From: Acetobacteraceae bacterium | GTDB taxonomy: Bacteria > Pseudomonadota > Alphaproteobacteria > Acetobacterales > Acetobacteraceae | Direction of reading: 5' to 3' | DNA length: 64,000 nucleotides | NCBI GenBank assembly: GCA_024280945.1 | Contig: JAMXLO010000081.1 | Span: 1-64,000, forward strand | Program-made: the position numbers and the translations under genes | Notes under the pieces: model-generated | The model's input: only the letters and a program-made list of their open reading frames with translations | Told to the model about the DNA's origin: nothing | Database searches by the model: none | In this document: piece by piece, positions 1 to 64,000 of the stretch | Position numbering within the stretch: the stretch's first letter is position 1 | Layout of the letters: each line of letters starts with the position of its first letter

Positions 1-417
1 GCGGTGTTCACCGGTCAGCACGCTTGGCGTGAGCAGGCCGACAGTCTGTTCGACGGGGTCTTGGCGAGTGCCGGCGAGAACGTGTTTGCACATCTCGCGC
101 TGCTCAACGCGCTCGACCTGCGGCTGCGCGCGGCCGAGGTTGTGGTGACAGGGACAGATGCCCGCGCCGCCGCACTGCTCGCCGCCGCGCGCAAGCTTTG
201 CTTCCTCGATCGTATCGTGCTGCGAGCGGCGGACCCCGCCATCCTGCCGGCCTCGCATCCCGCCCAGGAGAAGATCAAGGCCACCGCCGAGAGCGCGGCG
301 TTCGTCTGCGTCGGCGAAACCTGCTCGCTGCCGATGACGGACCCGAGCAAGCTCGCGGACGCGATCGCTGCGACCCGGCAACCAGCCGCGCCGGCGTCAA
401 GTGTCGGAGGACCTTGA
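1..417 (+). CDS. C-terminal part of a YyaL/SSP411-type thioredoxin-domain protein (5' end outside window)
   Basis: The reading frame is open from the first base of the window and stops with TGA at 415-417, so only about the last 138 residues are visible. The ending, with a Cys-x4-Cys pair in VCVGETCSLP followed by TDPSKLADAI, resembles the C-terminus of the DUF255 / spermatogenesis-associated protein 20 family (bacterial YyaL), whose thioredoxin-like domain would lie upstream of the window. The biochemical role of this family is poorly defined. The GTG at position 4 is an internal codon, not a start. The family assignment rests on this short tail only. Confidence 0.55.
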   Translation, partial: AVFTGQHAWREQADSLFDGVLASAGENVFAHLALLNALDLRLRAAEVVVTGTDARAAALLAAARKLCFLDRIVLRAADPAILPASHPAQEKIKATAESAAFVCVGETCSLPMTDPSKLADAIAATRQPAAPASSVGGP

Positions 418-522
418 AACCACCGACCGGCGTCAGGCGCAAAGCCTCACTTGGCCGTTGTTCGACCCGCCGATTGTGCAAGTTGATGGGGCGAGGGGAA
501 TACTCGCTTCCGCGCTGGCGCG

Positions 523-1797
523 TCAGGCGTTCATCGACTCGAAGAACTCGCCATTGCTCTTGGTGTTGCGCAGCTTGTCGAGCAGGAAATCGATCGCATC
601 CATGGTGCCCATCGGATTGAGGATGCGGCGCAGGATGTACATCTTCTTGAGCTGATCGGGCGCCACCAAGAGCTCCTCCTTGCGGGTGCCGGAGCGCGTG
701 ATGTCCATGGCCGGGAACGTCCGCTTGTCCGCGACCTTGCGGTCGAGGATGATTTCCGAGTTGCCGGTGCCCTTGAACTCTTCGAAGATCACCTCGTCCA
801 TGCGGCTGCCGGTATCGATCAGCGCCGTCGCGATGATGGTGAGCGACCCGCCTTCCTCGATATTGCGCGCCGCGCCGAAGAAGCGCTTCGGCCGCTGCAA
901 CGCGTTGGCATCCACGCCACCGGTCAGCACCTTGCCGGATGACGGCACCACGGTGTTGTAGGCGCGCGCCAGGCGAGTGATCGAGTCAAGCAGGATGACC
1001 ACGTCGCGCTTATGCTCGACCAGGCGCTTCGCCTTCTCCAGCACCATCTCGGTGACCTGAACGTGCCGGGTCGCCGGTTCATCGAACGTCGAGCTGATCA
1101 CCTCGCCCTTCACCGACCGCGCCATGTCGGTGACTTCCTCGGGCCGCTCATCGATCAGCAGCACGATCAGGAATACCTCGGGATGGTTGGCGGCGATCGC
1201 GGTGGCGATGTTCTGCATCATCACCGTCTTGCCGGTGCGCGGCGGCGAGACGATCAACGCGCGCTGGCCCTTGCCGATCGGACAGATCAGGTCGATCACC
1301 CGCGGCGTATAGTCTTTGCTTGGGCCTTTCGCGACCGACTGGAAGTTCTCAACTTCCATTCTCAGCCGCTCGTCTGGATAGAGCGGCGTCAGGTTGTCGA
1401 AATTGATCCGATGCCGCACGGAATCCGGCGGCTCAAAGTTGATGCTGTTGACCTTCAGCAGCGCAAAATAGCGCTCGCCATCCTTCGGTGCCCGGATCTG
1501 GCCTTCCACCGAGTCACCCGTCCGCAAGCCGAAGCGGCGGACCTGGCTCGGGCTTACATAGATGTCGTCGGGACCAGGAAGGTAGTTCGCCTCCGGGCTA
1601 CGCAGGAACCCAAAGCCGTCAGGCAGGATTTCCAGCGTTCCCTCGCCATGAATCGCCTGGTCATTCTCGGCCAGGTTCTTGAGGATCGCGAACATCATGT
1701 CCTGCTTGCGCAGCGATGATGCGTTCTCGATCTGTAGCGATTCAGCGTAGCTCAGCAGGTCGGAGGGGGATTTGGCCTTCAGTTCGGCAAGATGCAT
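523..1797 (-). CDS. rho: Transcription termination factor Rho
   Basis: This is the hexameric RNA-dependent ATPase that ends transcription of untranslated RNA. The 424-residue protein starts [15 protein letters not shown] and has an N-terminal Rho helix-bundle region, a cold-shock-like RNA-binding domain ([21 protein letters not shown]), a Walker A segment ([10 protein letters not shown]) and a Walker B strand ([16 protein letters not shown]), all at the usual spacing and length. The frame is open 42 codons further upstream, but that extension is low-complexity and unlike Rho, so ATG at 1797 is chosen; no strong ribosome site is visible before it. A 227-base leader separates it from hemJ. Rho genes are commonly autoregulated by attenuation in such leaders, which here is only inference. 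Confidence 0.96.
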
Positions 1798-2024
1798 GGA
1801 CGCAGTCCGATTGGTGGTGTGGGACGGAGAACGATGCCCGGTGTGTCGTTGCCGACCATCGCGAGGGATGGCCAGGTTCGATCCCGTATGGTGGGAGATT
1901 TGGGCGACGTTGACCGCCGCCACGCGGAGGAAGACCTGACACTAGTCAGACCACCCGCCCCCCGTCAACCGTCCAGGTGGTGCGATCAGCAGGCAAAGTC
2001 AAGACATTGCGGCAGGGCGCTGTC

Positions 2025-2477
2025 TCAGAATGGGCGGACGACGACCATGATCACGATCACGATCATCAGCACGGTGGGAACCTCATTGACGGCCCGGTAG
2101 AAGCGCTGTGGCCGGGTGTTACGATCCTCCAGGAATTCACGCCGCCATCTGGCCAGCGCCCCGTGAAAGCCTGACAGCAGCAGCACTGCCACGACCTTCA
2201 CGTACCACCATCCGGCGGTCCAGTGGATGATGCCCGGGGTCAGCACGAGCAATACGCCAAAAGTCCAAGTCGCGATCATCGCCGGATTGATGATCTGCCG
2301 GAGCAGCCGATGCTCCATCACCTTGAACCGCTCGCTCTCCGCCGAACCTGGACGAACGTCACAATGATAGACGTAGAGTCGCGGCAGATAGAGCATGCCC
2401 GCCATCCAGGCGATCAACGATATGATGTGCAACGCCTTGATCCAGGGATAGCACGACGCCAGGAACGGGATCGTCAT
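2025..2477 (-). CDS. hemJ: Protoporphyrinogen IX oxidase HemJ (UPF0093/CopD-like membrane protein)
   Basis: Predicted to oxidise protoporphyrinogen IX to protoporphyrin IX, the step before iron insertion, in the inner membrane. It has 150 residues and four hydrophobic helices. The first helix carries the conserved His of the family (YPWIKALHIISLIAWMAG), and RLYVYHCD follows. The start ATG overlaps the hemH stop by four bases (ATGA), so the pair is translationally coupled and supplies two consecutive steps. No HemG or oxygen-dependent HemY-type oxidase is seen in the window, which fits use of HemJ by most alphaproteobacteria. Confidence 0.9.
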   Translation of the reverse strand: MTIPFLASCYPWIKALHIISLIAWMAGMLYLPRLYVYHCDVRPGSAESERFKVMEHRLLRQIINPAMIATWTFGVLLVLTPGIIHWTAGWWYVKVVAVLLLSGFHGALARWRREFLEDRNTRPQRFYRAVNEVPTVLMIVIVIMVVVRPF

Positions 2478-3508
2478 GCCGCTGGCTCAAGAACCGTCGG
2501 ACACAAGCGACATACCGAGGGACAGAGACGCCGCCTGGGCCCGCTGTTTCGCGCACGGCGCACCAGGCCGGCGAGCGCAGCGATGAAGGCTGCGTCGCTG
2601 TTCTGCGTCGGCATCCGGAAGTAGCCCGGAATACCAAGTCGGTCCGCCAACGCGCGGTAGTCCACATCAAGCTCCACCAACGTCTCGGAATGCTCCGACA
2701 CAAAGGCGATCGGCACGACCAGGATGGCCACGTTGTCCTTGGCGGCACGCTCTATCTCATCTTCTATGCTGGGCTCGATCCAACGCTGCGGGGTAGCGCG
2801 CGACTGATAGCAAATCGTCCAGTCGGGCTGCTGCCCGAAACTTTCGACCACGCCCGCAACGGTGCGCTCGATCTGCCACTGGTAGGGATCGCCTGCGTCC
2901 ACGATCGGCTGAGGCAGACCATGCGCGGAGAACAGAATTCGCAGTGGGATACGCGGATCCAATGCCGCGCGCGCCTTCTGCCAGGCTTGGCGCACCAGGA
3001 TTGCAGTCGCCGCGATATAGCCCGCATCCAACGGGTAACAGCAAACGACCGATGTCGCAGCGATCAATCCTGCCCGCGCGGCCGCCGCGCGCCATGCCGT
3101 CAGTGAACTGCCTGTAGTCGTGCTCGAGTACTGCGGATAGAGCGGCAGCAGAACCACTTCGTCCGGCGCCCAGTCTCGCACGGCCTTCGCCGTCGCGTCG
3201 CTGAGCGGATGCCAATAGCGCATCGCGATGAAACAGCGCGCCTCGACCTCCGACAGCTCAGTCTCCAGCGCCGCAGCCTGCTCTCGTGTCAGGCCCAGCA
3301 ACGGCGACCGGCCACCAAGAACCGCATAGCTGGCGCGCGCTGGCTCTAGCCTCGCTGAGGCGATCCGGCGCGCCAGCAATGGCCGAATAAAAAATGGCAC
3401 CCGCAGAATCGCAGGATCATTGAACAGGTTCAGCAGAAACGGCCAGATCGCCTCAGGTCGATCGGGGCCACCCAGGTTGAACAGCACGACTGCGACCCTA
3501 GGCCGCAC
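2474..3508 (-). CDS. hemH: Ferrochelatase
   Basis: Inserts ferrous iron into protoporphyrin IX to form protoheme. The protein begins near RVAVVLFNLGGPD, has the catalytic-histidine segment FSAHGLP, the YQSRATPQRW segment and the SEHSETLVELD block typical of HemH. No C-terminal Fe-S cysteine set is obvious in the expected form, although a few cysteines sit in a variable tail. GTG at 3508 is preferred over the ATG at 3535 because a GGAG ribosome site lies seven bases before it and homologues begin there; it then overlaps the hemE stop by 11 bases. The order hemE-hemH-hemJ on one strand suggests a single transcript for the late heme steps. Confidence 0.93.
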   Translation of the reverse strand: MRPRVAVVLFNLGGPDRPEAIWPFLLNLFNDPAILRVPFFIRPLLARRIASARLEPARASYAVLGGRSPLLGLTREQAAALETELSEVEARCFIAMRYWHPLSDATAKAVRDWAPDEVVLLPLYPQYSSTTTGSSLTAWRAAAARAGLIAATSVVCCYPLDAGYIAATAILVRQAWQKARAALDPRIPLRILFSAHGLPQPIVDAGDPYQWQIERTVAGVVESFGQQPDWTICYQSRATPQRWIEPSIEDEIERAAKDNVAILVVPIAFVSEHSETLVELDVDYRALADRLGIPGYFRMPTQNSDAAFIAALAGLVRRARNSGPRRRLCPSVCRLCPTVLEPAA

Positions 3509-4550
3509 GCACCTGCTCCATGAGGCTGGCAACATGCTCGAGCGGCGTTTGTGGCACGATGCCGTGGCCCAGGTTGAACACGAACGGCCGACCCTTCGCA
3601 GCGTTCAGAATGCTGGCCACCTCGCGCCGCAGCGCCGGGCCACCCGCAACCAACGCAAACGGGTCGAGGTTTCCTTGCATGACTGTCCGGGTGGAGATGA
3701 CCTGCTTGGCGAAGCGCAACTCCATTCCGCTGTCCAGCCCGACCCCATCGATCCCCGTGGCGCTCACATAGTCGCCGATCAGCGCGCCGGCGAGGCGAGG
3801 GAAGCCGATGACGGGAACCTCGGGGTAGAACTGCTTCAGCCTCAGCCGAATGGCCCTTGCCGGATCAGTCACGTGCTGGCGGAACTGCGCAGGTGGCAGG
3901 ATACCAGCCCAGGTATCGAACAGCATGACAGCTTCCGCACCAGCATCGATCTGCGCCGAAAGGTATCGCACCGTTGCCTCGGTCAGCAGATCCATCAACT
4001 GGCCGAACAGCATCGGCTGAGCATGGGCCATCGTGCGCGTTGCCGCGAAGTCGCGCGAGCCGCCACCCTCCACCATGTAACAGGCAACCGTGAACGGCGC
4101 GCCGGCGAAACCGATCAGCGAACAACTGGCAAAGCCTTCATCGGCGAGGCCACGACGGACAACTCGGACCGTTTGAAGTATCGGCCGGATCGCCGATGCC
4201 AGCCGTTCCAGTTTCAATGACCCGATGTCCGCCACGGAACGAAGCGGGGGCAACACCGGACCCTCGCCTTCGCGATAATCCAAACCTTGGCCAAGTGCCC
4301 ATGGTACCATCAGGATGTCACTGAACAGGATGGCCGCGTCGAAGCGGTAGCGACGGATCGGCTGCAGAGTTGCGTCCGCAGCGAGTTCCGGGGTCGTGCA
4401 TAGCGTAATGAAATCGCCAGCTTTCGCCCTTACAGCGCGATACTCCGGCAGATACCGACCTGCCTGGCGCATCAGCCAGATTGGTGGTGGCCAGACCGGG
4501 TCGCCGGCGAATACCTGCAGAAACGGCTTCGCTGCCTTTTCCATACCCAT
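3498..4550 (-). CDS. hemE: Uroporphyrinogen decarboxylase
   Basis: Removes four carboxyl groups from uroporphyrinogen III to give coproporphyrinogen III. The signature RQAGRYLPEYR, which forms part of the substrate pocket, is near the N-terminus, and FGHG-like NLGHGI is near the C-terminus. The total of about 350 residues from the chosen start is normal. The frame is open 35 codons upstream of MGMEKAAKPFLQ, but that stretch is low in similarity to the family, so ATG at 4550 (or 4544) is chosen. It leads the minus-strand heme group and is divergent from the PEP-synthase regulator gene, with 281 bases between the two starts. Confidence 0.95.
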   Translation of the reverse strand: MGMEKAAKPFLQVFAGDPVWPPPIWLMRQAGRYLPEYRAVRAKAGDFITLCTTPELAADATLQPIRRYRFDAAILFSDILMVPWALGQGLDYREGEGPVLPPLRSVADIGSLKLERLASAIRPILQTVRVVRRGLADEGFASCSLIGFAGAPFTVACYMVEGGGSRDFAATRTMAHAQPMLFGQLMDLLTEATVRYLSAQIDAGAEAVMLFDTWAGILPPAQFRQHVTDPARAIRLRLKQFYPEVPVIGFPRLAGALIGDYVSATGIDGVGLDSGMELRFAKQVISTRTVMQGNLDPFALVAGGPALRREVASILNAAKGRPFVFNLGHGIVPQTPLEHVASLMEQVRAA

Positions 4551-4831
4551 CGCTTTAACAGGAAGAAAAGATAAGGGAATGGGTGAAGAGGAGTTGGGGG
4601 ATGTGAATTGTGTGGACGGAGTTGTCCCGCCACATCCGGGCCCGATATCCACCATAGCCCCGGCTTCGAACCATCTGAATCCGGATGATAATCCGGCGTC
4701 CTCCCGATCTCCCCATCCCAGCGTCAGGATTCGCTCACAGTACCCGGCGCAGTGCGACTGGTCCCCGGTTTGCCGGGACCGGGCGCGACATTGTGCTGGC
4801 GGCCCTCTCTTTCCCCGTTATCCTCAGGGCC

Positions 4832-5698
4832 ATGCCTGACATCCGCATCAACCTGCACCTCGTGTCGGACGCGACCGGCGAGACGCTGAACGCGATCGCC
4901 CGCGCCACAACCGTCCAGTTCGAGCATGCAGACATTGTCTATCACCGCTGGAGCCTGATCCGGACCCGGTTCCAGCTTCATCGGGTGATCGAGGGCATTG
5001 AGCACGAGCCCGGTCCCGTGTTGTCCACCTTGGTCGATCGCGCCTTGCGTGGCGAGCTGGAGACGACCTGCCGGCGCCTCGATGTGCCCGTGGTGAACGT
5101 ACTGGAGCCGGTGATGAACCTGCTGCAGGACTATATCGGCGAGGAAGCGTCCGCCCGGCCGGGACGCCAGTACGCGATGAATGCCGACTACTTCCGGCGG
5201 ATCGATTCCATGCACTATGTGCTGGCACATGATGACGGCCAGGCCCAGCCAGGATTGGCCGAAGCGGACGTGGTTCTGGTGGGTGTGTCGCGCAGTTCGA
5301 AGACGCCAACCTGCTTCTATTTGGCCAATCGCGGCATCAAGGCAGCCAACGTGCCATTGGTGCCGAGTTTGCCGGAGCCCGCCGGATTGGAGACCGTCGA
5401 ATGTCCCGTGATCGGCCTGACTCTGGATCCAGAGGCGCTGATCGAGATTCGCCGCCATCGTTTGCGCCTGATCGCTACGGGGAACGCCGTGGCTATCGCC
5501 CGCCAGAACAGCAGTGATTACGTTGATGAGGACGCCGTGAAGGCGGAATTGCTCTGGGCACGTCGGCTATGTAATCGGCGGGGCTGGCCGGTGATCGACG
5601 TGACACGTCGGTCCATCGAGGAGACCGCGGCCACCGTGCTGCAGCTCATGGAGGCCTGGCACACGCGTCGGCGCAATGACGCCGGTACGCAGGCTTGA
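4832..5698 (+). CDS. ppsR: Pyruvate,water dikinase / PPDK regulatory protein (bifunctional kinase-pyrophosphorylase, DUF299)
   Basis: This family phosphorylates and dephosphorylates a threonine next to the catalytic histidine of PEP synthase or pyruvate phosphate dikinase, switching gluconeogenic PEP formation on and off. The 288-residue protein starts [19 protein letters not shown] and holds the P-loop-like [15 protein letters not shown] characteristic of the family. The frame is open upstream, but homologues start at this Met. Its stop overlaps the maf start by one base (TGATG). Which dikinase it controls cannot be seen here. The symbol follows the E. coli PpsR usage and is unrelated to the photosynthesis repressor PpsR. 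Confidence 0.9.
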
Positions 5699-6309
5699 TG
5701 CTGCAGCGGCCCAGTCCTCGCCTCATTCTCGCCAGTGCATCGGCGTCCCGACGTGCCCTGCTGGCGGCCGCAGGTCTCACGTTCGAAGTATGGCCGGCCG
5801 ATATCGACGAAGCATCCGTCAAACAACAGGCGCGATCGCAAGGCGTCTCCGCCGAACGGACTGCCCTGCGTCTCGCGGATCTCAAGGCGGCGGCCATTGC
5901 CCTCCAGCAACCGGAAGCCATGGTCATAGGAGCCGACCAGATTTTGGTTTGCGATGAAGTTTGGTTCGATAAACCTGCCGATGCGGCAGCAGCGACCGAA
6001 CAACTTCGAGCCTTGCGCGGAAGAACCCATATCCTTGCAACAGCCGTCGCCTGCCACCGGGGCGCCGCTCGTCAGTGGAAGACGGTGGTTTCGCCACGCC
6101 TTACGATGCGACACTTCAGCGACCGGTTCCTCATCGAATACCTCGCGTTCGAGGCCGACGCTGTTACGACCACAGTCGGCGGCTATCGATTGGAAGGCCT
6201 GGGGGTGCATCTCTTTTCTACGGTGGAAGGAGACCACTCGGCTGTGCTTGGGCTTCCACTACTGCCGCTGCTGTCGTTCTTGCGGGATGACGGAATTCTT
6301 GTTCAGTGA
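5698..6309 (+). CDS. maf: Maf-like nucleotide pyrophosphatase
   Basis: A house-cleaning nucleoside triphosphate pyrophosphatase of the Maf/HAM1-like fold. The family motif is clear: ILASASASRRALL at the N-terminus, GADQ in the middle (catalytic Asp region) and VGGYRLEGLG near the end. The length of 203 residues is typical. ATG at 5698 shares its first base with the preceding stop codon; a TTG one codon earlier is a poorer choice. In many alphaproteobacteria aroE and coaE follow maf; here it instead meets the end of the EI gene 15 bases later on the other strand. Confidence 0.9.
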   Translation: MLQRPSPRLILASASASRRALLAAAGLTFEVWPADIDEASVKQQARSQGVSAERTALRLADLKAAAIALQQPEAMVIGADQILVCDEVWFDKPADAAAATEQLRALRGRTHILATAVACHRGAARQWKTVVSPRLTMRHFSDRFLIEYLAFEADAVTTTVGGYRLEGLGVHLFSTVEGDHSAVLGLPLLPLLSFLRDDGILVQ

Positions 6310-6324
6310 TCTAAAGCGAATCGG

Positions 6325-8184
6325 TCAGGCGTGTGCAGCGCCGTGCGAAAAGTTGGCAACCAGCTCCTGGATCTTTTCCGGATCCGACTGATCCATGATG
6401 TGGCGGGCGAACCGGGCGCAGTCGTCGATGGCGACCGAGCGCACCGCCTGCTTGACCCGTGGCACCGCGGAAGCAGTCATCGAAAAGCTGCGCAGTCCAA
6501 GCCCGAGCAGCAGAGGTGTCAGCCGCGGGTTCGCCGCCATCTCGCCGCAAACCGACACCGGCATGCGCATGCGAAGCGCCGCCTCGGTGGCAAATTGCAC
6601 GAGCCGCAAGACCGCCGGATGCAGCGGATCATATAGGTCAGCCACTTCGGTCTCGCCGCGATCGACCGCCAGCGTATAAGCGGTAAGATCGTTTGTGCCT
6701 ATGGCGAAGAAATCGGCCTCCAACGCAAGTGCGTCAGCCGACAGGGCAGCACCGGGTGTCTCGATCATGATGCCCAATGGCGGCAGCTTCTCGGGAATAC
6801 GCTCGCCGCGGCGGCGGAGCCGGCGCCCGACGCGCTCGTAGATTTCCCGCGCGGCGCGCACTTCGCCAACCGCGGTCACCATCGGCAACATGACGCGGAC
6901 GGGCCCCGCATGCGCTGCCCGGAGGATTGCGGCGAACTGCGTTTCCAGTAGTTCGTGGTGGCGCAGCAGCAGGCGGATGCCGCGCAGGCCAAGCGCGGGA
7001 TTGGGATCCGCCACCTCCGGCACGATCCCCGCTGTGGACAGTGCCTCGATATCCTTCTCGCCCCCCCAGTCCAGCACCCGGATGGCCACGAGATCGCCGC
7101 CCATTGCCTCGATGATGCTGCGATAGGTTTCGGTCTGTGTGTCCTCGTCGGGCACCGTCTCCCGGTTCATGAACAGGAATTCGGTGCGCAGCAGGCCAAT
7201 TCCCAACGCACCGGACTGGGCAACCAGCGGCAACTCCAGGGGCAACTCCAGGTTCGCCTGCAGCTCCACCGTTTCACCATCAAAGGTCTCCGCCGGCAGG
7301 CGGCGCAGTTTGCCGAAGCGCTGCCGTTCGCGCGCATAGGCAGTGACGGCGCGGCGTGCTGCCGCCAACGTCTCCGACGTCGGGTTGACGACAATGGTTC
7401 CGGCCGAACCATCGACCACGGCAAGGTCGCCCCGCGAGATGGCATGGGCAATTCCGGGAGCGCCCAGCACCGCAGGGACACCCAATGCCCGCAACATGAC
7501 CGAGGTATGGCCTTCCGCGCCGCCCTCCTCGGTTGCCACCCCGGCCAACCGCGCCGGATCCAGTAGCGCAGCGTCTGACGGTCGCAGCGATTCGCTGACC
7601 AGAATGGCACCTTCCGGGAGCCCGGCGAAGCTGCGGAACGGCGCGCGCGTCAGGTTCCGCACCAGGCGGCGGCCAATCTCCCTTACCTCCTCGGCACGGC
7701 GCATCAGGCTGGCCCTGTCCTCCGCCGGCATACCCGGCTCGGCCTGTGCCATGATGGCTCCGGCGATCGCCTCGGATTCGTCCACCACGGCGCGCTCTGC
7801 CGACACCAGCCTTTCCTCGATCCGCTGTCGTACCCCCCGCATCATCCGTGTCGATCCCAGCATCCGGATGTAGGCCTCGATCAATGGGGACAGTTCGGCC
7901 TGGCTTTCCTCGGGCAGCACGCTGAGCCGTTTGCGCAGCTTGGTGAGCTGATTGCGTGACTGTGCAACTGCGGCATCGAAGCGCGCGCCTTCGGCGGCGC
8001 AGTCAGCAGCGGCGATCCGATGTCGGATGATCTGCGGCGTCGGCTCGGAGGCCCGGAACACCGGACCGATGGCCACGCCGGCCGAGACAGCGATGCCCGC
8101 GAAACGAGCCTCTGCCCGGCCTTGCTCGGATCGCTGCCGTCGCAGACGCTTATGCTGGGGCGGTGGCGGGCTAGCCTTGCTCAT
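6325..8184 (-). CDS. ptsI: PTS Enzyme I (PEP-protein phosphotransferase), no GAF domain
   Basis: Autophosphorylates from PEP and passes the phosphate to HPr. The 619-residue chain has the N-terminal EI domain, the phosphohistidine loop GGAEGHTSVMLRALGVPAV (the His is the phosphorylation site) and a PEP-binding TIM barrel (GLLRTEFLFM, LPMVTAVGEVR, GIMIETPGA, FAIGTNDLTAYTLAVDR, SVCGEMA). It lacks the GAF domain that marks nitrogen-PTS EI (PtsP), and begins with a short basic leader. It overlaps the HPr gene by 14 bases. With no EIIB/EIIC permease nearby it probably serves a regulatory relay. Confidence 0.9.
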   Translation of the reverse strand: MSKASPPPPQHKRLRRQRSEQGRAEARFAGIAVSAGVAIGPVFRASEPTPQIIRHRIAAADCAAEGARFDAAVAQSRNQLTKLRKRLSVLPEESQAELSPLIEAYIRMLGSTRMMRGVRQRIEERLVSAERAVVDESEAIAGAIMAQAEPGMPAEDRASLMRRAEEVREIGRRLVRNLTRAPFRSFAGLPEGAILVSESLRPSDAALLDPARLAGVATEEGGAEGHTSVMLRALGVPAVLGAPGIAHAISRGDLAVVDGSAGTIVVNPTSETLAAARRAVTAYARERQRFGKLRRLPAETFDGETVELQANLELPLELPLVAQSGALGIGLLRTEFLFMNRETVPDEDTQTETYRSIIEAMGGDLVAIRVLDWGGEKDIEALSTAGIVPEVADPNPALGLRGIRLLLRHHELLETQFAAILRAAHAGPVRVMLPMVTAVGEVRAAREIYERVGRRLRRRGERIPEKLPPLGIMIETPGAALSADALALEADFFAIGTNDLTAYTLAVDRGETEVADLYDPLHPAVLRLVQFATEAALRMRMPVSVCGEMAANPRLTPLLLGLGLRSFSMTASAVPRVKQAVRSVAIDDCARFARHIMDQSDPEKIQELVANFSHGAAHA

Positions 8185-8494
8185 CGAAGCCGGACTCGAC
8201 CAACGCGGCCAGCGCGTCGAGAGCTTCCTTGGCGTCCCACCCCTCGGCGCGCAATTCGATGACCGCGCCCATTCCCGCGCCGAGCATCATCAGTCCCATG
8301 ATCGAACGCGCCGGCACGGACTGGCCTTCGCGGATCACGTCAACCGACGCGTCGAACCTTTCGGCCAGCATGACGAACTTCGCGGCCGCACGCGCGTGGA
8401 GACCCCTCTTGTTCGGGATAACCACGCTGCGGCTTAGGACCGGCGCAGGCGGCGAGGATTCGGAGGAGGGTGTGTCGCCGTCCTGCGGCGTCAT
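8171..8494 (-). CDS. ptsH: HPr phosphocarrier protein
   Basis: A small histidine carrier of the PTS, 107 residues. It carries the active-site His in GLHARAAAKFV and the regulatory serine region RSIMGLMMLGAGMG, the site phosphorylated by HprK. The N-terminus has about 20 extra low-complexity residues before SRSVVIPNKRG. ATG at 8494 overlaps the EIIA stop by four bases; the frame is open far upstream but runs through the EIIA gene. The retained serine site matches the presence of HprK three genes upstream. Confidence 0.92.
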   Translation of the reverse strand: MTPQDGDTPSSESSPPAPVLSRSVVIPNKRGLHARAAAKFVMLAERFDASVDVIREGQSVPARSIMGLMMLGAGMGAVIELRAEGWDAKEALDALAALVESGFDEQG

Positions 8495-8922
8495 CCGCAA
8501 CAGCGACCGTTGCCGTTGGGCTTGCACCCGTTCAGCACGTGCGAGGCAGCGGCGATATACTTGCGTCCCGCCTCCTCGGCACAGTTCACGGCGTCGGCCA
8601 GCGGCTGCTTCGAACGCACCTTCGCCAGCTTCACAAGCATCGGCAGATTCACCCCGGCGATCACCTCGACACCATCTCGCTGCATCATGGAAATAGCGAG
8701 ATTCGAGGGGGTGCCGCCAAACATGTCTGTCAGCAGCACCACTCCGTCCCCGGTATCGCACCGGCTGATACATTGCTCGATTTCGGCACGACAGTTGTCG
8801 ATATCGTCCTCGGGGCCGATACAGACCGTGTCGACGTTCCGTTGCGACCCTACCACGTGCTCCATGGCGGATCGCAGCTCCTCGGCCAGGCGGCCGTGAG
8901 TTACCAGGATCATCCCGATCAT
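8491..8922 (-). CDS. PTS EIIA component, mannose/fructose family
   Basis: A soluble 143-residue EIIA-Man-type domain that accepts phosphate from HPr. The phosphorylated His lies in MILVTHGRLAEEL and the second family motif is LLTDMFGGTPSN. No EIIB, EIIC or EIID gene is adjacent, so it probably acts as a signalling phosphoacceptor and not in sugar uptake, as known for the incomplete PTS of several alphaproteobacteria. The tail after residue 125 is rich in Cys, Gly and Asn (NGCKPNGNGRCCG), which is unusual and may be disordered or metal-binding. Four-base overlap with HPr. Confidence 0.9.
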   Translation of the reverse strand: MIGMILVTHGRLAEELRSAMEHVVGSQRNVDTVCIGPEDDIDNCRAEIEQCISRCDTGDGVVLLTDMFGGTPSNLAISMMQRDGVEVIAGVNLPMLVKLAKVRSKQPLADAVNCAEEAGRKYIAAASHVLNGCKPNGNGRCCG

Positions 8923-8978
8923 TTTCGGAAACAGGCGTCCCTGGCAGAAAATGACGTATATGTACTCATGACCGTGTG

Positions 8979-9980
8979 TCAGGCCTCCTGTGCCTGAACC
9001 GGCGCGGCTGTCACCGCCGCGTCGCGCAATCCCGAGGCGTTCACCGGCCGCCGCTCGGCCAGATAGGCTGCCTCAAGCCCTTCGCGAGCCAGCTCGCGGT
9101 GCATCACATGCAACCGCCAACCAAGCCCATCTGCCCCCGGAACCTCAGCTGCTGCGATCCTGTCCGCCAAATGTCGCGCCAGCTTTTCGACCAGGTAGAC
9201 CGACCGATGCCGCCCACCTGTACAGCCGATCGTGATCGCCGCATATTTCTTGCCCTCTTGGACGAACCTAGGCAAGAGCAAGTCGATAAGATCAGCCATT
9301 TTGGCGAAGAATGCCGGGAGGTCGGGGTCTTGTTCGATATACGCCCCGACTTCGGGGTCGAGCCCGGTTCGCGGCCTTAAGATAGGATCGTAGTGCGGGT
9401 TTCGCAAAAAGCGGGCATCGAATACCAGATCTGCTTCCCGCGGTAGGCCATGTTTGTAGGCGAACGAGATCAGCGACACGACCAGACGGCTTTCCTGAGC
9501 CTGGCTGCCGGTTCCGAAGTGGAAGTCGATCAATCGTCGTAGCGAAGCCAGCGGCAGGTCCGATGTGTCGATCACCAGGTCGGCCGCCTCACGCAGCGGC
9601 GCGGTGACGGCTCGCTCCTGAATGATGCCGTCCATCACGCGCCCCTGTGGTGCGAGCGGATGGCGCCGCCTCGTTTCGGTATAGCGGCGCAGCAAGGTGG
9701 TTTCGTCGGCCCAGGCGTAAACCAGTTCCGGCCGCAGCGCCGGATTCATCTGCAGGCGTTTCAGCGTCTGCAACACTTCGCCGGCATCGAAGCCGCGTGT
9801 GCGGGCGTCAACGCCGATTGCCACTCTTTGTTCGCTACGGCTGACCATCTCTTCGAGCATCGGCAGCGGTGGATTATCGACCGCCTCGTAACCGAGGTCC
9901 TCCAGCTCGTGCATAACGGAACGTTTGCCGCCGCCCGATAGGCCTGTCACCAGCACCACGCGCTGACGATCGCCGGTCAC
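8979..9980 (-). CDS. rapZ: RNase adapter protein RapZ
   Basis: A P-loop protein that in enterobacteria guides RNase E to the GlmZ small RNA; in alphaproteobacteria its target is unknown and the gene usually sits in the hprK-PTS cluster, as here. The chain has a Walker A-like GLSGGGKRS, then LEDLGYEAVDN, SFAYKHGLPREADLVFD and the C-terminal TIGCTGGRHRSV motif. GTG at 9980 overlaps the hprK stop in GTGA and matches where homologues begin; the frame is open to an ATG at 10025. In the P-loop the residue after Lys is Arg where Ser/Thr is usual. Confidence 0.92.
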   Translation of the reverse strand: MTGDRQRVVLVTGLSGGGKRSVMHELEDLGYEAVDNPPLPMLEEMVSRSEQRVAIGVDARTRGFDAGEVLQTLKRLQMNPALRPELVYAWADETTLLRRYTETRRRHPLAPQGRVMDGIIQERAVTAPLREAADLVIDTSDLPLASLRRLIDFHFGTGSQAQESRLVVSLISFAYKHGLPREADLVFDARFLRNPHYDPILRPRTGLDPEVGAYIEQDPDLPAFFAKMADLIDLLLPRFVQEGKKYAAITIGCTGGRHRSVYLVEKLARHLADRIAAAEVPGADGLGWRLHVMHRELAREGLEAAYLAERRPVNASGLRDAAVTAAPVQAQEA

Positions 9981-10399
9981 GGTGCGAAAGCGCCTGCGAC
10001 CTGTGACACCTGGCCAAGGGCGCAATCGAGCGCCAGGGTCACGCGCTCCGGTGCCGAAGCGACATGTGGGTCGATCGTCGCTATGGGCAGACCAAGCTCT
10101 TCGTCTCGTGTGGGGCTGGGCATGCGTGCCAATGGCTGGCCCAGTTGCGCGACCAATGCAAGTCGGGCCGACGCCACGTGGGGCAGACGGACGATCCCCA
10201 GCCCGCGTACCTCCAACAACCCGGCCAGTGCCGGGACTGGACGGGCCACCCCGTCTGCGATCTCCGTCCGGTCGTCCGAAACGAGATCAAACCCGCGGGC
10301 GAGCAACCGCAGCAATAGGTCGGACTTGCCCGAGCCTGGCGGTCCGACCAGCAGCACCCCGACACCTCTCCGGCTGGCGCAGCTCGCGTGGATCTGCAT
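9977..10399 (-). CDS. hprK: HPr kinase/phosphorylase, short alphaproteobacterial form
   Basis: Phosphorylates HPr on its regulatory serine. This is the short form, about 140 residues, with only the catalytic C-terminal domain: Walker A GPPGSGKSDLL, the SDDRTEI segment with the catalytic Asp, and the HprK signature LEVRGLGIVRLP. The N-terminal MurF-like domain of the Firmicutes enzyme is absent. ATG at 10399 (MQIHASCASRRG) is the natural start; an in-frame extension to 10552 has no family similarity and overlaps the divergent dehydratase gene. It heads the run hprK-rapZ-EIIA-HPr-EI. Confidence 0.92.
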   Translation of the reverse strand: MQIHASCASRRGVGVLLVGPPGSGKSDLLLRLLARGFDLVSDDRTEIADGVARPVPALAGLLEVRGLGIVRLPHVASARLALVAQLGQPLARMPSPTRDEELGLPIATIDPHVASAPERVTLALDCALGQVSQVAGAFAP

Positions 10400-10477
10400 G
10401 GGCCTCAGTGTGAGCCGGTACGCGCCGGAGGGGAAGCCGCTTGTCCCAGGCGAGGGGAAGTGCCAGCGTGGCCCGGC

Positions 10478-11410
10478 ATGATCAACCGAAACGATATAGC
10501 GGCCGCAGCTGCCCGGATCGGTCGGTATGTCCGGCATACGCCGCTCCTTCACCTCAGCGCCACGGAGCTGGGTCTCGGCTTCCCCGTCACCTTAAAATTA
10601 GAACTCCTGCAGCACTCGGGGAGTTTCAAACCACGCGGCGCGTTCAATCGATTGCTTTCGACCACTCTGCCGACAGCCGGGGTCATAGCGGCTTCTGGCG
10701 GCAATCATGGGATGGCGGTGGCTTACGCCGCCCGCGCTCTCGGCGTGAAAGCGGAAATCTTTGTTCCGACCCTGACGCCGGAAATCAAGGTCGCCCGGAT
10801 CGCCAGCTACGGCGCCCGCATCGTCCAGATCGGCGCCACGTACGCCGAGGCGCTCGCGGCCTCGCGCCAGCGTCTGGCGTCGACCGGTGCGCTGGAAGTG
10901 CATGCCTACGATCATGCAGATGTGCTCGCCGGCCAAGGTACTGTTGGCCGGGAGTTCGAACAGGACGCGCCCGACCTGACGCACCTCCTGGTCGCGACCG
11001 GCGGCGGCGGACTGATCGGCGGCATCGCCGCTTGGTATGCGGCCAGCGTTGAAGTGATCAGCGTCGAGCCGGAGGGCTGTCCCGCCTTGCACGACGCACT
11101 TCTTGCCGGAAAGCCCGTCGACTCTCCCGTTGGCGGTTTGGCAGCTGACAGTCTCGGCGCGAGCCGGGTGGGAGAGCTGATGTTCCCGGCGGCCCAGGCG
11201 TGGGTTGCGGGCGCTGTCCTGGTATCGGACGTCGCGATAGCCGCTGCTCAGCAGCTGATGTGGGACCGACTGCGTCTCGTCGTCGAGCCAGGCGGCGCCA
11301 CGGCGCTCGCCGCACTGCTGAGCGGGGCTTTCGAGCCACCGAACGAAGCGCGGGTTGGCGTGCTTGTGTGCGGTGCGAACACCGATCCCGCCAAGGTCGC
11401 CCAGTCATGA
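10478..11410 (+). CDS. Threonine/serine dehydratase-like PLP enzyme
   Basis: A fold-type II pyridoxal phosphate enzyme that probably deaminates threonine or serine. The PLP lysine is in GSFKPRGAFN, the substrate loop is ASGGNHG and the phosphate-cradle glycines are TGGGGLIGG. At 310 residues it has no C-terminal ACT regulatory domain, so it resembles the catabolic type or serine racemase-like proteins. ATG at 10478 is chosen because MINRNDIAAAAARIGRYVR is the family N-terminus; the open frame upstream overlaps hprK. Its stop overlaps the next start in ATGA, coupling it to the enoyl-CoA hydratase. Confidence 0.88.
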   Translation: MINRNDIAAAAARIGRYVRHTPLLHLSATELGLGFPVTLKLELLQHSGSFKPRGAFNRLLSTTLPTAGVIAASGGNHGMAVAYAARALGVKAEIFVPTLTPEIKVARIASYGARIVQIGATYAEALAASRQRLASTGALEVHAYDHADVLAGQGTVGREFEQDAPDLTHLLVATGGGGLIGGIAAWYAASVEVISVEPEGCPALHDALLAGKPVDSPVGGLAADSLGASRVGELMFPAAQAWVAGAVLVSDVAIAAAQQLMWDRLRLVVEPGGATALAALLSGAFEPPNEARVGVLVCGANTDPAKVAQS

Positions 11411-12207
11411 ACCAAGAGCGCTTTCTGCTCTCCATGGACAAGCGGGGGATCGCGACGCTGACGTTGAACCGGCCCGAAGTCGCCAACGCCTACGACGACG
11501 ACCTGTTGCTCGCCATGACGAATGTGATGGAAGGACTGGCACGAGACGCGTCGGTGCGGGCGCTCGTGATCCGTGGCGCAGGCAAGCACTTCCAGGCAGG
11601 CGCCGACATCAACTGGCTGAACCGCTTGTCGCGGCAGGGACCGGAGCAGAACTACCGCGCCTCGATCGTTACCGTGCGGTTCAGCAAGATACTCAACGAA
11701 CTGCCGAAGCCGACCATCGCGGTCATCCATGGCGGCTGCTTCGGTGGTGGTGTGGGAATTGCGTGCTGCGTCGACGTGGCGCTCGCAACGCCTGACGCGC
11801 TTTTTGCGATCAGTGAGGTGCGGCATGGCATCGCACCAACGCCAATCTCGACGCATATGGTCCATGCGCTCGGACTGCGCCAGACACGACGCTATGCGCT
11901 CACCGGCGAGCGCTTCGGCGCCGATGAGGCGGCACGCATCGGACTGGTGCACGAAGTCGTCGCAGCCGATCATATGGAGGCCCGCCTCGCAGAGGTGTTG
12001 GACGCCATCCTGCTCGGGGCACCGGGTGCGATCGCGCAAACCAAGATCTCGTTTCTTGGTGCGAACGGCATGCTGCTGAATGAGCGCGAGGCGACACTTT
12101 TGGCGCATGAGGGGTGGATGCAGCGGCAATCGTCCGAGGGCCAGGAAGGCACCTCGGCATTTCGCGAAAAGCGCCGACCGGGATGGCATCATCTCCCGGC
12201 CGAATAG
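11407..12207 (+). CDS. Enoyl-CoA hydratase/isomerase family protein
   Basis: A crotonase-fold protein of 266 residues. The oxyanion-hole segments are visible: GAGKHFQAGADINWL and GGCFGGGVGIACCVDVALA, followed by ISEVRHGIAPTPIST where catalytic residues of methylglutaconyl-CoA hydratase-like members lie. The reaction cannot be fixed from sequence alone. A PLP dehydratase and this enzyme joined by ATGA suggests amino-acid catabolism, but that is inference. The stop at 12207 lies 13 bases from the convergent FAD oxidoreductase gene. Confidence 0.88.
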   Translation: MNQERFLLSMDKRGIATLTLNRPEVANAYDDDLLLAMTNVMEGLARDASVRALVIRGAGKHFQAGADINWLNRLSRQGPEQNYRASIVTVRFSKILNELPKPTIAVIHGGCFGGGVGIACCVDVALATPDALFAISEVRHGIAPTPISTHMVHALGLRQTRRYALTGERFGADEAARIGLVHEVVAADHMEARLAEVLDAILLGAPGAIAQTKISFLGANGMLLNEREATLLAHEGWMQRQSSEGQEGTSAFREKRRPGWHHLPAE

Positions 12208-12220
12208 ATGGTCGGTTGTT

Positions 12221-13702
12221 TCAGACGTGTATGTTGGCCGGTTGAGAACCTTGGTGGCTTTCCTCGGGTATCGTCGTCCGCAGAAATGCTCCCTGCCGCA
12301 GCAGCTCTCGCTGCACATCTCTGACCGGCACAGCTCGCGGTGCCAGTCCGAGCCGAACCGCCACTCCGGCAGCGACCCCTGCCGCCTGACCTGTGAGCCA
12401 GCACTGCGGAATCTCGCGCAGGAACGAATGACTTGCCGCGTCGCTCGACACGTGCCGACCCGCCACCAGCAATCCTCCCACCGTCCGAGGCACCAGGCAG
12501 CCGTAGGGGACCGACACAGGCGGCAGCTTCGGCGACAGAGAAGGCGACACACCGATTTCGTCTTCAAACGGCGCGGGGTCGCTCCAGCGCTCACGGATCA
12601 CGCGCGCCATGCCGGGGAGCCGTCGCGAATGCCGCACCCCAAGTTGCGGTGCCGACAGCATGAGAAACGCCTGTTCGAAGCCAGGAGCGTGGGCGCGGTA
12701 GACATCGAGGTGCTGCGCCATCAGGCGATGGGAGCGTATCTCCACCTCGGTCAGGTCCTGGACATCGATAGCTGAATAGCCTGCCAGCCGCGGACCCATG
12801 AACAGCGCGACGTCGTTGCGCCAGGACACGAACGGGCGCTCGAACAGGCCGCCGCACAGCCCACGGCCTCGGTCCATGAAAGCAGAAAAGCCGGCGGCAT
12901 CCGAGGTCTTGAATTCTATCCAACGGTTCATGTCGCAGCCGCCCCAGATCCAGGCGGTGTTCATGCAGTGGTGAATGTCGCGTTCCTCGATGTCGGCGTC
13001 CCAGCCCTCGCCGGCGCGGGAAAAAATGTCGCCATCGCCGGTGCAGTCCACCGTGACACGGGCACGGATGGCGAGGCGGCCCTCCTTGCTCTCAAAGACC
13101 ACGCCAGTGACCACGCCCTCTTCCATGACCGGTGCGCAGCCCAAGCCATGCAGCAGCAACTGCACGCCGCTCTCCAACACGAGTTCCTGGCTGACCAGCT
13201 TAAGCCTTTCGGGATCGATCGTCGGCGACCAGGTAACGATGCCGTGGTAGGCGGCGGTGCGCTCGCGCCAATAGGCAGCGGTGGCGTCGTCCGCGCTTCC
13301 CCATGCTGACCGCGGCGGTCCAGCAATCGCATCCTTCGGCAGGCGGTCCAGCAGATCATTGGCGATGCCCCGTATCAGCTGCTTGCCTGACCAGTCGGTC
13401 ATGCGATCGATCCAGATGACGAGCCCCCCGGTGGAGAGGCCGCCCAAATGATTGTAGCGTTCCAGCAGCACCGTGTCGGCGCCGCTGCGCACGGCGGCGA
13501 CAGCGGCCGCGGTGCCCGAGGGACCGCCGCCGACCACCAGCACGTCGCAATCGCGGAATACCGGCACGGCACGCGCCGGCTCCTGGACCACGGCCTTTGG
13601 GCGAGCGCGGCGGGCGATCAAGCGGCTTGCCGAGAATATGTCCGACTGAAAAAAGAACGACTGATGGCTATGGCGTGTGGCCTGAGGGCCATGTTCGCTC
13701 AT
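12221..13702 (-). CDS. FAD-dependent oxidoreductase (FAD_oxidored family)
   Basis: A 493-residue flavoprotein with the dinucleotide-binding motif VLVVGGGPSGTAAAVAAVRSG about 55 residues from the start, then LLERYNHLGGLSTGGLV, and a second FAD contact VDCTGDGDIF. A late GGLLVAGR segment and a GQAAGVAAGVAV helix close the flavin site. These are the marks of the PF12831 FAD_oxidored group, whose substrates are mostly unknown. ATG at 13702 has a clear AAGGGG ribosome site; the frame stays open for another 66 codons upstream without family similarity. It stands alone. Confidence 0.85.
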   Translation of the reverse strand: MSEHGPQATRHSHQSFFFQSDIFSASRLIARRARPKAVVQEPARAVPVFRDCDVLVVGGGPSGTAAAVAAVRSGADTVLLERYNHLGGLSTGGLVIWIDRMTDWSGKQLIRGIANDLLDRLPKDAIAGPPRSAWGSADDATAAYWRERTAAYHGIVTWSPTIDPERLKLVSQELVLESGVQLLLHGLGCAPVMEEGVVTGVVFESKEGRLAIRARVTVDCTGDGDIFSRAGEGWDADIEERDIHHCMNTAWIWGGCDMNRWIEFKTSDAAGFSAFMDRGRGLCGGLFERPFVSWRNDVALFMGPRLAGYSAIDVQDLTEVEIRSHRLMAQHLDVYRAHAPGFEQAFLMLSAPQLGVRHSRRLPGMARVIRERWSDPAPFEDEIGVSPSLSPKLPPVSVPYGCLVPRTVGGLLVAGRHVSSDAASHSFLREIPQCWLTGQAAGVAAGVAVRLGLAPRAVPVRDVQRELLRQGAFLRTTIPEESHQGSQPANIHV

Positions 13703-13971
13703 CGTCTCACCCCTTCCCGCCGAGTCGGCAGGCACGATGCCAGGGGCGGAGCCATGTCGCCACCGCCCGCCCAAAAATTCATTGTTGGCTAATCCCTGGA
13801 ATCGCGGCTGAACCTTGGAAAGTTCATCGATCATTAACTCATCGTTCCTAGTATGTCCCGCAGCGGATCTCCATGATCCAACCCCCCACGATCCACTCAT
13901 GGCGAAAAATTCGCATGGCCAGGCGCCCTGCGACGCGCAGGGCCGCCCGTTTGACCCTCTGCGAGGCAGCC
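13703..13971. other. Divergent intergenic region
   Basis: These 269 bases separate the FAD oxidoreductase start from the calpain-RTX start and must hold the promoters of both. The stretch around 13775-13850 is AT-richer than its surroundings. I cannot name a specific operator. Confidence 0.4.
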
Positions 13972-16623
13972 ATGTCGAAAGTGAACCGCTCGTTCAAGAC
14001 ATCGAAGCTCACGTCCGATTTCGACGGTAACGACCTGTTAGCCGATCTGCCTATCGCCAACGAGCCGCTTCTTATTGCAGCCAACTGCAACGCCGGTGTT
14101 CACGCGGTAACGGCCGGCGCGCCGCCAATCACTCATGTCGCCGCTGCGCTGCCGGCCACGGTGAAGGTGTCGGCCACGCTCAATCAGGTGCTGTACCTGC
14201 AGGAGGCGGGCGATACTTCGCTGATCAGCGTCCGTGACATTAACCAGGGACAGATAGGCGACTGCTTTCTGCTGTCCGTGATCGGCGAGCTTGCGCTGTT
14301 TCATCCCAGCGCGATCATGAACATGATCACCGTGAATGCGAACGGGACCGAGACAGTTACCCTCTATCTTGATGCCTGGGGGCGGTTGCCGACCTACGGC
14401 ACGACCTCGTTCAAGCCAGTATCCATCACCGTGAGCAATGACTTTCCCAGCTACGCCGTCAACAGCGGCGTGACGCAGGATGTCTTCAACGGACAGAAAG
14501 AGATCTGGGTCCAGGTCCTCGAAAAGGCCGTGGCGACACTCAACGGCGGCTACAACAGCATCGCCTATGGCGGCAATCCGATGATCGCCATGGAGGAGCT
14601 GGCTGGCCAGCCGACGACATGGATGTCGTCCAGTGCGCTCACGCTGCAGGCGCTGCAGAGCTACATCGGCGCGGGCGACCTGATCGTGATGGGCACCCGT
14701 TCGTCAGGCCTGTCCTACGGGCTCGTCGGCAGCCACGCCTACATGTTCGAGAGTCTGACCATGGTGGGTGGCATACCCATGGTCCAGTTGGGTAACCCTT
14801 GGGGCTTCAACCATCCGTCCCTCATCCCACTATCGCAGCTCGCGTCGAGCGGGATTGTCGAAGTGGATATTGGCCATTTTCCCAGTGGGAACAGCAACGT
14901 TATTGTCGGCGGCGCTGGCAACGACACCAGGACGCTGACCGCCCTTATCCTCAATGGCTCCGTCGACCTCGGTGCCGGGCAAGACACACTGACCCTGGCG
15001 AATGGGACGAACACCCTCACGGTTGCGAACACCGAGACCGTCATCGGCGGAACCGGCGATGATACGGTCATGCTTTCGACGGCCGCCGTCGGCACCAGCA
15101 TCAACTTGGGGGGTGGCAACGACAAGTTGACCCTAGGCAACTTCGTTAACACCGCGACCGTGGCCAACGTGGAGACGATTATTGGGGGCAGCGGCAACGA
15201 CACGATCACTCTTTTCAGCGCATTGACTGCCGCGATGCAGGTGGACCTGGGCGCAGGCAGCAACAAGCTGATCCTCGCAGCGGGTGGCAACCTGGGTATT
15301 GCGCGCAATGTCAACACGCTGGTCGGCAGCGGTGGCGCCGACGTGATCGCCCTGGCGACCGCCTTGGTCAATGGCAGCATTGATCTCGGGACGGGCATCG
15401 ATAGCCTTACGCTGGCGAACGGCACCAACAGCGCATCGGTCGCGAATGTCGAGGCTCTTGTCGGCGGTGAGGGCGACGACGCGATTACCCTGACGACTTC
15501 GCTCAGCCCTGGGGTGTCGGTGGACCTGGGTGCGGGCAACAACAAGCTGATACTTGCGGCCGGCGGGATGGGCACGATCAGGAATGTCCGCACGCTTATC
15601 GGCGGAGCCGGCAACGATAACATCACATTTGCGACGGGGCTTTCCAGCGGAAGCGTCGATCTCGGTGGCGGCAGCGACAAACTCGCGCTGGCGGGTGGCG
15701 GGAACGCCCTGACTGCCGCCAATGTAGAGACATTGATCGGTGGGTCCGGCGCGGATGCCGTCACCCTCAGCACGACGGCCGTCAACAGCAATATCGACCT
15801 TGGTGGCGGCAACGATGCACTGTACTTCGCCAACTCCACCAACATGGCGACGGTCGCCAACACCGAGACCATCGTCGGCGGCAGCGGCAACGACACGATC
15901 ACATTGGCGACTGCGCTGACGCCTGGAATGTTGGTGGACCTCGGTGCCGGCAGCAACAAGCTGACACTGGCCAATGGCGGAAACTCCGGCACAGTCAAAA
16001 ACGTCGCCTCGCTGATTGGCGGCACTGGTGCGGACTCGGTGACGCTCGGTAGCCCGTTGACGAACGGATCGGTCGATCTGGGTGCCGGCAATGACACGCT
16101 GACGCTCGCCAATGCGACCAATTCCGTTACCCTCATGAATACCGAGACCGTTGTGGGCGGCAGCGGCAACGATACGATCGTGCTGAGCGGCAAAGTCGCA
16201 AGCCTGGTGATCGGCGGTGGTGGCATGAACTTCATCACTGGAAGCAGCGCCGCCGATACATTCGTGTTCGACCAGCGCAGCAGCGGCAATGTCACGAAGG
16301 TGATGAACTTCAGCACAATGAACGGCGACAAGATTGCGCTCGATACGACGGGCAGCAATATCCTGGGCAGCAATACCTATGATCTGGGAGGGGCGCCGCT
16401 CGCGCTCAACACTGACCTCGTCAACGTTGCCAATGCCGCGGCTCTGCTGAAGAGCAGTCTAAACAATCACGGCAAGGGCGGTTTCGCATTTGAGCAGGAC
16501 AATGGACAACTGTATTATAGCAGCAACGGCTCCTTCGCGGGCGGCGGGACATTGATCGCGGTTATCACGACAGACGGGACGCATCCCTGGCTATTTAACG
16601 TCAGCAGCTTCATTCAGGTGTAG
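13972..16623 (+). CDS. Secreted calpain-like cysteine protease fused to RTX-type repeats
   Basis: An 883-residue protein in three parts. Residues about 85-290 form a calpain-family (C2) protease domain with Gln92 and Cys98 in NQGQIGDCFLLS, His255 in GSHAYMFE and Asn275 in LGNPWGFNHPS, the expected Cys-His-Asn triad with the oxyanion Gln. Residues about 313-740 hold nine full 46-47 residue repeats (ten GGxGxD-type motifs), each with a second LGxGxDxLxL motif, as in calcium-binding RTX proteins. The last 120 residues (TFVFDQRSSG, GQLYYSSNG, LFNVSSFIQV) resemble serralysin-type type I secretion ends. There is no Sec signal. ATG at 13972 has GAGG five bases upstream; ATG at 13915 is possible. No secretion genes are adjacent. 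A strong hairpin follows the stop. Confidence 0.82.
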   Translation: MSKVNRSFKTSKLTSDFDGNDLLADLPIANEPLLIAANCNAGVHAVTAGAPPITHVAAALPATVKVSATLNQVLYLQEAGDTSLISVRDINQGQIGDCFLLSVIGELALFHPSAIMNMITVNANGTETVTLYLDAWGRLPTYGTTSFKPVSITVSNDFPSYAVNSGVTQDVFNGQKEIWVQVLEKAVATLNGGYNSIAYGGNPMIAMEELAGQPTTWMSSSALTLQALQSYIGAGDLIVMGTRSSGLSYGLVGSHAYMFESLTMVGGIPMVQLGNPWGFNHPSLIPLSQLASSGIVEVDIGHFPSGNSNVIVGGAGNDTRTLTALILNGSVDLGAGQDTLTLANGTNTLTVANTETVIGGTGDDTVMLSTAAVGTSINLGGGNDKLTLGNFVNTATVANVETIIGGSGNDTITLFSALTAAMQVDLGAGSNKLILAAGGNLGIARNVNTLVGSGGADVIALATALVNGSIDLGTGIDSLTLANGTNSASVANVEALVGGEGDDAITLTTSLSPGVSVDLGAGNNKLILAAGGMGTIRNVRTLIGGAGNDNITFATGLSSGSVDLGGGSDKLALAGGGNALTAANVETLIGGSGADAVTLSTTAVNSNIDLGGGNDALYFANSTNMATVANTETIVGGSGNDTITLATALTPGMLVDLGAGSNKLTLANGGNSGTVKNVASLIGGTGADSVTLGSPLTNGSVDLGAGNDTLTLANATNSVTLMNTETVVGGSGNDTIVLSGKVASLVIGGGGMNFITGSSAADTFVFDQRSSGNVTKVMNFSTMNGDKIALDTTGSNILGSNTYDLGGAPLALNTDLVNVANAAALLKSSLNNHGKGGFAFEQDNGQLYYSSNGSFAGGGTLIAVITTDGTHPWLFNVSSFIQV
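14908..16190 (+). repeat. Ten-fold RTX-like coding repeat, period about 138-141 bases
   Basis: Within the calpain-RTX gene, GGxGxD-type motifs recur every 46 residues, with 47 in two units. Each unit reads roughly GG-x-G-x-D, a short strand, DLGxGxDxLxL, and NxETLIGG. Units 3, 5 and 8 share a variant (LGAGxNKL-LA), hinting at duplication of larger blocks. Confidence 0.85.
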
Positions 16624-16626
16624 CGA

Positions 16627-16657
16627 GGGTGGCGCGCACAGCCGTCGCGCGCCACCC
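16627..16657 (+). terminator. Hairpin between convergent genes, probable terminator
   Basis: Arms GGGTGGCGCGC (16627-16637) and GCGCGCCACCC (16647-16657) pair perfectly over 11 bases with a nine-base loop, four bases after the stop of the calpain-RTX gene and four before the end of the cupredoxin gene. AATTTAT follows on the plus strand, a weak T tract, so it may end both transcripts. Confidence 0.65.
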
Positions 16658-16660
16658 AAT

Positions 16661-17017
16661 TTATGCCTCGACGACGACCTGACCGTGCATGTGCGGATGC
16701 AGCCCGCAGATGTACTCGTACGTCCCGGTTTGCTCGAACTTGTAGGCGAAGCTCTCTTCGGTATCCAACGGATGCGACTTCATTCTCAGGCCGGGGCAGA
16801 CGATGCTGTGCGGAATGTCGTCGTGGTTTATCCATGTGACTGGCGTGCCGACCTTCACCTTCAGAGGCGTCGGCGCAAAGGTGAAGTTGTCAATGACGAT
16901 CTCAGCCTCTGCGGCGTGCGCCACTTTGCCAAGGATCACGACCAGCGCACTGCCGCCGAGGGCACGCCGCAGCAACTGGCGCCGGGCGATACCGCTCGGC
17001 TCCAACGGTCCATACAT
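16661..17017 (-). CDS. Exported cupredoxin (amicyanin/plastocyanin-like, type 1 copper)
   Basis: A 118-residue blue-copper protein for periplasmic electron transfer. The type 1 site is complete: His70 in HDDIPHSIV and Cys104-x2-His107-x2-Met110 in YICGLHPHM, the amicyanin-like spacing. The N-terminus has a twin-arginine type leader (ARRQLLRRALGG, hydrophobic run, AHA cleavage site). ATG at 17017 has AAGGA upstream and lies ten bases after the metallophosphoesterase stop, so the two are one operon under the divergent ECF-like promoter. The electron partner is not encoded here. Confidence 0.9.
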   Translation of the reverse strand: MYGPLEPSGIARRQLLRRALGGSALVVILGKVAHAAEAEIVIDNFTFAPTPLKVKVGTPVTWINHDDIPHSIVCPGLRMKSHPLDTEESFAYKFEQTGTYEYICGLHPHMHGQVVVEA

Positions 17018-17027
17018 GATGTGTCCT

Positions 17028-17948
17028 TCAGTTGGCGAGCGGCGCGTCGACGATGGCGAGTGGCGCCTTGGCCGACACCAGGTTGACGTTGGCGATGCCC
17101 AGGTAGCGCCTTAGCTCGCCAGCCGGAACCACCATAGGGCCGGGGCTTTTTGCGGTGCCCGGTGTTGGCTGCGGGAAGGCGGTGGAACGCGCCGTGTGGA
17201 AGGAAACGTTGCCCTCCACCTTCTGCATCACCTGATGTATGTGGCCGTTCAGCACCGTAACCGAGCCGAACTTCTTCAGGTACGCTAGCGCCTGCGCACC
17301 ATCGGCGGTGCCCCACCCCCAGTCCTGATATACAATCCACAGCGGCACGTGTGCGAACACGACGATCGGCGTGCTCGCCGACAAGTGCTTTACATCATCC
17401 TCGAGCCATTCGAGCTGATCGTGGCCGAGGTTGCCCAACCCGTTGCCCTGCAGGTTCACCACGTTCACCAGGCCAATGAAGTGAACCCCATTGGTGTCGA
17501 AGCTGTACCAGCCGTCGCCCTTGGTGCCCTTGCCGAAGCGGTTCAGGTAGCTCTTCCCCTCTTCTTCCAGGATGTCGTGCTCGCCCGGCACGGTGTGCAT
17601 TGTCAGCTTGGTCGCGCCGCAGAGTTGTGCCGCGGTGTCGAACTGAGCCGGTTTCGACAGGTGAGTGATGTCGCCGGTGTGGATCATGAAAGCCGGCGCC
17701 TGTTTCAGCTTGCCGACATCGTCCAGCGCCTCCTTCAGGGTCGCCGTCACGTCGGGGTTGGCGGCCTTGTCGAAGCCCAGATGGCTGTCGCTGATCTGCA
17801 CGAAGGTGAATTCGTTGGTCGCGGCCTCGGCCGCGCCAAGGATCTGCGAGCGCGGCACGCCTCCGGCCACCGTCCAGACCATGGCGGTGCCTGCCCAGGT
17901 CATGCACTTCAGGAAGCCGCGGCGCTGCAGGGCGGGGTCTATGATCAT
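17028..17948 (-). CDS. Tat-exported calcineurin-like metallophosphoesterase
   Basis: A 306-residue binuclear-metal phosphoesterase. The metal-ligand blocks are SDSHLG, HTGDITH, PGEHD (GNHD in most relatives), FAHVPLW and NGHIHQ. The N-terminus holds the Tat motif LQRRGFLKCM and a hydrophobic helix ending near AEAA, so it acts in the periplasm. ATG at 17948 has GGGAGAG upstream and is preferred over ATG at 17975. It is followed by the cupredoxin and faces the ECF sigma gene across 118 bases. Substrate unknown; phosphodiester or phospholipid head groups are possible. Confidence 0.87.
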   Translation of the reverse strand: MIIDPALQRRGFLKCMTWAGTAMVWTVAGGVPRSQILGAAEAATNEFTFVQISDSHLGFDKAANPDVTATLKEALDDVGKLKQAPAFMIHTGDITHLSKPAQFDTAAQLCGATKLTMHTVPGEHDILEEEGKSYLNRFGKGTKGDGWYSFDTNGVHFIGLVNVVNLQGNGLGNLGHDQLEWLEDDVKHLSASTPIVVFAHVPLWIVYQDWGWGTADGAQALAYLKKFGSVTVLNGHIHQVMQKVEGNVSFHTARSTAFPQPTPGTAKSPGPMVVPAGELRRYLGIANVNLVSAKAPLAIVDAPLAN

Positions 17949-17978
17949 CGATTGGCTCTCCCTTTGCTGTGCCATCCC

Positions 17979-18041
17979 TACCCGGCAACCGGTGGCCTTA
18001 TTCCCTGCGCCCGAGGGAATAAGATTGGGCGCTACCGGGTC
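17979..18041. promoter_or_regulatory. Mirror-image pair of ECF-type promoters in a palindrome
   Basis: CTTATTCCCT (17997-18006) and AGGGAATAAG (18014-18023) are a perfect 10-base inverted repeat around a seven-base centre. Read outward, each arm gives GGGAATAAG, then exactly 13 bases, then GGGT: 18015-18040 on plus, toward the sigma gene, and 18005-17980 on minus, toward the metallophosphoesterase. The base pair before GGGT is CC in both. GGAAT-type -35 boxes and short spacers fit ECF sigma promoters, so the two units are probably co-controlled by this sigma factor. The GGGT ends 26 and 31 bases before the two start codons. Confidence 0.65.
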
Positions 18042-18066
18042 TTCGGCTCGGCAGCCCGCAGTCAGG

Positions 18067-18639
18067 ATGAAGGCCTTGCCCCAGGATGACCGTCGCCGAC
18101 GCTTCGAGCTGCTGGCCCTGCCGCACCTCGATGCCGCCTACAATCTGGCCCGCTGGCTGGCGGGCAACACGGCCGATGCCGAGGACGTGGTGCAGGACGC
18201 GTATCTGCGCGCCTATCGCTATTTCGACGCGTATCAAGGAGGGAACTTCCGCGTGTGGCTGCTGACGATCGTGCGCAATGCCTTCCTGACCTGGGTGAAG
18301 GAGAACCGTTCGGGGCGGATGGTATTCGTGCCCGATACGCCGGTCGCCGATAACAGCGAGAGCCATGCTACGTTGTGGGGCGAGACGCCGCGCGATCCGG
18401 AGTCCCTGCTGCTCGAGAGTGTGGACAGCCAGATGCTAAGCCGGCTGATGGAGCAACTGCCGGCGGAGTACCGCGAGGTTCTGCTGCTGCGGGAGGTCGA
18501 AGACCTTTCCTACAAGGAGATTGCCGAGATCACCCGAATACCGATCGGCACCGTCATGTCGCGGCTGTCGCGGGCGCGGCTCAGCTTGCGCAAATTGTGG
18601 CTCCGCCAGGAAGAGACGGAGGCGGCGCATGGAGTGTGA
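18067..18639 (+). CDS. ECF-type RNA polymerase sigma factor
   Basis: A 190-residue group 4 sigma factor. Region 2 is seen in AAYNLARWLAGNTADAEDVVQ followed by the RVWLLTIVRN segment, and region 4 in LPAEYREVLLLRE and YKEIAEITRIPIGTVMSRLSRAR, the -35-recognising helix-turn-helix. The start ATG at 18067 is the first in-frame Met that precedes region 2 by the usual distance; the frame is open far upstream inside the divergent gene. The anti-sigma gene overlaps by 11 bases, so the pair is made together. Probably autoregulated through the GGGAATAAG site upstream. Confidence 0.92.
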   Translation: MKALPQDDRRRRFELLALPHLDAAYNLARWLAGNTADAEDVVQDAYLRAYRYFDAYQGGNFRVWLLTIVRNAFLTWVKENRSGRMVFVPDTPVADNSESHATLWGETPRDPESLLLESVDSQMLSRLMEQLPAEYREVLLLREVEDLSYKEIAEITRIPIGTVMSRLSRARLSLRKLWLRQEETEAAHGV

Positions 18640-19387
18640 ACGAGCCACCACTTTGCTGTCGGGGCTGATCGACAGCGCCCTGGGTCCGATCTCACGCCTG
18701 CGCGTGAACCACCATGTCGCCGGCTGCGGGGCCTGCGCGGCCAGGCTCGAGGAGTTGCGTGCCATGCAGGCCGCGTTACGCACCAAGCTGCCCTATCACC
18801 GGGCGCCGCCTGGCCTGGCGGCCCGCATCGGCGCGGCACTGCCACGCGAGGAGCCGCCGCCTGTCATCGCAGGAACGCGACCGCATCGCTGGTTGCGCAT
18901 GCCGGCATTCAGCCTGGCCGGGACTGGGCTTGCCGGTGCGGTCGCCGGGGTGGCGCTCACCGTCGCGGTGACGGGCGGGCAGAGCGACCAGACCACGGAT
19001 GTCATCAACAGCCATATCCGTTCGATGCAGGCCCAGCATCTGACCGATGTGCAGACCAGTGACCAACACACGGTCAAGCCGTGGCTGTCGGCGCGGCTCG
19101 ACGTCTCGCCGCCAGTGCGTGACCTGAAGGATGACGGGTTTCCGCTGATCGGCGGGCGGCTCGACTACATCGACGGGCATCCGGCCGCCGCCGTTGTCTA
19201 TCAGCGCGCCAAGCACGTGATCAACCTGTTCGCATGGGCTTCTCCCGGGCCGAACGAGCCGTTCCGGGAACAGACGCGACAAGGTTTCAACGTCGTCACG
19301 TGGCGGCAGGACGGGATCCGGTATTATGCGGTATCGGATGTCGAAGCGGACCAGCTGGCGCAGTTTGCCAAGCTGGTCGCACGATAG
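18629..19387 (+). CDS. Membrane anti-sigma factor with zinc-binding N-terminus
   Basis: A 252-residue partner of the ECF sigma factor. The N-terminal anti-sigma domain has the zinc motif His-x3-Cys-x2-Cys in NHHVAGCGACAARLEE. One membrane helix follows at about residues 93-112 (LAGTGLAGAVAGVALTVAV) and the remaining 140 residues, including a SARLDVSPPVRDL...GRLDYIDG region, are periplasmic and would be the sensor part. The zinc motif is often redox-sensitive in such proteins. Signal unknown; neighbours suggest copper, redox or envelope stress. Confidence 0.88.
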   Translation: MECERATTLLSGLIDSALGPISRLRVNHHVAGCGACAARLEELRAMQAALRTKLPYHRAPPGLAARIGAALPREEPPPVIAGTRPHRWLRMPAFSLAGTGLAGAVAGVALTVAVTGGQSDQTTDVINSHIRSMQAQHLTDVQTSDQHTVKPWLSARLDVSPPVRDLKDDGFPLIGGRLDYIDGHPAAAVVYQRAKHVINLFAWASPGPNEPFREQTRQGFNVVTWRQDGIRYYAVSDVEADQLAQFAKLVAR

Positions 19388-19447
19388 TCCCGCCACGGGA
19401 CGCCTCCGCGCCCTTGTCGAGACGCCTAACGCTTCGGCCAGTAGCCC

Positions 19448-20830
19448 TTAGCTGAAGGATACCTTCGCGAAGATCTCCTCGAAGCGCTTGAACGCCTTGT
19501 CCACCGCATCGGCCGGTTTCATGCCGCCCTTGATAACGTCGGCATGGGCACGGCCCCAGAGCTGCTCCGCGTTGCACAACCCCCAGGCGGGATTGAACCC
19601 TAACCATTGGGCCATAGTCGGCTGCAGCACACCTTCGGTTATGTACGGCTTGCGGTGCGGATCCTTTGAGTCATCCAGCCACCAGGGATCGTCCTTTGCG
19701 ATCTGCGGCATGCTGGGGAACCACCGGCCCAGGCCGCTTTTCAGGTTCTCGTTTATGACCTGCGGTTGGATGAAGAACCGCATGAAGTCCTTGGCCACGT
19801 CTACGTTCTTGGCGCCCTTGGGAATGAATCCCCCGCCGGCGCCGACCTGGCAGATCATCTGGGTCTTGCCGTCGTTCATCAGCGGCAGCGACCGCACACG
19901 CATTTCCTGATAGTATTCCTTCTCGTGACTCATCCACGCCAGTTCGGGCGATAGCGTGCCGTCGAAGTTCATCACGAACAGCTTCTCGTGATAAGCGTTG
20001 TTGTCGTCGGCGTCGTTCCAGCTCAGTGCCTCGGGCGGGACGAAACCATCCTTATAGAGGCCCGTCATGAATTCCACTGATTTGATCGCCGCCTCACGCA
20101 CCTGCGGATTGTCGGTGTGCAGCTTGCCGTCGGGGGTCACGATGTCCTTGCCGCCGTTGGCAATCAGGAAATGTGCGAACAGGTTGTTGCCGTCGTTCGG
20201 GCCGACGGTGGTGATCTGCAGGCCGAGGCCATATATCTTGCGCATGCCCTTTTTGCGCAACTCCGTTTGCACCGGCTTGAAGAATTCCCAGACGCCATTC
20301 CACGTGTTGGGCATATCCGACGCCTTGAAGCCGGCCTTCTCGACCAAGTCGTTCCAGAAGTGGAATGGCGTCGCGGCCTGCTTGATCGGCACCAGGTAGA
20401 AGCTGCGCGTCTTCGTCGCTTTGTTGTAGAAGGTCGAGTTGAGCAATGCACTTTCGGACATCTGCGACTTGTGCGGCTCGACCACGTCACTGACATCGAC
20501 AAGCTTATCGTCCCAGGCGTTCTGCGCCAGAATGGCGGACGGCGCATCGAAATACATCAGATCGGGCACGTCGCCACTCGTCAGTACGGAGATTGCCTTC
20601 TGGTTCAGCGCCATGAACGGCATGACGCTGAGATCGATCTTATTGCCGCTGGCCTTCTCATAATCAGCGACAGTCTTCTTGAACGCCTCGTCCTCTTGGC
20701 GGACGAAACCTTGATTCTGCCAGACTACCGCCGTCTTGGCCTGCGCCCTGGCAATATAAGGCCGGGCCAACAGCCCCGCTGCCGCGCCCAGGGCGCCGTG
20801 GAAAAGTGGGCGCCGGCCAATGTTCGCCAT
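19448..20830 (-). CDS. ABC transporter extracellular solute-binding protein, family 1 (orphan)
   Basis: A 460-residue periplasmic binding protein of the sugar-type cluster (family 1). It has a Tat-like leader (GRRPLFHGALGAAAGLLA, with ARAQA cleavage), then KTAVVWQNQG, a VMPFMALNQKAISVLTSGDVPDLMYFD ligand-domain block and many aromatic residues typical of carbohydrate pockets (WWLDD, WNGVWEFF). No ABC permease or ATPase gene lies next to it in the window, so it either works with components coded elsewhere or is a remnant of a lost system. The downstream region is decayed. Confidence 0.85.
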   Translation of the reverse strand: MANIGRRPLFHGALGAAAGLLARPYIARAQAKTAVVWQNQGFVRQEDEAFKKTVADYEKASGNKIDLSVMPFMALNQKAISVLTSGDVPDLMYFDAPSAILAQNAWDDKLVDVSDVVEPHKSQMSESALLNSTFYNKATKTRSFYLVPIKQAATPFHFWNDLVEKAGFKASDMPNTWNGVWEFFKPVQTELRKKGMRKIYGLGLQITTVGPNDGNNLFAHFLIANGGKDIVTPDGKLHTDNPQVREAAIKSVEFMTGLYKDGFVPPEALSWNDADDNNAYHEKLFVMNFDGTLSPELAWMSHEKEYYQEMRVRSLPLMNDGKTQMICQVGAGGGFIPKGAKNVDVAKDFMRFFIQPQVINENLKSGLGRWFPSMPQIAKDDPWWLDDSKDPHRKPYITEGVLQPTMAQWLGFNPAWGLCNAEQLWGRAHADVIKGGMKPADAVDKAFKRFEEIFAKVSFS

Positions 20831-21123
20831 ACTCGTTTTCTCCCGGTATTACCGGCATCCCTCTGACGCCGGTCGCGTGTGTGCCTTGTTTCTTTTGATA
20901 GGATACGGCCATCGGTCGGGCAAGTGCATCAATGCCGACAGATTTTGCCTTTAGCTAAATCGGCTCGCTGGCTGTCGGATTTAGGAAAGCTGGCGATGGG
21001 ATGCGCTCACTTGGTGGAGAATTTGTAATTCTTGGCTCTTGCTGGGGTGTGTCCTGAATAGCATGCGTGCCTGTCGAAGGAGCTGTCGCGCCGCCGGAAC
21101 GAGGATCTTCGATGCGGCATCAT
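20831..21123. other. Intergenic region, no gene recognised
   Basis: This stretch is AT-richer than its neighbours (for example around 20935-20985). It lies upstream of the binding-protein gene and must carry its promoter. No ORF or RNA gene with recognisable features is seen. Confidence 0.4.
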
Positions 21124-21401
21124 TCACACCGCTTCGACGATCCGGATGTCGCGCTCGGCTCCTCCGGCCAGCACGGTCAACGCTCTTGGTGGGCTGCGCT
21201 GTCGTGCGCGGCGCGAGCCTGCTCTACGCTATCGAACTCAATGACGACAGTGCGCTGCTTCAGCCCCATTGCGTAGACCTGATCCAGTTCCCGCGCACCA
21301 GGCTACGACCGCCGGCGGCTGTTGCTGAGCCTGGCGTAGGCGGCCAGTGCATCGGGGTTGCTGAGCGAGCGATATGTCGCGACCCAATAGGCTTTGGGCA
21401 G
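21124..21401 (-). pseudogene. Frameshifted DUF1330-family gene remnant
   Basis: Reading the minus strand gives three fragments in different frames that line up with one DUF1330 protein: PKAYWVATYRSLSNPDALAA (from about 21401), then GLKQRTVVIEFDSVEQARAA (about 21273-21214) and finally AGGAERDIRIVEAV ending in TGA at 21124. The order and total of about 93 codons match the family length (about 95 residues). At least two frameshifts separate the pieces and the original start codon appears lost (CTG at 21401). No single intact ORF shows this gene. Confidence 0.75.
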
Positions 21402-21485
21402 AATGGATATCTCCTTGGTCGGCTTTTCGACCCCGCTTGCGGGGCATTGGGCTGTCGATGTGCAGGCGTGACCGCAAGGGGCAGC

Positions 21486-22299
21486 TTGGGTGCGGTGGGC
21501 AGCGGCGTCATCGGCCGGTCGGTCGGCACGCGCGTCGGGATTGGCTGGTTCGGCGGCCATTGCGGTCGATGGGAGCCGTGCCGCCGCGGATGCCTCATCG
21601 ATTGCCGCAACCCGCACATTCCGGGCATCACCTATGATGGCGGGTATGCGGAAGCGATGGTGGCACCCGCAGATGCGCTGGCGCTGATGCCGGATGGTCT
21701 GCCGCCTGCGGAGGCGGCGCCGTTGTTGCGTGCTGGCGTCACGACCTACAACGCGTTGCGAGAAAGTGGCGCGTGCAGGTGACCTCGTTGCCATCCTTGG
21801 GATCGGCGGTCTCGGCCATCCAGCTGTGCAGTTTGCCGCGAAGATGGGTTTTCGTACCGTCGCCGTTGCCCGAGGCCGCGATAAGCAGGCATTGGCGCGC
21901 CAACTCGGTGTCCACATCTACATGGACAGCCAGGCGCAGGACGTCGCGGCCGAACTTACGCGAATTGGTGGGGCGAAGACGATCATGGCGACCGTGACCA
22001 GCGGGAAGGCGATGAGTGCGGTCATTCCAGGTCTCGCGGTGTGCGGCAAACTGATCGTGGTTGGCGTGGGAATAGACCCGATCGAGGTCTCCGCTTTCGA
22101 TCCGATCGGCGCCAGCCGCTCGATCATCGCCCATGCTCCAGGGGCTTCGATCGAGTCGCAGGATACGCTGGCGCTCAGCGCGCTTTCCGGCGTGCGCCCG
22201 ACCATGGAAACGATGCCATTGGAGCGTGCCGCCGATGCTTACGACAAGATGATGCGCAGCGAGGCCCGCTTCCGCATGGTGCTGACGACCGGCCTGTAA
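21486..22299 (+). pseudogene. Truncated, frameshifted zinc-type alcohol dehydrogenase
   Basis: Two overlapping frames together read as the C-terminal two thirds of an Adh-type medium-chain dehydrogenase. The first (21486 to about 21770) has AVGSGV, VGIGWFGGHCGRWEPCRRG with structural-zinc cysteines, then YDGGYAEAMVAPADALA. The second (from about 21775) has AGDLVAILGIGGLGHPAVQFAAKMG, the NAD site, through to ARFRMVLTTGL. The frame breaks after NALRESGA. The first 70-80 residues, with the catalytic Cys and GHE zinc ligands, are missing and their place is taken by the DUF1330 remnant, so no active enzyme is expected. Confidence 0.85.
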
Positions 22300-22309
22300 G
22301 TCGGTCCAG

Positions 22310-23290
22310 TCACATCATCCGGTCCTCCGGCGCGACCAGATTGAGCGGTCTCTCGCCGGCAAGTGCGCGTCTGATATTGGCAATCGCCCGCTGCAGTCCC
22401 GCCACTCCAGTTTCGGCGATAGCGGCCGCAGAGTTATGCGGCGACCCGATCACATTGGGCAACGACAGAAACGGCTGATCCATGCGGAATGCGCCGTGGC
22501 GCACTGGCTCGATCCACCAGGCATCGATGCATGCGCAGAAGTTGGGAAATGCCACCAGGCGGTCGTACAGCGCGCGCTCATCGACGATCTCGCCGCGTGC
22601 AACGTTCACCAGGATGGCATCCGACTTCATGCGTGCGAGTTGCGGCGCACCGATCATGCCCAGCGTGGCCGGCGTCAGTGGCGTGCAGATCACCAGCACA
22701 TCCGATGCCGCGAGCAGGAGGTCGAGCTGATCAGGCGTACCAATCCAGTCCGTGGGTTCCTCGCTGCGACCACGGCGATTGATCGCGTGCACCTTCATGC
22801 CGATGCCGCGTGTCAGCCGCGCCATTGCAACCCCGATCCCGCCGAAGCCCAGGATGCCACACACGCCGCCCGCCAGCATGCGGTTGGGTGCGAATTGGTT
22901 GAACTCGCCTCGCGACAGCGCTGCGTGTTCCACCAACAGCCGCTTTGCAGCAGCGAGCGCCATGCCAAGCGCGTGCTCCGCCATCGGTTCGGCATAGGCG
23001 CCGGCGTTGTTTGCGACCGGCACGCCGGTCGGCAGATCTGCGAGCGGCACATGATCGACCCCGGCTGTGAAGAACTGCAGCAGGCGGATGTTCTGTAACA
23101 GTGCGATCTCACCCGGGAGCAGTTCGCGCGTGGTGCGGGCCAGCACCGCATCGGCTTTGCGCAGTGCATCGGCGCGGCCGGCGCTGTCGAGATCGGGCAG
23201 GTGAATGGCCTCCGCCGCACCTTCCAAGGCATCGCGCACGACCTGCCGGCCTGCGCCGCCAAGCTCGTAAGCTACAACGACAGTGCTCAT
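22310..23290 (-). CDS. D-2-hydroxyacid dehydrogenase family protein (first of pair)
   Basis: A 326-residue NAD(P)-dependent oxidoreductase of the D-isomer hydroxyacid dehydrogenase family. The nucleotide motif is GILGFGGIGVAMARL, the substrate Arg is in VNVARGEIVDE and the catalytic His in IGSPHNSA. ATG at 23290 follows the upstream gene's stop by two bases; an open extension of 52 codons lies inside the neighbour and is ignored. It forms a two-gene unit with its paralogue. Substrate, such as glyoxylate, hydroxypyruvate or another 2-keto acid, cannot be told. Confidence 0.87.
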   Translation of the reverse strand: MSTVVVAYELGGAGRQVVRDALEGAAEAIHLPDLDSAGRADALRKADAVLARTTRELLPGEIALLQNIRLLQFFTAGVDHVPLADLPTGVPVANNAGAYAEPMAEHALGMALAAAKRLLVEHAALSRGEFNQFAPNRMLAGGVCGILGFGGIGVAMARLTRGIGMKVHAINRRGRSEEPTDWIGTPDQLDLLLAASDVLVICTPLTPATLGMIGAPQLARMKSDAILVNVARGEIVDERALYDRLVAFPNFCACIDAWWIEPVRHGAFRMDQPFLSLPNVIGSPHNSAAAIAETGVAGLQRAIANIRRALAGERPLNLVAPEDRMM

Positions 23291-23292
23291 GG

Positions 23293-24273
23293 TCAGAACC
23301 ACGAACCCTTGTCCACCACGTTCCGCAGCGGCTTGTTGCCGAGAAAGGCACGGCAATTGTCGATCATGATCTGGTAGCGGCGGTCGTCCAGATACGGTCC
23401 CCATCCAGCCATGTGCGGTGTGATCAGCACGTTCGGCATGGTCCACAGCGGATGCTCGGGCGGCAGCGGTTCCTGTTCGAATACATCCAATGCCGCGCCG
23501 GCGATCTCGCCGGCATGCAACGCTGCCACCAGGTCGTCCAGCTTCGTCGTCATTCCGCGACCGATGTTGATGAAGAACGCACTCGGCTTCATGCGCTGGA
23601 AGCGAGCGCGATGCATAAAACCTTCGGTCGCGGGCGTGTGCGGCACCGTCAGGATGACGAAGTCAGCCCGCGGCAGCAGCTCATCCAATGCCTCCGGCTT
23701 GTGCAGCTCCGCGACACCAGGTGGCGGCAAGGAGCGCCGCACATCGGTCGCCAGCACCGTCATGCCGAACGCCGCGGCCAATCGTGCGGTCTCCGCACCG
23801 ATACCGCCCACACCGACGATCAATGCCGTGGCCTCGGGAAGATGCACCACGCCGGTGTTCTCGCGATCCTTCTTCCACTGGCGACGCAGCTGCTGCGGGA
23901 TATACACATGCAGGCCACGCGCCAACGCCAGCACGAAGGCCATGATATGCGTGCTGATATGGTCGTTGAAGATCTCGCGAAAGTTGGTGACGGTGAGCGA
24001 GTGCTCGATCAGCTCCGGATAGTAATAGCCGGCCGCGGGCGCAGCCTGTGGCGCCTGCAGCCAGCGCAGCCGCGAGGTTTTCGCCAGCAGCTCCTTGGGT
24101 AGCCGGCCGAACGCCGCCTCGGCATCGACGATCTCGCTCTCGGCCGTCTCCTGGTCCTCGGCGATCACGACACGGACTTCCGGCATGGCTTCGCCGAGTT
24201 TTCGTCCCCACTCGCGGGTCACGTCGGTCTGCGGTGGCAGCATGACGAACTTGAAGGTATTGGCACCCGACAT
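23293..24273 (-). CDS. D-2-hydroxyacid dehydrogenase family protein (second of pair)
   Basis: 326 residues, diverged from the gene downstream but of the same family. Motifs: IVGVGGIGAETARLAAAFGM (NAD binding), FINIGRGMTTK (substrate Arg), LDVFEQEPLPPEHPLW (Glu) and ITPHMAGWG (catalytic His). The N-terminal half contains an aromatic-rich stretch (GYYYPELIEHSL) instead of the usual G-hinge loop. The start ATG at 24273 is the first Met of the family N-terminus. It shares a divergent control region with nnrS, 55 bases away. Confidence 0.87.
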   Translation of the reverse strand: MSGANTFKFVMLPPQTDVTREWGRKLGEAMPEVRVVIAEDQETAESEIVDAEAAFGRLPKELLAKTSRLRWLQAPQAAPAAGYYYPELIEHSLTVTNFREIFNDHISTHIMAFVLALARGLHVYIPQQLRRQWKKDRENTGVVHLPEATALIVGVGGIGAETARLAAAFGMTVLATDVRRSLPPPGVAELHKPEALDELLPRADFVILTVPHTPATEGFMHRARFQRMKPSAFFINIGRGMTTKLDDLVAALHAGEIAGAALDVFEQEPLPPEHPLWTMPNVLITPHMAGWGPYLDDRRYQIMIDNCRAFLGNKPLRNVVDKGSWF

Positions 24274-24328
24274 GGCTCTGTCCTTACGACTGTAGCGGGA
24301 TTATGGGGACCAGATTGGAGACCGCAAA

Positions 24329-25486
24329 GTGAAGCCGCTACCGGCATTCCTCACCGCTGGATTTCGCCCATTCTTCCTGGCCGCCGCGGGCTGGGCCGCG
24401 GTGGCGATGGCGATGTGGCTGCCGCTGATGCATGGCGGCCTTACTCTGCCAAGCCGTTTCGACCCGTTGAGCTGGCATGTGCACGAGATGTTGTTCGGTT
24501 TCGTGATGGCGGCGGTCGGCGGCTTTCTGCTCACGGCTATCCCCAATTGGACCGGTCGCGATCCAGTCGCCGGCCGGCCGTTGGTCGCGCTCGTGTCGCT
24601 ATGGCTGCTCGGGCGTGTTGCTTGCCTGGTATCCGACCTGCTTCCCGCCTGGCTCACGCCGGCACTCGACCTGGCCTTCCCGGTCGCGCTCGAAGCAGTA
24701 GCAGCGCGCGAGCTGCTGGCGGCTGGCAATCGGCGAAATTACCCGTTGCTTGCTCCGGTGGCCGTGCTGGCGATCGCCAATCTGCTGACGCACCTGCAGG
24801 GTCTCGGCGTCGCTGTGCCATTCGGCCTCGGCTGGCGGCTCGGCATCGCCGTGGTGATCGTGCTGATTTCGGTGATTGGCGGTCGCATTGTTCCGGCGTT
24901 CACCCGCAACTGGCTCAATGCGCGCGGCCTGTCGCCGGTACCGCCCGCTGCCGACATCCTCGACCGCGCCGCGCTTGGTGTCCTGCATGCGAGTTTGATC
25001 GGCTGGACATTTCTGCCCGAGTGGCGAGCAGTGGGTGTATTATTGCTGGTCGCAGCCGTGTTGAACCTGGCGCGGCTCGCGCGCTGGCGCGGCATGGCAA
25101 CGCTGGATGAACCGCTCTTGCTGGTCCTGCATGTGGGATATCTGTGGCTGGTGGTCGGGGTTGCGCTGTTGGGACTGTCGCTGCTGACTGACGCTGTTCC
25201 TAATGCAGCCGCCGTGCATGCGCTGACCGCCGGCGCCATGGGTACAATGATCCTTGCGGTGATGACGCGTGCGACGCTTGGGCATACCGGCCGCGTGCTG
25301 CGTGCCGATGTGGCGACGATGGTGATCTACGCGCTGGTGGGTGTCGCGGCCGTGTTGCGGATCGTCGCCGCTTGGGTGAACGAGGGACAGCTCGATTTGC
25401 TGGAGGTGGCGGTCGCGGCCTGGGTCGGAGCCTTCGTTCTGTTCGCGGCGGAATACGGCCCGATGCTGTTGGCGCCTCGCGGCTGA
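24329..25486 (+). CDS. nnrS: NnrS family membrane protein
   Basis: A polytopic (about 12 helices) heme- and copper-containing inner-membrane protein family linked to nitric-oxide tolerance and denitrification. The family N-terminus GFRPFFLAAAGWA and the segment SWHVHEMLFGFVMAAVGGFLLTAIPNWTG, rich in conserved His, are present, with HALTAGAMGTMILAVMTRATLGHTG near the end. GTG at 24329 is used, with GGAG eight bases before. No nitrite or NO reductase gene is nearby, so NO protection and not respiration is the likelier role. Confidence 0.9.
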   Translation: MKPLPAFLTAGFRPFFLAAAGWAAVAMAMWLPLMHGGLTLPSRFDPLSWHVHEMLFGFVMAAVGGFLLTAIPNWTGRDPVAGRPLVALVSLWLLGRVACLVSDLLPAWLTPALDLAFPVALEAVAARELLAAGNRRNYPLLAPVAVLAIANLLTHLQGLGVAVPFGLGWRLGIAVVIVLISVIGGRIVPAFTRNWLNARGLSPVPPAADILDRAALGVLHASLIGWTFLPEWRAVGVLLLVAAVLNLARLARWRGMATLDEPLLLVLHVGYLWLVVGVALLGLSLLTDAVPNAAAVHALTAGAMGTMILAVMTRATLGHTGRVLRADVATMVIYALVGVAAVLRIVAAWVNEGQLDLLEVAVAAWVGAFVLFAAEYGPMLLAPRG

Positions 25487-25519
25487 GGCGGCCATACTCG
25501 CTCCGTCAGGAGAGTGCGT

Positions 25520-26503
25520 ATGAAAGCGGTGGTTTGCGAGGCATTTGGCGGCCCCGAGGTGCTGGCGTATCGCGATGTGCCCGATCCGCCGCCACCTGGG
25601 CCGGGCGAGATCCAGGTGCGCATCGAAGCGCGCGGCGTGCAATATGTGGACGTGCTGATGCTGGCGGGCAAATACCAGTTCCGCCCCGAACCGCCGTTCA
25701 TTCCGGGCGGTGAGGCCGCGGGCAGTGTGGTGGCAGTCGGGCCGGACGTTACGCAATTCCACGTCGGCGATCGGGTGATGAGTCGCCATACGTTGGGGGC
25801 GTGTGCCGAGTTGGGCAACGCGAAGGCAACGTTGTGCGATCATGTGCCTGCGGGCATGAGCATTGAAGCAGCCGGCGTCTTTCGCGGCGCCTATACCACT
25901 GCCTATCATGCGCTGCTGCAGCGTGGCCGCATGAAAGCTGGTGAGTGGGTGCTGGTGCACGGCGCAGCCGGAGGCATCGGCATCGCCGCGATCCAGGTCG
26001 CGAAGCTGTTCGACGCCAAGGTGATCGCGACAGCAAGCGCCGAGGAGAAGCGTCGCGCCTGCTTGGACGAGGGTGCCGACCACGCAATCGACTATCAACA
26101 TGGCTTCCTCGACCAGGTGAAGCAGCTCACGGACGGCCGTGGCGTTGATATCGTCTACGACCCAATCGGCGCTCAGGTCACCGACGAATCGCTGCGTTGT
26201 CTATCTTGGTGTGGCCGCCTGCTGATTTTGGGCTTTCTCGGCGGCGGCCCCACCAACATTCGCAGCAACTACCTGCTGATCAAGGGTATCGATGCGATCG
26301 GCGTGCGGATCGGTGGATTGAATGAGGCGGACCCGGCGCTTGCCGCAGCCAACATGAAGGAGCTGGCGCAGCTGGCGGCGAAGGGCAGGCTGAGACCGCG
26401 AATTTCGCACCGCTTTCCCCTGGCCAAAGCGGCCGAGGCGCTGCGAGCGGTGATTGACCGTCAGGTGGTCGGAAAGGCGGTGCTGGTGACGCAGACTGAT
26501 TGA
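25520..26503 (+). CDS. NADPH:quinone oxidoreductase / zinc-less medium-chain dehydrogenase
   Basis: A 327-residue quinone-oxidoreductase-like MDR protein. It begins MKAVVCEAFGGPEVL, carries VLVHGAAGGIGIAAIQVAKLFDAKVIATAS as NADPH site and the substrate-cap loop FIPGGEAAGSVVAVG, and lacks structural zinc cysteines. ATG at 25520 has AGGAG seven bases upstream, so it is chosen over GTG at 25514. It follows nnrS by 33 bases and may be co-transcribed. Enoyl-CoA or quinone reduction are both possible. Confidence 0.88.
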   Translation: MKAVVCEAFGGPEVLAYRDVPDPPPPGPGEIQVRIEARGVQYVDVLMLAGKYQFRPEPPFIPGGEAAGSVVAVGPDVTQFHVGDRVMSRHTLGACAELGNAKATLCDHVPAGMSIEAAGVFRGAYTTAYHALLQRGRMKAGEWVLVHGAAGGIGIAAIQVAKLFDAKVIATASAEEKRRACLDEGADHAIDYQHGFLDQVKQLTDGRGVDIVYDPIGAQVTDESLRCLSWCGRLLILGFLGGGPTNIRSNYLLIKGIDAIGVRIGGLNEADPALAAANMKELAQLAAKGRLRPRISHRFPLAKAAEALRAVIDRQVVGKAVLVTQTD

Positions 26504-26741
26504 CCGGCGGTATTGATTTGTTTCCCGACAAAGTGAAGCCTATGATCTAAGTTCGTGCTTGCATCCAGCCTCTTGTAGGCAAGAGTGCCGTGGCCTAGGG
26601 CCAGGGTTCGGAAAGGCATCATGGGGGTGGCGAGACGGAAGTGATCGTTTGTGCTCCGGAGCGTTCGCCGGGTCGCGCTCCCGAGTCTCGCGAGGCGGAT
26701 GGCTGTCGAGGGCAGCGCTTGAGGTGGTCGGGTGACAGCTG

Positions 26742-28913
26742 ATGGAGAGAGGGTTCTTCCTCTATCGGTGGTTCAAGAACGTTTCGATCTCCCGCAAGCT
26801 GTACTTTACCGTCGGGACGATGGCACTCCTGATAGGAGTGGAGCTGTTTGTCCTGTTCTTCTCCCTGAACACGCTTTCCTCCCTGCGCGCTTATGTTGGC
26901 GGCGAGGGCCTCTGGTCCAAGGCACAAAAGGATGCCGTGTTCCACCTGTATCGGTATGGCGTCTCGCGTACTGAAAGGGACTATCAACTCTTCGAGCAAT
27001 TCATGCGGGTTCCGATGGGCGATGCCAAGGCGCGCCACGAATTGCTGAAGCCCGATCGAGATATGCATACTGCGCGCGAAGGCTTCATTGAGGGACGCAA
27101 CCACCCCGATGATATTGCCGGAATGATCAGCCTCTTTGTCGATTTCAGCGAAGTTTCTTACATAAAGAAGGCCATCAGTATCTGGGGTGATGCGCAATCC
27201 CTTGCTGTGCAGTTGCTGCCGATCGCCCAAACTCTGCACGGAGAGATAGCATCTCCGGATCCATCTCAGTCTACGATTGATAAGTTACTTGGCTCTATCT
27301 ACGAAATTAATGAGCAGCTGACATCCTACGAAGACGACTTCTCGTTCACGCTCGGCGAAGCCTCTCGGTGGCTGGAGCGAGTGGTACTCAAATTACTGTT
27401 CGCGACCGCGCTCACCGTCGAAGCCACGGGATTGTTCTTGGCCATATCCGTGAGCAGAGGGATACACAAGGGGCTCAAGAACGTCATCGATGCTGCAAAC
27501 TCTTTTTCCGCTGGTTATCTGAGCGCTCGTGCCAGGGTATTGTCGGGCGACGAGATTGGGGTGGTTGCCAACTCATTCAATGAAATGGCCGGCCATCTGC
27601 AGACTCAGGTGAAAGAGCTGGCGCAGCTCAATGAGAACTTTCGGCTCGAGATCGCCAAGCGGGAGCGTGCAGAAACCGCGGTACGACAAGCCTATGTTCG
27701 GTTGGAGACGGCGCACCAGGAATTGCAGCAACAGACGGCGGATCGTCTCCATGCCGAGGAAATGCTGCGTCAATCTGAGAAGATGCGAGCCCTGGGTCAG
27801 CTGACCGGTGGCATAGCCCACGATTTCAACAATCTGCTTGGCGTTATCATCGGCAGCGTTGAGGTACTGATAGATATTCTAGAGGGCATGCCAGAGCAGA
27901 CCGAACTTGCAAACGAGATACTCAAGAGTGCTCTGAACGGGTCGCGGCTGACGCGTCGTCTCTTGGCTGTCGGTCGCAATCAGCCGCTCAACCCGCAACG
28001 AGTCGACCTGAGCATGCTGCTCAGCGGCGAGATAGAGATGCTCCGCCGGACGCTTGGCGAGTCGGTCAATATCGAGGCAGTCAGCGCGCCGGATCTATGG
28101 TTCACCAGCGCCGATCCGTCGCAGATCGGGGACGCTCTGCTAAATCTGGCACTCAATGCCCGTGACGCTATGCCGCACGGCGGGACACTTCGTATCGAAG
28201 CCGCCAACCTGCATCTGGATGCGCGAGGCGCTGCTGCGTACAGCGAGGTGGGTGAAGGCGACTATGTCGTACTGACCGTGACGGATACCGGAACAGGCAT
28301 GCCCGCATCGGTTGTGCAGCGAGCTATCGAGCCGTTCTTTACCACGAAGCCACCGTCTGCAGGATCAGGACTGGGCCTCAGCATGGCATATGGTTTTGCC
28401 AAGCAATCTGGTGGGCACCTGGACATCGAAAGTTCCGTCGGAGTGGGCACCAAGGTCAGCCTCTACCTGCCGCGCGCGCACGAGCAAACCGAACGGCCGA
28501 TCGAACAGGTAACAGAGCCAGCAATCGAGCCTGGCGAGCCGACCGGCACCGAAACGGTGCTCCTGGTCGACGATAACCAGTCTCTGATGGCTATCACTGC
28601 GCGCAACCTGAGAGCATTGGGCTACAAGGTGGTTCCAGCGAAGGATGCAAAGTCGGCGCTGGAACTTTTGGCATTTGGTGCGGCCATCGATCTGTTGTTC
28701 ACCGACGTCGTCATGCCCGGACAGATGAGCGGTCCCGAACTTGCCCAGGCGGCACGTCAGTTGCGGCCAAGCCTGCGAGTTCTCTTTACGACGGGCTATG
28801 CGGAGACGTCGATTGACGATTCAGATGGGAAGATTCTCCGCAAGCCATATGGCAGGCGCGGTCTGGCCGCGGCCGTGCGTAGCGTGCTCGATGGCCAGAC
28901 AGCGCGCACGTGA
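26742..28913 (+). CDS. Hybrid sensor histidine kinase with C-terminal receiver domain
   Basis: A 723-residue membrane kinase. Helix 1 lies at residues 23-42, an extracytoplasmic sensor region at about 43-210 without recognised fold, helix 2 at about 214-236, then a HAMP region, a coiled coil (295-345), the phosphoaccepting His360 in GGIAHDFNNLL, the ATPase boxes (Asn472 in LNARDAM, DTGTGM, PFFTTK, GSGLGLS) and a receiver domain with Asp655 in LLFTDVVMPG. There is no attached output domain and no response-regulator gene nearby. The first part (26750-27450) has lower GC than the neighbours. ATG at 26742 lacks a strong ribosome site. Confidence 0.9.
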   Translation: MERGFFLYRWFKNVSISRKLYFTVGTMALLIGVELFVLFFSLNTLSSLRAYVGGEGLWSKAQKDAVFHLYRYGVSRTERDYQLFEQFMRVPMGDAKARHELLKPDRDMHTAREGFIEGRNHPDDIAGMISLFVDFSEVSYIKKAISIWGDAQSLAVQLLPIAQTLHGEIASPDPSQSTIDKLLGSIYEINEQLTSYEDDFSFTLGEASRWLERVVLKLLFATALTVEATGLFLAISVSRGIHKGLKNVIDAANSFSAGYLSARARVLSGDEIGVVANSFNEMAGHLQTQVKELAQLNENFRLEIAKRERAETAVRQAYVRLETAHQELQQQTADRLHAEEMLRQSEKMRALGQLTGGIAHDFNNLLGVIIGSVEVLIDILEGMPEQTELANEILKSALNGSRLTRRLLAVGRNQPLNPQRVDLSMLLSGEIEMLRRTLGESVNIEAVSAPDLWFTSADPSQIGDALLNLALNARDAMPHGGTLRIEAANLHLDARGAAAYSEVGEGDYVVLTVTDTGTGMPASVVQRAIEPFFTTKPPSAGSGLGLSMAYGFAKQSGGHLDIESSVGVGTKVSLYLPRAHEQTERPIEQVTEPAIEPGEPTGTETVLLVDDNQSLMAITARNLRALGYKVVPAKDAKSALELLAFGAAIDLLFTDVVMPGQMSGPELAQAARQLRPSLRVLFTTGYAETSIDDSDGKILRKPYGRRGLAAAVRSVLDGQTART

Positions 28914-29012
28914 GTCTTGGCTCAACCCCAGGGCAGTGCCATGTGCTGCGTTGCCAGAGGAACAGAAACCGCTCTAGCCTGGGTGTTCTCGAGCAGATCC
29001 GAGGAAACGTTC

Positions 29013-29423
29013 ATGCCAGAGCCAGGCCGCGCCCTGCCGCAACCTACGCCGGAAACCCAACACTTCTGGGACGGCACGAAGGCCGGCGAACTGCGCCTGC
29101 AGCGCTGTGACGATTGCCGTCATGTTTACTTCCCGCCGCGACCGTTCTGCCCGAAATGCGGCACGCGCAAGGTCAGTGTGTTCGCCGCGTCCGGCAAGGC
29201 GATCCTGGACAGCTATGTCATCCATCACCGGAAGGTGCCCGGTTTCGAGCCGCCTTACGCCATCGCCGTGGTGAAGCTCGACGAGGGCCCTCGCATGATG
29301 ACCAATATCGTCGAGTGTCCGCAGACGCCGGAGGCGTTGCAACTCGACATGCCGCTTGAAGTGGTGTTCGCGCAGCAGAACGACGCGATCACCCTGCCCT
29401 TCTTCCGTCCGACGAGAGGCTGA
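29013..29423 (+). CDS. Zn-ribbon OB-fold protein (DUF35 type, thiolase partner)
   Basis: A 136-residue protein with an N-terminal rubredoxin-like zinc ribbon (CDDCRHVYFPPRPFCPKCG, two Cys-x2-Cys pairs) and an OB-fold C-terminal half (SYVIHHRKVPGFEPPYAIAVVKLDEG). In archaea and bacteria such proteins bind beside thiolase-like enzymes and help channel acyl-CoA. ATG at 29013 has GAGG eight bases upstream. The thiolase gene follows after four bases, matching the known pairing. The frame is open upstream to 28917 without homology. Confidence 0.9.
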   Translation: MPEPGRALPQPTPETQHFWDGTKAGELRLQRCDDCRHVYFPPRPFCPKCGTRKVSVFAASGKAILDSYVIHHRKVPGFEPPYAIAVVKLDEGPRMMTNIVECPQTPEALQLDMPLEVVFAQQNDAITLPFFRPTRG

Positions 29424-29427
29424 CCTC

Positions 29428-30570
29428 ATGCCACACAACACTGTTGCCGTCGTCGGCGCGGCGGAGACCACGAAACTCGGCGTCATCCCCGACATGTCGC
29501 AGATCCAGTTGCACGCCGATGCGGCGCTGAATGCGATGGCGGATTGTGGACTGAAGCCAAAGGACATTGACGGCGTCGCGACCGCCGGCGAAACCCCGGT
29601 ACAGATTGCACACTATCTGGGTATCACGCCCACCTGGGTCGACGGCACAGCGGTTGGCGGTTGCTCGTTCATGATACACGTGCGGCATGCCGCCGCGGCG
29701 ATCGAGGCAGGGCTCGCGAAGACTATCCTGGTGACGCATGGCGAGAGTGGGCGTTCCCGCGTCGGCAATCCGCCGCGCAGCGTGCCGCCGTCGAGCCTCA
29801 ACGGCCAGTTCGAGCAGCCGTTCGGTCCGATGGGGCCGCCTTCGCTGTTCCCGATCCCCGTGCTGCGCTACATGAAGACCTATGGTGTGACGCACGAGCA
29901 GATCGCCATGGTTTCGGTGGTGCAGCGCGAATGGGCAGCGAAGAACCCGCGCGCGACGTTCCGCGATCCGATCACCGTCGAGGACGTACTGAACTCGCGG
30001 ATGATCGCCTATCCGTTCCGCCTGCTGCAGTGCTGTCTGGTCACTGACGGCGGCGGTGCGCTGATCCTCACATCGGCCGAGCGCGCCAAGGATTTTCCCA
30101 CCAAGCCGGTTTACATCCTCGGCACTGGCGAAAGCGTCGAAACACCGATGGTGAGCCAGATGGAAAGTTTCACCAGCTCGCGCGCCTTCAGTGTCGCCGG
30201 CCCGACCGCATTCCGCGAGGCCGGCATCAAACACAGCGACGTCGACCATCTGATGATCTACGACGCGTTTGCCCACCTGCCGCTGTTCGGGCTGGAAGAT
30301 CTTGGCTTTGTGCCGCGTGGCGAGGCGGGGCGATTCATCGCCGAGCGTAACACGGCACCTGGGAGCAAGCTGCCGCTGAATACCAATGGCGGCGGCCTTT
30401 CGTATATGCACTCGGGCATGTACGGCATGTATGCGCTGCAGGAGAGCGTTCGGCAGATGCGCGGCACGGCGCCTGCGCAGATACCAGCGGCGAAGGTCTC
30501 CGTGTGCCACGGTGTCGGTGGCATGTTCGCCGCGTCGGGCACGATCATCTTCAGCAATCAGAAGCCATAG
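29428..30570 (+). CDS. Thiolase-family protein (acetyl-CoA acetyltransferase-like)
   Basis: A 380-residue thiolase-fold enzyme in the lipid-transfer/SCP-x-like branch that goes with DUF35 partners. It starts MPHNTVAVVGAAETTKLG, has AVGGCSFMIHVRHAAAAIEAG where the classical nucleophilic Cys region lies (Cys in GGCSF), and ends NTNGGGLSYMHSGMYG and CHGVGGMFAASGTIIF, the expected His and Cys loops. Probably cleaves a beta-keto- or aldol-type acyl-CoA. Start follows the DUF35 stop. It is first of a set with the CoA transferase and dehydrogenase downstream. Confidence 0.88.
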   Translation: MPHNTVAVVGAAETTKLGVIPDMSQIQLHADAALNAMADCGLKPKDIDGVATAGETPVQIAHYLGITPTWVDGTAVGGCSFMIHVRHAAAAIEAGLAKTILVTHGESGRSRVGNPPRSVPPSSLNGQFEQPFGPMGPPSLFPIPVLRYMKTYGVTHEQIAMVSVVQREWAAKNPRATFRDPITVEDVLNSRMIAYPFRLLQCCLVTDGGGALILTSAERAKDFPTKPVYILGTGESVETPMVSQMESFTSSRAFSVAGPTAFREAGIKHSDVDHLMIYDAFAHLPLFGLEDLGFVPRGEAGRFIAERNTAPGSKLPLNTNGGGLSYMHSGMYGMYALQESVRQMRGTAPAQIPAAKVSVCHGVGGMFAASGTIIFSNQKP

Positions 30571-30588
30571 GCAAAGCCAGGAAAGGAA

Positions 30589-30680
30589 CTCCCCCTCCCC
30601 TTGCGGGAGGGGGTTGGGGGAGGGTGCCGTGGGGCCGCAATTACCCTCCCCCCAACCCCCTCCCGCAAGGGGAGGGGGAG
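30589..30680. repeat. Long G/C-rich inverted repeat (REP-like hairpin)
   Basis: The left arm (30589-30625, CTCCCCCTCCCCTTGCGGGA and on) and the right arm (30643-30680) are reverse complements over 37 of 38 positions, with one extra C and a 17-base centre. A stable hairpin of this kind sits between the thiolase and CoA-transferase genes. Similar purine/pyrimidine-rich intergenic hairpins recur in many proteobacterial genomes. The end of the right arm, GGGGAGGGGGAG, lies just before the next start codon and could serve as its ribosome site. Confidence 0.9.
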
Positions 30681-30691
30681 TCGATCAGCGG

Positions 30692-31885
30692 ATGTCCGAC
30701 CACCTGTTTTCCGGCCTCAAGGTCATCGACTGCGCCAGCTGGATCGCCGGACCAGCCGCGGCGACGATCATGTCCGACTTCGGCGCCGATGTGATCAAGA
30801 TCGAACCACCGGGCGTCGGCGATCCCTGGCGTGGCCGCAGCGCAAGCGGCGCGAACAATGACTACTATTGGCAACTGACCTCGCGCAACAAACGCAGCCT
30901 GGCGATCGACCTGAAGCACAAGGCGGGCCGTGACGTGCTGTACCGGTTGGTTGCCAGAGCCGATGTGTTCGTCACCAACTTTCCTTTGCCCGTCCGCGAC
31001 CGGCTGAAACTGGCGCCCGACCATCTGCTGCCGCTGAACCCGCGGCTGATCTACGCCTCGTTCACCGCCTATGGCGAGGCAGGCGAGGAAGCGGCCAAGA
31101 CCGGCTTCGATTCAACGGCGTACTGGGCACGCACCGGCCTGATGGATGCCGTCAGGGCGGATGTGGATACACCGCCAGCGCGCTCGGCGCCCGGCATGGG
31201 CGACCATCCCAGCGCTACCGGCCTCTACGCCGCGATCGTCACCGCTCTGTATCGCCGCGAGAAAACCGGGTGTGGCGGCGTGGTGCGGTCGTCGCTGCTA
31301 CAGAACGGCACCTGGGCCAACGGCTGCTTCATCCAGACGCGCCTGTTCGGCGAGCCCGTGCCACATCGTCCGACACGCGAGCAGGCTCCGAACGCGCTCG
31401 CCAACCACTATCGCTGTCGCGACGGCCGCTGGTTCATCATGGCACTGTTCAACGAGGACCGGCAGCTTAAGCCGCTGCTGAATGCGATCGGTCTCGAGGA
31501 TCTGACGCATGACAAGCGGTTCGCCACAAAGGAGGCACGCAAGCAGCATGCCGCAGCGCTGGTCGCCGAGTTGGACGTGGTGTTCGCCACGCGTGACATG
31601 GCGGAGTGGCGTAAGATTCTCGACGGCGTCGGCGTAACGTTCGGCGTGGTGGCACGGATTGACGACACCGCGGATGACGCGCAGATGCAGGCGGTCGGCG
31701 CGCTGGTCCCGTTCGATGACAGCCCGACACTGACGGTATCGAGTCCTTTCCACATCGATGGTGAGGCGAAGGTGGTGCCACGTCGTGCTCCGGAGGTCGG
31801 GCAGCACAGCGAGGCTGTGCTGCGCGAGGCGGGCTACTCGGCGGACGAGATCGGTCGGCTACGCTCGCAGGGCGTGCTAGCATAA
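30692..31885 (+). CDS. CaiB/BaiF family CoA transferase (class III)
   Basis: A 397-residue formyl-CoA transferase-like enzyme that moves CoA between acids. Motifs: LKVIDCASWIAGPAAATIMSDFGADVIKIEPP at the N-terminus, SFTAYGEAG, and the loop GFDSTAYWARTGLM with the predicted catalytic Asp. ATG at 30692 lies 12 bases after the inverted repeat; the open frame upstream crosses that repeat and is not used. With the thiolase and NAD-dehydrogenase it suggests one pathway of acyl-CoA breakdown. Confidence 0.9.
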   Translation: MSDHLFSGLKVIDCASWIAGPAAATIMSDFGADVIKIEPPGVGDPWRGRSASGANNDYYWQLTSRNKRSLAIDLKHKAGRDVLYRLVARADVFVTNFPLPVRDRLKLAPDHLLPLNPRLIYASFTAYGEAGEEAAKTGFDSTAYWARTGLMDAVRADVDTPPARSAPGMGDHPSATGLYAAIVTALYRREKTGCGGVVRSSLLQNGTWANGCFIQTRLFGEPVPHRPTREQAPNALANHYRCRDGRWFIMALFNEDRQLKPLLNAIGLEDLTHDKRFATKEARKQHAAALVAELDVVFATRDMAEWRKILDGVGVTFGVVARIDDTADDAQMQAVGALVPFDDSPTLTVSSPFHIDGEAKVVPRRAPEVGQHSEAVLREAGYSADEIGRLRSQGVLA

Positions 31886-31900
31886 GCAAGGAGACAAGCG

Positions 31901-32743
31901 ATGCAACCTGTTGTCGCAGTAATCGCACCGGGCATGATGGGCAGCGCGGTGGGCGCGCGGCTGGTGGAGAATGGCATCGAAGTCCGCACGTTGCTCGCCG
32001 GCCGCAGCGAGGCCACGCTTGTACGCGCCAAGGCCGCCGGAATGGTCGATGCGTCGGATCAGCAGATCGTCGCGTCGGACATCATTCTGTCGATCCTGCC
32101 GCCAGGTGATGCGCTCGGCCTGGCGGAGCGACTGGCGCCCGCACTACGGGCCGCGACGAAGAAGCCGATCTATGTCGATTGCAACGCGCTTGATCCGGCG
32201 ACAGTGGTACGGATCGGTCGGGTGGTGCAGGAGACCGGTGCCACCTTCGTCGACGGTGGCATCATCGGCGGCCCACCAAAGCCTGGCTACAGCCCGAAGA
32301 TTTACTTGTCTGGTGAAGCCGCGCCGCGCGTGGCAGAGCTGACAAAGTTTGGTCTGCAGATGCCGATCCAGCCGGGACCCATTGGCGCCGCATCGGCGAT
32401 GAAGATGTCCTATGCGGGTATCACCAAGGGCTTCACCGCACTGGGTGCGGCGATGATGCTGGCTGCATCGCGCGCCGGCACGGCAGAGGACCTGAAGGCC
32501 GAGTTGTCATCTAGTCAGCCCGCGCTGTTCGGCTGGCTCACCCGCCAGGTGCCGGGCATGTACTCTAAGGCCTATCGCTGGGTGGCGGAGATGGAGGAGA
32601 TCGCCCAGTTCGTCGGCGAAGATCCCGCAGCTCGCAGCTTCTACGAAGGCGCGGCACGGCTATATGAACGCTTAGCCGCGGACTTCGACGGCGAACGCAA
32701 GGAGATCGCCGCGCTCGAGGCGTTCTGCAAGCCGAAGGGCTGA
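31901..32743 (+). CDS. NAD(P)-dependent dehydrogenase, 6-phosphogluconate/hydroxyisobutyrate-like (DUF1932)
   Basis: A 280-residue oxidoreductase. The Rossmann start is VVAVIAPGMMGSAVGARLVENG, the strand ILSILPPGDA follows and VDGGIIGGPP with KMSYAGITKGFTALGAA closes the active-site region, where the Lys of the family is expected. The C-terminal helical domain (DUF1932 type) dimerises. An AAGGAG site precedes ATG at 31901, 15 bases after the CoA transferase. Acts probably on a beta-hydroxyacid, given the neighbours. Confidence 0.86.
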   Translation: MQPVVAVIAPGMMGSAVGARLVENGIEVRTLLAGRSEATLVRAKAAGMVDASDQQIVASDIILSILPPGDALGLAERLAPALRAATKKPIYVDCNALDPATVVRIGRVVQETGATFVDGGIIGGPPKPGYSPKIYLSGEAAPRVAELTKFGLQMPIQPGPIGAASAMKMSYAGITKGFTALGAAMMLAASRAGTAEDLKAELSSSQPALFGWLTRQVPGMYSKAYRWVAEMEEIAQFVGEDPAARSFYEGAARLYERLAADFDGERKEIAALEAFCKPKG

Positions 32744-32784
32744 TTGCGGCGGTAAACCCTCGCGACAGTCTTGCGTCAGCCATT

Positions 32785-33027
32785 TCAGCCCGCCTTTCGC
32801 AGACCTTCGATCATGTGCTGATATTTCTCGGGCAACAACCAGGGCGGACGAGTGGACACACAGCGCCTGAAGGCCTCAGGCCAAACCTTCATCGCCGCCT
32901 GCAGTGCTTCGCGTGCTTCAGCGAGCTTTCCAAGTTGGCCCAGTGGCGCCGCTAGCCACCGATAGGCTCGCGGATCATTGGAATAATGTTCAATCACCGC
33001 CTTCGCCGCGGCGGCCGCCCGGTAGCC
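32785..33027 (-). pseudogene. C-terminal remnant of a TPR-type (adenylate cyclase-like) protein
   Basis: About 80 codons read GYRAAAAAKAVIEHYSNDPR, a TPR unit (AYRWLAAPLGQLGKLAEARE) and end HMIEGLRKAG, which resembles the tetratricopeptide end of adenylate/guanylate cyclase-domain proteins common in alphaproteobacteria. The frame is closed upstream by TGA at 33025-33027, and no cyclase catalytic domain is present. The first possible start is GTG at 32997. It is best seen as a 5'-deleted remnant. Confidence 0.6.
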
Positions 33028-33245
33028 TCACGATCGGGTCGAATTCGCGATAACGTCCTGCCACAGGCCGTTGGTTGAGCGAACCGCCAATCTGAACTCC
33101 GTTGGCACGCCCGCAGGTGAGCCCGATGCCGGATTAACGTACCTTGCCTACTGTGCCACACTATCCGCGAAGACGAGCATGAAGCACGGTCATCATCAGG
33201 AATGGCGGTTCAGGCCGGACCGCCGCACTAGGGAGAAAACGTTCA

Positions 33246-34313
33246 GTGGCTACACAAAAAGTACTGATCATGGGCGCCTCCTACGGGTCGCTGCTGGCGA
33301 GCAAGCTGCTGTTCGCCGGTCATGAGGTGACGCTGATCTGCCTGCCTGCCGAGGTCGATGCGATCAACAGCGACGGCATCAGGGTGCGCATGCCGATCAG
33401 GGGGCGACCTGCGCCAGTCGAGATCGACTCTCGCACGCTGCCGGGGAAGGTGACCGCCGCCGCACCGGCCGGCATCAATCCATCCGACTATGATCTGGTG
33501 GCGCTGGCGATGCAGGAGCCGCAGTATCGCTCGCCCGGCGTGCGCGAACTGCTGGATGCGGTGGCCAAGTCACGCAAGCCGTGCATGTCGATCATGAACA
33601 TGCCACCACTGCCCTACCTGAAGCGCATCCCGGGGCTGAACACCGATCAGCTCCACCACTGCTTCACCGATGCCAGCGTGTGGGCCAACTTCGATCCCGG
33701 CTGCCTGACCTTGTGCAGTCCCGATCCGCAGGCGATCCGCATGCCGGACGACAAGATCAACGTGCTGACAGTGACGCTGCCGACCAACTTCAAGGCGGCG
33801 CGGTTCGATTCCGAGGCATCGACCAACATCATGCGGCAATTCCAGCGAGAGATCGAAGCGATCCGCTTCGATGCCGGCGATGCGCTGATCGACCTGCCGG
33901 TGAAGCTGAAGGTGCACGACTCGATCTTCGTGCCGCTGGCCAAGTGGGCAATGCTGTGCACCGGCAACTATCGCTGCGTCCACAAGGATCAGGCAGTATC
34001 GATCAAGGAGGCGGTGCACGCTGACCTCCAGGCGTCGCAGCGGGTTTATGACTGGGTGCGCGAGCTTTGCCTGCTGTTGGGTGCGCGGCCCGACGATCTG
34101 GTGCCGTTCGAGAAATATGCCGCGGCGGCGAATGGCCTCATCCGGCCGTCATCCGCGGCACGGGCGCTGTTCGCCGGCGCGCCGAACATCGAGCGGGTCG
34201 ATCGGCTGGTGCAGAGCATCGCGGCGCAGAAAGGCATGCGAAATGCCGTGCTGGACGAGACGGTTGCGCTGGTCGATGCGAGGTTGGAGCAGAATCGCAA
34301 AGCGGCAGCGTAG
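33246..34313 (+). CDS. Ketopantoate reductase-like NAD(P)-binding protein
   Basis: A 355-residue protein with an ApbA/PanE-like Rossmann N-terminus (VLIMGASYGSLLASKLLFAGHEVTLIC) and a helical C-terminal half with conserved KLKVHDSIFVPLAKWAMLC and NGLIRPSSAARALF. It is longer and more divergent than PanE; the family also includes opine dehydrogenase-like enzymes. GTG at 33246 is used, with GGGAG 13 bases before. It lies behind the acyl-CoA gene set but is separated from it by a gene remnant, so a shared pathway is uncertain. Confidence 0.75.
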   Translation: MATQKVLIMGASYGSLLASKLLFAGHEVTLICLPAEVDAINSDGIRVRMPIRGRPAPVEIDSRTLPGKVTAAAPAGINPSDYDLVALAMQEPQYRSPGVRELLDAVAKSRKPCMSIMNMPPLPYLKRIPGLNTDQLHHCFTDASVWANFDPGCLTLCSPDPQAIRMPDDKINVLTVTLPTNFKAARFDSEASTNIMRQFQREIEAIRFDAGDALIDLPVKLKVHDSIFVPLAKWAMLCTGNYRCVHKDQAVSIKEAVHADLQASQRVYDWVRELCLLLGARPDDLVPFEKYAAAANGLIRPSSAARALFAGAPNIERVDRLVQSIAAQKGMRNAVLDETVALVDARLEQNRKAAA

Positions 34314-35864
34314 CTACCTGGCTGTCCTCATACGCCGGCGATTTAGGAGTCGCCGCAATTCGCCGAGGTCTGCCGCGCCGCTGAACACTACGGCGATTGC
34401 GTAGACGACCAGACCGATGCTGACCAGCGCGATCAACGCCAGGAGTCGGCTGGCTCCATGTTGACGGGTGAAGAGCAGGTGCTGCGCGAGCACGAGCGCT
34501 AGCCCCATCACCGCTACCGCTCCTATTACCCGGATTACGCGCTGGCGGAGTTGGGCATCGATTTGCAGATGTCCCCGGCGCATCAGCACGAAGGCCAGCC
34601 ATCCAACGTTGAAGATCGCTGCCAGGCTGGTCGCCAGGGCGGGGCCGATGTGCTGCAGCGGTATCATGAAGGCAAGATTCATCGCGAGGTTCAGCGCCAC
34701 CGCGGCAATGCCGACCTTCACCGGGGTCGCAGTATCGCCCCGCGAGAAGAAGCCTGGCGCCAGCACCTTCACCAGGACGAAGGCCGGCAGCCCGAGCGCG
34801 TAGGCGGCCAGCGATTGCGCCGATAGCCGCGCGCTTTCCGCGTCGAACGCGCCCCGGCCGAACAGCGACCACATCACCGGCCAGGCACAGATGATCAGCG
34901 CCACCGCGGCGGGCAAAGTGAGGAACAGCGCATACTCGATCGCACGGTTCTGCGTGGCGAGCGACGCCTCCGCCTCGCCGGCACGGACCTGACGTGACAG
35001 CAGTGGCAGCAACGCAGTGCCAACAGCGGTGCCGATCACCCCCAGCGGCAGTTGCTGCACCCGGTCGGCGTAGTAGAGCAGAGACACGGTGCCCGCCGGC
35101 AACAGGCTCGCGATGATTACGTCCACCGCCAGGTTGAGTTGGGTAACGCCGGCGCCGATCAGCCCCGGCAACATACGTCGCAGCAGGATGCGGATTTCTG
35201 GCGTCAGGCGAGGGCGCGGCAGCCGCAGCCCCATACCGGCGCGCCGAACCGCCCACAACAGCAGGCCTAGTTGGGCAACGCCGGAGATAGTGATGCCCCA
35301 CGACAATGCGTGCCCAGCCGTCGGCACGTAGGGCGTCAGCCACAGCATGCAAGCGATCGAGACGATATTGAACAGCACGTAAGACGCGGAGGCAGCGGTG
35401 AAGCGGTCCAATCCGTTCAGCACGCCGGAAACCAGTGCGGCGAGACAGATCAGCAGCAGATACGGGAAGGTGATGCGCGACAGCGCCACGGCGAGTTCGA
35501 ACTTTTCCGGAATCGCACGAAAGCCCGGCGCCAGCACCGCCATCAGGTGCGGCATCAGCAGTTCGCCGGCGATGGTCAGCGCACCGAGCCAGAACGCCAT
35601 CACGGCGAACGTCTCCTCGGCGAACTGACGCGCCGCCGGACGGCCTTCCGCCGCGAGCATGCCCGAGAAGGCGGGAACGAAGGCGGCGTTGAATGCTCCC
35701 TCGCCGAACAGCCGGCGAAACAGGTTCGGCAGCTTCAGCGCAACGAAGAACGCGTCGGCCACCGGGCCGGCGCCAAGGATCGCTGCGATCAGCATGTCGC
35801 GGGCGAAGCCCAGGATGCGGCTCGCCATGGTCCAGCCGCCGACGGTAAGGACACCGCGAAGCAC
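34314..35864 (-). CDS. murJ: Lipid II flippase MurJ
   Basis: A 516-residue MOP-superfamily protein with about 14 helices that moves lipid II across the inner membrane for peptidoglycan synthesis. The family start GGWTMASRILGFARDMLIAA, ADAFFVALKLPNLFRRLFGEGAFNAAFVPAF and the tail with RGDTATPVKVG are plain. GTG at 35864 shares a base with the gpsA stop (TAGTG), so the two are coupled. It closes the run tsaD-rlmJ-gpsA-murJ. Confidence 0.95.
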   Translation of the reverse strand: MLRGVLTVGGWTMASRILGFARDMLIAAILGAGPVADAFFVALKLPNLFRRLFGEGAFNAAFVPAFSGMLAAEGRPAARQFAEETFAVMAFWLGALTIAGELLMPHLMAVLAPGFRAIPEKFELAVALSRITFPYLLLICLAALVSGVLNGLDRFTAASASYVLFNIVSIACMLWLTPYVPTAGHALSWGITISGVAQLGLLLWAVRRAGMGLRLPRPRLTPEIRILLRRMLPGLIGAGVTQLNLAVDVIIASLLPAGTVSLLYYADRVQQLPLGVIGTAVGTALLPLLSRQVRAGEAEASLATQNRAIEYALFLTLPAAVALIICAWPVMWSLFGRGAFDAESARLSAQSLAAYALGLPAFVLVKVLAPGFFSRGDTATPVKVGIAAVALNLAMNLAFMIPLQHIGPALATSLAAIFNVGWLAFVLMRRGHLQIDAQLRQRVIRVIGAVAVMGLALVLAQHLLFTRQHGASRLLALIALVSIGLVVYAIAVVFSGAADLGELRRLLNRRRMRTAR

Positions 35865-36838
35865 TATTCGTCCCGTCGCGGGCGCGCCAGCAGCGACGCG
35901 ATAGCCTCGGCCAGAGTGCTTCGTCCGGACAACAGCGAGGCGACCGCCGCACAGATCGGCATCTCCACGTCCGCCCCCGATCCGGAGGCTTGGGCGCGGG
36001 CCACCAATGCGGGCGCCGTGGCAACGCCTTCGGTGACGCTGCTGCGCGCCGCAAGCACATCCGCGAGGCGCTCGCCACGCCCCAGCGCGACGCCCAGGCT
36101 GTAATTGCGACTGGCTGCCCCGGTGCAGGTCAGCAGCAGGTCCCCCAGGCCGGACAGGCCCATCACTGTTTCCGCCCGCCCGCCTAAGGCGACGGCAAGC
36201 CGCGACAGCTCCGCAAGCCCGCGGGTAATCAGGGCGGCGCGGGCATTTTCGCCCAGACCGACGCCGATCACTGCGCCAGCGGCGATCGCAATCACGTTCT
36301 TTGCCGCGCCACCGACCTGGGCGCCGATCGGATCTTCATTGCCGTACAGTCTGAACGAGGCGGTGCCGAGGGTGCTGGCAATCCGTTCGCGCAGTGCAGC
36401 ATCGACAGCGGCGACGACCGAGGCGGCCGGCAGCCCGGCAGCGATCTCGTGCGCGAAGTTTGGACCGGTGAGCACCGCCGCCGGCAGATCGGGCCGCACT
36501 TCGGCGGCAATCTCCAGCGGCAGTCGCAGCGTGCCAGTCTCCAACCCCTTTGCGCCGATCACCAATGGCGCACTGGGCAGGTGTGGCAGCGTGGTGCGGA
36601 CGAACTGCATGGGAACCGCGAGTACGGTTGCATCGGCCTCGACCGGGTGCGCGCCGGTAACGGCGACATCCGGAGGCAGCCGCACGCCAGAAAGACGGGG
36701 ATTTTCGCGGCTCGTTGCCATCGCCGCCGCCCGCGCCGGGTCTCGTGCCCATAAGGTCACCTGGTTGCCGGCCCGAGCGGCCTGTACCGCCAATGCCGTG
36801 CCCCAGGCGCCGGCCCCGATCACGGCAACGCTACTCAT
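35864..36838 (-). CDS. gpsA: Glycerol-3-phosphate dehydrogenase [NAD(P)+]
   Basis: Makes sn-glycerol 3-phosphate for phospholipids from dihydroxyacetone phosphate. It has 324 residues: VIGAGAWGTALAVQAARAG (cofactor), GAKGLETGT, LTGPNFAHEIAAGLP, and the lysine-bearing AAKNVIAIAAGAVIGVGLGENARAAL region. ATG at 36838 (MSSVAVIG) is the family start, overlapping rlmJ by eight bases; the longer open frame is not needed. Confidence 0.95.
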   Translation of the reverse strand: MSSVAVIGAGAWGTALAVQAARAGNQVTLWARDPARAAAMATSRENPRLSGVRLPPDVAVTGAHPVEADATVLAVPMQFVRTTLPHLPSAPLVIGAKGLETGTLRLPLEIAAEVRPDLPAAVLTGPNFAHEIAAGLPAASVVAAVDAALRERIASTLGTASFRLYGNEDPIGAQVGGAAKNVIAIAAGAVIGVGLGENARAALITRGLAELSRLAVALGGRAETVMGLSGLGDLLLTCTGAASRNYSLGVALGRGERLADVLAARSSVTEGVATAPALVARAQASGSGADVEMPICAAVASLLSGRSTLAEAIASLLARPRRDE

Positions 36839-37658
36839 CGGCAATCCGCCTAACCTCGGCTGCCTGGCCTTGTTCATCGTTGCCAAGTCGATCGAGCAGC
36901 GCGGCCAGGATCGGCGGCAACTCCGCCTCGAACCGGTATGGCGGGTTGATCAGCAGCATGCCGCAGCCATTGAGCCGGCCGGGATCGACCGGCTCGCGGA
37001 ACACAAGCTCAACCGTCACTACGTCGCGGATACCGCCGTCGCGCACATCCGTCATCAGCTGCCGCACGGATGCGCGTTGCTTGATCGGATACCAGGCGGC
37101 GAACACTCCGGTGCGGAACCGCCGCCAGCCGATCGCAAGGCCCTGCGCCAACGCAGTGAATTCCTGAGTATCCTCGAATGGCGGATCAATCAGCACCAGC
37201 CCACGCTTCTCGTGCGGCGGCAGCAACGCACCGAGTGCCTCCCAACCGTCCCGACAGTGCACGCCGACCTGTCGGTCGCCATGGAACAGGCTGCGGAGAG
37301 CGGACGCCTCCTCCGGATGTCGCTCGCAGCACGCCATCCTGTCATCGCCGCGCATGAGTGCGCGCGCAATGGCAGGTGAGCCGGGATACGAGCTGGGCGA
37401 CTGCACCAGGTGGACATACGCGGCGAGCACCGGGGGCGGGTCGTGCAGCAGCCGGCCAATGCCGTGCCGCCATTCGCCGGTGCGCGTGGCTGGCCCTTCG
37501 TCCAGTCTATAGCAACCGGCGCCAGCATGAGTGTCCAATACGAACAATGGAGCCGGCTTGCGTTGCATCGCACGGATCAACCAGACCAGCACCGCGTGCT
37601 TGAGACAGTCGCCGACGTTTCCGGCGTGGTAGGCGTGGCGATAGTTCACAACGGCCAT
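36831..37658 (-). CDS. rlmJ: 23S rRNA (adenine-2030-N6)-methyltransferase
   Basis: A 275-residue SAM-dependent methyltransferase of the RlmJ (YhiR) family. It starts [21 protein letters not shown], shows [12 protein letters not shown] as SAM site and LIDPPFED as the catalytic DPPF motif. Overlaps tsaD by 13 bases and gpsA by eight. The in-frame extension upstream of 37658 lies within tsaD and is ignored. Confidence 0.93.
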
Positions 37659-38677
37659 CTGGGGCGCGGCGCGACGTCCAGTCCATCCGCCAGGCCAAGC
37701 CGTAGTCGCTCGATGCCGGTCCAGGCGACCATTATCGCATTGTCGGTGCACAGTCTGACCGGCGGCGCGATCAGCTCGAATCCATGCTGGTCAGCGACGT
37801 CCGCAAGCGCCCCTCGGATCGCGCCATTGGCTGCCACGCCGCCAGCGACGACCAACAGCTGCGCATCAGGAGCCCGCTCGCGCATCATCGCCATGGCATG
37901 CGCCGCACGGTCCACCAGCACATCCGTCACGGCGCACTGAAAACTGGCCGCGATGTCGGCTGCCACCCGCATCGACAGAGCGCCTGCGCCCTGCCGCGCC
38001 ACTTCATGCGCGACAGCCGTTTTCAGGCCGGAAAAACTGAAGCCGCAACCCGGACGCCCCAGCAGTGGCCGCGGAAACGTATAGCGCCGGGGATCACCGC
38101 CTGCCGCCAGCCGCTCCAGCGCTGGCCCCCCCGGCCAGCCAAGTCCGAGCAACTTTGCCACTTTGTCGAACGCTTCCCCCACGGCATCGTCCATCGTGCT
38201 GCCCAGGCGCACGTGCTGGCCAACGCCTTCCACTGCAACGCACTGGCAGTGGCCACCCGAGAGCAGCAGCAACAGGTAAGGGAAGGCGACGCCGTGCTCG
38301 ACCAGGCCCGGAAGCCGGGCGGTCAGCGCATGTGCCTCCAGGTGGTTCACTGCGATGAATGGCAAGCCATGCGCAATGGCGATGCCTTTGGCAAATTGGC
38401 TGCCGACCATGAGTCCGCCGATCAACCCCGGTCCCGCGCTTGCAGCGACACCGCCCAGCTCGCCAAATCCCAGCCCAGCGCACGCCATGACCCGGTGCAC
38501 TTGATCGGGCAGGATAGCCAGATGCGCACGCGCGGCAATCTCCGGCACGACGCCGCCGTAGGGCGCGTGCTCGCGTTCCTGGCTCAGCACCGCTTCGGCG
38601 AGCACCCGCCCCTCACCGTCGAGCACTGCCGACGCGGTCTCGTCGCACGAGCTTTCGATCCCTAGCACCGGGCGCAT
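37646..38677 (-). CDS. tsaD: tRNA threonylcarbamoyltransferase TsaD
   Basis: Catalyses the last step of t6A37 formation on ANN-decoding tRNAs. The metal ligands are in [13 protein letters not shown]; nucleotide-binding parts are [20 protein letters not shown] and the N-terminal [11 protein letters not shown]. 343 residues from ATG at 38677. Open frame to 38752 crosses the hemC start and is not used. Divergent from hemC with 43 bases between, a pairing seen in other alphaproteobacteria. Confidence 0.96.
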
Positions 38678-38720
38678 ATCCACTCTTTCCAGCAGTCGCG
38701 CAGAGTAATAGGACGCGGCG

Positions 38721-39659
38721 ATGACCACCGCCATGCCGCTGCGCGTTGGCACCCGAGGCTCGCCGCTGGCGCTCGTTCAGACCCGGGCATTGATTGACCG
38801 GCTGCTGGCGGTGCACGTGGAAAGGGTGGAACAGCACATCATCCGCACCACTGGGGATGCTGTGCAGGATCGCCGCCTTGCGGAGATCGGTGGCAAGGGA
38901 CTCTTCGCCAAGGAAATCCACGAAGCGCTCACCCAGGGCCGCATCGATCTGGCTGTGCACAGCCTGAAGGATCTGGAGACTGCACTGCCGGCGGGCATTG
39001 TGCTCGGATGCACGCTTGAGCGGGAGGACGCGCGCGACGCGCTCATCCTTGCCGATCCGGCGGGCAGGGTGGATCCGATCGATCCGTTTGCCTGTCTGCC
39101 GACAGGAGCCGTGCTCGGTACTTCCTCGGTGCGCCGACAGGCGCAGCTCCTGCATGCGCGGCCCGACATTGGCATCGCAACACTGCGCGGCAATGTGCAA
39201 ACACGCCTAAGCAAGCTGACCGATGGTGTCTGTACCGCGTCGCTGCTCGCAGTGGCTGGATTGAAGCGTCTGGGCCTCGCCGATCGTGCGAATCATTTGC
39301 TCGGCCCCGAGGTGATGGTGCCGGCTGCGGGGCAAGGCATCATCGGCGTGACTGTGCGACAGGACGACCAAAGGCTGCGTGACATGCTCGCCGCCATCGA
39401 CGATCCTGCCGCGCGGGCGGCCGCGGCCGCGGAACGGGCCATGCTGCTGCAACTGGACGGCTCGTGCCGCACACCGATTGGCGCGTACGCTTTGATATGC
39501 CCGGACGGCGCGCTGAACCTCACCGGGCTAATTGCACGCCCCAACGGGTCCTTCCTCCTGAGACGCAGCCTGCAGGGTGCCGTGGCCGACGCCGGCAGAA
39601 TCGGCCGCGAACTTGGCGAGAGCCTGCGGGCTGATAGCCCCCGCGACGTCTTTGACTGA
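38721..39659 (+). CDS. hemC: Hydroxymethylbilane synthase (porphobilinogen deaminase)
   Basis: Joins four porphobilinogens into hydroxymethylbilane. 312 residues; the dipyrromethane-binding Cys is in [15 protein letters not shown], the catalytic Asp region is [15 protein letters not shown] and [17 protein letters not shown] follows. It starts [18 protein letters not shown]. The next gene, hemD, begins within its last codons. This is the early half of the heme pathway, 34 kb from hemE-hemH-hemJ. Confidence 0.96.
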
Positions 39660-40362
39660 CCGTGCACGCGGCATTCTGATCACACGACCTGAACCGGGTG
39701 CCAGTGAGACCGCGGGGCGGGTGTCAGTGCTTGGCTACCGGCCGGTCGTGGCGCCGCTGATGGTGGTACAGAGCCGCGGTGTGTCGCTGCCGCCGGTCGA
39801 GCGCGTGCAGGCGATCCTGGTCACCAGCGGAAATGCGATTCCACTGTTGCCGGAGACCCATTGCCGCCTGCCATTGCTGGCGGTCGGCGAGGCTACAGCC
39901 GCGCGCGCCCGGGCCGCCGGGTTTGCTCAGGTCAGCAGCGCTGATGGCGACGCCCGGGCCCTGGCCGCGCTGACAGTCCGAAGCTGCCACCCGGATGGAA
40001 AGCCGCTTCTGCTGGTTTCGGGCCGCGGCCAAGGCCAAGGACTTGCCGCGGCATTGCGCGCGAGTGGGTTTCGTGTGGTTCGCCGCACCCTCTATGCCGC
40101 CGTCCCGGTCACGATGCTGCCGGACGATGCTCGGGGCGCGATCGAAGCAGGCGGCATAGAGGCGGTGCTGCTGTTCTCCGCAGAGACCGCACGTCAATGT
40201 GTGCGCTTATTGCGGGCTGCAAGTCTGCGCGACGCCGTCCGTTCGATGGAGGCGCTGGCTATCAGCCAACCGACCGCCATGGCATTAAGGGTGCTGCCCT
40301 GGCGACGCATTCGCGTTGCCGAACAACCCAACCAGGACGCTTTGCTGGCCATGCTGCGATGA
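39652..40362 (+). CDS. hemD: Uroporphyrinogen-III synthase
   Basis: Cyclises hydroxymethylbilane with D-ring inversion. Family similarity is low, as usual for HemD, but the N-terminal RGILITRPEPGASETA, VTSGNAIPLL, LAVGEATAARARAAGF, and LLVSGRGQGQGLAAALRASG segments and its place between hemC and the mitofilin-like gene identify it. TTG at 39652, overlapping hemC by eight bases, is the best start; no ATG is in the right place. 236 residues. Stop overlaps the next ATG by four bases or fewer. Confidence 0.88.
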   Translation: MTDRARGILITRPEPGASETAGRVSVLGYRPVVAPLMVVQSRGVSLPPVERVQAILVTSGNAIPLLPETHCRLPLLAVGEATAARARAAGFAQVSSADGDARALAALTVRSCHPDGKPLLLVSGRGQGQGLAAALRASGFRVVRRTLYAAVPVTMLPDDARGAIEAGGIEAVLLFSAETARQCVRLLRAASLRDAVRSMEALAISQPTAMALRVLPWRRIRVAEQPNQDALLAMLR

Positions 40363-41372
40363 GTGACTCGCCCGCTGCTTTGCCGCCGCCGGAAGAGCCG
40401 CCGGCTGAACCGCCGCCACCGCCAGCCGAGCGGCCGGCCCGACGGTCACTTTTGCCGTGGCTGACCGCCGCAGGCTTTTTGCTTCTTGCCGCTGCCGTGG
40501 TCTGGGTCTGGCAGCATCCCGCCATCCCGCCGGCCTCAACCGAGGCCACAGATACGCTGGGGCGCCAGGTCAGCGCACTCGAAGAGCGCGTGTCGCGGCT
40601 GGAACAGCGGCCGTTGCCGAGTGTCCCCGATCTCGGAGCACTCGACGCCCGGGTGACAGCGCTCGAGCAGCGGCCAGCACCGGAGGCCTCCGGCGCACCG
40701 CCCACGAACCTTCAGCCGCTGGAGGCGCGCGTCACGGCGCTAGAGCAGCGACAGCTGCCAGACCTCCAGCCGTTGGCGAATCGCCTCACGGCGTTGGAAG
40801 TCCGACAACAGCAAACCGGCGCCGAACTTTCCGCGCGGGTGGCCTCGTTGGAGAACGCAGACCGCGCCCTGCAGGCAGATCTGGCGCATCGCGCGGACGC
40901 TGCCACCGCCGCGGCGAAACATGGTGCGCTCATCGAGAGTGCTTCGCTGGCTCTCGCGGCAGGACAGAAGCTGGGCGATATTCCCGGCGCGCCGCCCGCG
41001 CTTGCCCGGTTCGCCGATGTCGCCCCGCCGACGCTGGCGAGCCTGCGCCTCACGTTCCCAGCAGCTGCGCGCGAAGCGCTCGGAGCATCTCGACCGCCCA
41101 CAGAAGGGAAGCCGCTGGTGACCCGGCTGTGGGCACAGGCGCAGGATCTCGTGACCGTCCGGCAGGGCGATCATGTGTTGGTGGGCGATCCTGCCGCTGG
41201 CCTACTGGAACGGGCCCGCACCGCGTTGGATGCTGGTGATCTCGGGGCGGCAGTGGCACATGTGGGCGGCCTGCAAGGGGCGGCGGCGCAGGCCATGGCG
41301 GGATGGCTCGCCCAGGCTCATGCGTTGCTGGCAGCAAGGGCCGCGCTCATCGCGTGGGCTCAGTCGGCCTGA
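40359..41372 (+). CDS. Mitofilin-like membrane protein (HemX/COG4223 type)
   Basis: A 337-residue single-pass protein: proline-rich cytoplasmic start, helix at about 33-50 (LPWLTAAGFLLLAAAVVWVW), then a periplasmic coiled coil with repeated LEARVTALEQR heptads (65-190) and a helical C-terminal domain. This architecture and the order hemC-hemD-x-hemY match alphaproteobacterial homologues related to the mitochondrial MICOS subunit mitofilin. Role in membrane shape or heme enzyme scaffolding is inferred. ATG overlaps hemD in ATGA. Confidence 0.8.
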   Translation: MSDSPAALPPPEEPPAEPPPPPAERPARRSLLPWLTAAGFLLLAAAVVWVWQHPAIPPASTEATDTLGRQVSALEERVSRLEQRPLPSVPDLGALDARVTALEQRPAPEASGAPPTNLQPLEARVTALEQRQLPDLQPLANRLTALEVRQQQTGAELSARVASLENADRALQADLAHRADAATAAAKHGALIESASLALAAGQKLGDIPGAPPALARFADVAPPTLASLRLTFPAAAREALGASRPPTEGKPLVTRLWAQAQDLVTVRQGDHVLVGDPAAGLLERARTALDAGDLGAAVAHVGGLQGAAAQAMAGWLAQAHALLAARAALIAWAQSA

Positions 41373-42658
41373 TGCGCCGCATCCTGCTCGTTTTGCTGGT
41401 CGGTGTGGTGGTGCTGGCGCTCGCCTGGGGGCTGGCAAGCTTGCCGGGTCGCGTCAGCGGCGACGTCGGCGACATCTCGTTCGAAGCGCCAACCTCTGTG
41501 ATCGGGCTCGGCCTGCTGCTGTCGTTTGCCGCCCTGTATGCGTTGTTCCGGCTTATCGGAGCGGCGGTCAGGTTGCCTCGCACAGTTCGCAGACGGCAGG
41601 CTGCGCGCCGGCGGATGTCTGGCGATCTCGCGGTTACCCACACGCTGTTGGCGCTGGCGGCCGGCGATACCGGCGACGCACGGCGCGAGGCAGGCCGTGC
41701 CCGTCGGTTGCTGGGAGATACACCGGCAACCTTGTTACTGGCGGCAGAGGCAGGGCGTATTGCCGGCCGCACCGACGAGGCGGAGGCGGCGTTCAGAACG
41801 CTCGCCGAGCGTGACGATGCGGCGTTTCTGGGGCTACGCGGACTGCTGCGTCAGGCGATCGACCGGGGCGACTGGACCGAGGCGATGGCCCTCGCACGCA
41901 AGGCCGAGTCGGTGCAACCGGGCGCAGCATGGCTGCGCCGCGAACGCGCGCGACTCGCGGTGCGCGCGGGCGAATGGTCTGATGCGCTCGCGCTGGCGGA
42001 CGCCGATGCGCCTAAGGCGGCACTCGCCACGGCAGCCGCGGAAGCGGCAATTGATGAAGGACAGACGCTGCGTCTCGCGAGACAGGCCTGGCAGGAAGAC
42101 CCGTCGTTGGCCCCAGCCGCTCTTGTTTATGGGAAGCGACTACGTGCGGCAGGGCGCGAAGCGCGAGCGCTGACCGTCATCCGCCATACCTGGAGTATCG
42201 CGCCTCATCCGGACCTGGCCGAATTTGCCCTGGCGCCGGTAATCGATCCGCTGGCACGGACCCAGGCCGCGCAGCGCCTGACCGAAGCCAATCCGACGCA
42301 CGCCGAGAGTCGCTTGGTGCTGGCGCGGACCGCGTTGGATGCCGGTCTGACAGGGGAAGCAAAGCGGCATGCGGAAGCTGCCATTGCTGCGGCAGTCAAT
42401 CAGCGGCGGCTGTGGCTGTTGCTGGCGGAGATTGAGGAGGCGGAGGGAAGCGATCAGCGTGACGCATTGCGCCGGGCCGCTACAGCTGGCCCAGACCCGA
42501 CCTGGCGCTGCGAGTCGTGCCACACCATCCACGCCAAGTGGCACGCTGCCTGCCCTGATTGCTTCACGGTCGGCAGTCTACGCTGGAGCTCCGCCCCTAT
42601 GGACGGGCCGCCTACACTTCAGGCGCGGGACGAGACGCTCCTGATCAGCAGCGGCTAA
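41372..42658 (+). CDS. hemY: HemY-type TPR membrane protein with C-terminal zinc knuckle
   Basis: A 428-residue protein, starts MRRILLVLLVGVVVLALAWG, two helices (about 1-22 and 45-68), then TPR-like repeats (ALAAGDTGDARREAGRARRL; LRQAIDRGDWTEAMALARKA). The C-terminus carries CESCHTIHAKWHAACPDC, two Cys-x2-Cys pairs 11 residues apart, a zinc or rubredoxin-like knuckle. This HemY is the enterobacterial hemCDXY-type protein of unclear function, not the oxygen-dependent protoporphyrinogen oxidase of Bacillus. TGATG overlap with the preceding gene. Confidence 0.87.
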   Translation: MRRILLVLLVGVVVLALAWGLASLPGRVSGDVGDISFEAPTSVIGLGLLLSFAALYALFRLIGAAVRLPRTVRRRQAARRRMSGDLAVTHTLLALAAGDTGDARREAGRARRLLGDTPATLLLAAEAGRIAGRTDEAEAAFRTLAERDDAAFLGLRGLLRQAIDRGDWTEAMALARKAESVQPGAAWLRRERARLAVRAGEWSDALALADADAPKAALATAAAEAAIDEGQTLRLARQAWQEDPSLAPAALVYGKRLRAAGREARALTVIRHTWSIAPHPDLAEFALAPVIDPLARTQAAQRLTEANPTHAESRLVLARTALDAGLTGEAKRHAEAAIAAAVNQRRLWLLLAEIEEAEGSDQRDALRRAATAGPDPTWRCESCHTIHAKWHAACPDCFTVGSLRWSSAPMDGPPTLQARDETLLISSG

Positions 42659-43329
42659 GAGCTGAATGAAGCCGCCGGTTCACTGACCGGGCGCGGGGCC
42701 GGCTCAGAGCGCGTCTGGTCCGTCAGCATTTCGATGTGGCCGGTGATTTGGCCGCCGTCCTCGACCTGGAGGCGGCGGCAACGCGCCGTGCCCAGCACCT
42801 TGCCGCTGGCGCGTACGATCAGGCTGCCCCGCGCGGTCAGAGTGCCATCGATGGTGCCAGCGATTTCGGCGTCCTCGACCTCGATCTCGCCCTTGAAGAT
42901 TCCGCCGGGCGAGATGGCGAGTTCGGTCGCATGGATCATGCTGGCTTCCACGGTCCCTTCGACCACCAGCCGCTCGGCGTCCTGCACGGTGCCCTGCACG
43001 CTGATGCCGCGGCCGACGACCAGGGTCCGGCGCTCGGACGGATCGCGAGCCTGGGGACGAATCGGTGGCAGTCCGGGACGCGCGCCAGCAGGTGGTGTGG
43101 CCGGCGGGGGCGGCGCTGTGGTGAAGGGTTGCCGGGACATTGTTGGCACCTCCTGCGGCTGGGCAGGACGGAAGGGAGGCACGCCGAGACCGGAATCGGC
43201 GGGCCTTACAGACTCGTCGGCATGAGCCTGAGTGTCGTCCTGCTGGGGAAATGAGAAGCCGGCGGGCAAGGTGGTGCCCGGTTCGGCGGCTTGCGGGTCG
43301 TCGGGCCTGCGACGCTTAAACACGGACAC
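42655..43329 (-). CDS. Bactofilin (polymer-forming cytoskeletal protein)
   Basis: A bactofilin with a Pro-rich N-terminal tail (about 110 residues) and a central beta-helix domain: TLVVGRGISVQGTVQDAERLV, GTVEASMIHATELAISPGGIFKGEIEVEDAEIAGTIDGTL and ASGKVLGTARCRRLQVEDGG. Such proteins form filaments that localise cell-wall enzymes. GTG at 43329 (VSVFKRRRPDD) has GAGG five bases upstream and gives the usual FxRR start; TTG at 43350 and a later ATG are alternatives. Its end overlaps the convergent hemY stop. Confidence 0.87.
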   Translation of the reverse strand: MSVFKRRRPDDPQAAEPGTTLPAGFSFPQQDDTQAHADESVRPADSGLGVPPFRPAQPQEVPTMSRQPFTTAPPPPATPPAGARPGLPPIRPQARDPSERRTLVVGRGISVQGTVQDAERLVVEGTVEASMIHATELAISPGGIFKGEIEVEDAEIAGTIDGTLTARGSLIVRASGKVLGTARCRRLQVEDGGQITGHIEMLTDQTRSEPAPRPVSEPAASFSS

Positions 43330-43419
43330 GGGCGCCTCGCTGGCTGGCAATGCTTGGATTCGCGATGGTGCAGCCGGCGTAACACGGTCGGTTCCGGTCG
43401 AACAACCTATTGCCGGAGG

Positions 43420-44097
43420 TTATCCACAATGATCCGCATGAGCCACGAGCGCCTGGTCGAGTACGTGGACCATCACCGCAGTGCCGATCACTGGGATGAG
43501 CAGGTTGAGCAGTGGGACATAGCCGGCGAGAGCCAGGATGCAGCCATGCATCATCACCACCGGCCGCGCGCGGCGATAAAGCATAGCTGCCGCGGGGCGT
43601 GGCATCCGGCGCATCGCCACGGCGGCAAACAAACCCCGACCGATGGCGTAACCGCCAATGATCCAGGCGAGGATCAGACCGACGCCAGGCAATATCAGTG
43701 CGGCGATCAGCGCCAATATGTTGAGCAGCAGGATCCGTGCAGCAATGCTGATGCCGTCCCAGAACTGAACCATCAGCGGCGCGCCATCTGCGGGCGGCAG
43801 CGCGGGATAATGGCGGCGCTCCACTGCCACGGCGACGCGATCGATGTAGAGCGAGCTGATGACCACCGCGACAGGCAGGAACAGCCACAGAGCAAGCAGG
43901 GAGGCACCGATTCCACCGGCGAGATCAGCGGCCCAGCCCAACCAGCCGTGCAGGTCGAGCAACTGATGGACTGCCCAGATCGCGGCGAAGTGCAGCGCGA
44001 TGAAGCAAGCCGCCGCCCAGAGCAGGCTGCGGACGAGCACGCCGAGGAAGACGGGGTCGTCAAGCTGGCCTATGGCGCGGGCGAGGGGAGCGAACAA
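43420..44097 (-). CDS. EI24 domain (CysZ-like) membrane protein
   Basis: About 225 residues with four or five helices. The family start LFAPLARAIGQLDDPVFLGVLVRSLLWA and the tail HVLDQALVAHADHCG, with LLLNILALIAALILPGVGLILAWIIGGYAIGR in between, match the EI24/CysZ family. CysZ homologues transport sulfate in some bacteria; transport here is unproven. TTG at 44097 lies 13 bases after the stop of the SGNH gene and is the likely start; the frame is open upstream without homology. Confidence 0.8.
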   Translation of the reverse strand: MFAPLARAIGQLDDPVFLGVLVRSLLWAAACFIALHFAAIWAVHQLLDLHGWLGWAADLAGGIGASLLALWLFLPVAVVISSLYIDRVAVAVERRHYPALPPADGAPLMVQFWDGISIAARILLLNILALIAALILPGVGLILAWIIGGYAIGRGLFAAVAMRRMPRPAAAMLYRRARPVVMMHGCILALAGYVPLLNLLIPVIGTAVMVHVLDQALVAHADHCG

Positions 44098-44110
44098 GTT
44101 GGGGCGCTGC

Positions 44111-45100
44111 TCAAGATCCGAGGACGTCGGCCAGCCGATCCTCGATCGCGCGCGCGACCCGCCCTCGGTAATGGATGGTGTCCCAGTAATCGTCTTCGTG
44201 CCGTGTGAACGGACTGTCGACCAGGAAATCAACCACCCAGGTGTTGGATCGCGTTTTGGCCAATCGGCTGAGCGCCTCCTTGCAAGCATCGAGTGCGGCT
44301 GCCGCCGGGCTCCCTTCTCGCGGTATTGCGCCGACGTAGCGCGGCGGAAAAACCAGGACGACGCGAGCGCTCGGACCAATACCGTCGAGGAAGCGTTGCA
44401 TCAGCGGCAGAGCGGTGAAATCGCTGACCAGTGTTTGCCCTCCGGGTAGTTGGTTTGGTGCTGGCGCCTCGTCGAATTCCGTCGCGTGCCAGAGCCTGCC
44501 CGTGTCGTAATCATGATAACCATCGGCGCGCGCAGGTCGATCCAGGCCGGCAAGCAGCTTCAGCCGACGCGCTGCGGCCTCGAACGACTTGTAGCGCATC
44601 ATATTGATCGCATAGTCCAACCGATCGTTCGAATAGAGCCAGAACGGAAACGGGTAGTTCGGTATGATCGGACTGGCTGTCGTGCACCACGATTGATCAA
44701 GACCGAACACAAAGGTCAAATACGGATTGTGCTGATGATGACGCCGGAAATACTCGGCAAGTACGAGTTGTTCAACCGGCCCGCTGCCCGGCACGGCGAG
44801 TGAGACCGCCGTATGGCTGATCATGCGCGAGAGCCGCGCCGGATCGATCAGTTGGATGGTGGAGTTTCCGAAGATCGCTGCGTCGACATCCGCTCGGCGA
44901 GCGATACTCGCGAAGGCGAGCCGCTGGCCGAAATTGGCGACCCCCTGTGCTGGCAGCAGCGAAAAGCGGCCAGTGTCGTAGGGATCAAGCGCCAGAAGCA
45001 GCCCCGCAACCACTGCGCCGGCGATCAGTGTGCTCATAGCGTAGCGCCAGAGCAGGCGCCGCCAGTGCCGATGTTCAGAAATGGAAGTAGATGAATTCAT
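44111..45100 (-). CDS. SGNH-like acyltransferase partner of MBOAT
   Basis: A 329-residue membrane-anchored protein, one N-terminal helix (about 20-38), the rest extracytoplasmic. The predicted SGNH features are Ser80 in IFGNSTIQLI and Asp307-x2-His310 in YWDTIHYRG, the catalytic pair of AlgJ/AlgX- and DltD-like O-acylation partners. The start ATG at 45100 overlaps the MBOAT stop by 26 bases, a strong coupling. Together they probably transfer acyl groups to a cell-surface polymer. The polymer is not identified. Confidence 0.72.
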   Translation of the reverse strand: MNSSTSISEHRHWRRLLWRYAMSTLIAGAVVAGLLLALDPYDTGRFSLLPAQGVANFGQRLAFASIARRADVDAAIFGNSTIQLIDPARLSRMISHTAVSLAVPGSGPVEQLVLAEYFRRHHQHNPYLTFVFGLDQSWCTTASPIIPNYPFPFWLYSNDRLDYAINMMRYKSFEAAARRLKLLAGLDRPARADGYHDYDTGRLWHATEFDEAPAPNQLPGGQTLVSDFTALPLMQRFLDGIGPSARVVLVFPPRYVGAIPREGSPAAAALDACKEALSRLAKTRSNTWVVDFLVDSPFTRHEDDYWDTIHYRGRVARAIEDRLADVLGS

Positions 45101-46439
45101 ACGCAGGTCCGTCAGCCAGCTTGAGCAGCAAGGCAATCGTTGCGAAGGCTCCTGCAGGGGCAAGCCAACGATATGGCCGCAGCCTGCCGGCGATGCTCTG
45201 ACTGGTCGGAGCCAGGAACACCACGGCTGCCGCAATGGCAATTGTGCTCAATCCACGTGGCCAAGCCGGTCCGCTGCCGGCCGCCATCGCCGTCAGCACG
45301 TTCCACGCCGCAGGAAGGCTTGGCGCGCGGAAGAACACCCAGGACACGAGCAGAAATACCATCAGCAGCGCCCAGCCGAGCGGTCGCGACATCGGCACGC
45401 GCCAGCGGCGCCAGAGCACGCCGACGGCCAAGCCGATCCCGTGCAGCATGCCCCAGATCACAAATGTCCATCCGGCGCCATGCCAGAGTCCGCCGAGTGC
45501 CATGGTGATAAGCAGCGCCGCCTGCTGCCGTGTCAGACCATGCCGGTTCCCACCGAGTGGGATATAGAGATAGTCGCGCAGGAAGCGTGACAAGGTCATA
45601 TGCCAGCGTCGCCAGAATTCGCGCAGGCTGTCTGCGCGATAGGGCGCGTTGAAGTTCACCGGCAATCCGAACCCGAGCATCAGTGCGAGTCCAATCGCCA
45701 TATCGGAGTATCCGGAGAAGTCGAAGTAGATCTGCAAGGGGAAGGCGAGAGCGCCGGTCCACGCTTCGCCTTGGGTCGGCGCGTGCTGACCGGCTGCGGC
45801 AAAGACCGGATCTGCAAGCGGCGCAAGCGAGTCTGCCAGCAGGATCTTCTTGCCAAGGCCCATAAGGAATAGCGCTATGCCTTGGGCCAGCCGCGCCTCC
45901 CACCCTTCACGCAGCGGCGACAGCCGAAACTGCGGCACGATCTCGTAATAGCGTACCAGCGGCCCGGCGAGGATCTGCGGAAACAGCGCGATATACAGCC
46001 CGTAATCGCGCAGGGAATAGCGCGGTGCTCGGCCAGCATATAGATCGGCAAGATAAATAATGTTGTGGAACGTGAAGAAGCTGATGCCGATCGGCAGCAG
46101 AATCGCCGGCAGATCGAACCGCAAGCCTGTCGCATCAGCAACGGCACCGGCGAAGAAGCCCAAGTACTTGAACACTGCCAGCGACAGAAGATTTGCCACG
46201 ATCGCCGCAACCAGCAGCGACTTGCGACCGATCCGGAAATACGCCGCCGCGACGAGCCAGTTGAACAGGATCGAGCCCACCAGCAATGGCTCGAACCGCC
46301 AGTCCCAGTAGCCATAGAACAGCACCGACGCCAGCAACAGAAAATACAGCCGAACCTCGTCATGACGCGCCAGCAGCCAATAGATGAAGAGCACAGGCTG
46401 CAAAAAGCCCAGGATGAAGATAAGGCTATTGAACAACAT
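45075..46439 (-). CDS. MBOAT family O-acyltransferase
   Basis: A 454-residue membrane-bound O-acyltransferase with about 11 helices, similar in layout to AlgI/DltB. It has the catalytic His in GGLWHGAGWTFVIWG and the REFWRRWHMTLSRFLRDYLY block, plus IYFDFSGYSDMAIGLALMLG. Predicted to move acyl groups across the membrane for use by the SGNH protein. Start MLFNSLIFILGFLQPVLFIYW at 46439; the open frame upstream to 46676 overlaps the GST gene in antisense-free fashion but lacks homology. Confidence 0.92.
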   Translation of the reverse strand: MLFNSLIFILGFLQPVLFIYWLLARHDEVRLYFLLLASVLFYGYWDWRFEPLLVGSILFNWLVAAAYFRIGRKSLLVAAIVANLLSLAVFKYLGFFAGAVADATGLRFDLPAILLPIGISFFTFHNIIYLADLYAGRAPRYSLRDYGLYIALFPQILAGPLVRYYEIVPQFRLSPLREGWEARLAQGIALFLMGLGKKILLADSLAPLADPVFAAAGQHAPTQGEAWTGALAFPLQIYFDFSGYSDMAIGLALMLGFGLPVNFNAPYRADSLREFWRRWHMTLSRFLRDYLYIPLGGNRHGLTRQQAALLITMALGGLWHGAGWTFVIWGMLHGIGLAVGVLWRRWRVPMSRPLGWALLMVFLLVSWVFFRAPSLPAAWNVLTAMAAGSGPAWPRGLSTIAIAAAVVFLAPTSQSIAGRLRPYRWLAPAGAFATIALLLKLADGPAYEFIYFHF

Positions 46440-46458
46440 CGCAGGGCAACCGGCTGGT

Positions 46459-47085
46459 TCACGCCGGCGGCTGGAATGGTTGGGCGATCTCGCGGAACTC
46501 GTCACGCGTTTCACACAGCGACGCGTGCCCGGCGAGCGCCGGCCAATGCCGCTCGTCGAACAGTCCAGGATGGGCCTCTCGTGCGAAGCGCAATGCGCAG
46601 GCGACGGCGATGTCGGCATGTCCGATTGACTCGCCGAACCAGAAGGTGGATTTGGTCGCGACGCGGGACGACTCAAGCGCTGTCAGCACATCAGCCATCT
46701 GCATCCGGCATCGCGCCATCCACCGCTCGGAAATTGCCTCGTGCAGGACTTGTTCATAGAACAGGCTAACTGATTTGTCGGCGAGGCCGGTCGCCAGCGC
46801 ACACACCTTGAGCGCACGCCGCCGCACAGGACCACTATGCGCGATCATCGCACGTGACGAACCGACGCGTTCGTCGAGATAATCCAGGATTGCGCCGCTC
46901 TCGATCAGCGCCTCGCCATCATCGGGCACCAGCGTCGGCACGCGGCGCAGCGGATTGAACGGCGCGATTTGTTCTGCATCGCCGAAAGTCGACCAGGGTC
47001 GATGCTCATAGGCGATGCCGTAGAGACGCAAGGCGATCGCGACGCGCCGCACGAACGGCGAGTCATATTGGCCGATCAGGATCAT
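46459..47085 (-). CDS. Glutathione S-transferase family protein
   Basis: A 208-residue soluble GST. Thioredoxin-fold N-terminus MILIGQYDSPFVRRVAIALRL (the Ser of DSPF is the likely catalytic residue), then NPLRRVPTLVPDDGEALIESGAILDYLDE, the cis-Pro and glutathione gamma-Glu site. The helical C-terminal domain has GHADIAVACALRFAREAHP. ATG at 47085; it sits between the MBOAT gene and a small exported protein, in the same direction. Substrate unknown. Confidence 0.9.
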   Translation of the reverse strand: MILIGQYDSPFVRRVAIALRLYGIAYEHRPWSTFGDAEQIAPFNPLRRVPTLVPDDGEALIESGAILDYLDERVGSSRAMIAHSGPVRRRALKVCALATGLADKSVSLFYEQVLHEAISERWMARCRMQMADVLTALESSRVATKSTFWFGESIGHADIAVACALRFAREAHPGLFDERHWPALAGHASLCETRDEFREIAQPFQPPA

Positions 47086-47096
47086 GGGATGCTCCG

Positions 47097-47501
47097 CTAG
47101 CTGATGGGCGGTGGCCCCGTCCGGTAACCGTTGAACTCGAGGCCGGGAAGCGGCTGCTTGGTGCCCCAACGGCCGAGAAATCGTCCGAGTTGCGGTTCGA
47201 ACCGGATATGCACCACGCCGGTTCCGTCACGGTCATGCCAGACAAAGTCCGCCTCGCAATCCCCGGTTCGCCGCAACTCGGTCAGTATGCCGTCGAACGG
47301 GACGAAATCATGGATGTGATAGTGACCGATGAGGGCGCCATCGCTGCCGACCTGAAACGTCGTATCCATGGTCTGCAGCCCGGCACCGTTCCACACCGGT
47401 CCGCGCCACGCGCCCGCACTGTCGGCGAAGCAGGCGTCGAGCGCCATCGCCGGTGGCGCGGCCACGACCGATACAAGAATGACAAGCAGGCGGGCGTACA
47501 T
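47097..47501 (-). CDS. Small exported protein of unknown function
   Basis: A 134-residue protein with a Sec signal peptide (MYARLLVILVSVVAAPPAMALD, cleavage after AMA). The mature part is a predicted beta protein with GHYHIHDFVPFDGIL and TGDCEADFVWHDRDGTGVVHIRFEP. Two cysteines (near DACFADS and GDCEAD) may pair. I do not recognise a named family. It ends 11 bases before the GST start and may be co-transcribed with it. Confidence 0.7.
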   Translation of the reverse strand: MYARLLVILVSVVAAPPAMALDACFADSAGAWRGPVWNGAGLQTMDTTFQVGSDGALIGHYHIHDFVPFDGILTELRRTGDCEADFVWHDRDGTGVVHIRFEPQLGRFLGRWGTKQPLPGLEFNGYRTGPPPIS

Positions 47502-47572
47502 CCGGCTTCGTCCGCTTCCCTCCAGATGGAACGGCGCGCTAGCCTCTCTGCCTTCGGCAGACAGGTGACTGG

Positions 47573-48532
47573 ATGGAATATACCACGCTGGGCAGGACAG
47601 AACTCAAGGTCAGTGTCGCCGGCCTCGGCTGCGGCGGGTTCAGCCGGCTTGGGCTGTCCACCGGCGGCACCGAGGCCAGCGCAATCGCCATCATCCACGC
47701 GGCCCTGGATCATGGCGTTAACCTGCTCGACACCGCAGCGCCCTACGGCACCGAGGACGTGGTCGGCAAGGCGATCAAATCGGTGCCGCGCGACAGCGTG
47801 GTTATTGCCACCAAGTCGTCGGTCATCCGCGACGCCGAGCGCTGGACGCCGGAACGCGTGGTGGCGAGCCTGGACAATTCGCTGCGTGAGCTTGGCATTG
47901 ACTGCATCGACGTGTTTCAGCTGCATGCCGTCCCGCCGTCCGGCTACGAATATGTGCGCGACGTTATCGCGCCGGTACTGCTGAAAGAGAAGGAACGGGG
48001 AAAGTTCCGGTTTCTCGGCATCACCGAGACCGCGCCGAATGACCTGGAACACCAGATGCTGCTGCGTGCCGTCCCCGACGGGATGTGGGACGTGGCGATG
48101 GTGGCATTCCATCTGATGAACCAGAACACGCGCGAGGCCGTGTTTCCGGCCGCTCTCAAGCATCGGGTCGGCACATTGTTGATGTTCGCCGTGCGCGGCA
48201 TATTCGCACGCCGCGAACGCGTCGCCGACGCGATGAAGGAGTTGGCAGCGGAAGGCAAGGTGCCGCAGTCGCTGGCCGACGATCCCGATCCACTAGGCTT
48301 CCTGGTCCATCCCGATGGGGCGACCAGTCTTACCGACGCGGCGTATCGCTATGTGCGGCATGAGCCGGGCGTGGACGTGGTGCTGTTTGGCACCGGCGAT
48401 CAGGCGCATCTGCGCGCGAATATCGCATCCATTTTGCGGCCGCCACTGCCACAGTCCGACCGTGAAAGGTTGAAGGATTTGTTCAGCCATCTGCGTGGCG
48501 TGGGCCTGGTGGCGCCGCCGCGTGCGCGATGA
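47573..48532 (+). CDS. Aldo/keto reductase family protein
   Basis: A 319-residue AKR-fold oxidoreductase. MEYTTLGRTELKVSVAGLGCGGFSRLG, NLLDTAAPYGTEDVVGKAI (catalytic Asp and Tyr in the DTAxxYG pattern), then VVIATKSSV, LGIDCIDVFQLHAVPP and GKFRFLGITE. The tail is longer than average. It is divergent from the small exported protein and 13 bases from the enolase-superfamily gene, so the two are probably a unit for sugar or acid catabolism. Confidence 0.87.
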   Translation: MEYTTLGRTELKVSVAGLGCGGFSRLGLSTGGTEASAIAIIHAALDHGVNLLDTAAPYGTEDVVGKAIKSVPRDSVVIATKSSVIRDAERWTPERVVASLDNSLRELGIDCIDVFQLHAVPPSGYEYVRDVIAPVLLKEKERGKFRFLGITETAPNDLEHQMLLRAVPDGMWDVAMVAFHLMNQNTREAVFPAALKHRVGTLLMFAVRGIFARRERVADAMKELAAEGKVPQSLADDPDPLGFLVHPDGATSLTDAAYRYVRHEPGVDVVLFGTGDQAHLRANIASILRPPLPQSDRERLKDLFSHLRGVGLVAPPRAR

Positions 48533-48545
48533 CAGGAGGACATGT

Positions 48546-49718
48546 ATGAAGATTGCTCGCATCGATGATCTGCACTGCGACGCCGGCTGGCGGACGTTTT
48601 CATTTCTGAAGATCACCACCGATGATGGGCTTGTCGGCTGGTCGGAGTATACCGAGGCGGACGGCAGCCGTGGCCTGACAGCGGTGATCCGTGGCTTGGC
48701 AGAGCCGCTGATTGGGCTCGATCCGCGACCGGTGCAACAGATCGCGTCGATGCTGTGGGTGCGCCAGGTGCAGGCACCGGGCGGCATCAACTCGCGCGCG
48801 CTCGCGGCGATCGAGAATGCACTGCTCGACATCAAGGGCAAGGCGCTGGGTGTGCCGGTCTATGAATTGTTCGGCGGTCCGGTGCGTGACCGCATCCCGG
48901 TCTATTGGTCGCACTGCGGCTCCTATCGCGTGCGCAACAACGAACTGGTGGGTGCACCGCCGCTGCGCACTTACGACGACATTGCCGCACTCGGAGCCGA
49001 GGTGAAACGGCGAGGCTTCAAGGCGCTCAAGACGAACATCCTGCCGTTCGACGGACAGAAGCTGACCAATTTCGGTCCAGGATTTGGCAGGACACCTGGC
49101 TGGCCTGAGCTGAACGTTGACAAGACGACGTTGCAATCGGTGCGCGATCTGTTGGGCGCATTTCGTGCCGGCGCCGGGCCGGAGATGGGCCTGCATCTCG
49201 ACGTGAACTACCACTTCAAGACCGAGGGCTATCTGCAGATCGCCAAGGCGGTCGAGCCATTCGACATGACCTGGCTGGAAATCGACACCTGGGATCCCCA
49301 AGCGCTGGCGCTGATCCGAAGCAAAGCGCCCTGTCCGATCGCCTCTCTGGAGTCTGTGTGCGGACGTCGCGCGTTCCGCCCGTTCCTCGATGCCTACGCG
49401 ACGGACGTGGCAATCATCGATGTGATCTGGAACGGGTTCCTGGAGTCGATCAAGATCGCTGCCATGGCAGAGGCGTACGAAGTGAACTGCGCCCCGCACA
49501 ACTACTACGGCCACCTCTGCTCGGCGATCAGCGCACATTTCTGTGCCGTGGTGCCAAACTTCCGCGTGATGGAAATCGATATCGACAGTGTGTCGTGGCG
49601 TGATGAGCTGTTCCTCAACGCGCCAGCAATGGAGAACGGCGAATTGCTGTTGCCGAAAGGCCCTGGCTGGGGCGTCGAGGTCAACGAGGCCGCGGTGCGC
49701 GACCATCCCCCAAGTTAG
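48546..49718 (+). CDS. Mandelate racemase/muconate-lactonizing enzyme superfamily protein
   Basis: A 390-residue enolase-superfamily enzyme. The N-terminal capping domain precedes ALLDIKGKALGVPVYELFGG; the barrel shows LKTN with the acid/base Lys region, LHLDVNYHFKTEGYLQIAK (metal Asp), WLEIDTWDP (metal Glu) and IASLESVCGRRAF (metal Glu). The tail NCAPHNYYGHLCSAIS has the catalytic His. Most likely an acid-sugar dehydratase. ATG at 48546 follows AGGAGG. A short repeat follows the stop. Confidence 0.87.
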   Translation: MKIARIDDLHCDAGWRTFSFLKITTDDGLVGWSEYTEADGSRGLTAVIRGLAEPLIGLDPRPVQQIASMLWVRQVQAPGGINSRALAAIENALLDIKGKALGVPVYELFGGPVRDRIPVYWSHCGSYRVRNNELVGAPPLRTYDDIAALGAEVKRRGFKALKTNILPFDGQKLTNFGPGFGRTPGWPELNVDKTTLQSVRDLLGAFRAGAGPEMGLHLDVNYHFKTEGYLQIAKAVEPFDMTWLEIDTWDPQALALIRSKAPCPIASLESVCGRRAFRPFLDAYATDVAIIDVIWNGFLESIKIAAMAEAYEVNCAPHNYYGHLCSAISAHFCAVVPNFRVMEIDIDSVSWRDELFLNAPAMENGELLLPKGPGWGVEVNEAAVRDHPPS

Positions 49719-49720
49719 CC

Positions 49721-49755
49721 TGTCATTGCGAGAAGCGTAGCGACGAAGCAATCTC
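49721..49755. repeat. REP-like palindromic intergenic element
   Basis: TGTCATTGCGAGAAGCGTAG followed by CGACGAAGCAATCTC, with ATTGC and GCAAT as imperfect arms, is a form of the short TCATTGCGAG...GAAGCAATC element that recurs in many bacterial genomes. It lies three bases after the enolase-superfamily stop and 22 bases before the kinase start. No second copy is seen in this window. Confidence 0.7.
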
Positions 49756-49776
49756 TATGACGGTGGACTGAGCAAC

Positions 49777-50757
49777 ATGACCACACGGTTCGACATTCTT
49801 GGCATCGGCAATGCGATCGTCGATGTTGTAGCGCAGGCGGACGACACATTCCTCTCGCGCCACGACATGCGCAAGGGTTCGATGACATTGATTGACCCTG
49901 AAGCGGCCGAGACACTGTATGCAACGATGCCACCCGGCCAGGAGAGCAGCGGCGGCTCCGCTGCCAATACCTGCGCAGTCGCGGCGGCGCTGGGCGCGCG
50001 TGTGGCGTATCTGGGGAAAGTGGCCAACGACCAGCTTGGCACGGTGTTCCGTCACGATATGATGGCGATCGGCGTGCACTTTCCCTCGACCCCGCTGTAC
50101 GGCGGCGCATCGACCGCTCGCTGCCTGATCCTGGTGACGCCCGACGGCCAGCGTACGATGAACACATACTTGGGCGCGTGCGTCAGTTTCAGCGAGGCCG
50201 ATGTTTCGGAAGCACTGGTCGCCGATGCCGCGGTATCGTACCTCGAAGGCTACTTATTTGATCCGCCTGCGGCGCAACGGGCGTTTCGGCGTGCCGCGGC
50301 CGCGGCACATGCGGCCGGCCAGCAGGTCGCATTGTCACTCTCCGATCCATTCTGCGTCGATCGGCATCGTGCGGCATTTCTGGAGTTGGTGAAGCAGGAC
50401 GTGGACATCCTGTTCGCCAACGAAGCCGAGGTTACGAGCCTGTACGAGGAGAACAGTTTCGAAACGGCGGCTGAACGCGCGCGTGCTGATGTGGCACTTG
50501 CAGCACTGACGCGCAGCGAGGCTGGCAGTGTCATTCTGCGTGGGGACGAGACAGTGGAGATCGCGGCAGAGCCGACACGCGTGGTGGATACGACGGGGGC
50601 GGGCGACGCGTACGCCGCTGGGTTCCTTGCCGGCCTGACATCCGGCAAGCCGCTACCGGTCTGCGGTCGGATCGCCTCGATCGCTGCGGCAGAGGTGATC
50701 AGCCATTTCGGTGCGCGGCCCCAGATCGACCTGAAGAAACTGATCAGGTCTGTCTGA
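49777..50757 (+). CDS. PfkB-family carbohydrate/adenosine kinase
   Basis: A 326-residue ribokinase-superfamily kinase. The first motif is SSGGSAANTCAVAAALGARVAYLGKVANDQLG and the second DTTGAGDAYAAGFLAGL, in which the Asp is the catalytic base. FDILGIGNAIVDVVAQ and DPEAAETLY resemble adenosine kinase-like members of alphaproteobacteria. ATG at 49777. Substrate is not certain, adenosine or a sugar. Confidence 0.9.
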   Translation: MTTRFDILGIGNAIVDVVAQADDTFLSRHDMRKGSMTLIDPEAAETLYATMPPGQESSGGSAANTCAVAAALGARVAYLGKVANDQLGTVFRHDMMAIGVHFPSTPLYGGASTARCLILVTPDGQRTMNTYLGACVSFSEADVSEALVADAAVSYLEGYLFDPPAAQRAFRRAAAAAHAAGQQVALSLSDPFCVDRHRAAFLELVKQDVDILFANEAEVTSLYEENSFETAAERARADVALAALTRSEAGSVILRGDETVEIAAEPTRVVDTTGAGDAYAAGFLAGLTSGKPLPVCGRIASIAAAEVISHFGARPQIDLKKLIRSV

Positions 50758-50827
50758 TACCGACGGTGTTGGAGCAGAATCGGCGCTGCCATTGTCGCCC
50801 GTCACCTGCAAGTGGCATCCTTCGGCA

Positions 50828-51478
50828 ATGAAAATACGCGACGCCGTGGCCGAGGATGCGGAAGCCGCCTGCAAGGTGCTCAGGCGATCGATAGCGGAAT
50901 TATGCTATGCCGATCATCGGGACGATCCGACGATTTTGAGCCGCTGGCTGAGAAACAAGCGCCCAGAATTCTTTCTTTCGTGGCTTGCACAACCGAATAA
51001 TTCTGTGCTCGTCGCCGTCGACGACGGCAGAGTGGTTGCGGTGGGCTCCGTCACCGATGCGGGAAGGATCAATCTGAATTACGTATCACCGGATGCCCGG
51101 TTTCGTGGCGTCAGCCGAGCCTTGCTCGGCGCACTCGAGGCTCGGGCTGTGGAGCGAGGCAACACTCGATGCACGCTTATCAGCACTGAGACTGCCCACC
51201 GCTTCTATCGGGCTCGCGGATATTCCGAGGAAGGACCGCCGACCGGCGAGTTCGGAACGAATGCCGGGTACCCGATGGCCAAGCTCCTGAACCGTAATCA
51301 TGCGGACGACGATAGTATCCAGCTCGAACCGGCCAGACCTTGTGGAGGTGACCGCACGCTGGAGATGGGAGGCGTTCTTTCGCGATACGCGAACCTTCGA
51401 GGACGTATTGAGTCGAGCTCGCCGGACATCCGTCATGGGCCTCGCAATCCCGCACACGCTGGTTTTGCCTGTGGATGA
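50828..51478 (+). CDS. GNAT family N-acetyltransferase, with run-on C-terminus
   Basis: A GNAT-fold protein with MKIRDAVAEDAEAACKVLRR at the N-terminus and VSPDARFRGVSRALLGALEARA as the acetyl-CoA A motif, complete by about residue 156 (PMAKLLNR). The frame then runs 60 more residues, without family similarity, across the start of the next gene. A TAA at 51295-51297 in another frame directly before that gene's ATG suggests a one-base frameshift moved the stop. ATG at 50828 is chosen because it begins the domain. Confidence 0.75.
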   Translation: MKIRDAVAEDAEAACKVLRRSIAELCYADHRDDPTILSRWLRNKRPEFFLSWLAQPNNSVLVAVDDGRVVAVGSVTDAGRINLNYVSPDARFRGVSRALLGALEARAVERGNTRCTLISTETAHRFYRARGYSEEGPPTGEFGTNAGYPMAKLLNRNHADDDSIQLEPARPCGGDRTLEMGGVLSRYANLRGRIESSSPDIRHGPRNPAHAGFACG

Positions 51479-51767
51479 TGAGCCCGTGGGCACCGCCAAC
51501 CTGACGGCGCACGATTTGGACGAGCGGCCGGACTTGACGCCATGGCTGGCAGGAATGTTTGTGGCTCCTCATGTTCGCGGTCGGGGCTATGCGGCCAGGT
51601 TGGTCGCTGCTGTCGATGAGGAGGCCCGCAGAGGGTCGATTTCGACTTTGTGGCTTTATACGAACACTGCTGAGCGGGTTTACGCTCGCGTAGGATGGCG
51701 CACCATCGAGACAGTCTTCCATCACGACAAACCGTTCGCGCTCATGCGCCGCGACCTTTCGCCCTAG
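51300..51767 (+). CDS. GNAT family N-acetyltransferase (second)
   Basis: A 155-residue acetyltransferase. Acetyl-CoA motif LAGMFVAPHVRGRGYAARLVAAVDEEA (RGRGYA), followed by TLWLYTNTAERVYARVGWR, typical of GNAT motif B. It overlaps the open frame of the first GNAT gene by 179 bases, although ATG at 51300 lies three bases after an out-of-frame TAA. Substrate unknown. Not closely similar to the first GNAT beyond the fold. Confidence 0.85.
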   Translation: MRTTIVSSSNRPDLVEVTARWRWEAFFRDTRTFEDVLSRARRTSVMGLAIPHTLVLPVDDEPVGTANLTAHDLDERPDLTPWLAGMFVAPHVRGRGYAARLVAAVDEEARRGSISTLWLYTNTAERVYARVGWRTIETVFHHDKPFALMRRDLSP

Positions 51768-51813
51768 AGCGCGATCGTTTGAGGCGCTGGTCAGCCTGTT
51801 GTCGCGGAAACCC

Positions 51814-52651
51814 CTACTGCGGAACCGGCGCCGGACGCAGCATCGCGGTCATCATCAGCATGGCGATCACCGCAATGGACACGATGGTAAAGCCGTCATG
51901 ATAGGTCAGCACATTCGCCTGCTCGCGCACCGCCTGCGCCAGCAGCGACGCCGCCCGTGATTGGGCCCCGGTCGCGCCGCTCGACCGCGCCGCGATCGCG
52001 TTGGTGTAGCGCCGCAAGACGCTCTGCGACATCCGAGGCACCGGACATCACGTGCCGCCCCAGCGGTTTGAATCCAGCTGCTTGCGAACTCGCAGATAAG
52101 TCTGCATGAACGCAGTACCCTCATCGCCACCCAACAGACGCGCCGTCTGCAGTACCACCCCAAATGTCATCGCGTCGGCAGGGCGCAGATGGCGAATCGT
52201 GAAGAATACGAGCGAGATCAACCATGCCCCAGCCATCGGCCAAATAGTCAAAGGAATGAAGGTTCCCGAACTGAGCCCGGCCACAACCTGACCAACCAAC
52301 ACCCACGTCAGGCTGGGTGAGAAAGGGATCAGCGCCGACGCCAGTCCGAACGCGCTGGCGGAGACCATCAGCACGCGCCGCGGACCGAACACCAGGCCGA
52401 GCCACGCGGCAGTTGGACCTATGCACATCTGTTCGACCGTCGCTGCCGTGGTAATCCAGGCACCTTTCATCGAAGCCCGCGCCAACGGCGCTGCGCAAAT
52501 CTGCCAGTCCGAACGTGGTTATGCGGCTGTACTGCGTGGAGATGACCGAAACGAGCAGCACCGCAGCGAGGCCAACGATAGGGCGAGTGCAAGCTGGACA
52601 AGGGGCGGCGGTGTGATGCGGTGCCGGGACCCATGGGTGAGGTGGTGCCAA
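51814..52651 (-). pseudogene. Broken DHA2-type (EmrB/QacA) MFS efflux transporter
   Basis: Pieces of one transporter in order on the minus strand: RPIVGLAAVLLVSVISTQYS and GLADLRSAVGAGFDE (helix 1 and loop, frame entered at 52651), then in a second frame ITTAATVEQMCIGPTAAWLG and FGPRRVLMVSASAFGLASAL (helices 2-4), then a jump to IRHLRPADAMTFGVVLQTAR near the C-terminus, an in-frame TGA at 52048, and LLAQAVREQANVLTYHDGFT at the end. So it has a frameshift near 52470, an internal deletion of roughly 200 codons and a premature stop. Confidence 0.85.
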
Positions 52652-52843
52652 TGAAGGGCTCGGGCAGGAATTATCGATAGTGATGCGCTTCTATAACCAC
52701 CGTCTCATGGCAGACTAGCTTTGCGTAATCATCACTCATACGATTGAAGGCAAGCGTGGAAATAGTGCCGCTGCAGACGCTTGCAGAACAATATCGCGCC
52801 CTGTCTGAGCCCGCACGCCGCGCGGATATTGTGGGATGAACCG

Positions 52844-53857
52844 TCACCCAGCGGAACGCACTGCCGGAAACACCTCCTCGGCCAGCAATTGCATCTGCTC
52901 CAATGCCAGGCTCTTAGGCATGCCGACCCAGTGCACGCCGGCAATCAGCGTGGTGACGCCGAAGCGACGGCGCAGGTCCAGGATCTGCTCCGCCACCTCG
53001 GCCGGCGAGCCGATCAGGAATCGGTCGTCTACGAGTTCTGCGAAATCCAGATCGAAGTGATCCGACGACGGCATCACCTTGTCCTGACCCCACTCGCGGT
53101 ACGCCTTATATTTCAGCTCCAACGATGGCCGCGCCCGCTCCACCGCCTCGGCCCGGGTGCGACCGATGAACACCTCTCGCGCCATCGGAAACTCGGCCGG
53201 AAACGGCTTGCGGCATGCATCCAGCTCGCGTTTGTACACTTCCATCTGCTCCGCAATCGTCGCCAGCTTGTTATGCGGGTTGACGAACCAGGCGTCAGCC
53301 ATCCGTGCCGCGCGACGAATACCGACATTGATGTTGGCACCGATCCAGATCGGCGGCATCGGCTTCTGTACCGGCAATACCGTGCAGTTGGCATTCTCAA
53401 GCGCGAAATACGACGCCTGCATGGTGACAAAGTCCTCGGTCCACAGGCGTTTGACTGCGGTAAGGCACTCCTCGAAACGGTGGCCGGCCTGCTTCAGCGT
53501 CGTGCCGAACGCGCGGAACTCCACTTCGCGGTAGCCAATGCCGGCACCGAACACGAGCTTGCCCCCACTCATAACGTCGAGCGACGCGAGCTCTTCGGCG
53601 ACGTGCAGCGGGCTGTGCAAAGGCAACAGAACAACACCGGGAACCACTCGGAGCTTCGGCGCCACCAGGGCGACCTGGCAGAGATACGGAATCTGCTGGA
53701 TGTACTGGAACGGGTGCGAGCTGTAATGTGAGCCCTTCGCAATTAGTTCATAGCCAAGCTCTTCCGCGAGCTTTGCTGCCTCCAGGTCTTCGCGCAGGCG
53801 AAGCTGCATGTCGTCGCCCTGCGGATACTGGCCGCGAATGATCAGCCCGAATTTCAT
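52844..53857 (-). CDS. LLM class flavin-dependent oxidoreductase (luciferase-like)
   Basis: A 337-residue TIM-barrel oxidoreductase of the bacterial luciferase family. MKFGLIIRGQYPQGDDMQLR at the start, then LPLHSPLHVAEELASLDVMSGGKLVFGAGIGYREVEFRAFG with the flavin contact segment, PPIWIGANINVGIRRAARMADAWF and GSPAEVAEQILDL near the end. The cofactor may be FMN or F420. It is followed by an MFS remnant and preceded by the adenosyltransferase gene, 39 bases away in the same direction, so it could be the last gene of that transcript. Confidence 0.88.
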   Translation of the reverse strand: MKFGLIIRGQYPQGDDMQLRLREDLEAAKLAEELGYELIAKGSHYSSHPFQYIQQIPYLCQVALVAPKLRVVPGVVLLPLHSPLHVAEELASLDVMSGGKLVFGAGIGYREVEFRAFGTTLKQAGHRFEECLTAVKRLWTEDFVTMQASYFALENANCTVLPVQKPMPPIWIGANINVGIRRAARMADAWFVNPHNKLATIAEQMEVYKRELDACRKPFPAEFPMAREVFIGRTRAEAVERARPSLELKYKAYREWGQDKVMPSSDHFDLDFAELVDDRFLIGSPAEVAEQILDLRRRFGVTTLIAGVHWVGMPKSLALEQMQLLAEEVFPAVRSAG

Positions 53858-53896
53858 GTCACCCCTCCCAATGCCGCCGCCATCGCGCCGTCGTCC

Positions 53897-54457
53897 CTAT
53901 TGGTTGCCGCCCGGCACCCAGAGCACATCGTCCGCCCCGTTGCCATTCAGCACGCGCGCGACGATGAACAAATGGTCCGAGAGGCGGTTCATGTAGCGCA
54001 GCAGCGCCGGCGTTACCGCCTCGTCCGCCGCAAGGCGCACCACCTCGTACTCGGCCCGCCGCACGATCGTACGCGCAAGATGCGCATGCGCCGCACCGGC
54101 ACTGCCGCCAGGCAGGATGAAGCTGGCGAGTTTCGGCAGCGCGGCATTCATCATGGCCACCTCGGCCTCGAGCCGTGCGACGGGTCCATCGGTCATGCGT
54201 AACCGGTTGCCCGCTGCGCCTGGGACTGACAGGTCGGCGCCGATGTCAAACAGGTCGTTCTGAACCCGAGCGAGCATCGCATCGATGTCCGGATTGTCGC
54301 GTGTGTGCAGCCGCAGCACGCCGATCGCGGCGTTCGCCTCGTCCACTGCGCCGATTGCCACAATGCGCTGCGCGTCCTTGCGCAGGCGGGCGCCGTCACC
54401 GAGCGATGTCTCCCCAGCGTCCCCGCCACGGGTCACGACCACATCGATCCGTACCAT
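53897..54457 (-). CDS. ATP:cob(I)alamin adenosyltransferase, PduO type
   Basis: Transfers adenosyl from ATP to cob(I)alamin to make coenzyme B12. 186 residues: TRGGDAGETSLGDGARLRK (ATP site), VNDLFDIGADL-like NDLFDIGADLS, PGGSAGAAHAHLARTIVRRAE and YMNRLSDHLFIVAR, the conserved PduO blocks. It is ten bases downstream of tonB in the same direction, so imported corrinoid would be adenosylated by the last gene of the uptake operon. This is the best evidence that the ABC system imports corrinoids. Confidence 0.94.
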   Translation of the reverse strand: MVRIDVVVTRGGDAGETSLGDGARLRKDAQRIVAIGAVDEANAAIGVLRLHTRDNPDIDAMLARVQNDLFDIGADLSVPGAAGNRLRMTDGPVARLEAEVAMMNAALPKLASFILPGGSAGAAHAHLARTIVRRAEYEVVRLAADEAVTPALLRYMNRLSDHLFIVARVLNGNGADDVLWVPGGNQ

Positions 54458-54467
54458 TCACTGTGCC

Positions 54468-55235
54468 TCACTCGAGATGGAACACCACGCGCAATGCCAT
54501 ATCGAACGGGACAGGAGTGCCATCCTTGACGGCAGGCAGGAAGTGCCAGGTCAGCACGGCATCGCGCGCCGCGCGGTCGAGCGAGACGAAACCGGAGGTT
54601 TGGTCGACGTCCACCCCTGTTGGTAGGCCTGCGGAGGAAACGTGGATCAGCAAAATGACCGCGCCCTGCTCGGCACGACGCGCCGCATCAGGCGGATATA
54701 CCGGCTGGCGGTTGCGATACTTCGAGTCGACGCTGGCCGGGATGATATGCGTACCAAATGCGATGGCATCGGTCTCGTCATTGCCGCCGAGGCTGATTTG
54801 CGGCGCTTGCCGCAGAAGTTGCGGGGGCCGTGGCGTGCTCTGCACAGCTGCCGCGGTGGGCGGTGAGGGCGGTGGGACTGGCTCGCTGGCAATCTCAGCC
54901 GGTATCGGCGGACTCGGCGGCGCCTGGGGTTGATCGGGCTTTCCCTGCACCGGCGCGGGAGGTGTGGGCTCCACTGGCGCTGCGGGCGGCCCGGAACCCT
55001 TGTGCTCGACAAGTACCAGTTCCACCGCTCCTTCGACCCCTGGTGCCTTCGCTGGCGGTTGCGAGCGGCTAAACCACAATAACAATGTGGCCAACAGAAC
55101 GATGTGCAGGCAGATCGAGACGACCAGGGGAACGCGCAGGTGCCCGTCTTGATCGTGCCTGCGCAACGCGGGGGGGAGTACAATGTGACGCGCCCTGACC
55201 GAGAGCCACCCGAGAGGCGAGCGTTGCATCAACAC
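54468..55235 (-). CDS. tonB: TonB-family energy transducer
   Basis: A 255-residue inner-membrane protein that passes proton-motive energy to outer-membrane receptors. One helix (about 36-55, PLVVSICLHIVLLATLLLWF with the His of TonB), a long Pro-rich periplasmic spacer (APVQGKPDQPQAPPSPPIPA) and a C-terminal TonB domain (VYPPDAARRAEQGAVILLIH, DRAARDAVLTWHFLPA). It overlaps the ATPase gene by seven bases. No TonB-dependent receptor or exbB/exbD is in the window. Confidence 0.9.
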   Translation of the reverse strand: MLMQRSPLGWLSVRARHIVLPPALRRHDQDGHLRVPLVVSICLHIVLLATLLLWFSRSQPPAKAPGVEGAVELVLVEHKGSGPPAAPVEPTPPAPVQGKPDQPQAPPSPPIPAEIASEPVPPPSPPTAAAVQSTPRPPQLLRQAPQISLGGNDETDAIAFGTHIIPASVDSKYRNRQPVYPPDAARRAEQGAVILLIHVSSAGLPTGVDVDQTSGFVSLDRAARDAVLTWHFLPAVKDGTPVPFDMALRVVFHLE

Positions 55236-55909
55236 GGCGGCAGCAACCGGGGGGACGGATCGATGCCGATTGGCAGGCCGAATACCGCCGCCGCCGCAGG
55301 CAAGACCTGATCTGGGGGGAGATCCGCGACAACCCGGCCATTCCGCAGGACGACGATGCGATGGGCATAGCGCAGCGCAAGTTCGATCGCGTGCAGCACG
55401 ACAATGACGGTGCGGCCGATGTCCGCAGTGGTCCGCAGCAGTCGCATGATTGCATGCGATGCGGCGGGATCGAGGTCGGCGGTCGGCTCATCCAACAGGA
55501 ACACGTCCGGCTCCGTGGCGAATGCGCGCGCCAACATTGCACGCCTCGCCTCACCACCCGAAATGCGATCCACCCGTGCGGACCGCAACATATCGATACC
55601 GCAAACCTGCAAAGCCCTGGTTACTGGCGCCGCTGCCCTGTCGCGATGCGGAATACGGCCGAGGGTCGCTACCTGCTCCACCGTCAGGCCCCAGGTGCTG
55701 CGGGCGCCCTGCTCCAGCCAGGCAACTCGGCGCGGGTCCCGCGTCGGGGTATCTGGCAGCAGCCCGGCCAGCGCGCGCAGGAGAGTGGACTTGCCCGCGC
55801 CATTCGGGCCGCACAGCGCGACCAATTCACCCGGGCCCGCCGCCAGACTGACGTCGTACAGGACCGTGTGCCCACCCAGCACCACGGTGAGATCTGAGAG
55901 ACCGATCAC
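55229..55909 (-). CDS. ABC transporter ATP-binding protein, FecE/BtuD type
   Basis: A 226-residue ATPase. Walker A GPNGAGKSTLLRALAGLLP, Q-loop near EQGARSTWG, signature RISGGEARRAMLARAFA, Walker B VFLLDEPTADLDP and His-loop VVLHAIELA. GTG at 55909 overlaps the permease stop in GTGA, the only start consistent with the family; the long upstream frame lies inside the permease gene. Partners are the FecCD-type permease and the BtuF-like binding protein. Confidence 0.9.
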   Translation of the reverse strand: MIGLSDLTVVLGGHTVLYDVSLAAGPGELVALCGPNGAGKSTLLRALAGLLPDTPTRDPRRVAWLEQGARSTWGLTVEQVATLGRIPHRDRAAAPVTRALQVCGIDMLRSARVDRISGGEARRAMLARAFATEPDVFLLDEPTADLDPAASHAIMRLLRTTADIGRTVIVVLHAIELALRYAHRIVVLRNGRVVADLPPDQVLPAAAAVFGLPIGIDPSPRLLPPC

Positions 55910-56844
55910 GGCACGGATCGCCGTGCGATCGCAACCAGGAACGGTGCGCCAAGCAACGCCGTCAGGACACCGACAGGCGGAGCGGTCGAAAGCGGCAACA
56001 TCAGCGGCGCCAAACGCACCAGTATGTCGGCAGCCAGCAACAGGGCCCCTCCGGCCAGCGCCGCGGCCGGAAGCAATGCGCCCGGACGCTCGCCCACCCA
56101 CGGGCGCAGCAGATGGGGAACGACGAGGCCGATGAAGCCGATCGAGCCGGCTACAGCCGCCCCGGCGCCTGCCGCGCAGGTGGTGCCGATCGCGGCCATT
56201 CGCAGCGTGGCCGCAACCGGAATACCCAGGCTGCGTGCTGCGTCCTCCCCCAGGCTCAGCGCATCGAGGCCGCGCCCCAGCTTCAGCAGGATCACCCCGC
56301 CGAGCAGGATCACCGGGCCGGCCATTTCGACCTGCGAGAGCGGCCGATCCGCCAGACCGCCCATCAGCCAATAGGTGATTTCGGTCAGAGCGAAGGGGTT
56401 CGGGGCCAAAGCGAGAGCCAGCGCAAGCAATGCCGATGCGATGGCGGAGACTGCGACCCCAGCCAGGATCAGCGATGGTCCAGACGGTGCACGGCCGGCA
56501 AATGCCAGCAGAAACGCCGCACCGATCCCGGCCCCCATCAGGCCGCCGGCGAGCAACGTCGGTGGAAATTCCGCGGCAAAGCCCCAATAGAATGCGATAA
56601 CGGCGCCAAGGCCCGCACTGCCGGTGATTCCTAGCAAGCCTGGATCCGCCAGCGGATTGCGAAGCGCACCCTGAAGCACAGCGCCCGACAGGCCCAAACC
56701 ACCGCCGATCAGCAGTCCGAGCATCGTGCGGGGAACCCGGAGCTGCCAGAAGATCAGGTTATCCGGAAGAGCCAGCGTGGCGTCGCCTGTCAGCAAAGAA
56801 ATTGGGATCAGGACAGCCAGCAGCATCACCAGCCAGCGTATCAT
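55906..56844 (-). CDS. FecCD/BtuC-type ABC permease
   Basis: A 312-residue permease with about ten helices. Family motifs: RVPRTMLGLLIGGGLGLSGAVLQGALRNPLADPGLLGITGSAGLGA near the N-terminus and GFIGLVVPHLLRPWVG, the coupling-helix region. ATG at 56844 overlaps the binding-protein stop in ATGA. FecCD-type permeases carry corrinoids, heme or ferric siderophores. Confidence 0.92.
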   Translation of the reverse strand: MIRWLVMLLAVLIPISLLTGDATLALPDNLIFWQLRVPRTMLGLLIGGGLGLSGAVLQGALRNPLADPGLLGITGSAGLGAVIAFYWGFAAEFPPTLLAGGLMGAGIGAAFLLAFAGRAPSGPSLILAGVAVSAIASALLALALALAPNPFALTEITYWLMGGLADRPLSQVEMAGPVILLGGVILLKLGRGLDALSLGEDAARSLGIPVAATLRMAAIGTTCAAGAGAAVAGSIGFIGLVVPHLLRPWVGERPGALLPAAALAGGALLLAADILVRLAPLMLPLSTAPPVGVLTALLGAPFLVAIARRSVP

Positions 56845-57626
56845 TGCGCTAGCAGTGCAACAGCCTGAGCGCTGAACGGGCCGGCGCAAATTGTCATGGC
56901 GGGCGGAATCTCGCGCTGTGGAATCCCAGCCAAGGCGGGGTGTTGCAGTATCGTCGTGGCCAAGGACGGATATGCGGGCGTCGTTGGGACAACCAGCAGG
57001 TCAGGAGGACGGCGGAGCAGCGCCTCCAGTCCGATCCGCCGCCCGTCCGACATGTTGGAGAGACCGGCGGCGCGCAGCAACGCGTGCATCAGCGTGCCAG
57101 GTCCGGCGGTGAAACCCCTAGGCTCCCAGACCAGGGCGCGGACCACTCGGTCCCGGTGTGGAACTTCTGCAAGTTCTGCGTCCATGCGCTCCAGTTGCAT
57201 GTCGCCGCGCGCCGTCACATCAAGCGTGCGTGCTATGTCCCGAGTCATCCGACGAATGCCGGCAAGGTTCTGCGGCAAAGAAATGCGCACGATGGGGATG
57301 TGCTCTTGCTGCAGCACCGCGAGCGTGGCCTGCGCACCATAAGGAGCGGCCAATATCAGGTCGGGGCGCAGGCGCAGCACCGCCTCCGCCGAGGCGCGGA
57401 CGCTTGGGAACCGTTCTGCCTCATGTGCTACGAACGATAGGGATGGATCCTTGGCGAGCGGTGACAGCGCGATGATTTTTTCTGGCGCCAGCAGGACCAG
57501 CATCTGATCAGTACAGAGATTGAGCGACACCACGCGGTCCGCGGCCTGGCCGTGCAGCACGGGGACGAGAACTAGGAGGCCACATAGAAGGCACCGCCAT
57601 ATCGTCCCCTGCCCCGCGTCGCTCAC
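56841..57626 (-). CDS. BtuF-like periplasmic binding protein
   Basis: A 261-residue class III binding protein with signal peptide (about 1-29, ending HGQAADR). RVVSLNLCTDQMLVLLAPEKIIAL, then LRLRPDLILAAPYGAQATL and VPTTPAYPS. The RVVSLNLCTDQ start is common among alphaproteobacterial proteins next to corrinoid genes. GTG at 57626 overlaps the CDF stop (GTGA). Corrinoid specificity is inferred from neighbours; siderophore or heme is possible. Confidence 0.85.
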   Translation of the reverse strand: MSDAGQGTIWRCLLCGLLVLVPVLHGQAADRVVSLNLCTDQMLVLLAPEKIIALSPLAKDPSLSFVAHEAERFPSVRASAEAVLRLRPDLILAAPYGAQATLAVLQQEHIPIVRISLPQNLAGIRRMTRDIARTLDVTARGDMQLERMDAELAEVPHRDRVVRALVWEPRGFTAGPGTLMHALLRAAGLSNMSDGRRIGLEALLRRPPDLLVVPTTPAYPSLATTILQHPALAGIPQREIPPAMTICAGPFSAQAVALLAQ

Positions 57627-58510
57627 AGCACTGGAACCCCGTGCTGCTTCGCCTTTTCCTCAGGCTCGACGTGGATCGTGATCATAAGGTGCGGCATCGC
57701 CGCTCGCAGCGCCTCCTCGATGTGGTCGCAGATCGCGTGCGATTGCGCGACGGTCATGGAACCAGGGACCACGAGATGAAAGTCGAGGAAGGTGAGCCTG
57801 CCTGCATGGCGAATGCGGAGATCATGTGCTTCGATGGCGCCGGCGGCGCTCTCGCCCACGACTTCGCGGATGCGGTGGACAACAGCGGGTTCGGGTGCTG
57901 CGTCCATCAGGCCACCGACCGACATTGAAATCATCGCCATGCCGGACCAAAGCACGTAAACGCCGGTCGCCGCCGCGATAATCGGATCCAGCGGCAGATA
58001 GCCAGTCATGACAACAAGGCCGAACCCGATGGCGACGCCGACCGAGGTCACGACATCCGCCGCCAAATGCCTGCCGTCTGCCGCGAGCGCCGGCGAGCGC
58101 AAACGCTTTCCGACACGGATCAGCAGGATCGCCCAGCCGGCATTCAGTAGCGTCGCCAGGGCATTCAGCGCCAGACCCTCCAGCGGCTGTGATAGTGGGT
58201 GCGGGTCCCACCAGGTGTCCCAGGCGTGGCGAAAGATCGAAAGCGCCGCGATCACGATCAGCGCGCCCTCGATGACAGCGGCGAAGAACTCCACCTTGTC
58301 GTGGCCGTAGGGATGGTTCGCGTCGGGTGGAATGGCGGCGAACCGCAACGCGGCGAGTGCGATCGCGCTGGCGGCAACGTTCACGATCGTCTCCAGGGCA
58401 TCGGAATAGAGGGCAGCGCTGCCGGTGATCCACCAGGCGAGCCCCTTCAGTCCCAGCACAATGCAGCCGATCGCAATGCTGCCGGCTGCGATCCGCATCC
58501 CTCGGGCCAA
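57623..58510 (-). CDS. Cation diffusion facilitator (CDF) family transporter
   Basis: A 295-residue divalent-cation/proton antiporter with six helices and a cytoplasmic C-terminal domain. SAALYSDALETIVNVAASAIAL (metal site Asp in SDALET) and DGRHLAADVVTSVGV (HLAAD) are the helix II and V sites, and the tail has HDLRIRHAGRLTFLDFHLVVPG. TTG at 58510 is preferred, with GGAGGGG six bases upstream; ATG at 58498 is possible. Its overlap with the binding-protein gene makes it part of the operon. Metal (Zn, Co or Fe) is not known. Confidence 0.9.
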   Translation of the reverse strand: MARGMRIAAGSIAIGCIVLGLKGLAWWITGSAALYSDALETIVNVAASAIALAALRFAAIPPDANHPYGHDKVEFFAAVIEGALIVIAALSIFRHAWDTWWDPHPLSQPLEGLALNALATLLNAGWAILLIRVGKRLRSPALAADGRHLAADVVTSVGVAIGFGLVVMTGYLPLDPIIAAATGVYVLWSGMAMISMSVGGLMDAAPEPAVVHRIREVVGESAAGAIEAHDLRIRHAGRLTFLDFHLVVPGSMTVAQSHAICDHIEEALRAAMPHLMITIHVEPEEKAKQHGVPVL

Positions 58511-58558
58511 TGTCCGCCCCTCCGTCAGGTGTGGAGGTAGCAGACGTGGTCCGGCGCG

Positions 58559-59827
58559 TCAGCCGGTCGCGGCGACCATTCGGTGGTGACGATGGCGTAT
58601 CGGCAACAGTACGGCGACCGCCAGAACGACCACCAGAACGTTCATGCCGGCGGCAACCAAGAACACTGCCTGCCACGACCCGGTCGCGTTTTTCAGCACA
58701 TTGGCGAACGGCACCAACAGGGCCGATGTGCCCTTTGCCGTGTACAGCATCATCGAATTTGCGGTGGCGTAGCGCGACCCGAACAGATCGGTACAAGTGG
58801 AAGGAAACAGGCTGAAGATCTCGCCCCAGGTGAAGAAGATTAGCGCCGCACAGGTGACGAACGTCCAAGCGTTGGTACCGAACAATGCCAGCAGCCAATA
58901 GCTGATCGCACCAAGGCTGAAGGCCAGCGCCATCGTGTATTCGCGGCCGATTCGATCGGAGACGGCGCCGAAGAACGGACGTGCCAGTCCGTTCATCACA
59001 TTGTCGACCACCAGTGCCACGCTGAGCGTTGTGGCACCGAACAAGATCGTCGTATTGGCCAGGCCGTAGTCCTTGGCTATCGGGGCAACCTGCGCTGTCG
59101 CCATCAGGCCGCTCGCCGATACCAATATGAACATCACATAGAGCAGCCAAAACGCCGGAGAACGCAGCACCTCGATGCTGGTGTAGTTGCGCGTGGTCTG
59201 CGGCACGGCGTCATTCTGGGTGGCCGGCAGGCGGGCACCGGGGTCGGGTCCACGCAGCGTGTGCGCGGCGATCAGCAGGACGATGCCCTGGAACAGGCCG
59301 AACCAGAAGAATGCGGCCGAATAGCCATGGGAATCGATGACCAGCCGGATCGGGATCACGGTCAGCGCCGCCCCGGCACCGAATCCCGCCGCAGTGAGGC
59401 CCACTGCGAGACCACGCCGGTCTGGAAACCATTTTACCGCATTGCCGACACATGTGGCGTAGATCGCGCCGGCGCCGATCCCAGAGATTGCTGCCCCGAG
59501 GTAAAGCATGCCGAGTGATTTCGCATAGGCGTTGATGATCCATGCGACGCCGACCAGCACGCCGCCGAACGCCACCATCAGCCGCGGGCCGCTGTTCGGC
59601 CCGAGGTGGTCCACGATGTATCCCTCGATCGGCGTGAGCCATGTTTCAGTGGCAATGAAGATACTGAAGGCCACCTGGATTTCGGCAATGCTCCAGCCAT
59701 GCGCCTGCTGGATCGGGCCGACAAACAGAGTCCAGGCGTATTGCAGGTTGGCGATCAGCACCATGCAGAGCACGCCAAGCCAGAGCTGCACCCAACGATT
59801 CGGGCTGTGTTGCATGGTCACGGACAT
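58559..59827 (-). CDS. MFS transporter, oxalate/formate antiporter (OFA) type
   Basis: A 422-residue 12-helix carrier. WVQLWLGVLCMVLIANLQYAWTLFVGP and AEIQVAFSIFIATETWLTPIEGYIVDHLG are OFA-family hallmarks, with ISGIGAGAIYATCVGNAVKWFPDRRGLAVGL. ATG at 59827 has GGGAGG five bases upstream. It is 48 bases before the CDF gene and may share its transcript, though substrate (dicarboxylate or related acid) gives no link to the corrinoid genes. Confidence 0.88.
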   Translation of the reverse strand: MSVTMQHSPNRWVQLWLGVLCMVLIANLQYAWTLFVGPIQQAHGWSIAEIQVAFSIFIATETWLTPIEGYIVDHLGPNSGPRLMVAFGGVLVGVAWIINAYAKSLGMLYLGAAISGIGAGAIYATCVGNAVKWFPDRRGLAVGLTAAGFGAGAALTVIPIRLVIDSHGYSAAFFWFGLFQGIVLLIAAHTLRGPDPGARLPATQNDAVPQTTRNYTSIEVLRSPAFWLLYVMFILVSASGLMATAQVAPIAKDYGLANTTILFGATTLSVALVVDNVMNGLARPFFGAVSDRIGREYTMALAFSLGAISYWLLALFGTNAWTFVTCAALIFFTWGEIFSLFPSTCTDLFGSRYATANSMMLYTAKGTSALLVPFANVLKNATGSWQAVFLVAAGMNVLVVVLAVAVLLPIRHRHHRMVAATG

Positions 59828-60002
59828 GAATGCCTCCCAGGGCCGCAACAGAGCTTCGCTTCACACTCCGTGCCTCGTGGCAACGGTGCGCTGAAGCGCT
59901 CGCTCTAAAGATCCATTACAAGGGCTGCAAGCTAACGGATGAGAACTGTTCCGCGATTTCGCCTCATATTACTGAGATGTCACTTAGTCTCGATTGGGCC
60001 AA

Positions 60003-61274
60003 TTATGTTTTCTCGAAATCTATGCGCTCGACCACCGGTAGACCCTGAAGGTAACGGCGCAGGCAATCCATCCCAAGCTCTACCGCACCAAGCCGGACCC
60101 ATTCACGTCCCCCCAGAATACGCGAGCGGCGGAAGGATACGTCATCGGCTGTCGCAATGGCGATCCATATCGTGCCGCCAAAGTCGATCCGGTCAGGACC
60201 GTCATCCAGGTCAATCAGGACGGCAAGGGCGTGGGTCGCGCCCGCGTGTTCCCGCGCGGCGCGTGCCACGGCTTCCGTCGTCTCCTGTGACAGGTCGCCT
60301 GCCAAGCCAAAGCCCTGGATGTCGAGCGCCCGGTGCAGTGCCGTGCGCTCGCGCACCGTGACGCCACAGCGCAGGACATGTTCGGCACCCGGCAGGTGGC
60401 CAATGCGTGCGGCGATCTGGCCGCTGGTGAAGGTCTCGACCAGCGCCAGGGTTCCGCCCTGTCGCGTTAGTTCGGCCAGCACCACGCCTTCAAGTGTCTG
60501 GTCGTCTTCCGCCAGAATGAAGTTGCCCAGCCGTTCACGAACTGCAGTCTGCACCGGTTCCAGTCTTCGCCGCACGTCGTCCTTGTCGGTGCCGCGAATA
60601 GTCAGCTTGGTCTCCAGCTGCGGGTAATGTGCCCGGAAGCCGAGTTTTACGCTGCCGTCGGGAACCAGTTCCTCGATGTCATTCAAGAGGGCATCGGCAT
60701 GCGATTCGCCGATACCGTAAGAGTGGAACCGCTTGAGGTAGATTGTCGCCGGTGCGCCACTGCGTGCCAGCAAGCGCGGGATCACCTGTTCTTCCAGCAT
60801 CCGGCGCAATTCGCGCGGAACGCCGGGTGTAAAGAAGAAGCGCGCCCGTCCGATATCGAGCGCAAAACCGCAAGCGGTGCCGATCGGATTGTCGATCATC
60901 TCTGCAGTGGTCGGCAGCATTGCCTGCTTGCGGTTGTTCGGCGGCATGATGCGGCTGCGCTTGGTGAAGAAGGTCTCCATCTTCTCCAGCCACTCCTCAT
61001 TCAGCACCAGATCGACGCCAGCCGCCTGAGCGGCGATCTCTTGCGACAGATCGTCGATGGTAGGCCCCAGGCCACCGTTCACGATCACCGCATCGGCCCG
61101 CTGCGATGCAAGCTGAAACGCCGCCAGCAGGCTCTCCCGATCATCGCCGACCGTCGTACCCCAGTGCACGGACAGCCCGACATCCTCGAGTTTCTGGCTC
61201 ATGTAGCTGAAGTTGGTGTTGACGATCTTGCCGGTAAGAACCTCGTCTCCGGTACAGATGATTTCGATGCGCAT
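60003..61274 (-). CDS. CinA family protein with degenerate NMN-deamidase domain
   Basis: A 423-residue protein. The N-terminal MoCF/COG1058 domain is well kept: MRIEIICTGDEVLTGKIVNTN, VNGGLGPTIDDLSQEIAA and FFTPGVPRELRRM. The C-terminal domain has the fold but has lost the PncC site: ESCTGG is ETFTSG, the Tyr/Lys of VTYSNEAK is VTVRERT and SGIAGPDGG is VLIDLDDGP. This places it with the E. coli YfaY-like group, called deamidase-related. ATG at 61274; the open frame to 61346 has no homology. It is a single gene, between the MFS gene and a pseudogene. Confidence 0.85.
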   Translation of the reverse strand: MRIEIICTGDEVLTGKIVNTNFSYMSQKLEDVGLSVHWGTTVGDDRESLLAAFQLASQRADAVIVNGGLGPTIDDLSQEIAAQAAGVDLVLNEEWLEKMETFFTKRSRIMPPNNRKQAMLPTTAEMIDNPIGTACGFALDIGRARFFFTPGVPRELRRMLEEQVIPRLLARSGAPATIYLKRFHSYGIGESHADALLNDIEELVPDGSVKLGFRAHYPQLETKLTIRGTDKDDVRRRLEPVQTAVRERLGNFILAEDDQTLEGVVLAELTRQGGTLALVETFTSGQIAARIGHLPGAEHVLRCGVTVRERTALHRALDIQGFGLAGDLSQETTEAVARAAREHAGATHALAVLIDLDDGPDRIDFGGTIWIAIATADDVSFRRSRILGGREWVRLGAVELGMDCLRRYLQGLPVVERIDFEKT

Positions 61275-61664
61275 GGCGTTTCCTATGAGCCGGTGGGCGG
61301 TATCCTGCGGGCGAATCGATCGGTGCGTCCAGATTGCCGACGCCAAGGTCAGATATCGCGGCCCACGCAGCTAGGCCTCGGCGGTAGGGCGCACCGCGGC
61401 ACTACCTTCTGCGGCGAATTGGCGTTCCGGCCGTTCACCCCAGCCAGGAGCGATGACGCTGCCGGCGGACGGCCCGGATTTCCGCCGCATACTGATCCGG
61501 TCGGACGGTGTGTCACATTCGGAGCGAACCATCCGCGTCGCTCATGGCGAAATTTGCATCAGCCATACTCTGAGTTCGCCACGTCCGGTGTTCTTGCGCG
61601 GATTCCTCCATATGGTCCCACACTGACTGGCAGGTCCTGCGCAGGCATGCGGTCCACAGCGCGA
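61275..61664. other. Intergenic region without recognised gene
   Basis: These 390 bases lie upstream of the CinA-like gene. No ORF here has recognisable similarity, codon pattern or ribosome site strong enough to call. It presumably holds the promoter of the CinA-like gene, and may be remains of a further lost gene. Confidence 0.4.
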
Positions 61665-62400
61665 CTAGATGAAATTAGTCCCAACGTTCGACTGAATTGT
61701 CTGTCCTGTCATGATTAATTGCCCAGCACCATCACGACCAGCTGTGCCACTTCTTCAGGCGCCCCCATTCGCCCGAGCGGTATCCGTGCGACATACTGGT
61801 CGCGCCGCTCGTTCATCATCTCGGTGTCAATCAATGACGGCGCCACCGCGTTGACGGTAATCCCATCTTTGACCACGCGGGCGGCATAGCCGCGCGTCAA
61901 TCCCTCCATCCCGGTCTTCCGGCATTGTAGTGCACGCCGATCCCGCCCGCCCTACGCGCGGCCCTCGAGGAGATATTGACGATCCGACCCCAGCGGCCGC
62001 GCGCACCCCAGCAACACTGTCTGGGTGCAAAGGAAGGCTGACTTGAAATTGACCGCCAGGGTCAGGTCAAGTCGGCCTCCGTAAGATCATCCACATTGCA
62101 GATCATACCGATGCCGGCATTATTCACCAGGATGTCCACCCTGCCCAGCGCCACCTCTACGCGGGTCAACGTGACCTGGACGGCGGCGCCACACGCGACA
62201 TCGGCACTAACGGCAACAGCGCGGCGGCCGATCCCGCGCACCGCGGCCACGACCGCCTCTGCCTCTGCCTCGCACTTCCGATAGTTGATCGCCACACCCG
62301 CCCCGGTGTCCGCGAGAGCGAGTGCCATCGCGCGGCCGATGCCACGGGAAGTGCCCGTCGCCAAGGCGACACGATTCCTGAGGTCAGGTACCAAATTCAT
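61665..62400 (-). pseudogene. Short-chain dehydrogenase/reductase broken by at least four frameshifts
   Basis: The start at 62400 is sound: MNLVPDLRNRVALATGTSRG, with TGTSRGIGRAMALALADTG as cofactor site and ILVNNAGIGMICNVDDLTEAD. After 62062 the family sequence goes on in other frames: LTLAVNFKSAFLCTQTVL, then GRWGRIVNISSRAAR and GGIGVHYNA, then GMEGLTRGYAARVVKDGITV with APSLIDTEMM to VVMVLGN, and last MTGQTIQSNVGTNFI ending at 61665. Order and length (about 245 codons) match one SDR. The YxxxK-type segment is hit by one of the shifts. Confidence 0.85.
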
Positions 62401-62487
62401 GTCATAATCCTTGGACTGAGGACTAAGATCTTGTCCGTACGGTCCGTTGTGACGTATGTCGACACCGGCCCTGATGGGAGGAACTAG

Positions 62488-62994
62488 ATGCGTCGACTGT
62501 TGTCCAGCCTGGCCGTCGTCGGCCTGCTCACCGCGCAACAGGCACACGCTCAGCTTGATTGCTTGTCGTCGACCGAGCGGTCGGCTGTACACGTGGCGGC
62601 CTTACGCAGCCAGTTGATGGTGCTGGCGACCGGCTGCAAGGAGGACAGCAGCTACAACGCCTTCATCCGCAAGTATCAGGCCGACCTGATGAGCAACGAA
62701 CGCATGCTTGCCGAAATGTTCAAGCACAAGTATGGGCGGCGAGGCCAGCAGGAGCACGACAGATTCACCACAGAGTTGGCGAACGCCGAGTCAACCGCCG
62801 GCCTCAAGCTTGGCACTGACTTCTGTGCGCATAACGGCATGATCTTCCGCGAAGTGATGGCGCTTCAGAGTCCGGCAGACCTGCCGACCTTTGCCGCCGG
62901 CAAGAACCTGGTACCCTCAGCGGCGGAAGTGTGTCAGGAGGTCGCCGAGGCTCCCGCCGCACGCGGCAGGGCCGCACCGGCCAAGCGTCACTGA
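62488..62994 (+). CDS. Small exported protein, unknown function
   Basis: 168 residues with a Sec signal peptide (MRRLLSSLAVVGLLTAQQAHAQ, cleavage after AHA). The mature part is helical with four cysteines (LDCLSST, TGCKED, TDFCAHN, EVCQEV), which could form two disulfides, and a basic Ala-rich tail. GGGAGG lies before ATG at 62488. I recognise no named domain. It ends convergent with a lipoprotein gene, overlapping by seven bases. Confidence 0.75.
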   Translation: MRRLLSSLAVVGLLTAQQAHAQLDCLSSTERSAVHVAALRSQLMVLATGCKEDSSYNAFIRKYQADLMSNERMLAEMFKHKYGRRGQQEHDRFTTELANAESTAGLKLGTDFCAHNGMIFREVMALQSPADLPTFAAGKNLVPSAAEVCQEVAEAPAARGRAAPAKRH

Positions 62995-63395
62995 GCCACG
63001 GTGACGCTCGCCCGGAGGACAGCGCCACCCGGTAGTAGCTTGACGACAAATGCATCGGTCCCGGTAAAGCGCGCGGTTGGCGTATAATCGATCCGTGTCT
63101 CGTCGCCAACGGAATGAATGTAGACCTTGCCGTGCGATGGTTCTGTCACCAGCAGACCCGCATCGAATGGCTTACCGCCGTTGTCGATGTTGATGGCGCA
63201 CCACCCCCCGTCGTTGCCCATGGTCATCGTAACCGGCGTCTCCTGACCAGCGGCGGGCGCAACTTTCGGCACGCTGCAGTTCTTCGCTGCCCCGACAAGG
63301 TCAGCCTGGAACATGCGTGTCCTCGATACTGGTTGCTTCTGTTCGCAGGCCTGCAGCACCAGTGCCGTTGCCACAAGTGCCAGTGCGTATCGCAT
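62988..63395 (-). CDS. Small lipoprotein, unknown function
   Basis: 135 residues, MRYALALVATALVLQACEQK: a lipoprotein signal with lipobox LQAC. The mature part is beta-rich, with NDGGWCAINIDNGGKPFDAG, PSHGKVYIHSVGDETRIDYT and a TGTDAFVVKLLPGG segment like an Ig-like or cadherin-like beta sandwich. ATG at 63395; the open frame to 63461 adds no signal sequence. Outer-membrane or inner-membrane anchoring is not clear. Confidence 0.75.
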   Translation of the reverse strand: MRYALALVATALVLQACEQKQPVSRTRMFQADLVGAAKNCSVPKVAPAAGQETPVTMTMGNDGGWCAINIDNGGKPFDAGLLVTEPSHGKVYIHSVGDETRIDYTPTARFTGTDAFVVKLLPGGAVLRASVTVAQ

Positions 63396-63467
63396 CACTG
63401 ATGGTATCTCCTGTCGTGAGGATCGTGCTGATGTCGGGCAAATGCGGTTCGCGCAAGGCACGTCTGG

Positions 63468-64000
63468 TCAGCCTGGCCTGGAGCGCAGGACAGCATTGAT
63501 CAGCCGGGTTCGATTCTCCAGCATGTTACGGCGCGAGTTCTGCATCTTCTCCCGGAAGCTCTCGCCCACCACCAGATGGATGCCAAGTGGCTGCCGGCCG
63601 CTGCCACGTTCCGCTTCCGTCTCGGCGATGGCGGCCTCGCTGTTGTCCTCCCAGGCCAATATTTCGAATCCGGCAGCCTCCAGTAATGTCCTGGTTTCCT
63701 CCGGTGTGCGCAGGAAACTGATCTCCGGGCTGTCCGCCCAGTTCACCGGGTAGTGCAACGGGCCGCCGGGGCCCTGAACAACGTCCTGGATCGCGAGCCG
63801 ACCGTCATCCTTCAGGACCCGGCGCAACTCGGCATACCAGCGTGACCGGTCGGCAATGTTCATCGCCACGTTCTGCGTCCAGGCTAGATCGAAGCGCTCA
63901 TCGGGGAACGGCAATGCGAGCCCAGAACCTTGGCGGAAGTCTACTCGGTCCATCAATCCCGTACGGCGAGTCAGTTCGGTAGCGGTCGCCACGAATTCGG
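63468..64000 (-). CDS. Class I SAM-dependent methyltransferase, C-terminal part (start outside window)
   Basis: The frame is open to the right edge, so the N-terminus with SAM motif I is beyond the window. Visible are GLALPFPDERFDLAWTQNVAMNIADR (post-I/II motifs), LRRVLKDDGRLAIQDVVQGP and a cap with SFLRTPEETRTLLEAAGFEI. Resembles UbiE/Coq5-like or small-molecule methyltransferases. Substrate unknown. Confidence 0.82.
   Translation of the reverse strand, partial: EFVATATELTRRTGLMDRVDFRQGSGLALPFPDERFDLAWTQNVAMNIADRSRWYAELRRVLKDDGRLAIQDVVQGPGGPLHYPVNWADSPEISFLRTPEETRTLLEAAGFEILAWEDNSEAAIAETEAERGSGRQPLGIHLVVGESFREKMQNSRRNMLENRTRLINAVLRSRPG

Follow-up and report, generated by a model that had tools for sequence, protein, structure and literature searches.

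A Palindrome in an Acetobacteraceae Genome Very Probably Forms Two Back-to-Back Promoters for One ECF Sigma Factor

Genes and Features at the Locus

The stretch of DNA analyzed here, referred to as the window, is 64,000 nucleotides long and comes from a contig of an Acetobacteraceae bacterium. The first-listed open reading frames placed a metallophosphoesterase gene (mpe) at 17028–17975 on the minus strand and a sigma factor gene at 18067–18639 on the plus strand, divergent around a palindrome. The features, with the start codons considered likely, were:

16661–17017, minus strand: amicyanin-like cupredoxin; RR-type signal recognized by eye
17028–17948, minus strand: calcineurin-like metallophosphoesterase (mpe), with a twin-arginine-like RRGFLK read by eye; likely ATG start at 17948
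17980–18005, minus strand: putative promoter toward the metallophosphoesterase/cupredoxin unit; -35 GGGAATAAG at 18005–17997, N13, -10 GGGT at 17983–17980; predicted start about 17970
17997–18023, no strand: inverted repeat with 10-base arms and a 7-base loop, GCGCCCG; GGAATAA cores separated by 11 bases
18015–18040, plus strand: putative promoter toward the sigma/anti-sigma unit; -35 GGGAATAAG at 18015–18023, N13, -10 GGGT at 18037–18040; predicted start about 18050
18076–18639, plus strand: ECF sigma factor with Sigma70_r2 and Sigma70_r4_2; likely TTG start at 18076
18629–19387, plus strand: anti-sigma factor with a zf-HC2 N-terminus and one hydrophobic stretch read by eye

The best match of the sigma factor was NCBIfam PRK12533, at a score below the cut-off of that family (222 of 248 bits). 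In the anti-sigma factor the zf-HC2 domain was matched, and the hydrophobic stretch and the C-terminal part were recognized by eye only. The closest solved phosphoesterases to mpe (Rv0805 and bacterial phosphohydrolases) were weak matches. According to the available part of one report, a metallophosphoesterase of the Bacillus subtilis SigM regulon frees carrier lipid (PMC11898649), and by analogy a carrier-lipid role may be a lead to the substrate of mpe. A literature search of partial coverage found no paper on a sigma/anti-sigma/metallophosphoesterase/cupredoxin cluster. Elsewhere in the window, another perfect inverted repeat, 10 bases or more in length and probably a terminator, lay from 16627 to about 16660 between the convergent ends of the cupredoxin gene and an ORF at 13873–16623. 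This ORF of 916 residues had a calpain-family protease domain (Peptidase_C2) and weak matches to RTX-like repeats.

The Palindrome and Its Two Probable Outward Promoters

Direct reading and a pattern search identified a perfect inverted repeat at 17997–18023, composed of CTTATTCCCT (17997–18006), the loop (18007–18013) and AGGGAATAAG (18014–18023). The first-pass annotation had described a perfect 10-base repeat placing GGGAATAAG-N13-GGGT outward on both strands, which both approaches bore out, and CC preceded GGGT in both promoters. The layout was not that of a bidirectional promoter with a shared -10, the window having two separate -10 elements on the outer sides of the palindrome.

The pattern GGGAATAAG-N12..14-GGGT occurred twice in the window, compared to zero occurrences in 100 dinucleotide shuffles. 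In the whole genome (6,420,847 bases) it was again found twice, both times at the palindrome, and the reversed control pattern was absent. The palindrome per se was rejected as the key fact. Perfect arms of at least 10 bases with a loop of up to 12 had four start positions in the window (two of them belonging to one repeat), and 30 first-order Markov simulations of the window gave a mean of 2.2 and a maximum of 6. As a bare inverted repeat near the simulated count is weak evidence, the weight of the finding lies in the paired -35/-10 layout, in which each arm is a -35 with its own -10, and in its conservation.

The exact motif GGAATAA-N15-GGT was present at seven sites in the genome, two of which were the palindrome promoters. 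Four of the other five lay under one or more long ORFs, several of them probably spurious, and the fifth (L040) under no listed frame of at least 150 codons; none of the five was a convincing promoter or pointed to a further target. With up to one mismatch, the 117 matches genome-wide equaled the background (119 for the control). A genome-wide regulon defined by this motif was therefore rejected.

Two Sinorhizobium meliloti ECF26 promoters have starts mapped by two methods, which by our own count lie 11 and 12 bases downstream of the G in GT, and this distance predicts starts in the window at about 18050 (plus strand) and 17970 (minus strand). The latter would lie inside the first-ATG frame of mpe, so that translation probably begins at ATG 17948, which is preceded by AAGGGAGAG, instead of ATG 17975; this ATG, at codon 10, is common to 7 of the 12 divergent family loci described below. 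Judging from the same loci, the sigma gene probably starts at TTG 18076 instead of ATG 18067. Codon 1 was ATG in the window only, and codon 4 was TTG in 10 of the 12 and GTG in one, the remaining locus having GTG at codon 5.

Conservation within the Acetobacteraceae

Relatives of mpe were found in 44 of 200 and 62 of 397 genomes of the family, in two overlapping draws that included the genome of the window, and all 64 mpe places were retrieved. Most loci were co-directional, in the order mpe-cupredoxin-sigma-antisigma, with a single arm upstream of mpe. Twelve divergent loci, the window among them, belonged to one clade of 13 members (97/92 on the mpe tree); the contig of the thirteenth (G026) ends at the locus. 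Direct reading revealed both outward promoters in all twelve, some with imperfect cores such as GGAATATC or GGAATTTC. Three further loci were rearranged and had a promoter at the head of each unit: G088 and G270, of another clade, were divergent with mpe and sigma some 700 bases apart, and G229 had the order sigma-antisigma followed by mpe-cupredoxin.

Seven ECF26-linked promoters printed for S. meliloti were turned into a matrix, which was applied upstream of each gene with the 99% level of mononucleotide shuffles as threshold. This level was exceeded before mpe in 41 of 63 loci (22 were below; the set included two second copies in genomes already counted and did not contain G026) and before sigma in 7 of 59, each of them a locus at which sigma heads a unit of its own, compared to 1 of 61 for cupredoxin and 0 of 52 for the anti-sigma gene. 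The other divergent sigma sites had lower scores, several below the threshold. G088 and G270 scored high at both promoters, and both sites of G229 were recognizable at scores below the threshold. In the window, the plus-strand site scored 18.7, whereas the minus-strand site reached only 8.4 against a level of 13.1, despite the same -35 and GT, because the bases after its GGT are AG. The best mpe site read NGAAT(A/T) in 61 of 63 loci, the exceptions being G034 and G004, the latter near a contig end.

The conserved -10 core was GGT, the next base being mostly C or A, and the G of GT lay 22–23 bases after the first base of GGAAT. The originally proposed GGGT preceded by CC thus held in the window, whereas across relatives the core shrank to GGT and the other bases proved local. 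The ECF-type motif tracked the starts of transcription units in the family loci. Conservation of the arms at orthologous loci, a check suggested at the outset, was confirmed by the motif before mpe in nearly all loci and by the two promoters at every divergent locus of the clade.

Conservation beyond the Family

Draws at the class and phylum levels were positive for 8 of 384 and 14 of 397 genomes, that of the window not counted, and one genome was in both. A further draw yielded 112 of 249 genomes, of which 47 were read; its family is probably Burkholderiaceae, because L167 and the Caballeronia plasmid L119 are identical in the promoter region. A loose-pattern promoter faced mpe in 20 of 21 non-family loci, all except L129 (shuffles: mean 1.2, maximum 4), and in 51 of 52 loci of a second set, all except the Streptomyces locus L176 (mean 4.0, maximum 10); some of these 52 were longer copies of loci already retrieved or near-identical records. 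Nine of the 21 non-family loci and 27 Burkholderiaceae loci had divergent pairs, as did plasmids of Caballeronia and Gemmatirosa. The four-gene cluster was thus found in Acetobacteraceae, other Alphaproteobacteria, Burkholderiaceae and on one Gemmatimonadota plasmid.

This last plasmid, from Gemmatirosa kalamazoonensis (L172), carried the entire divergent cluster in another phylum with an mpe 61% identical, possibly as a result of horizontal transfer. At L123 (G670), one of the nine divergent non-family loci, the sigma match was displaced beyond the anti-sigma match and the promoter-adjacent frame looked truncated, and the cluster seems rearranged.

Likeness to ECF26 Promoters and Placement of the Sigma Factor

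Both window sites have the -35 GGAATA and the -10 GT of ECF26 promoters. In the available parts of the sources, the RpoE1, RpoE4 and RpoE6 promoters of S. meliloti have a -35 GGAAT(A) and a -10 GT at an offset of 22–23, sigma and anti-sigma share one operon, and rpoE1 and rpoE4 are autoregulated (PMC6180224, PMC3511301, PMC6527743). The window differs in its -10, GGT, and in its target, metallophosphoesterase/cupredoxin; it also has a back-to-back ECF26-like pair, unlike anything seen in those parts of the S. meliloti literature. The rpoE6/SMa0142 region was rejected as a precedent, since the SMa0142 ECF26 promoter there overlaps and faces the rpoE6 promoter, described by the authors as resembling RpoD/RpoH promoters (PMC6180224, PMC3511301, PMC6527743, as far as available). 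A further S. meliloti locus, rpoE8 (ECF29) with amcY (L111), also has an ECF sigma gene beside a cupredoxin gene, but it has no metallophosphoesterase match, is co-directional and, in the accessible part of the source, has the -35 GGGAAC (PMC6180224).

Compared with the matching ECF factors of the S. meliloti megaplasmids, the window sigma scored 79.3 bits with RpoE6, the sole ECF26 member compared, 73.2 with RpoE8, 68.2 with RpoE5 and 17.7 with RpoE9; in a second comparison RpoE6 and RpoE8 tied at 65.4 each. On the sigma tree, which had long branches and open forks, RpoE6 joined RpoE5 and the C37 and C122 factors of the same genome as the window (97/92), not the clade of the window, and this group stood next to two deep family sigmas (90/77). 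The window system would thus appear to work like ECF26 in promoter sequence and spacing; its sigma factor is only a possible member of group ECF26.

A/T Tract Upstream of the -35

In the co-directional family loci (47 eligible, 45 used, with G004 and G034 lacking a site; one duplicate and G026 were left out beforehand), the A/T-richest 6-mer fell at -21 to -10 in 38 of 45, compared to a mean of 21.3 and a maximum of 33 in 1000 shuffles. These promoters had an A/T block 11–20 bases upstream of the -35, at about -44 to -53 from the start, where an alpha-CTD (UP) element usually lies. Outside the family (30 loci, L129 lacking a site; L189, L191, L192 and L193 dropped beforehand as duplicates) the tract was not replicated, with 14 of 29 loci against a shuffled mean of 13.6 and a maximum of 22, so it is a family feature at most. 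In wide divergent family pairs a tract sat between the promoters. Some divergent pairs (G964, G088, Gemmatirosa) were without the tract. The three narrow pairs (the window, G051 and G014) had the opposing TTATT at -18/-19, where relatives have the tract. Narrow pairs were nested among wide ones; on the drawn tree this takes two changes, although well-supported branches make just one of them necessary.

Gap between the -35 Cores

The GGAATAA cores lay 11 bases apart in the window and in the same genus, 12 in G014, and 24–27 in the other nine loci of the family clade. The gap was 23 in G088, where the partner promoter faces a small ORF ahead of sigma, and 1, 2, 14, 15, 22, 23, 24, 24, 46 (or 27), 22, 32, 33, 35 and 36 elsewhere. 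Several loci allowed more than one pairing (including L007, L071, L122, L123, L143 and L153), and the fuller promoter was chosen; for L123 (G670) this gave 46, the rejected reading being 27. With gaps ranging from 1 to 46 across lineages, the idea raised initially, that the two promoters may be bound as a pair, was not supported for a fixed geometry, and fixed-pair binding was rejected.

No gaps of 3–10, 16–21 or 28–31 occurred among the mpe/sigma pairs as read. For 15 lineages (our own grouping), phasing at 10.5 bp gave R = 0.648 with a peak at 11 (Rayleigh p ~0.002; uniform null 0.0023). Without G088, R was 0.625 (p 0.004), and 0.545 (p 0.016) when G670 was also set to 27; one value per family (n = 8) gave R 0.657 (p 0.03). 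The strictest set plus a pair on a Terrarubrum flagellatum plasmid gave R 0.443 (p 0.053). That pair (L117, 3756/3765) had back-to-back GGAATAA arms 8 bases apart with weak -10s and lay between another gene couple, encoding a related sigma factor and a peptidoglycan-binding protein. The phasing windows were fixed before the Burkholderiaceae set was examined, a gap of 32 being already known in that genus (G999, L119), and all 27 divergent Burkholderiaceae loci fell inside them; the only new values were 22, 33, 35 and 36, and these closely related loci represent few events by descent. The gap of 22 was on two branches of the drawn tree, and the gap of 27 in the family clade lay outside the phasing windows. 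The clustering of gaps near helical turns, with p from ~0.002 to ~0.05 depending on the loci counted, is a lead only.

Interpretation of the Palindrome

We consider it highly probable that the palindrome is two back-to-back copies of one ECF-sigma promoter, read by the adjacent sigma factor and firing both units. The initial suggestion that one sigma factor serves both units is the likely reading given the same outward motif on both, its persistence in relatives and its match to S. meliloti ECF26 promoters. The signal is of a known ECF type, here in an unusually tight back-to-back arrangement, and the inverted repeat would reflect the need for one and the same -35 on either strand.

It is improbable that another ECF factor of the same genome is the main reader, with the adjacent sigma one reader among several. 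The C37 factor (L065, C37:17315–17731), which groups near S. meliloti RpoE6, has GGAATAA-N15-CGTC 140 bases before its matched stretch and may be a cross-talking ECF26-type system, and ECF26 factors of S. meliloti do cross-talk according to the available parts of the sources (PMC3511301, PMC10880074). However, the motif stays with the sigma/mpe cluster across families, and mostly has GGT rather than CGT. Still less credible is an operator of a dimeric regulator with incidental -10-like matches. Perfect 10-base arms do look operator-like, and arms of such length around a short loop are no rarity in this window, but co-directional loci have only the one arm upstream of mpe, the distance between arms is highly variable, the arms have a -10 downstream at an offset of 22–23, and the sequence agrees with mapped ECF26 promoters. 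A hairpin, terminator or recombination site, which the location of an inverted repeat between genes might suggest, can practically be dismissed, as the palindrome has no T run, lies between divergent starts, and is represented at other loci by single arms serving as promoter elements.

The adjacent ECF sigma factor, then, very probably drives both units. It would be released by a membrane anti-sigma factor, perhaps upon a stress signal, and RNA polymerase carrying it would read GGGAATAA through region 4 and open the DNA at GGT. Rightward transcription from about 18050 would produce sigma and anti-sigma, a positive autoregulation with built-in negative feedback, and leftward transcription from about 17970 would produce the metallophosphoesterase and the cupredoxin, both probably exported. 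Given cores 11 bases apart, the upstream edges of two holoenzymes would touch or overlap, and the two are therefore likely to exclude each other; the polymerases probably could not sit at once, and firing would alternate.

Promoter competition, also proposed in the first-pass annotation, is plausible. In the available part of one study, symmetric sequences of Escherichia coli bidirectional promoters are bound by polymerase in two orientations, one excluding the other; those promoters share a -10 read by sigma-70, whereas the window has two complete ECF promoters meeting at their -35s (PMC12825309). For E. coli promoters sharing a -10, the same part of the study describes competition as absent at basal activity and present under strong activation of one direction (PMC12825309), which provides a direct expectation for an induced ECF pair. 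A literature search of partial coverage found no paper combining ECF factors with back-to-back divergent promoters.

A broader possibility, which we regard as rather unlikely, is that back-to-back ECF pairs are a recurrent device with the -35s near the same helix face (gaps near 1–2, 11–15, 22–27, 32–36 and perhaps 46). The polymerases of the sigma and effector operons would then interact by exclusion at short gaps and via a shared A/T tract at longer ones; in the genus of the window the tract would be gone, each -35 taking the place of the upstream element of the other. Such a device, if real, would tie sigma autoinduction to effector output, and the gaps found in nature, from 1 to 46, offer a ready experiment on interference or cooperation between divergent promoters of the same sigma factor. 

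What began as a sequence curiosity becomes a defined, testable regulon core for the sigma/anti-sigma/metallophosphoesterase/cupredoxin cluster. In four plasmid relatives (L115 5574, L114 5333, L118 5341 and L121 5264), a second GGAATAA or CGAATAA promoter-like site was located just after the anti-sigma gene; it precedes varied genes and likely marks an extra regulon member.
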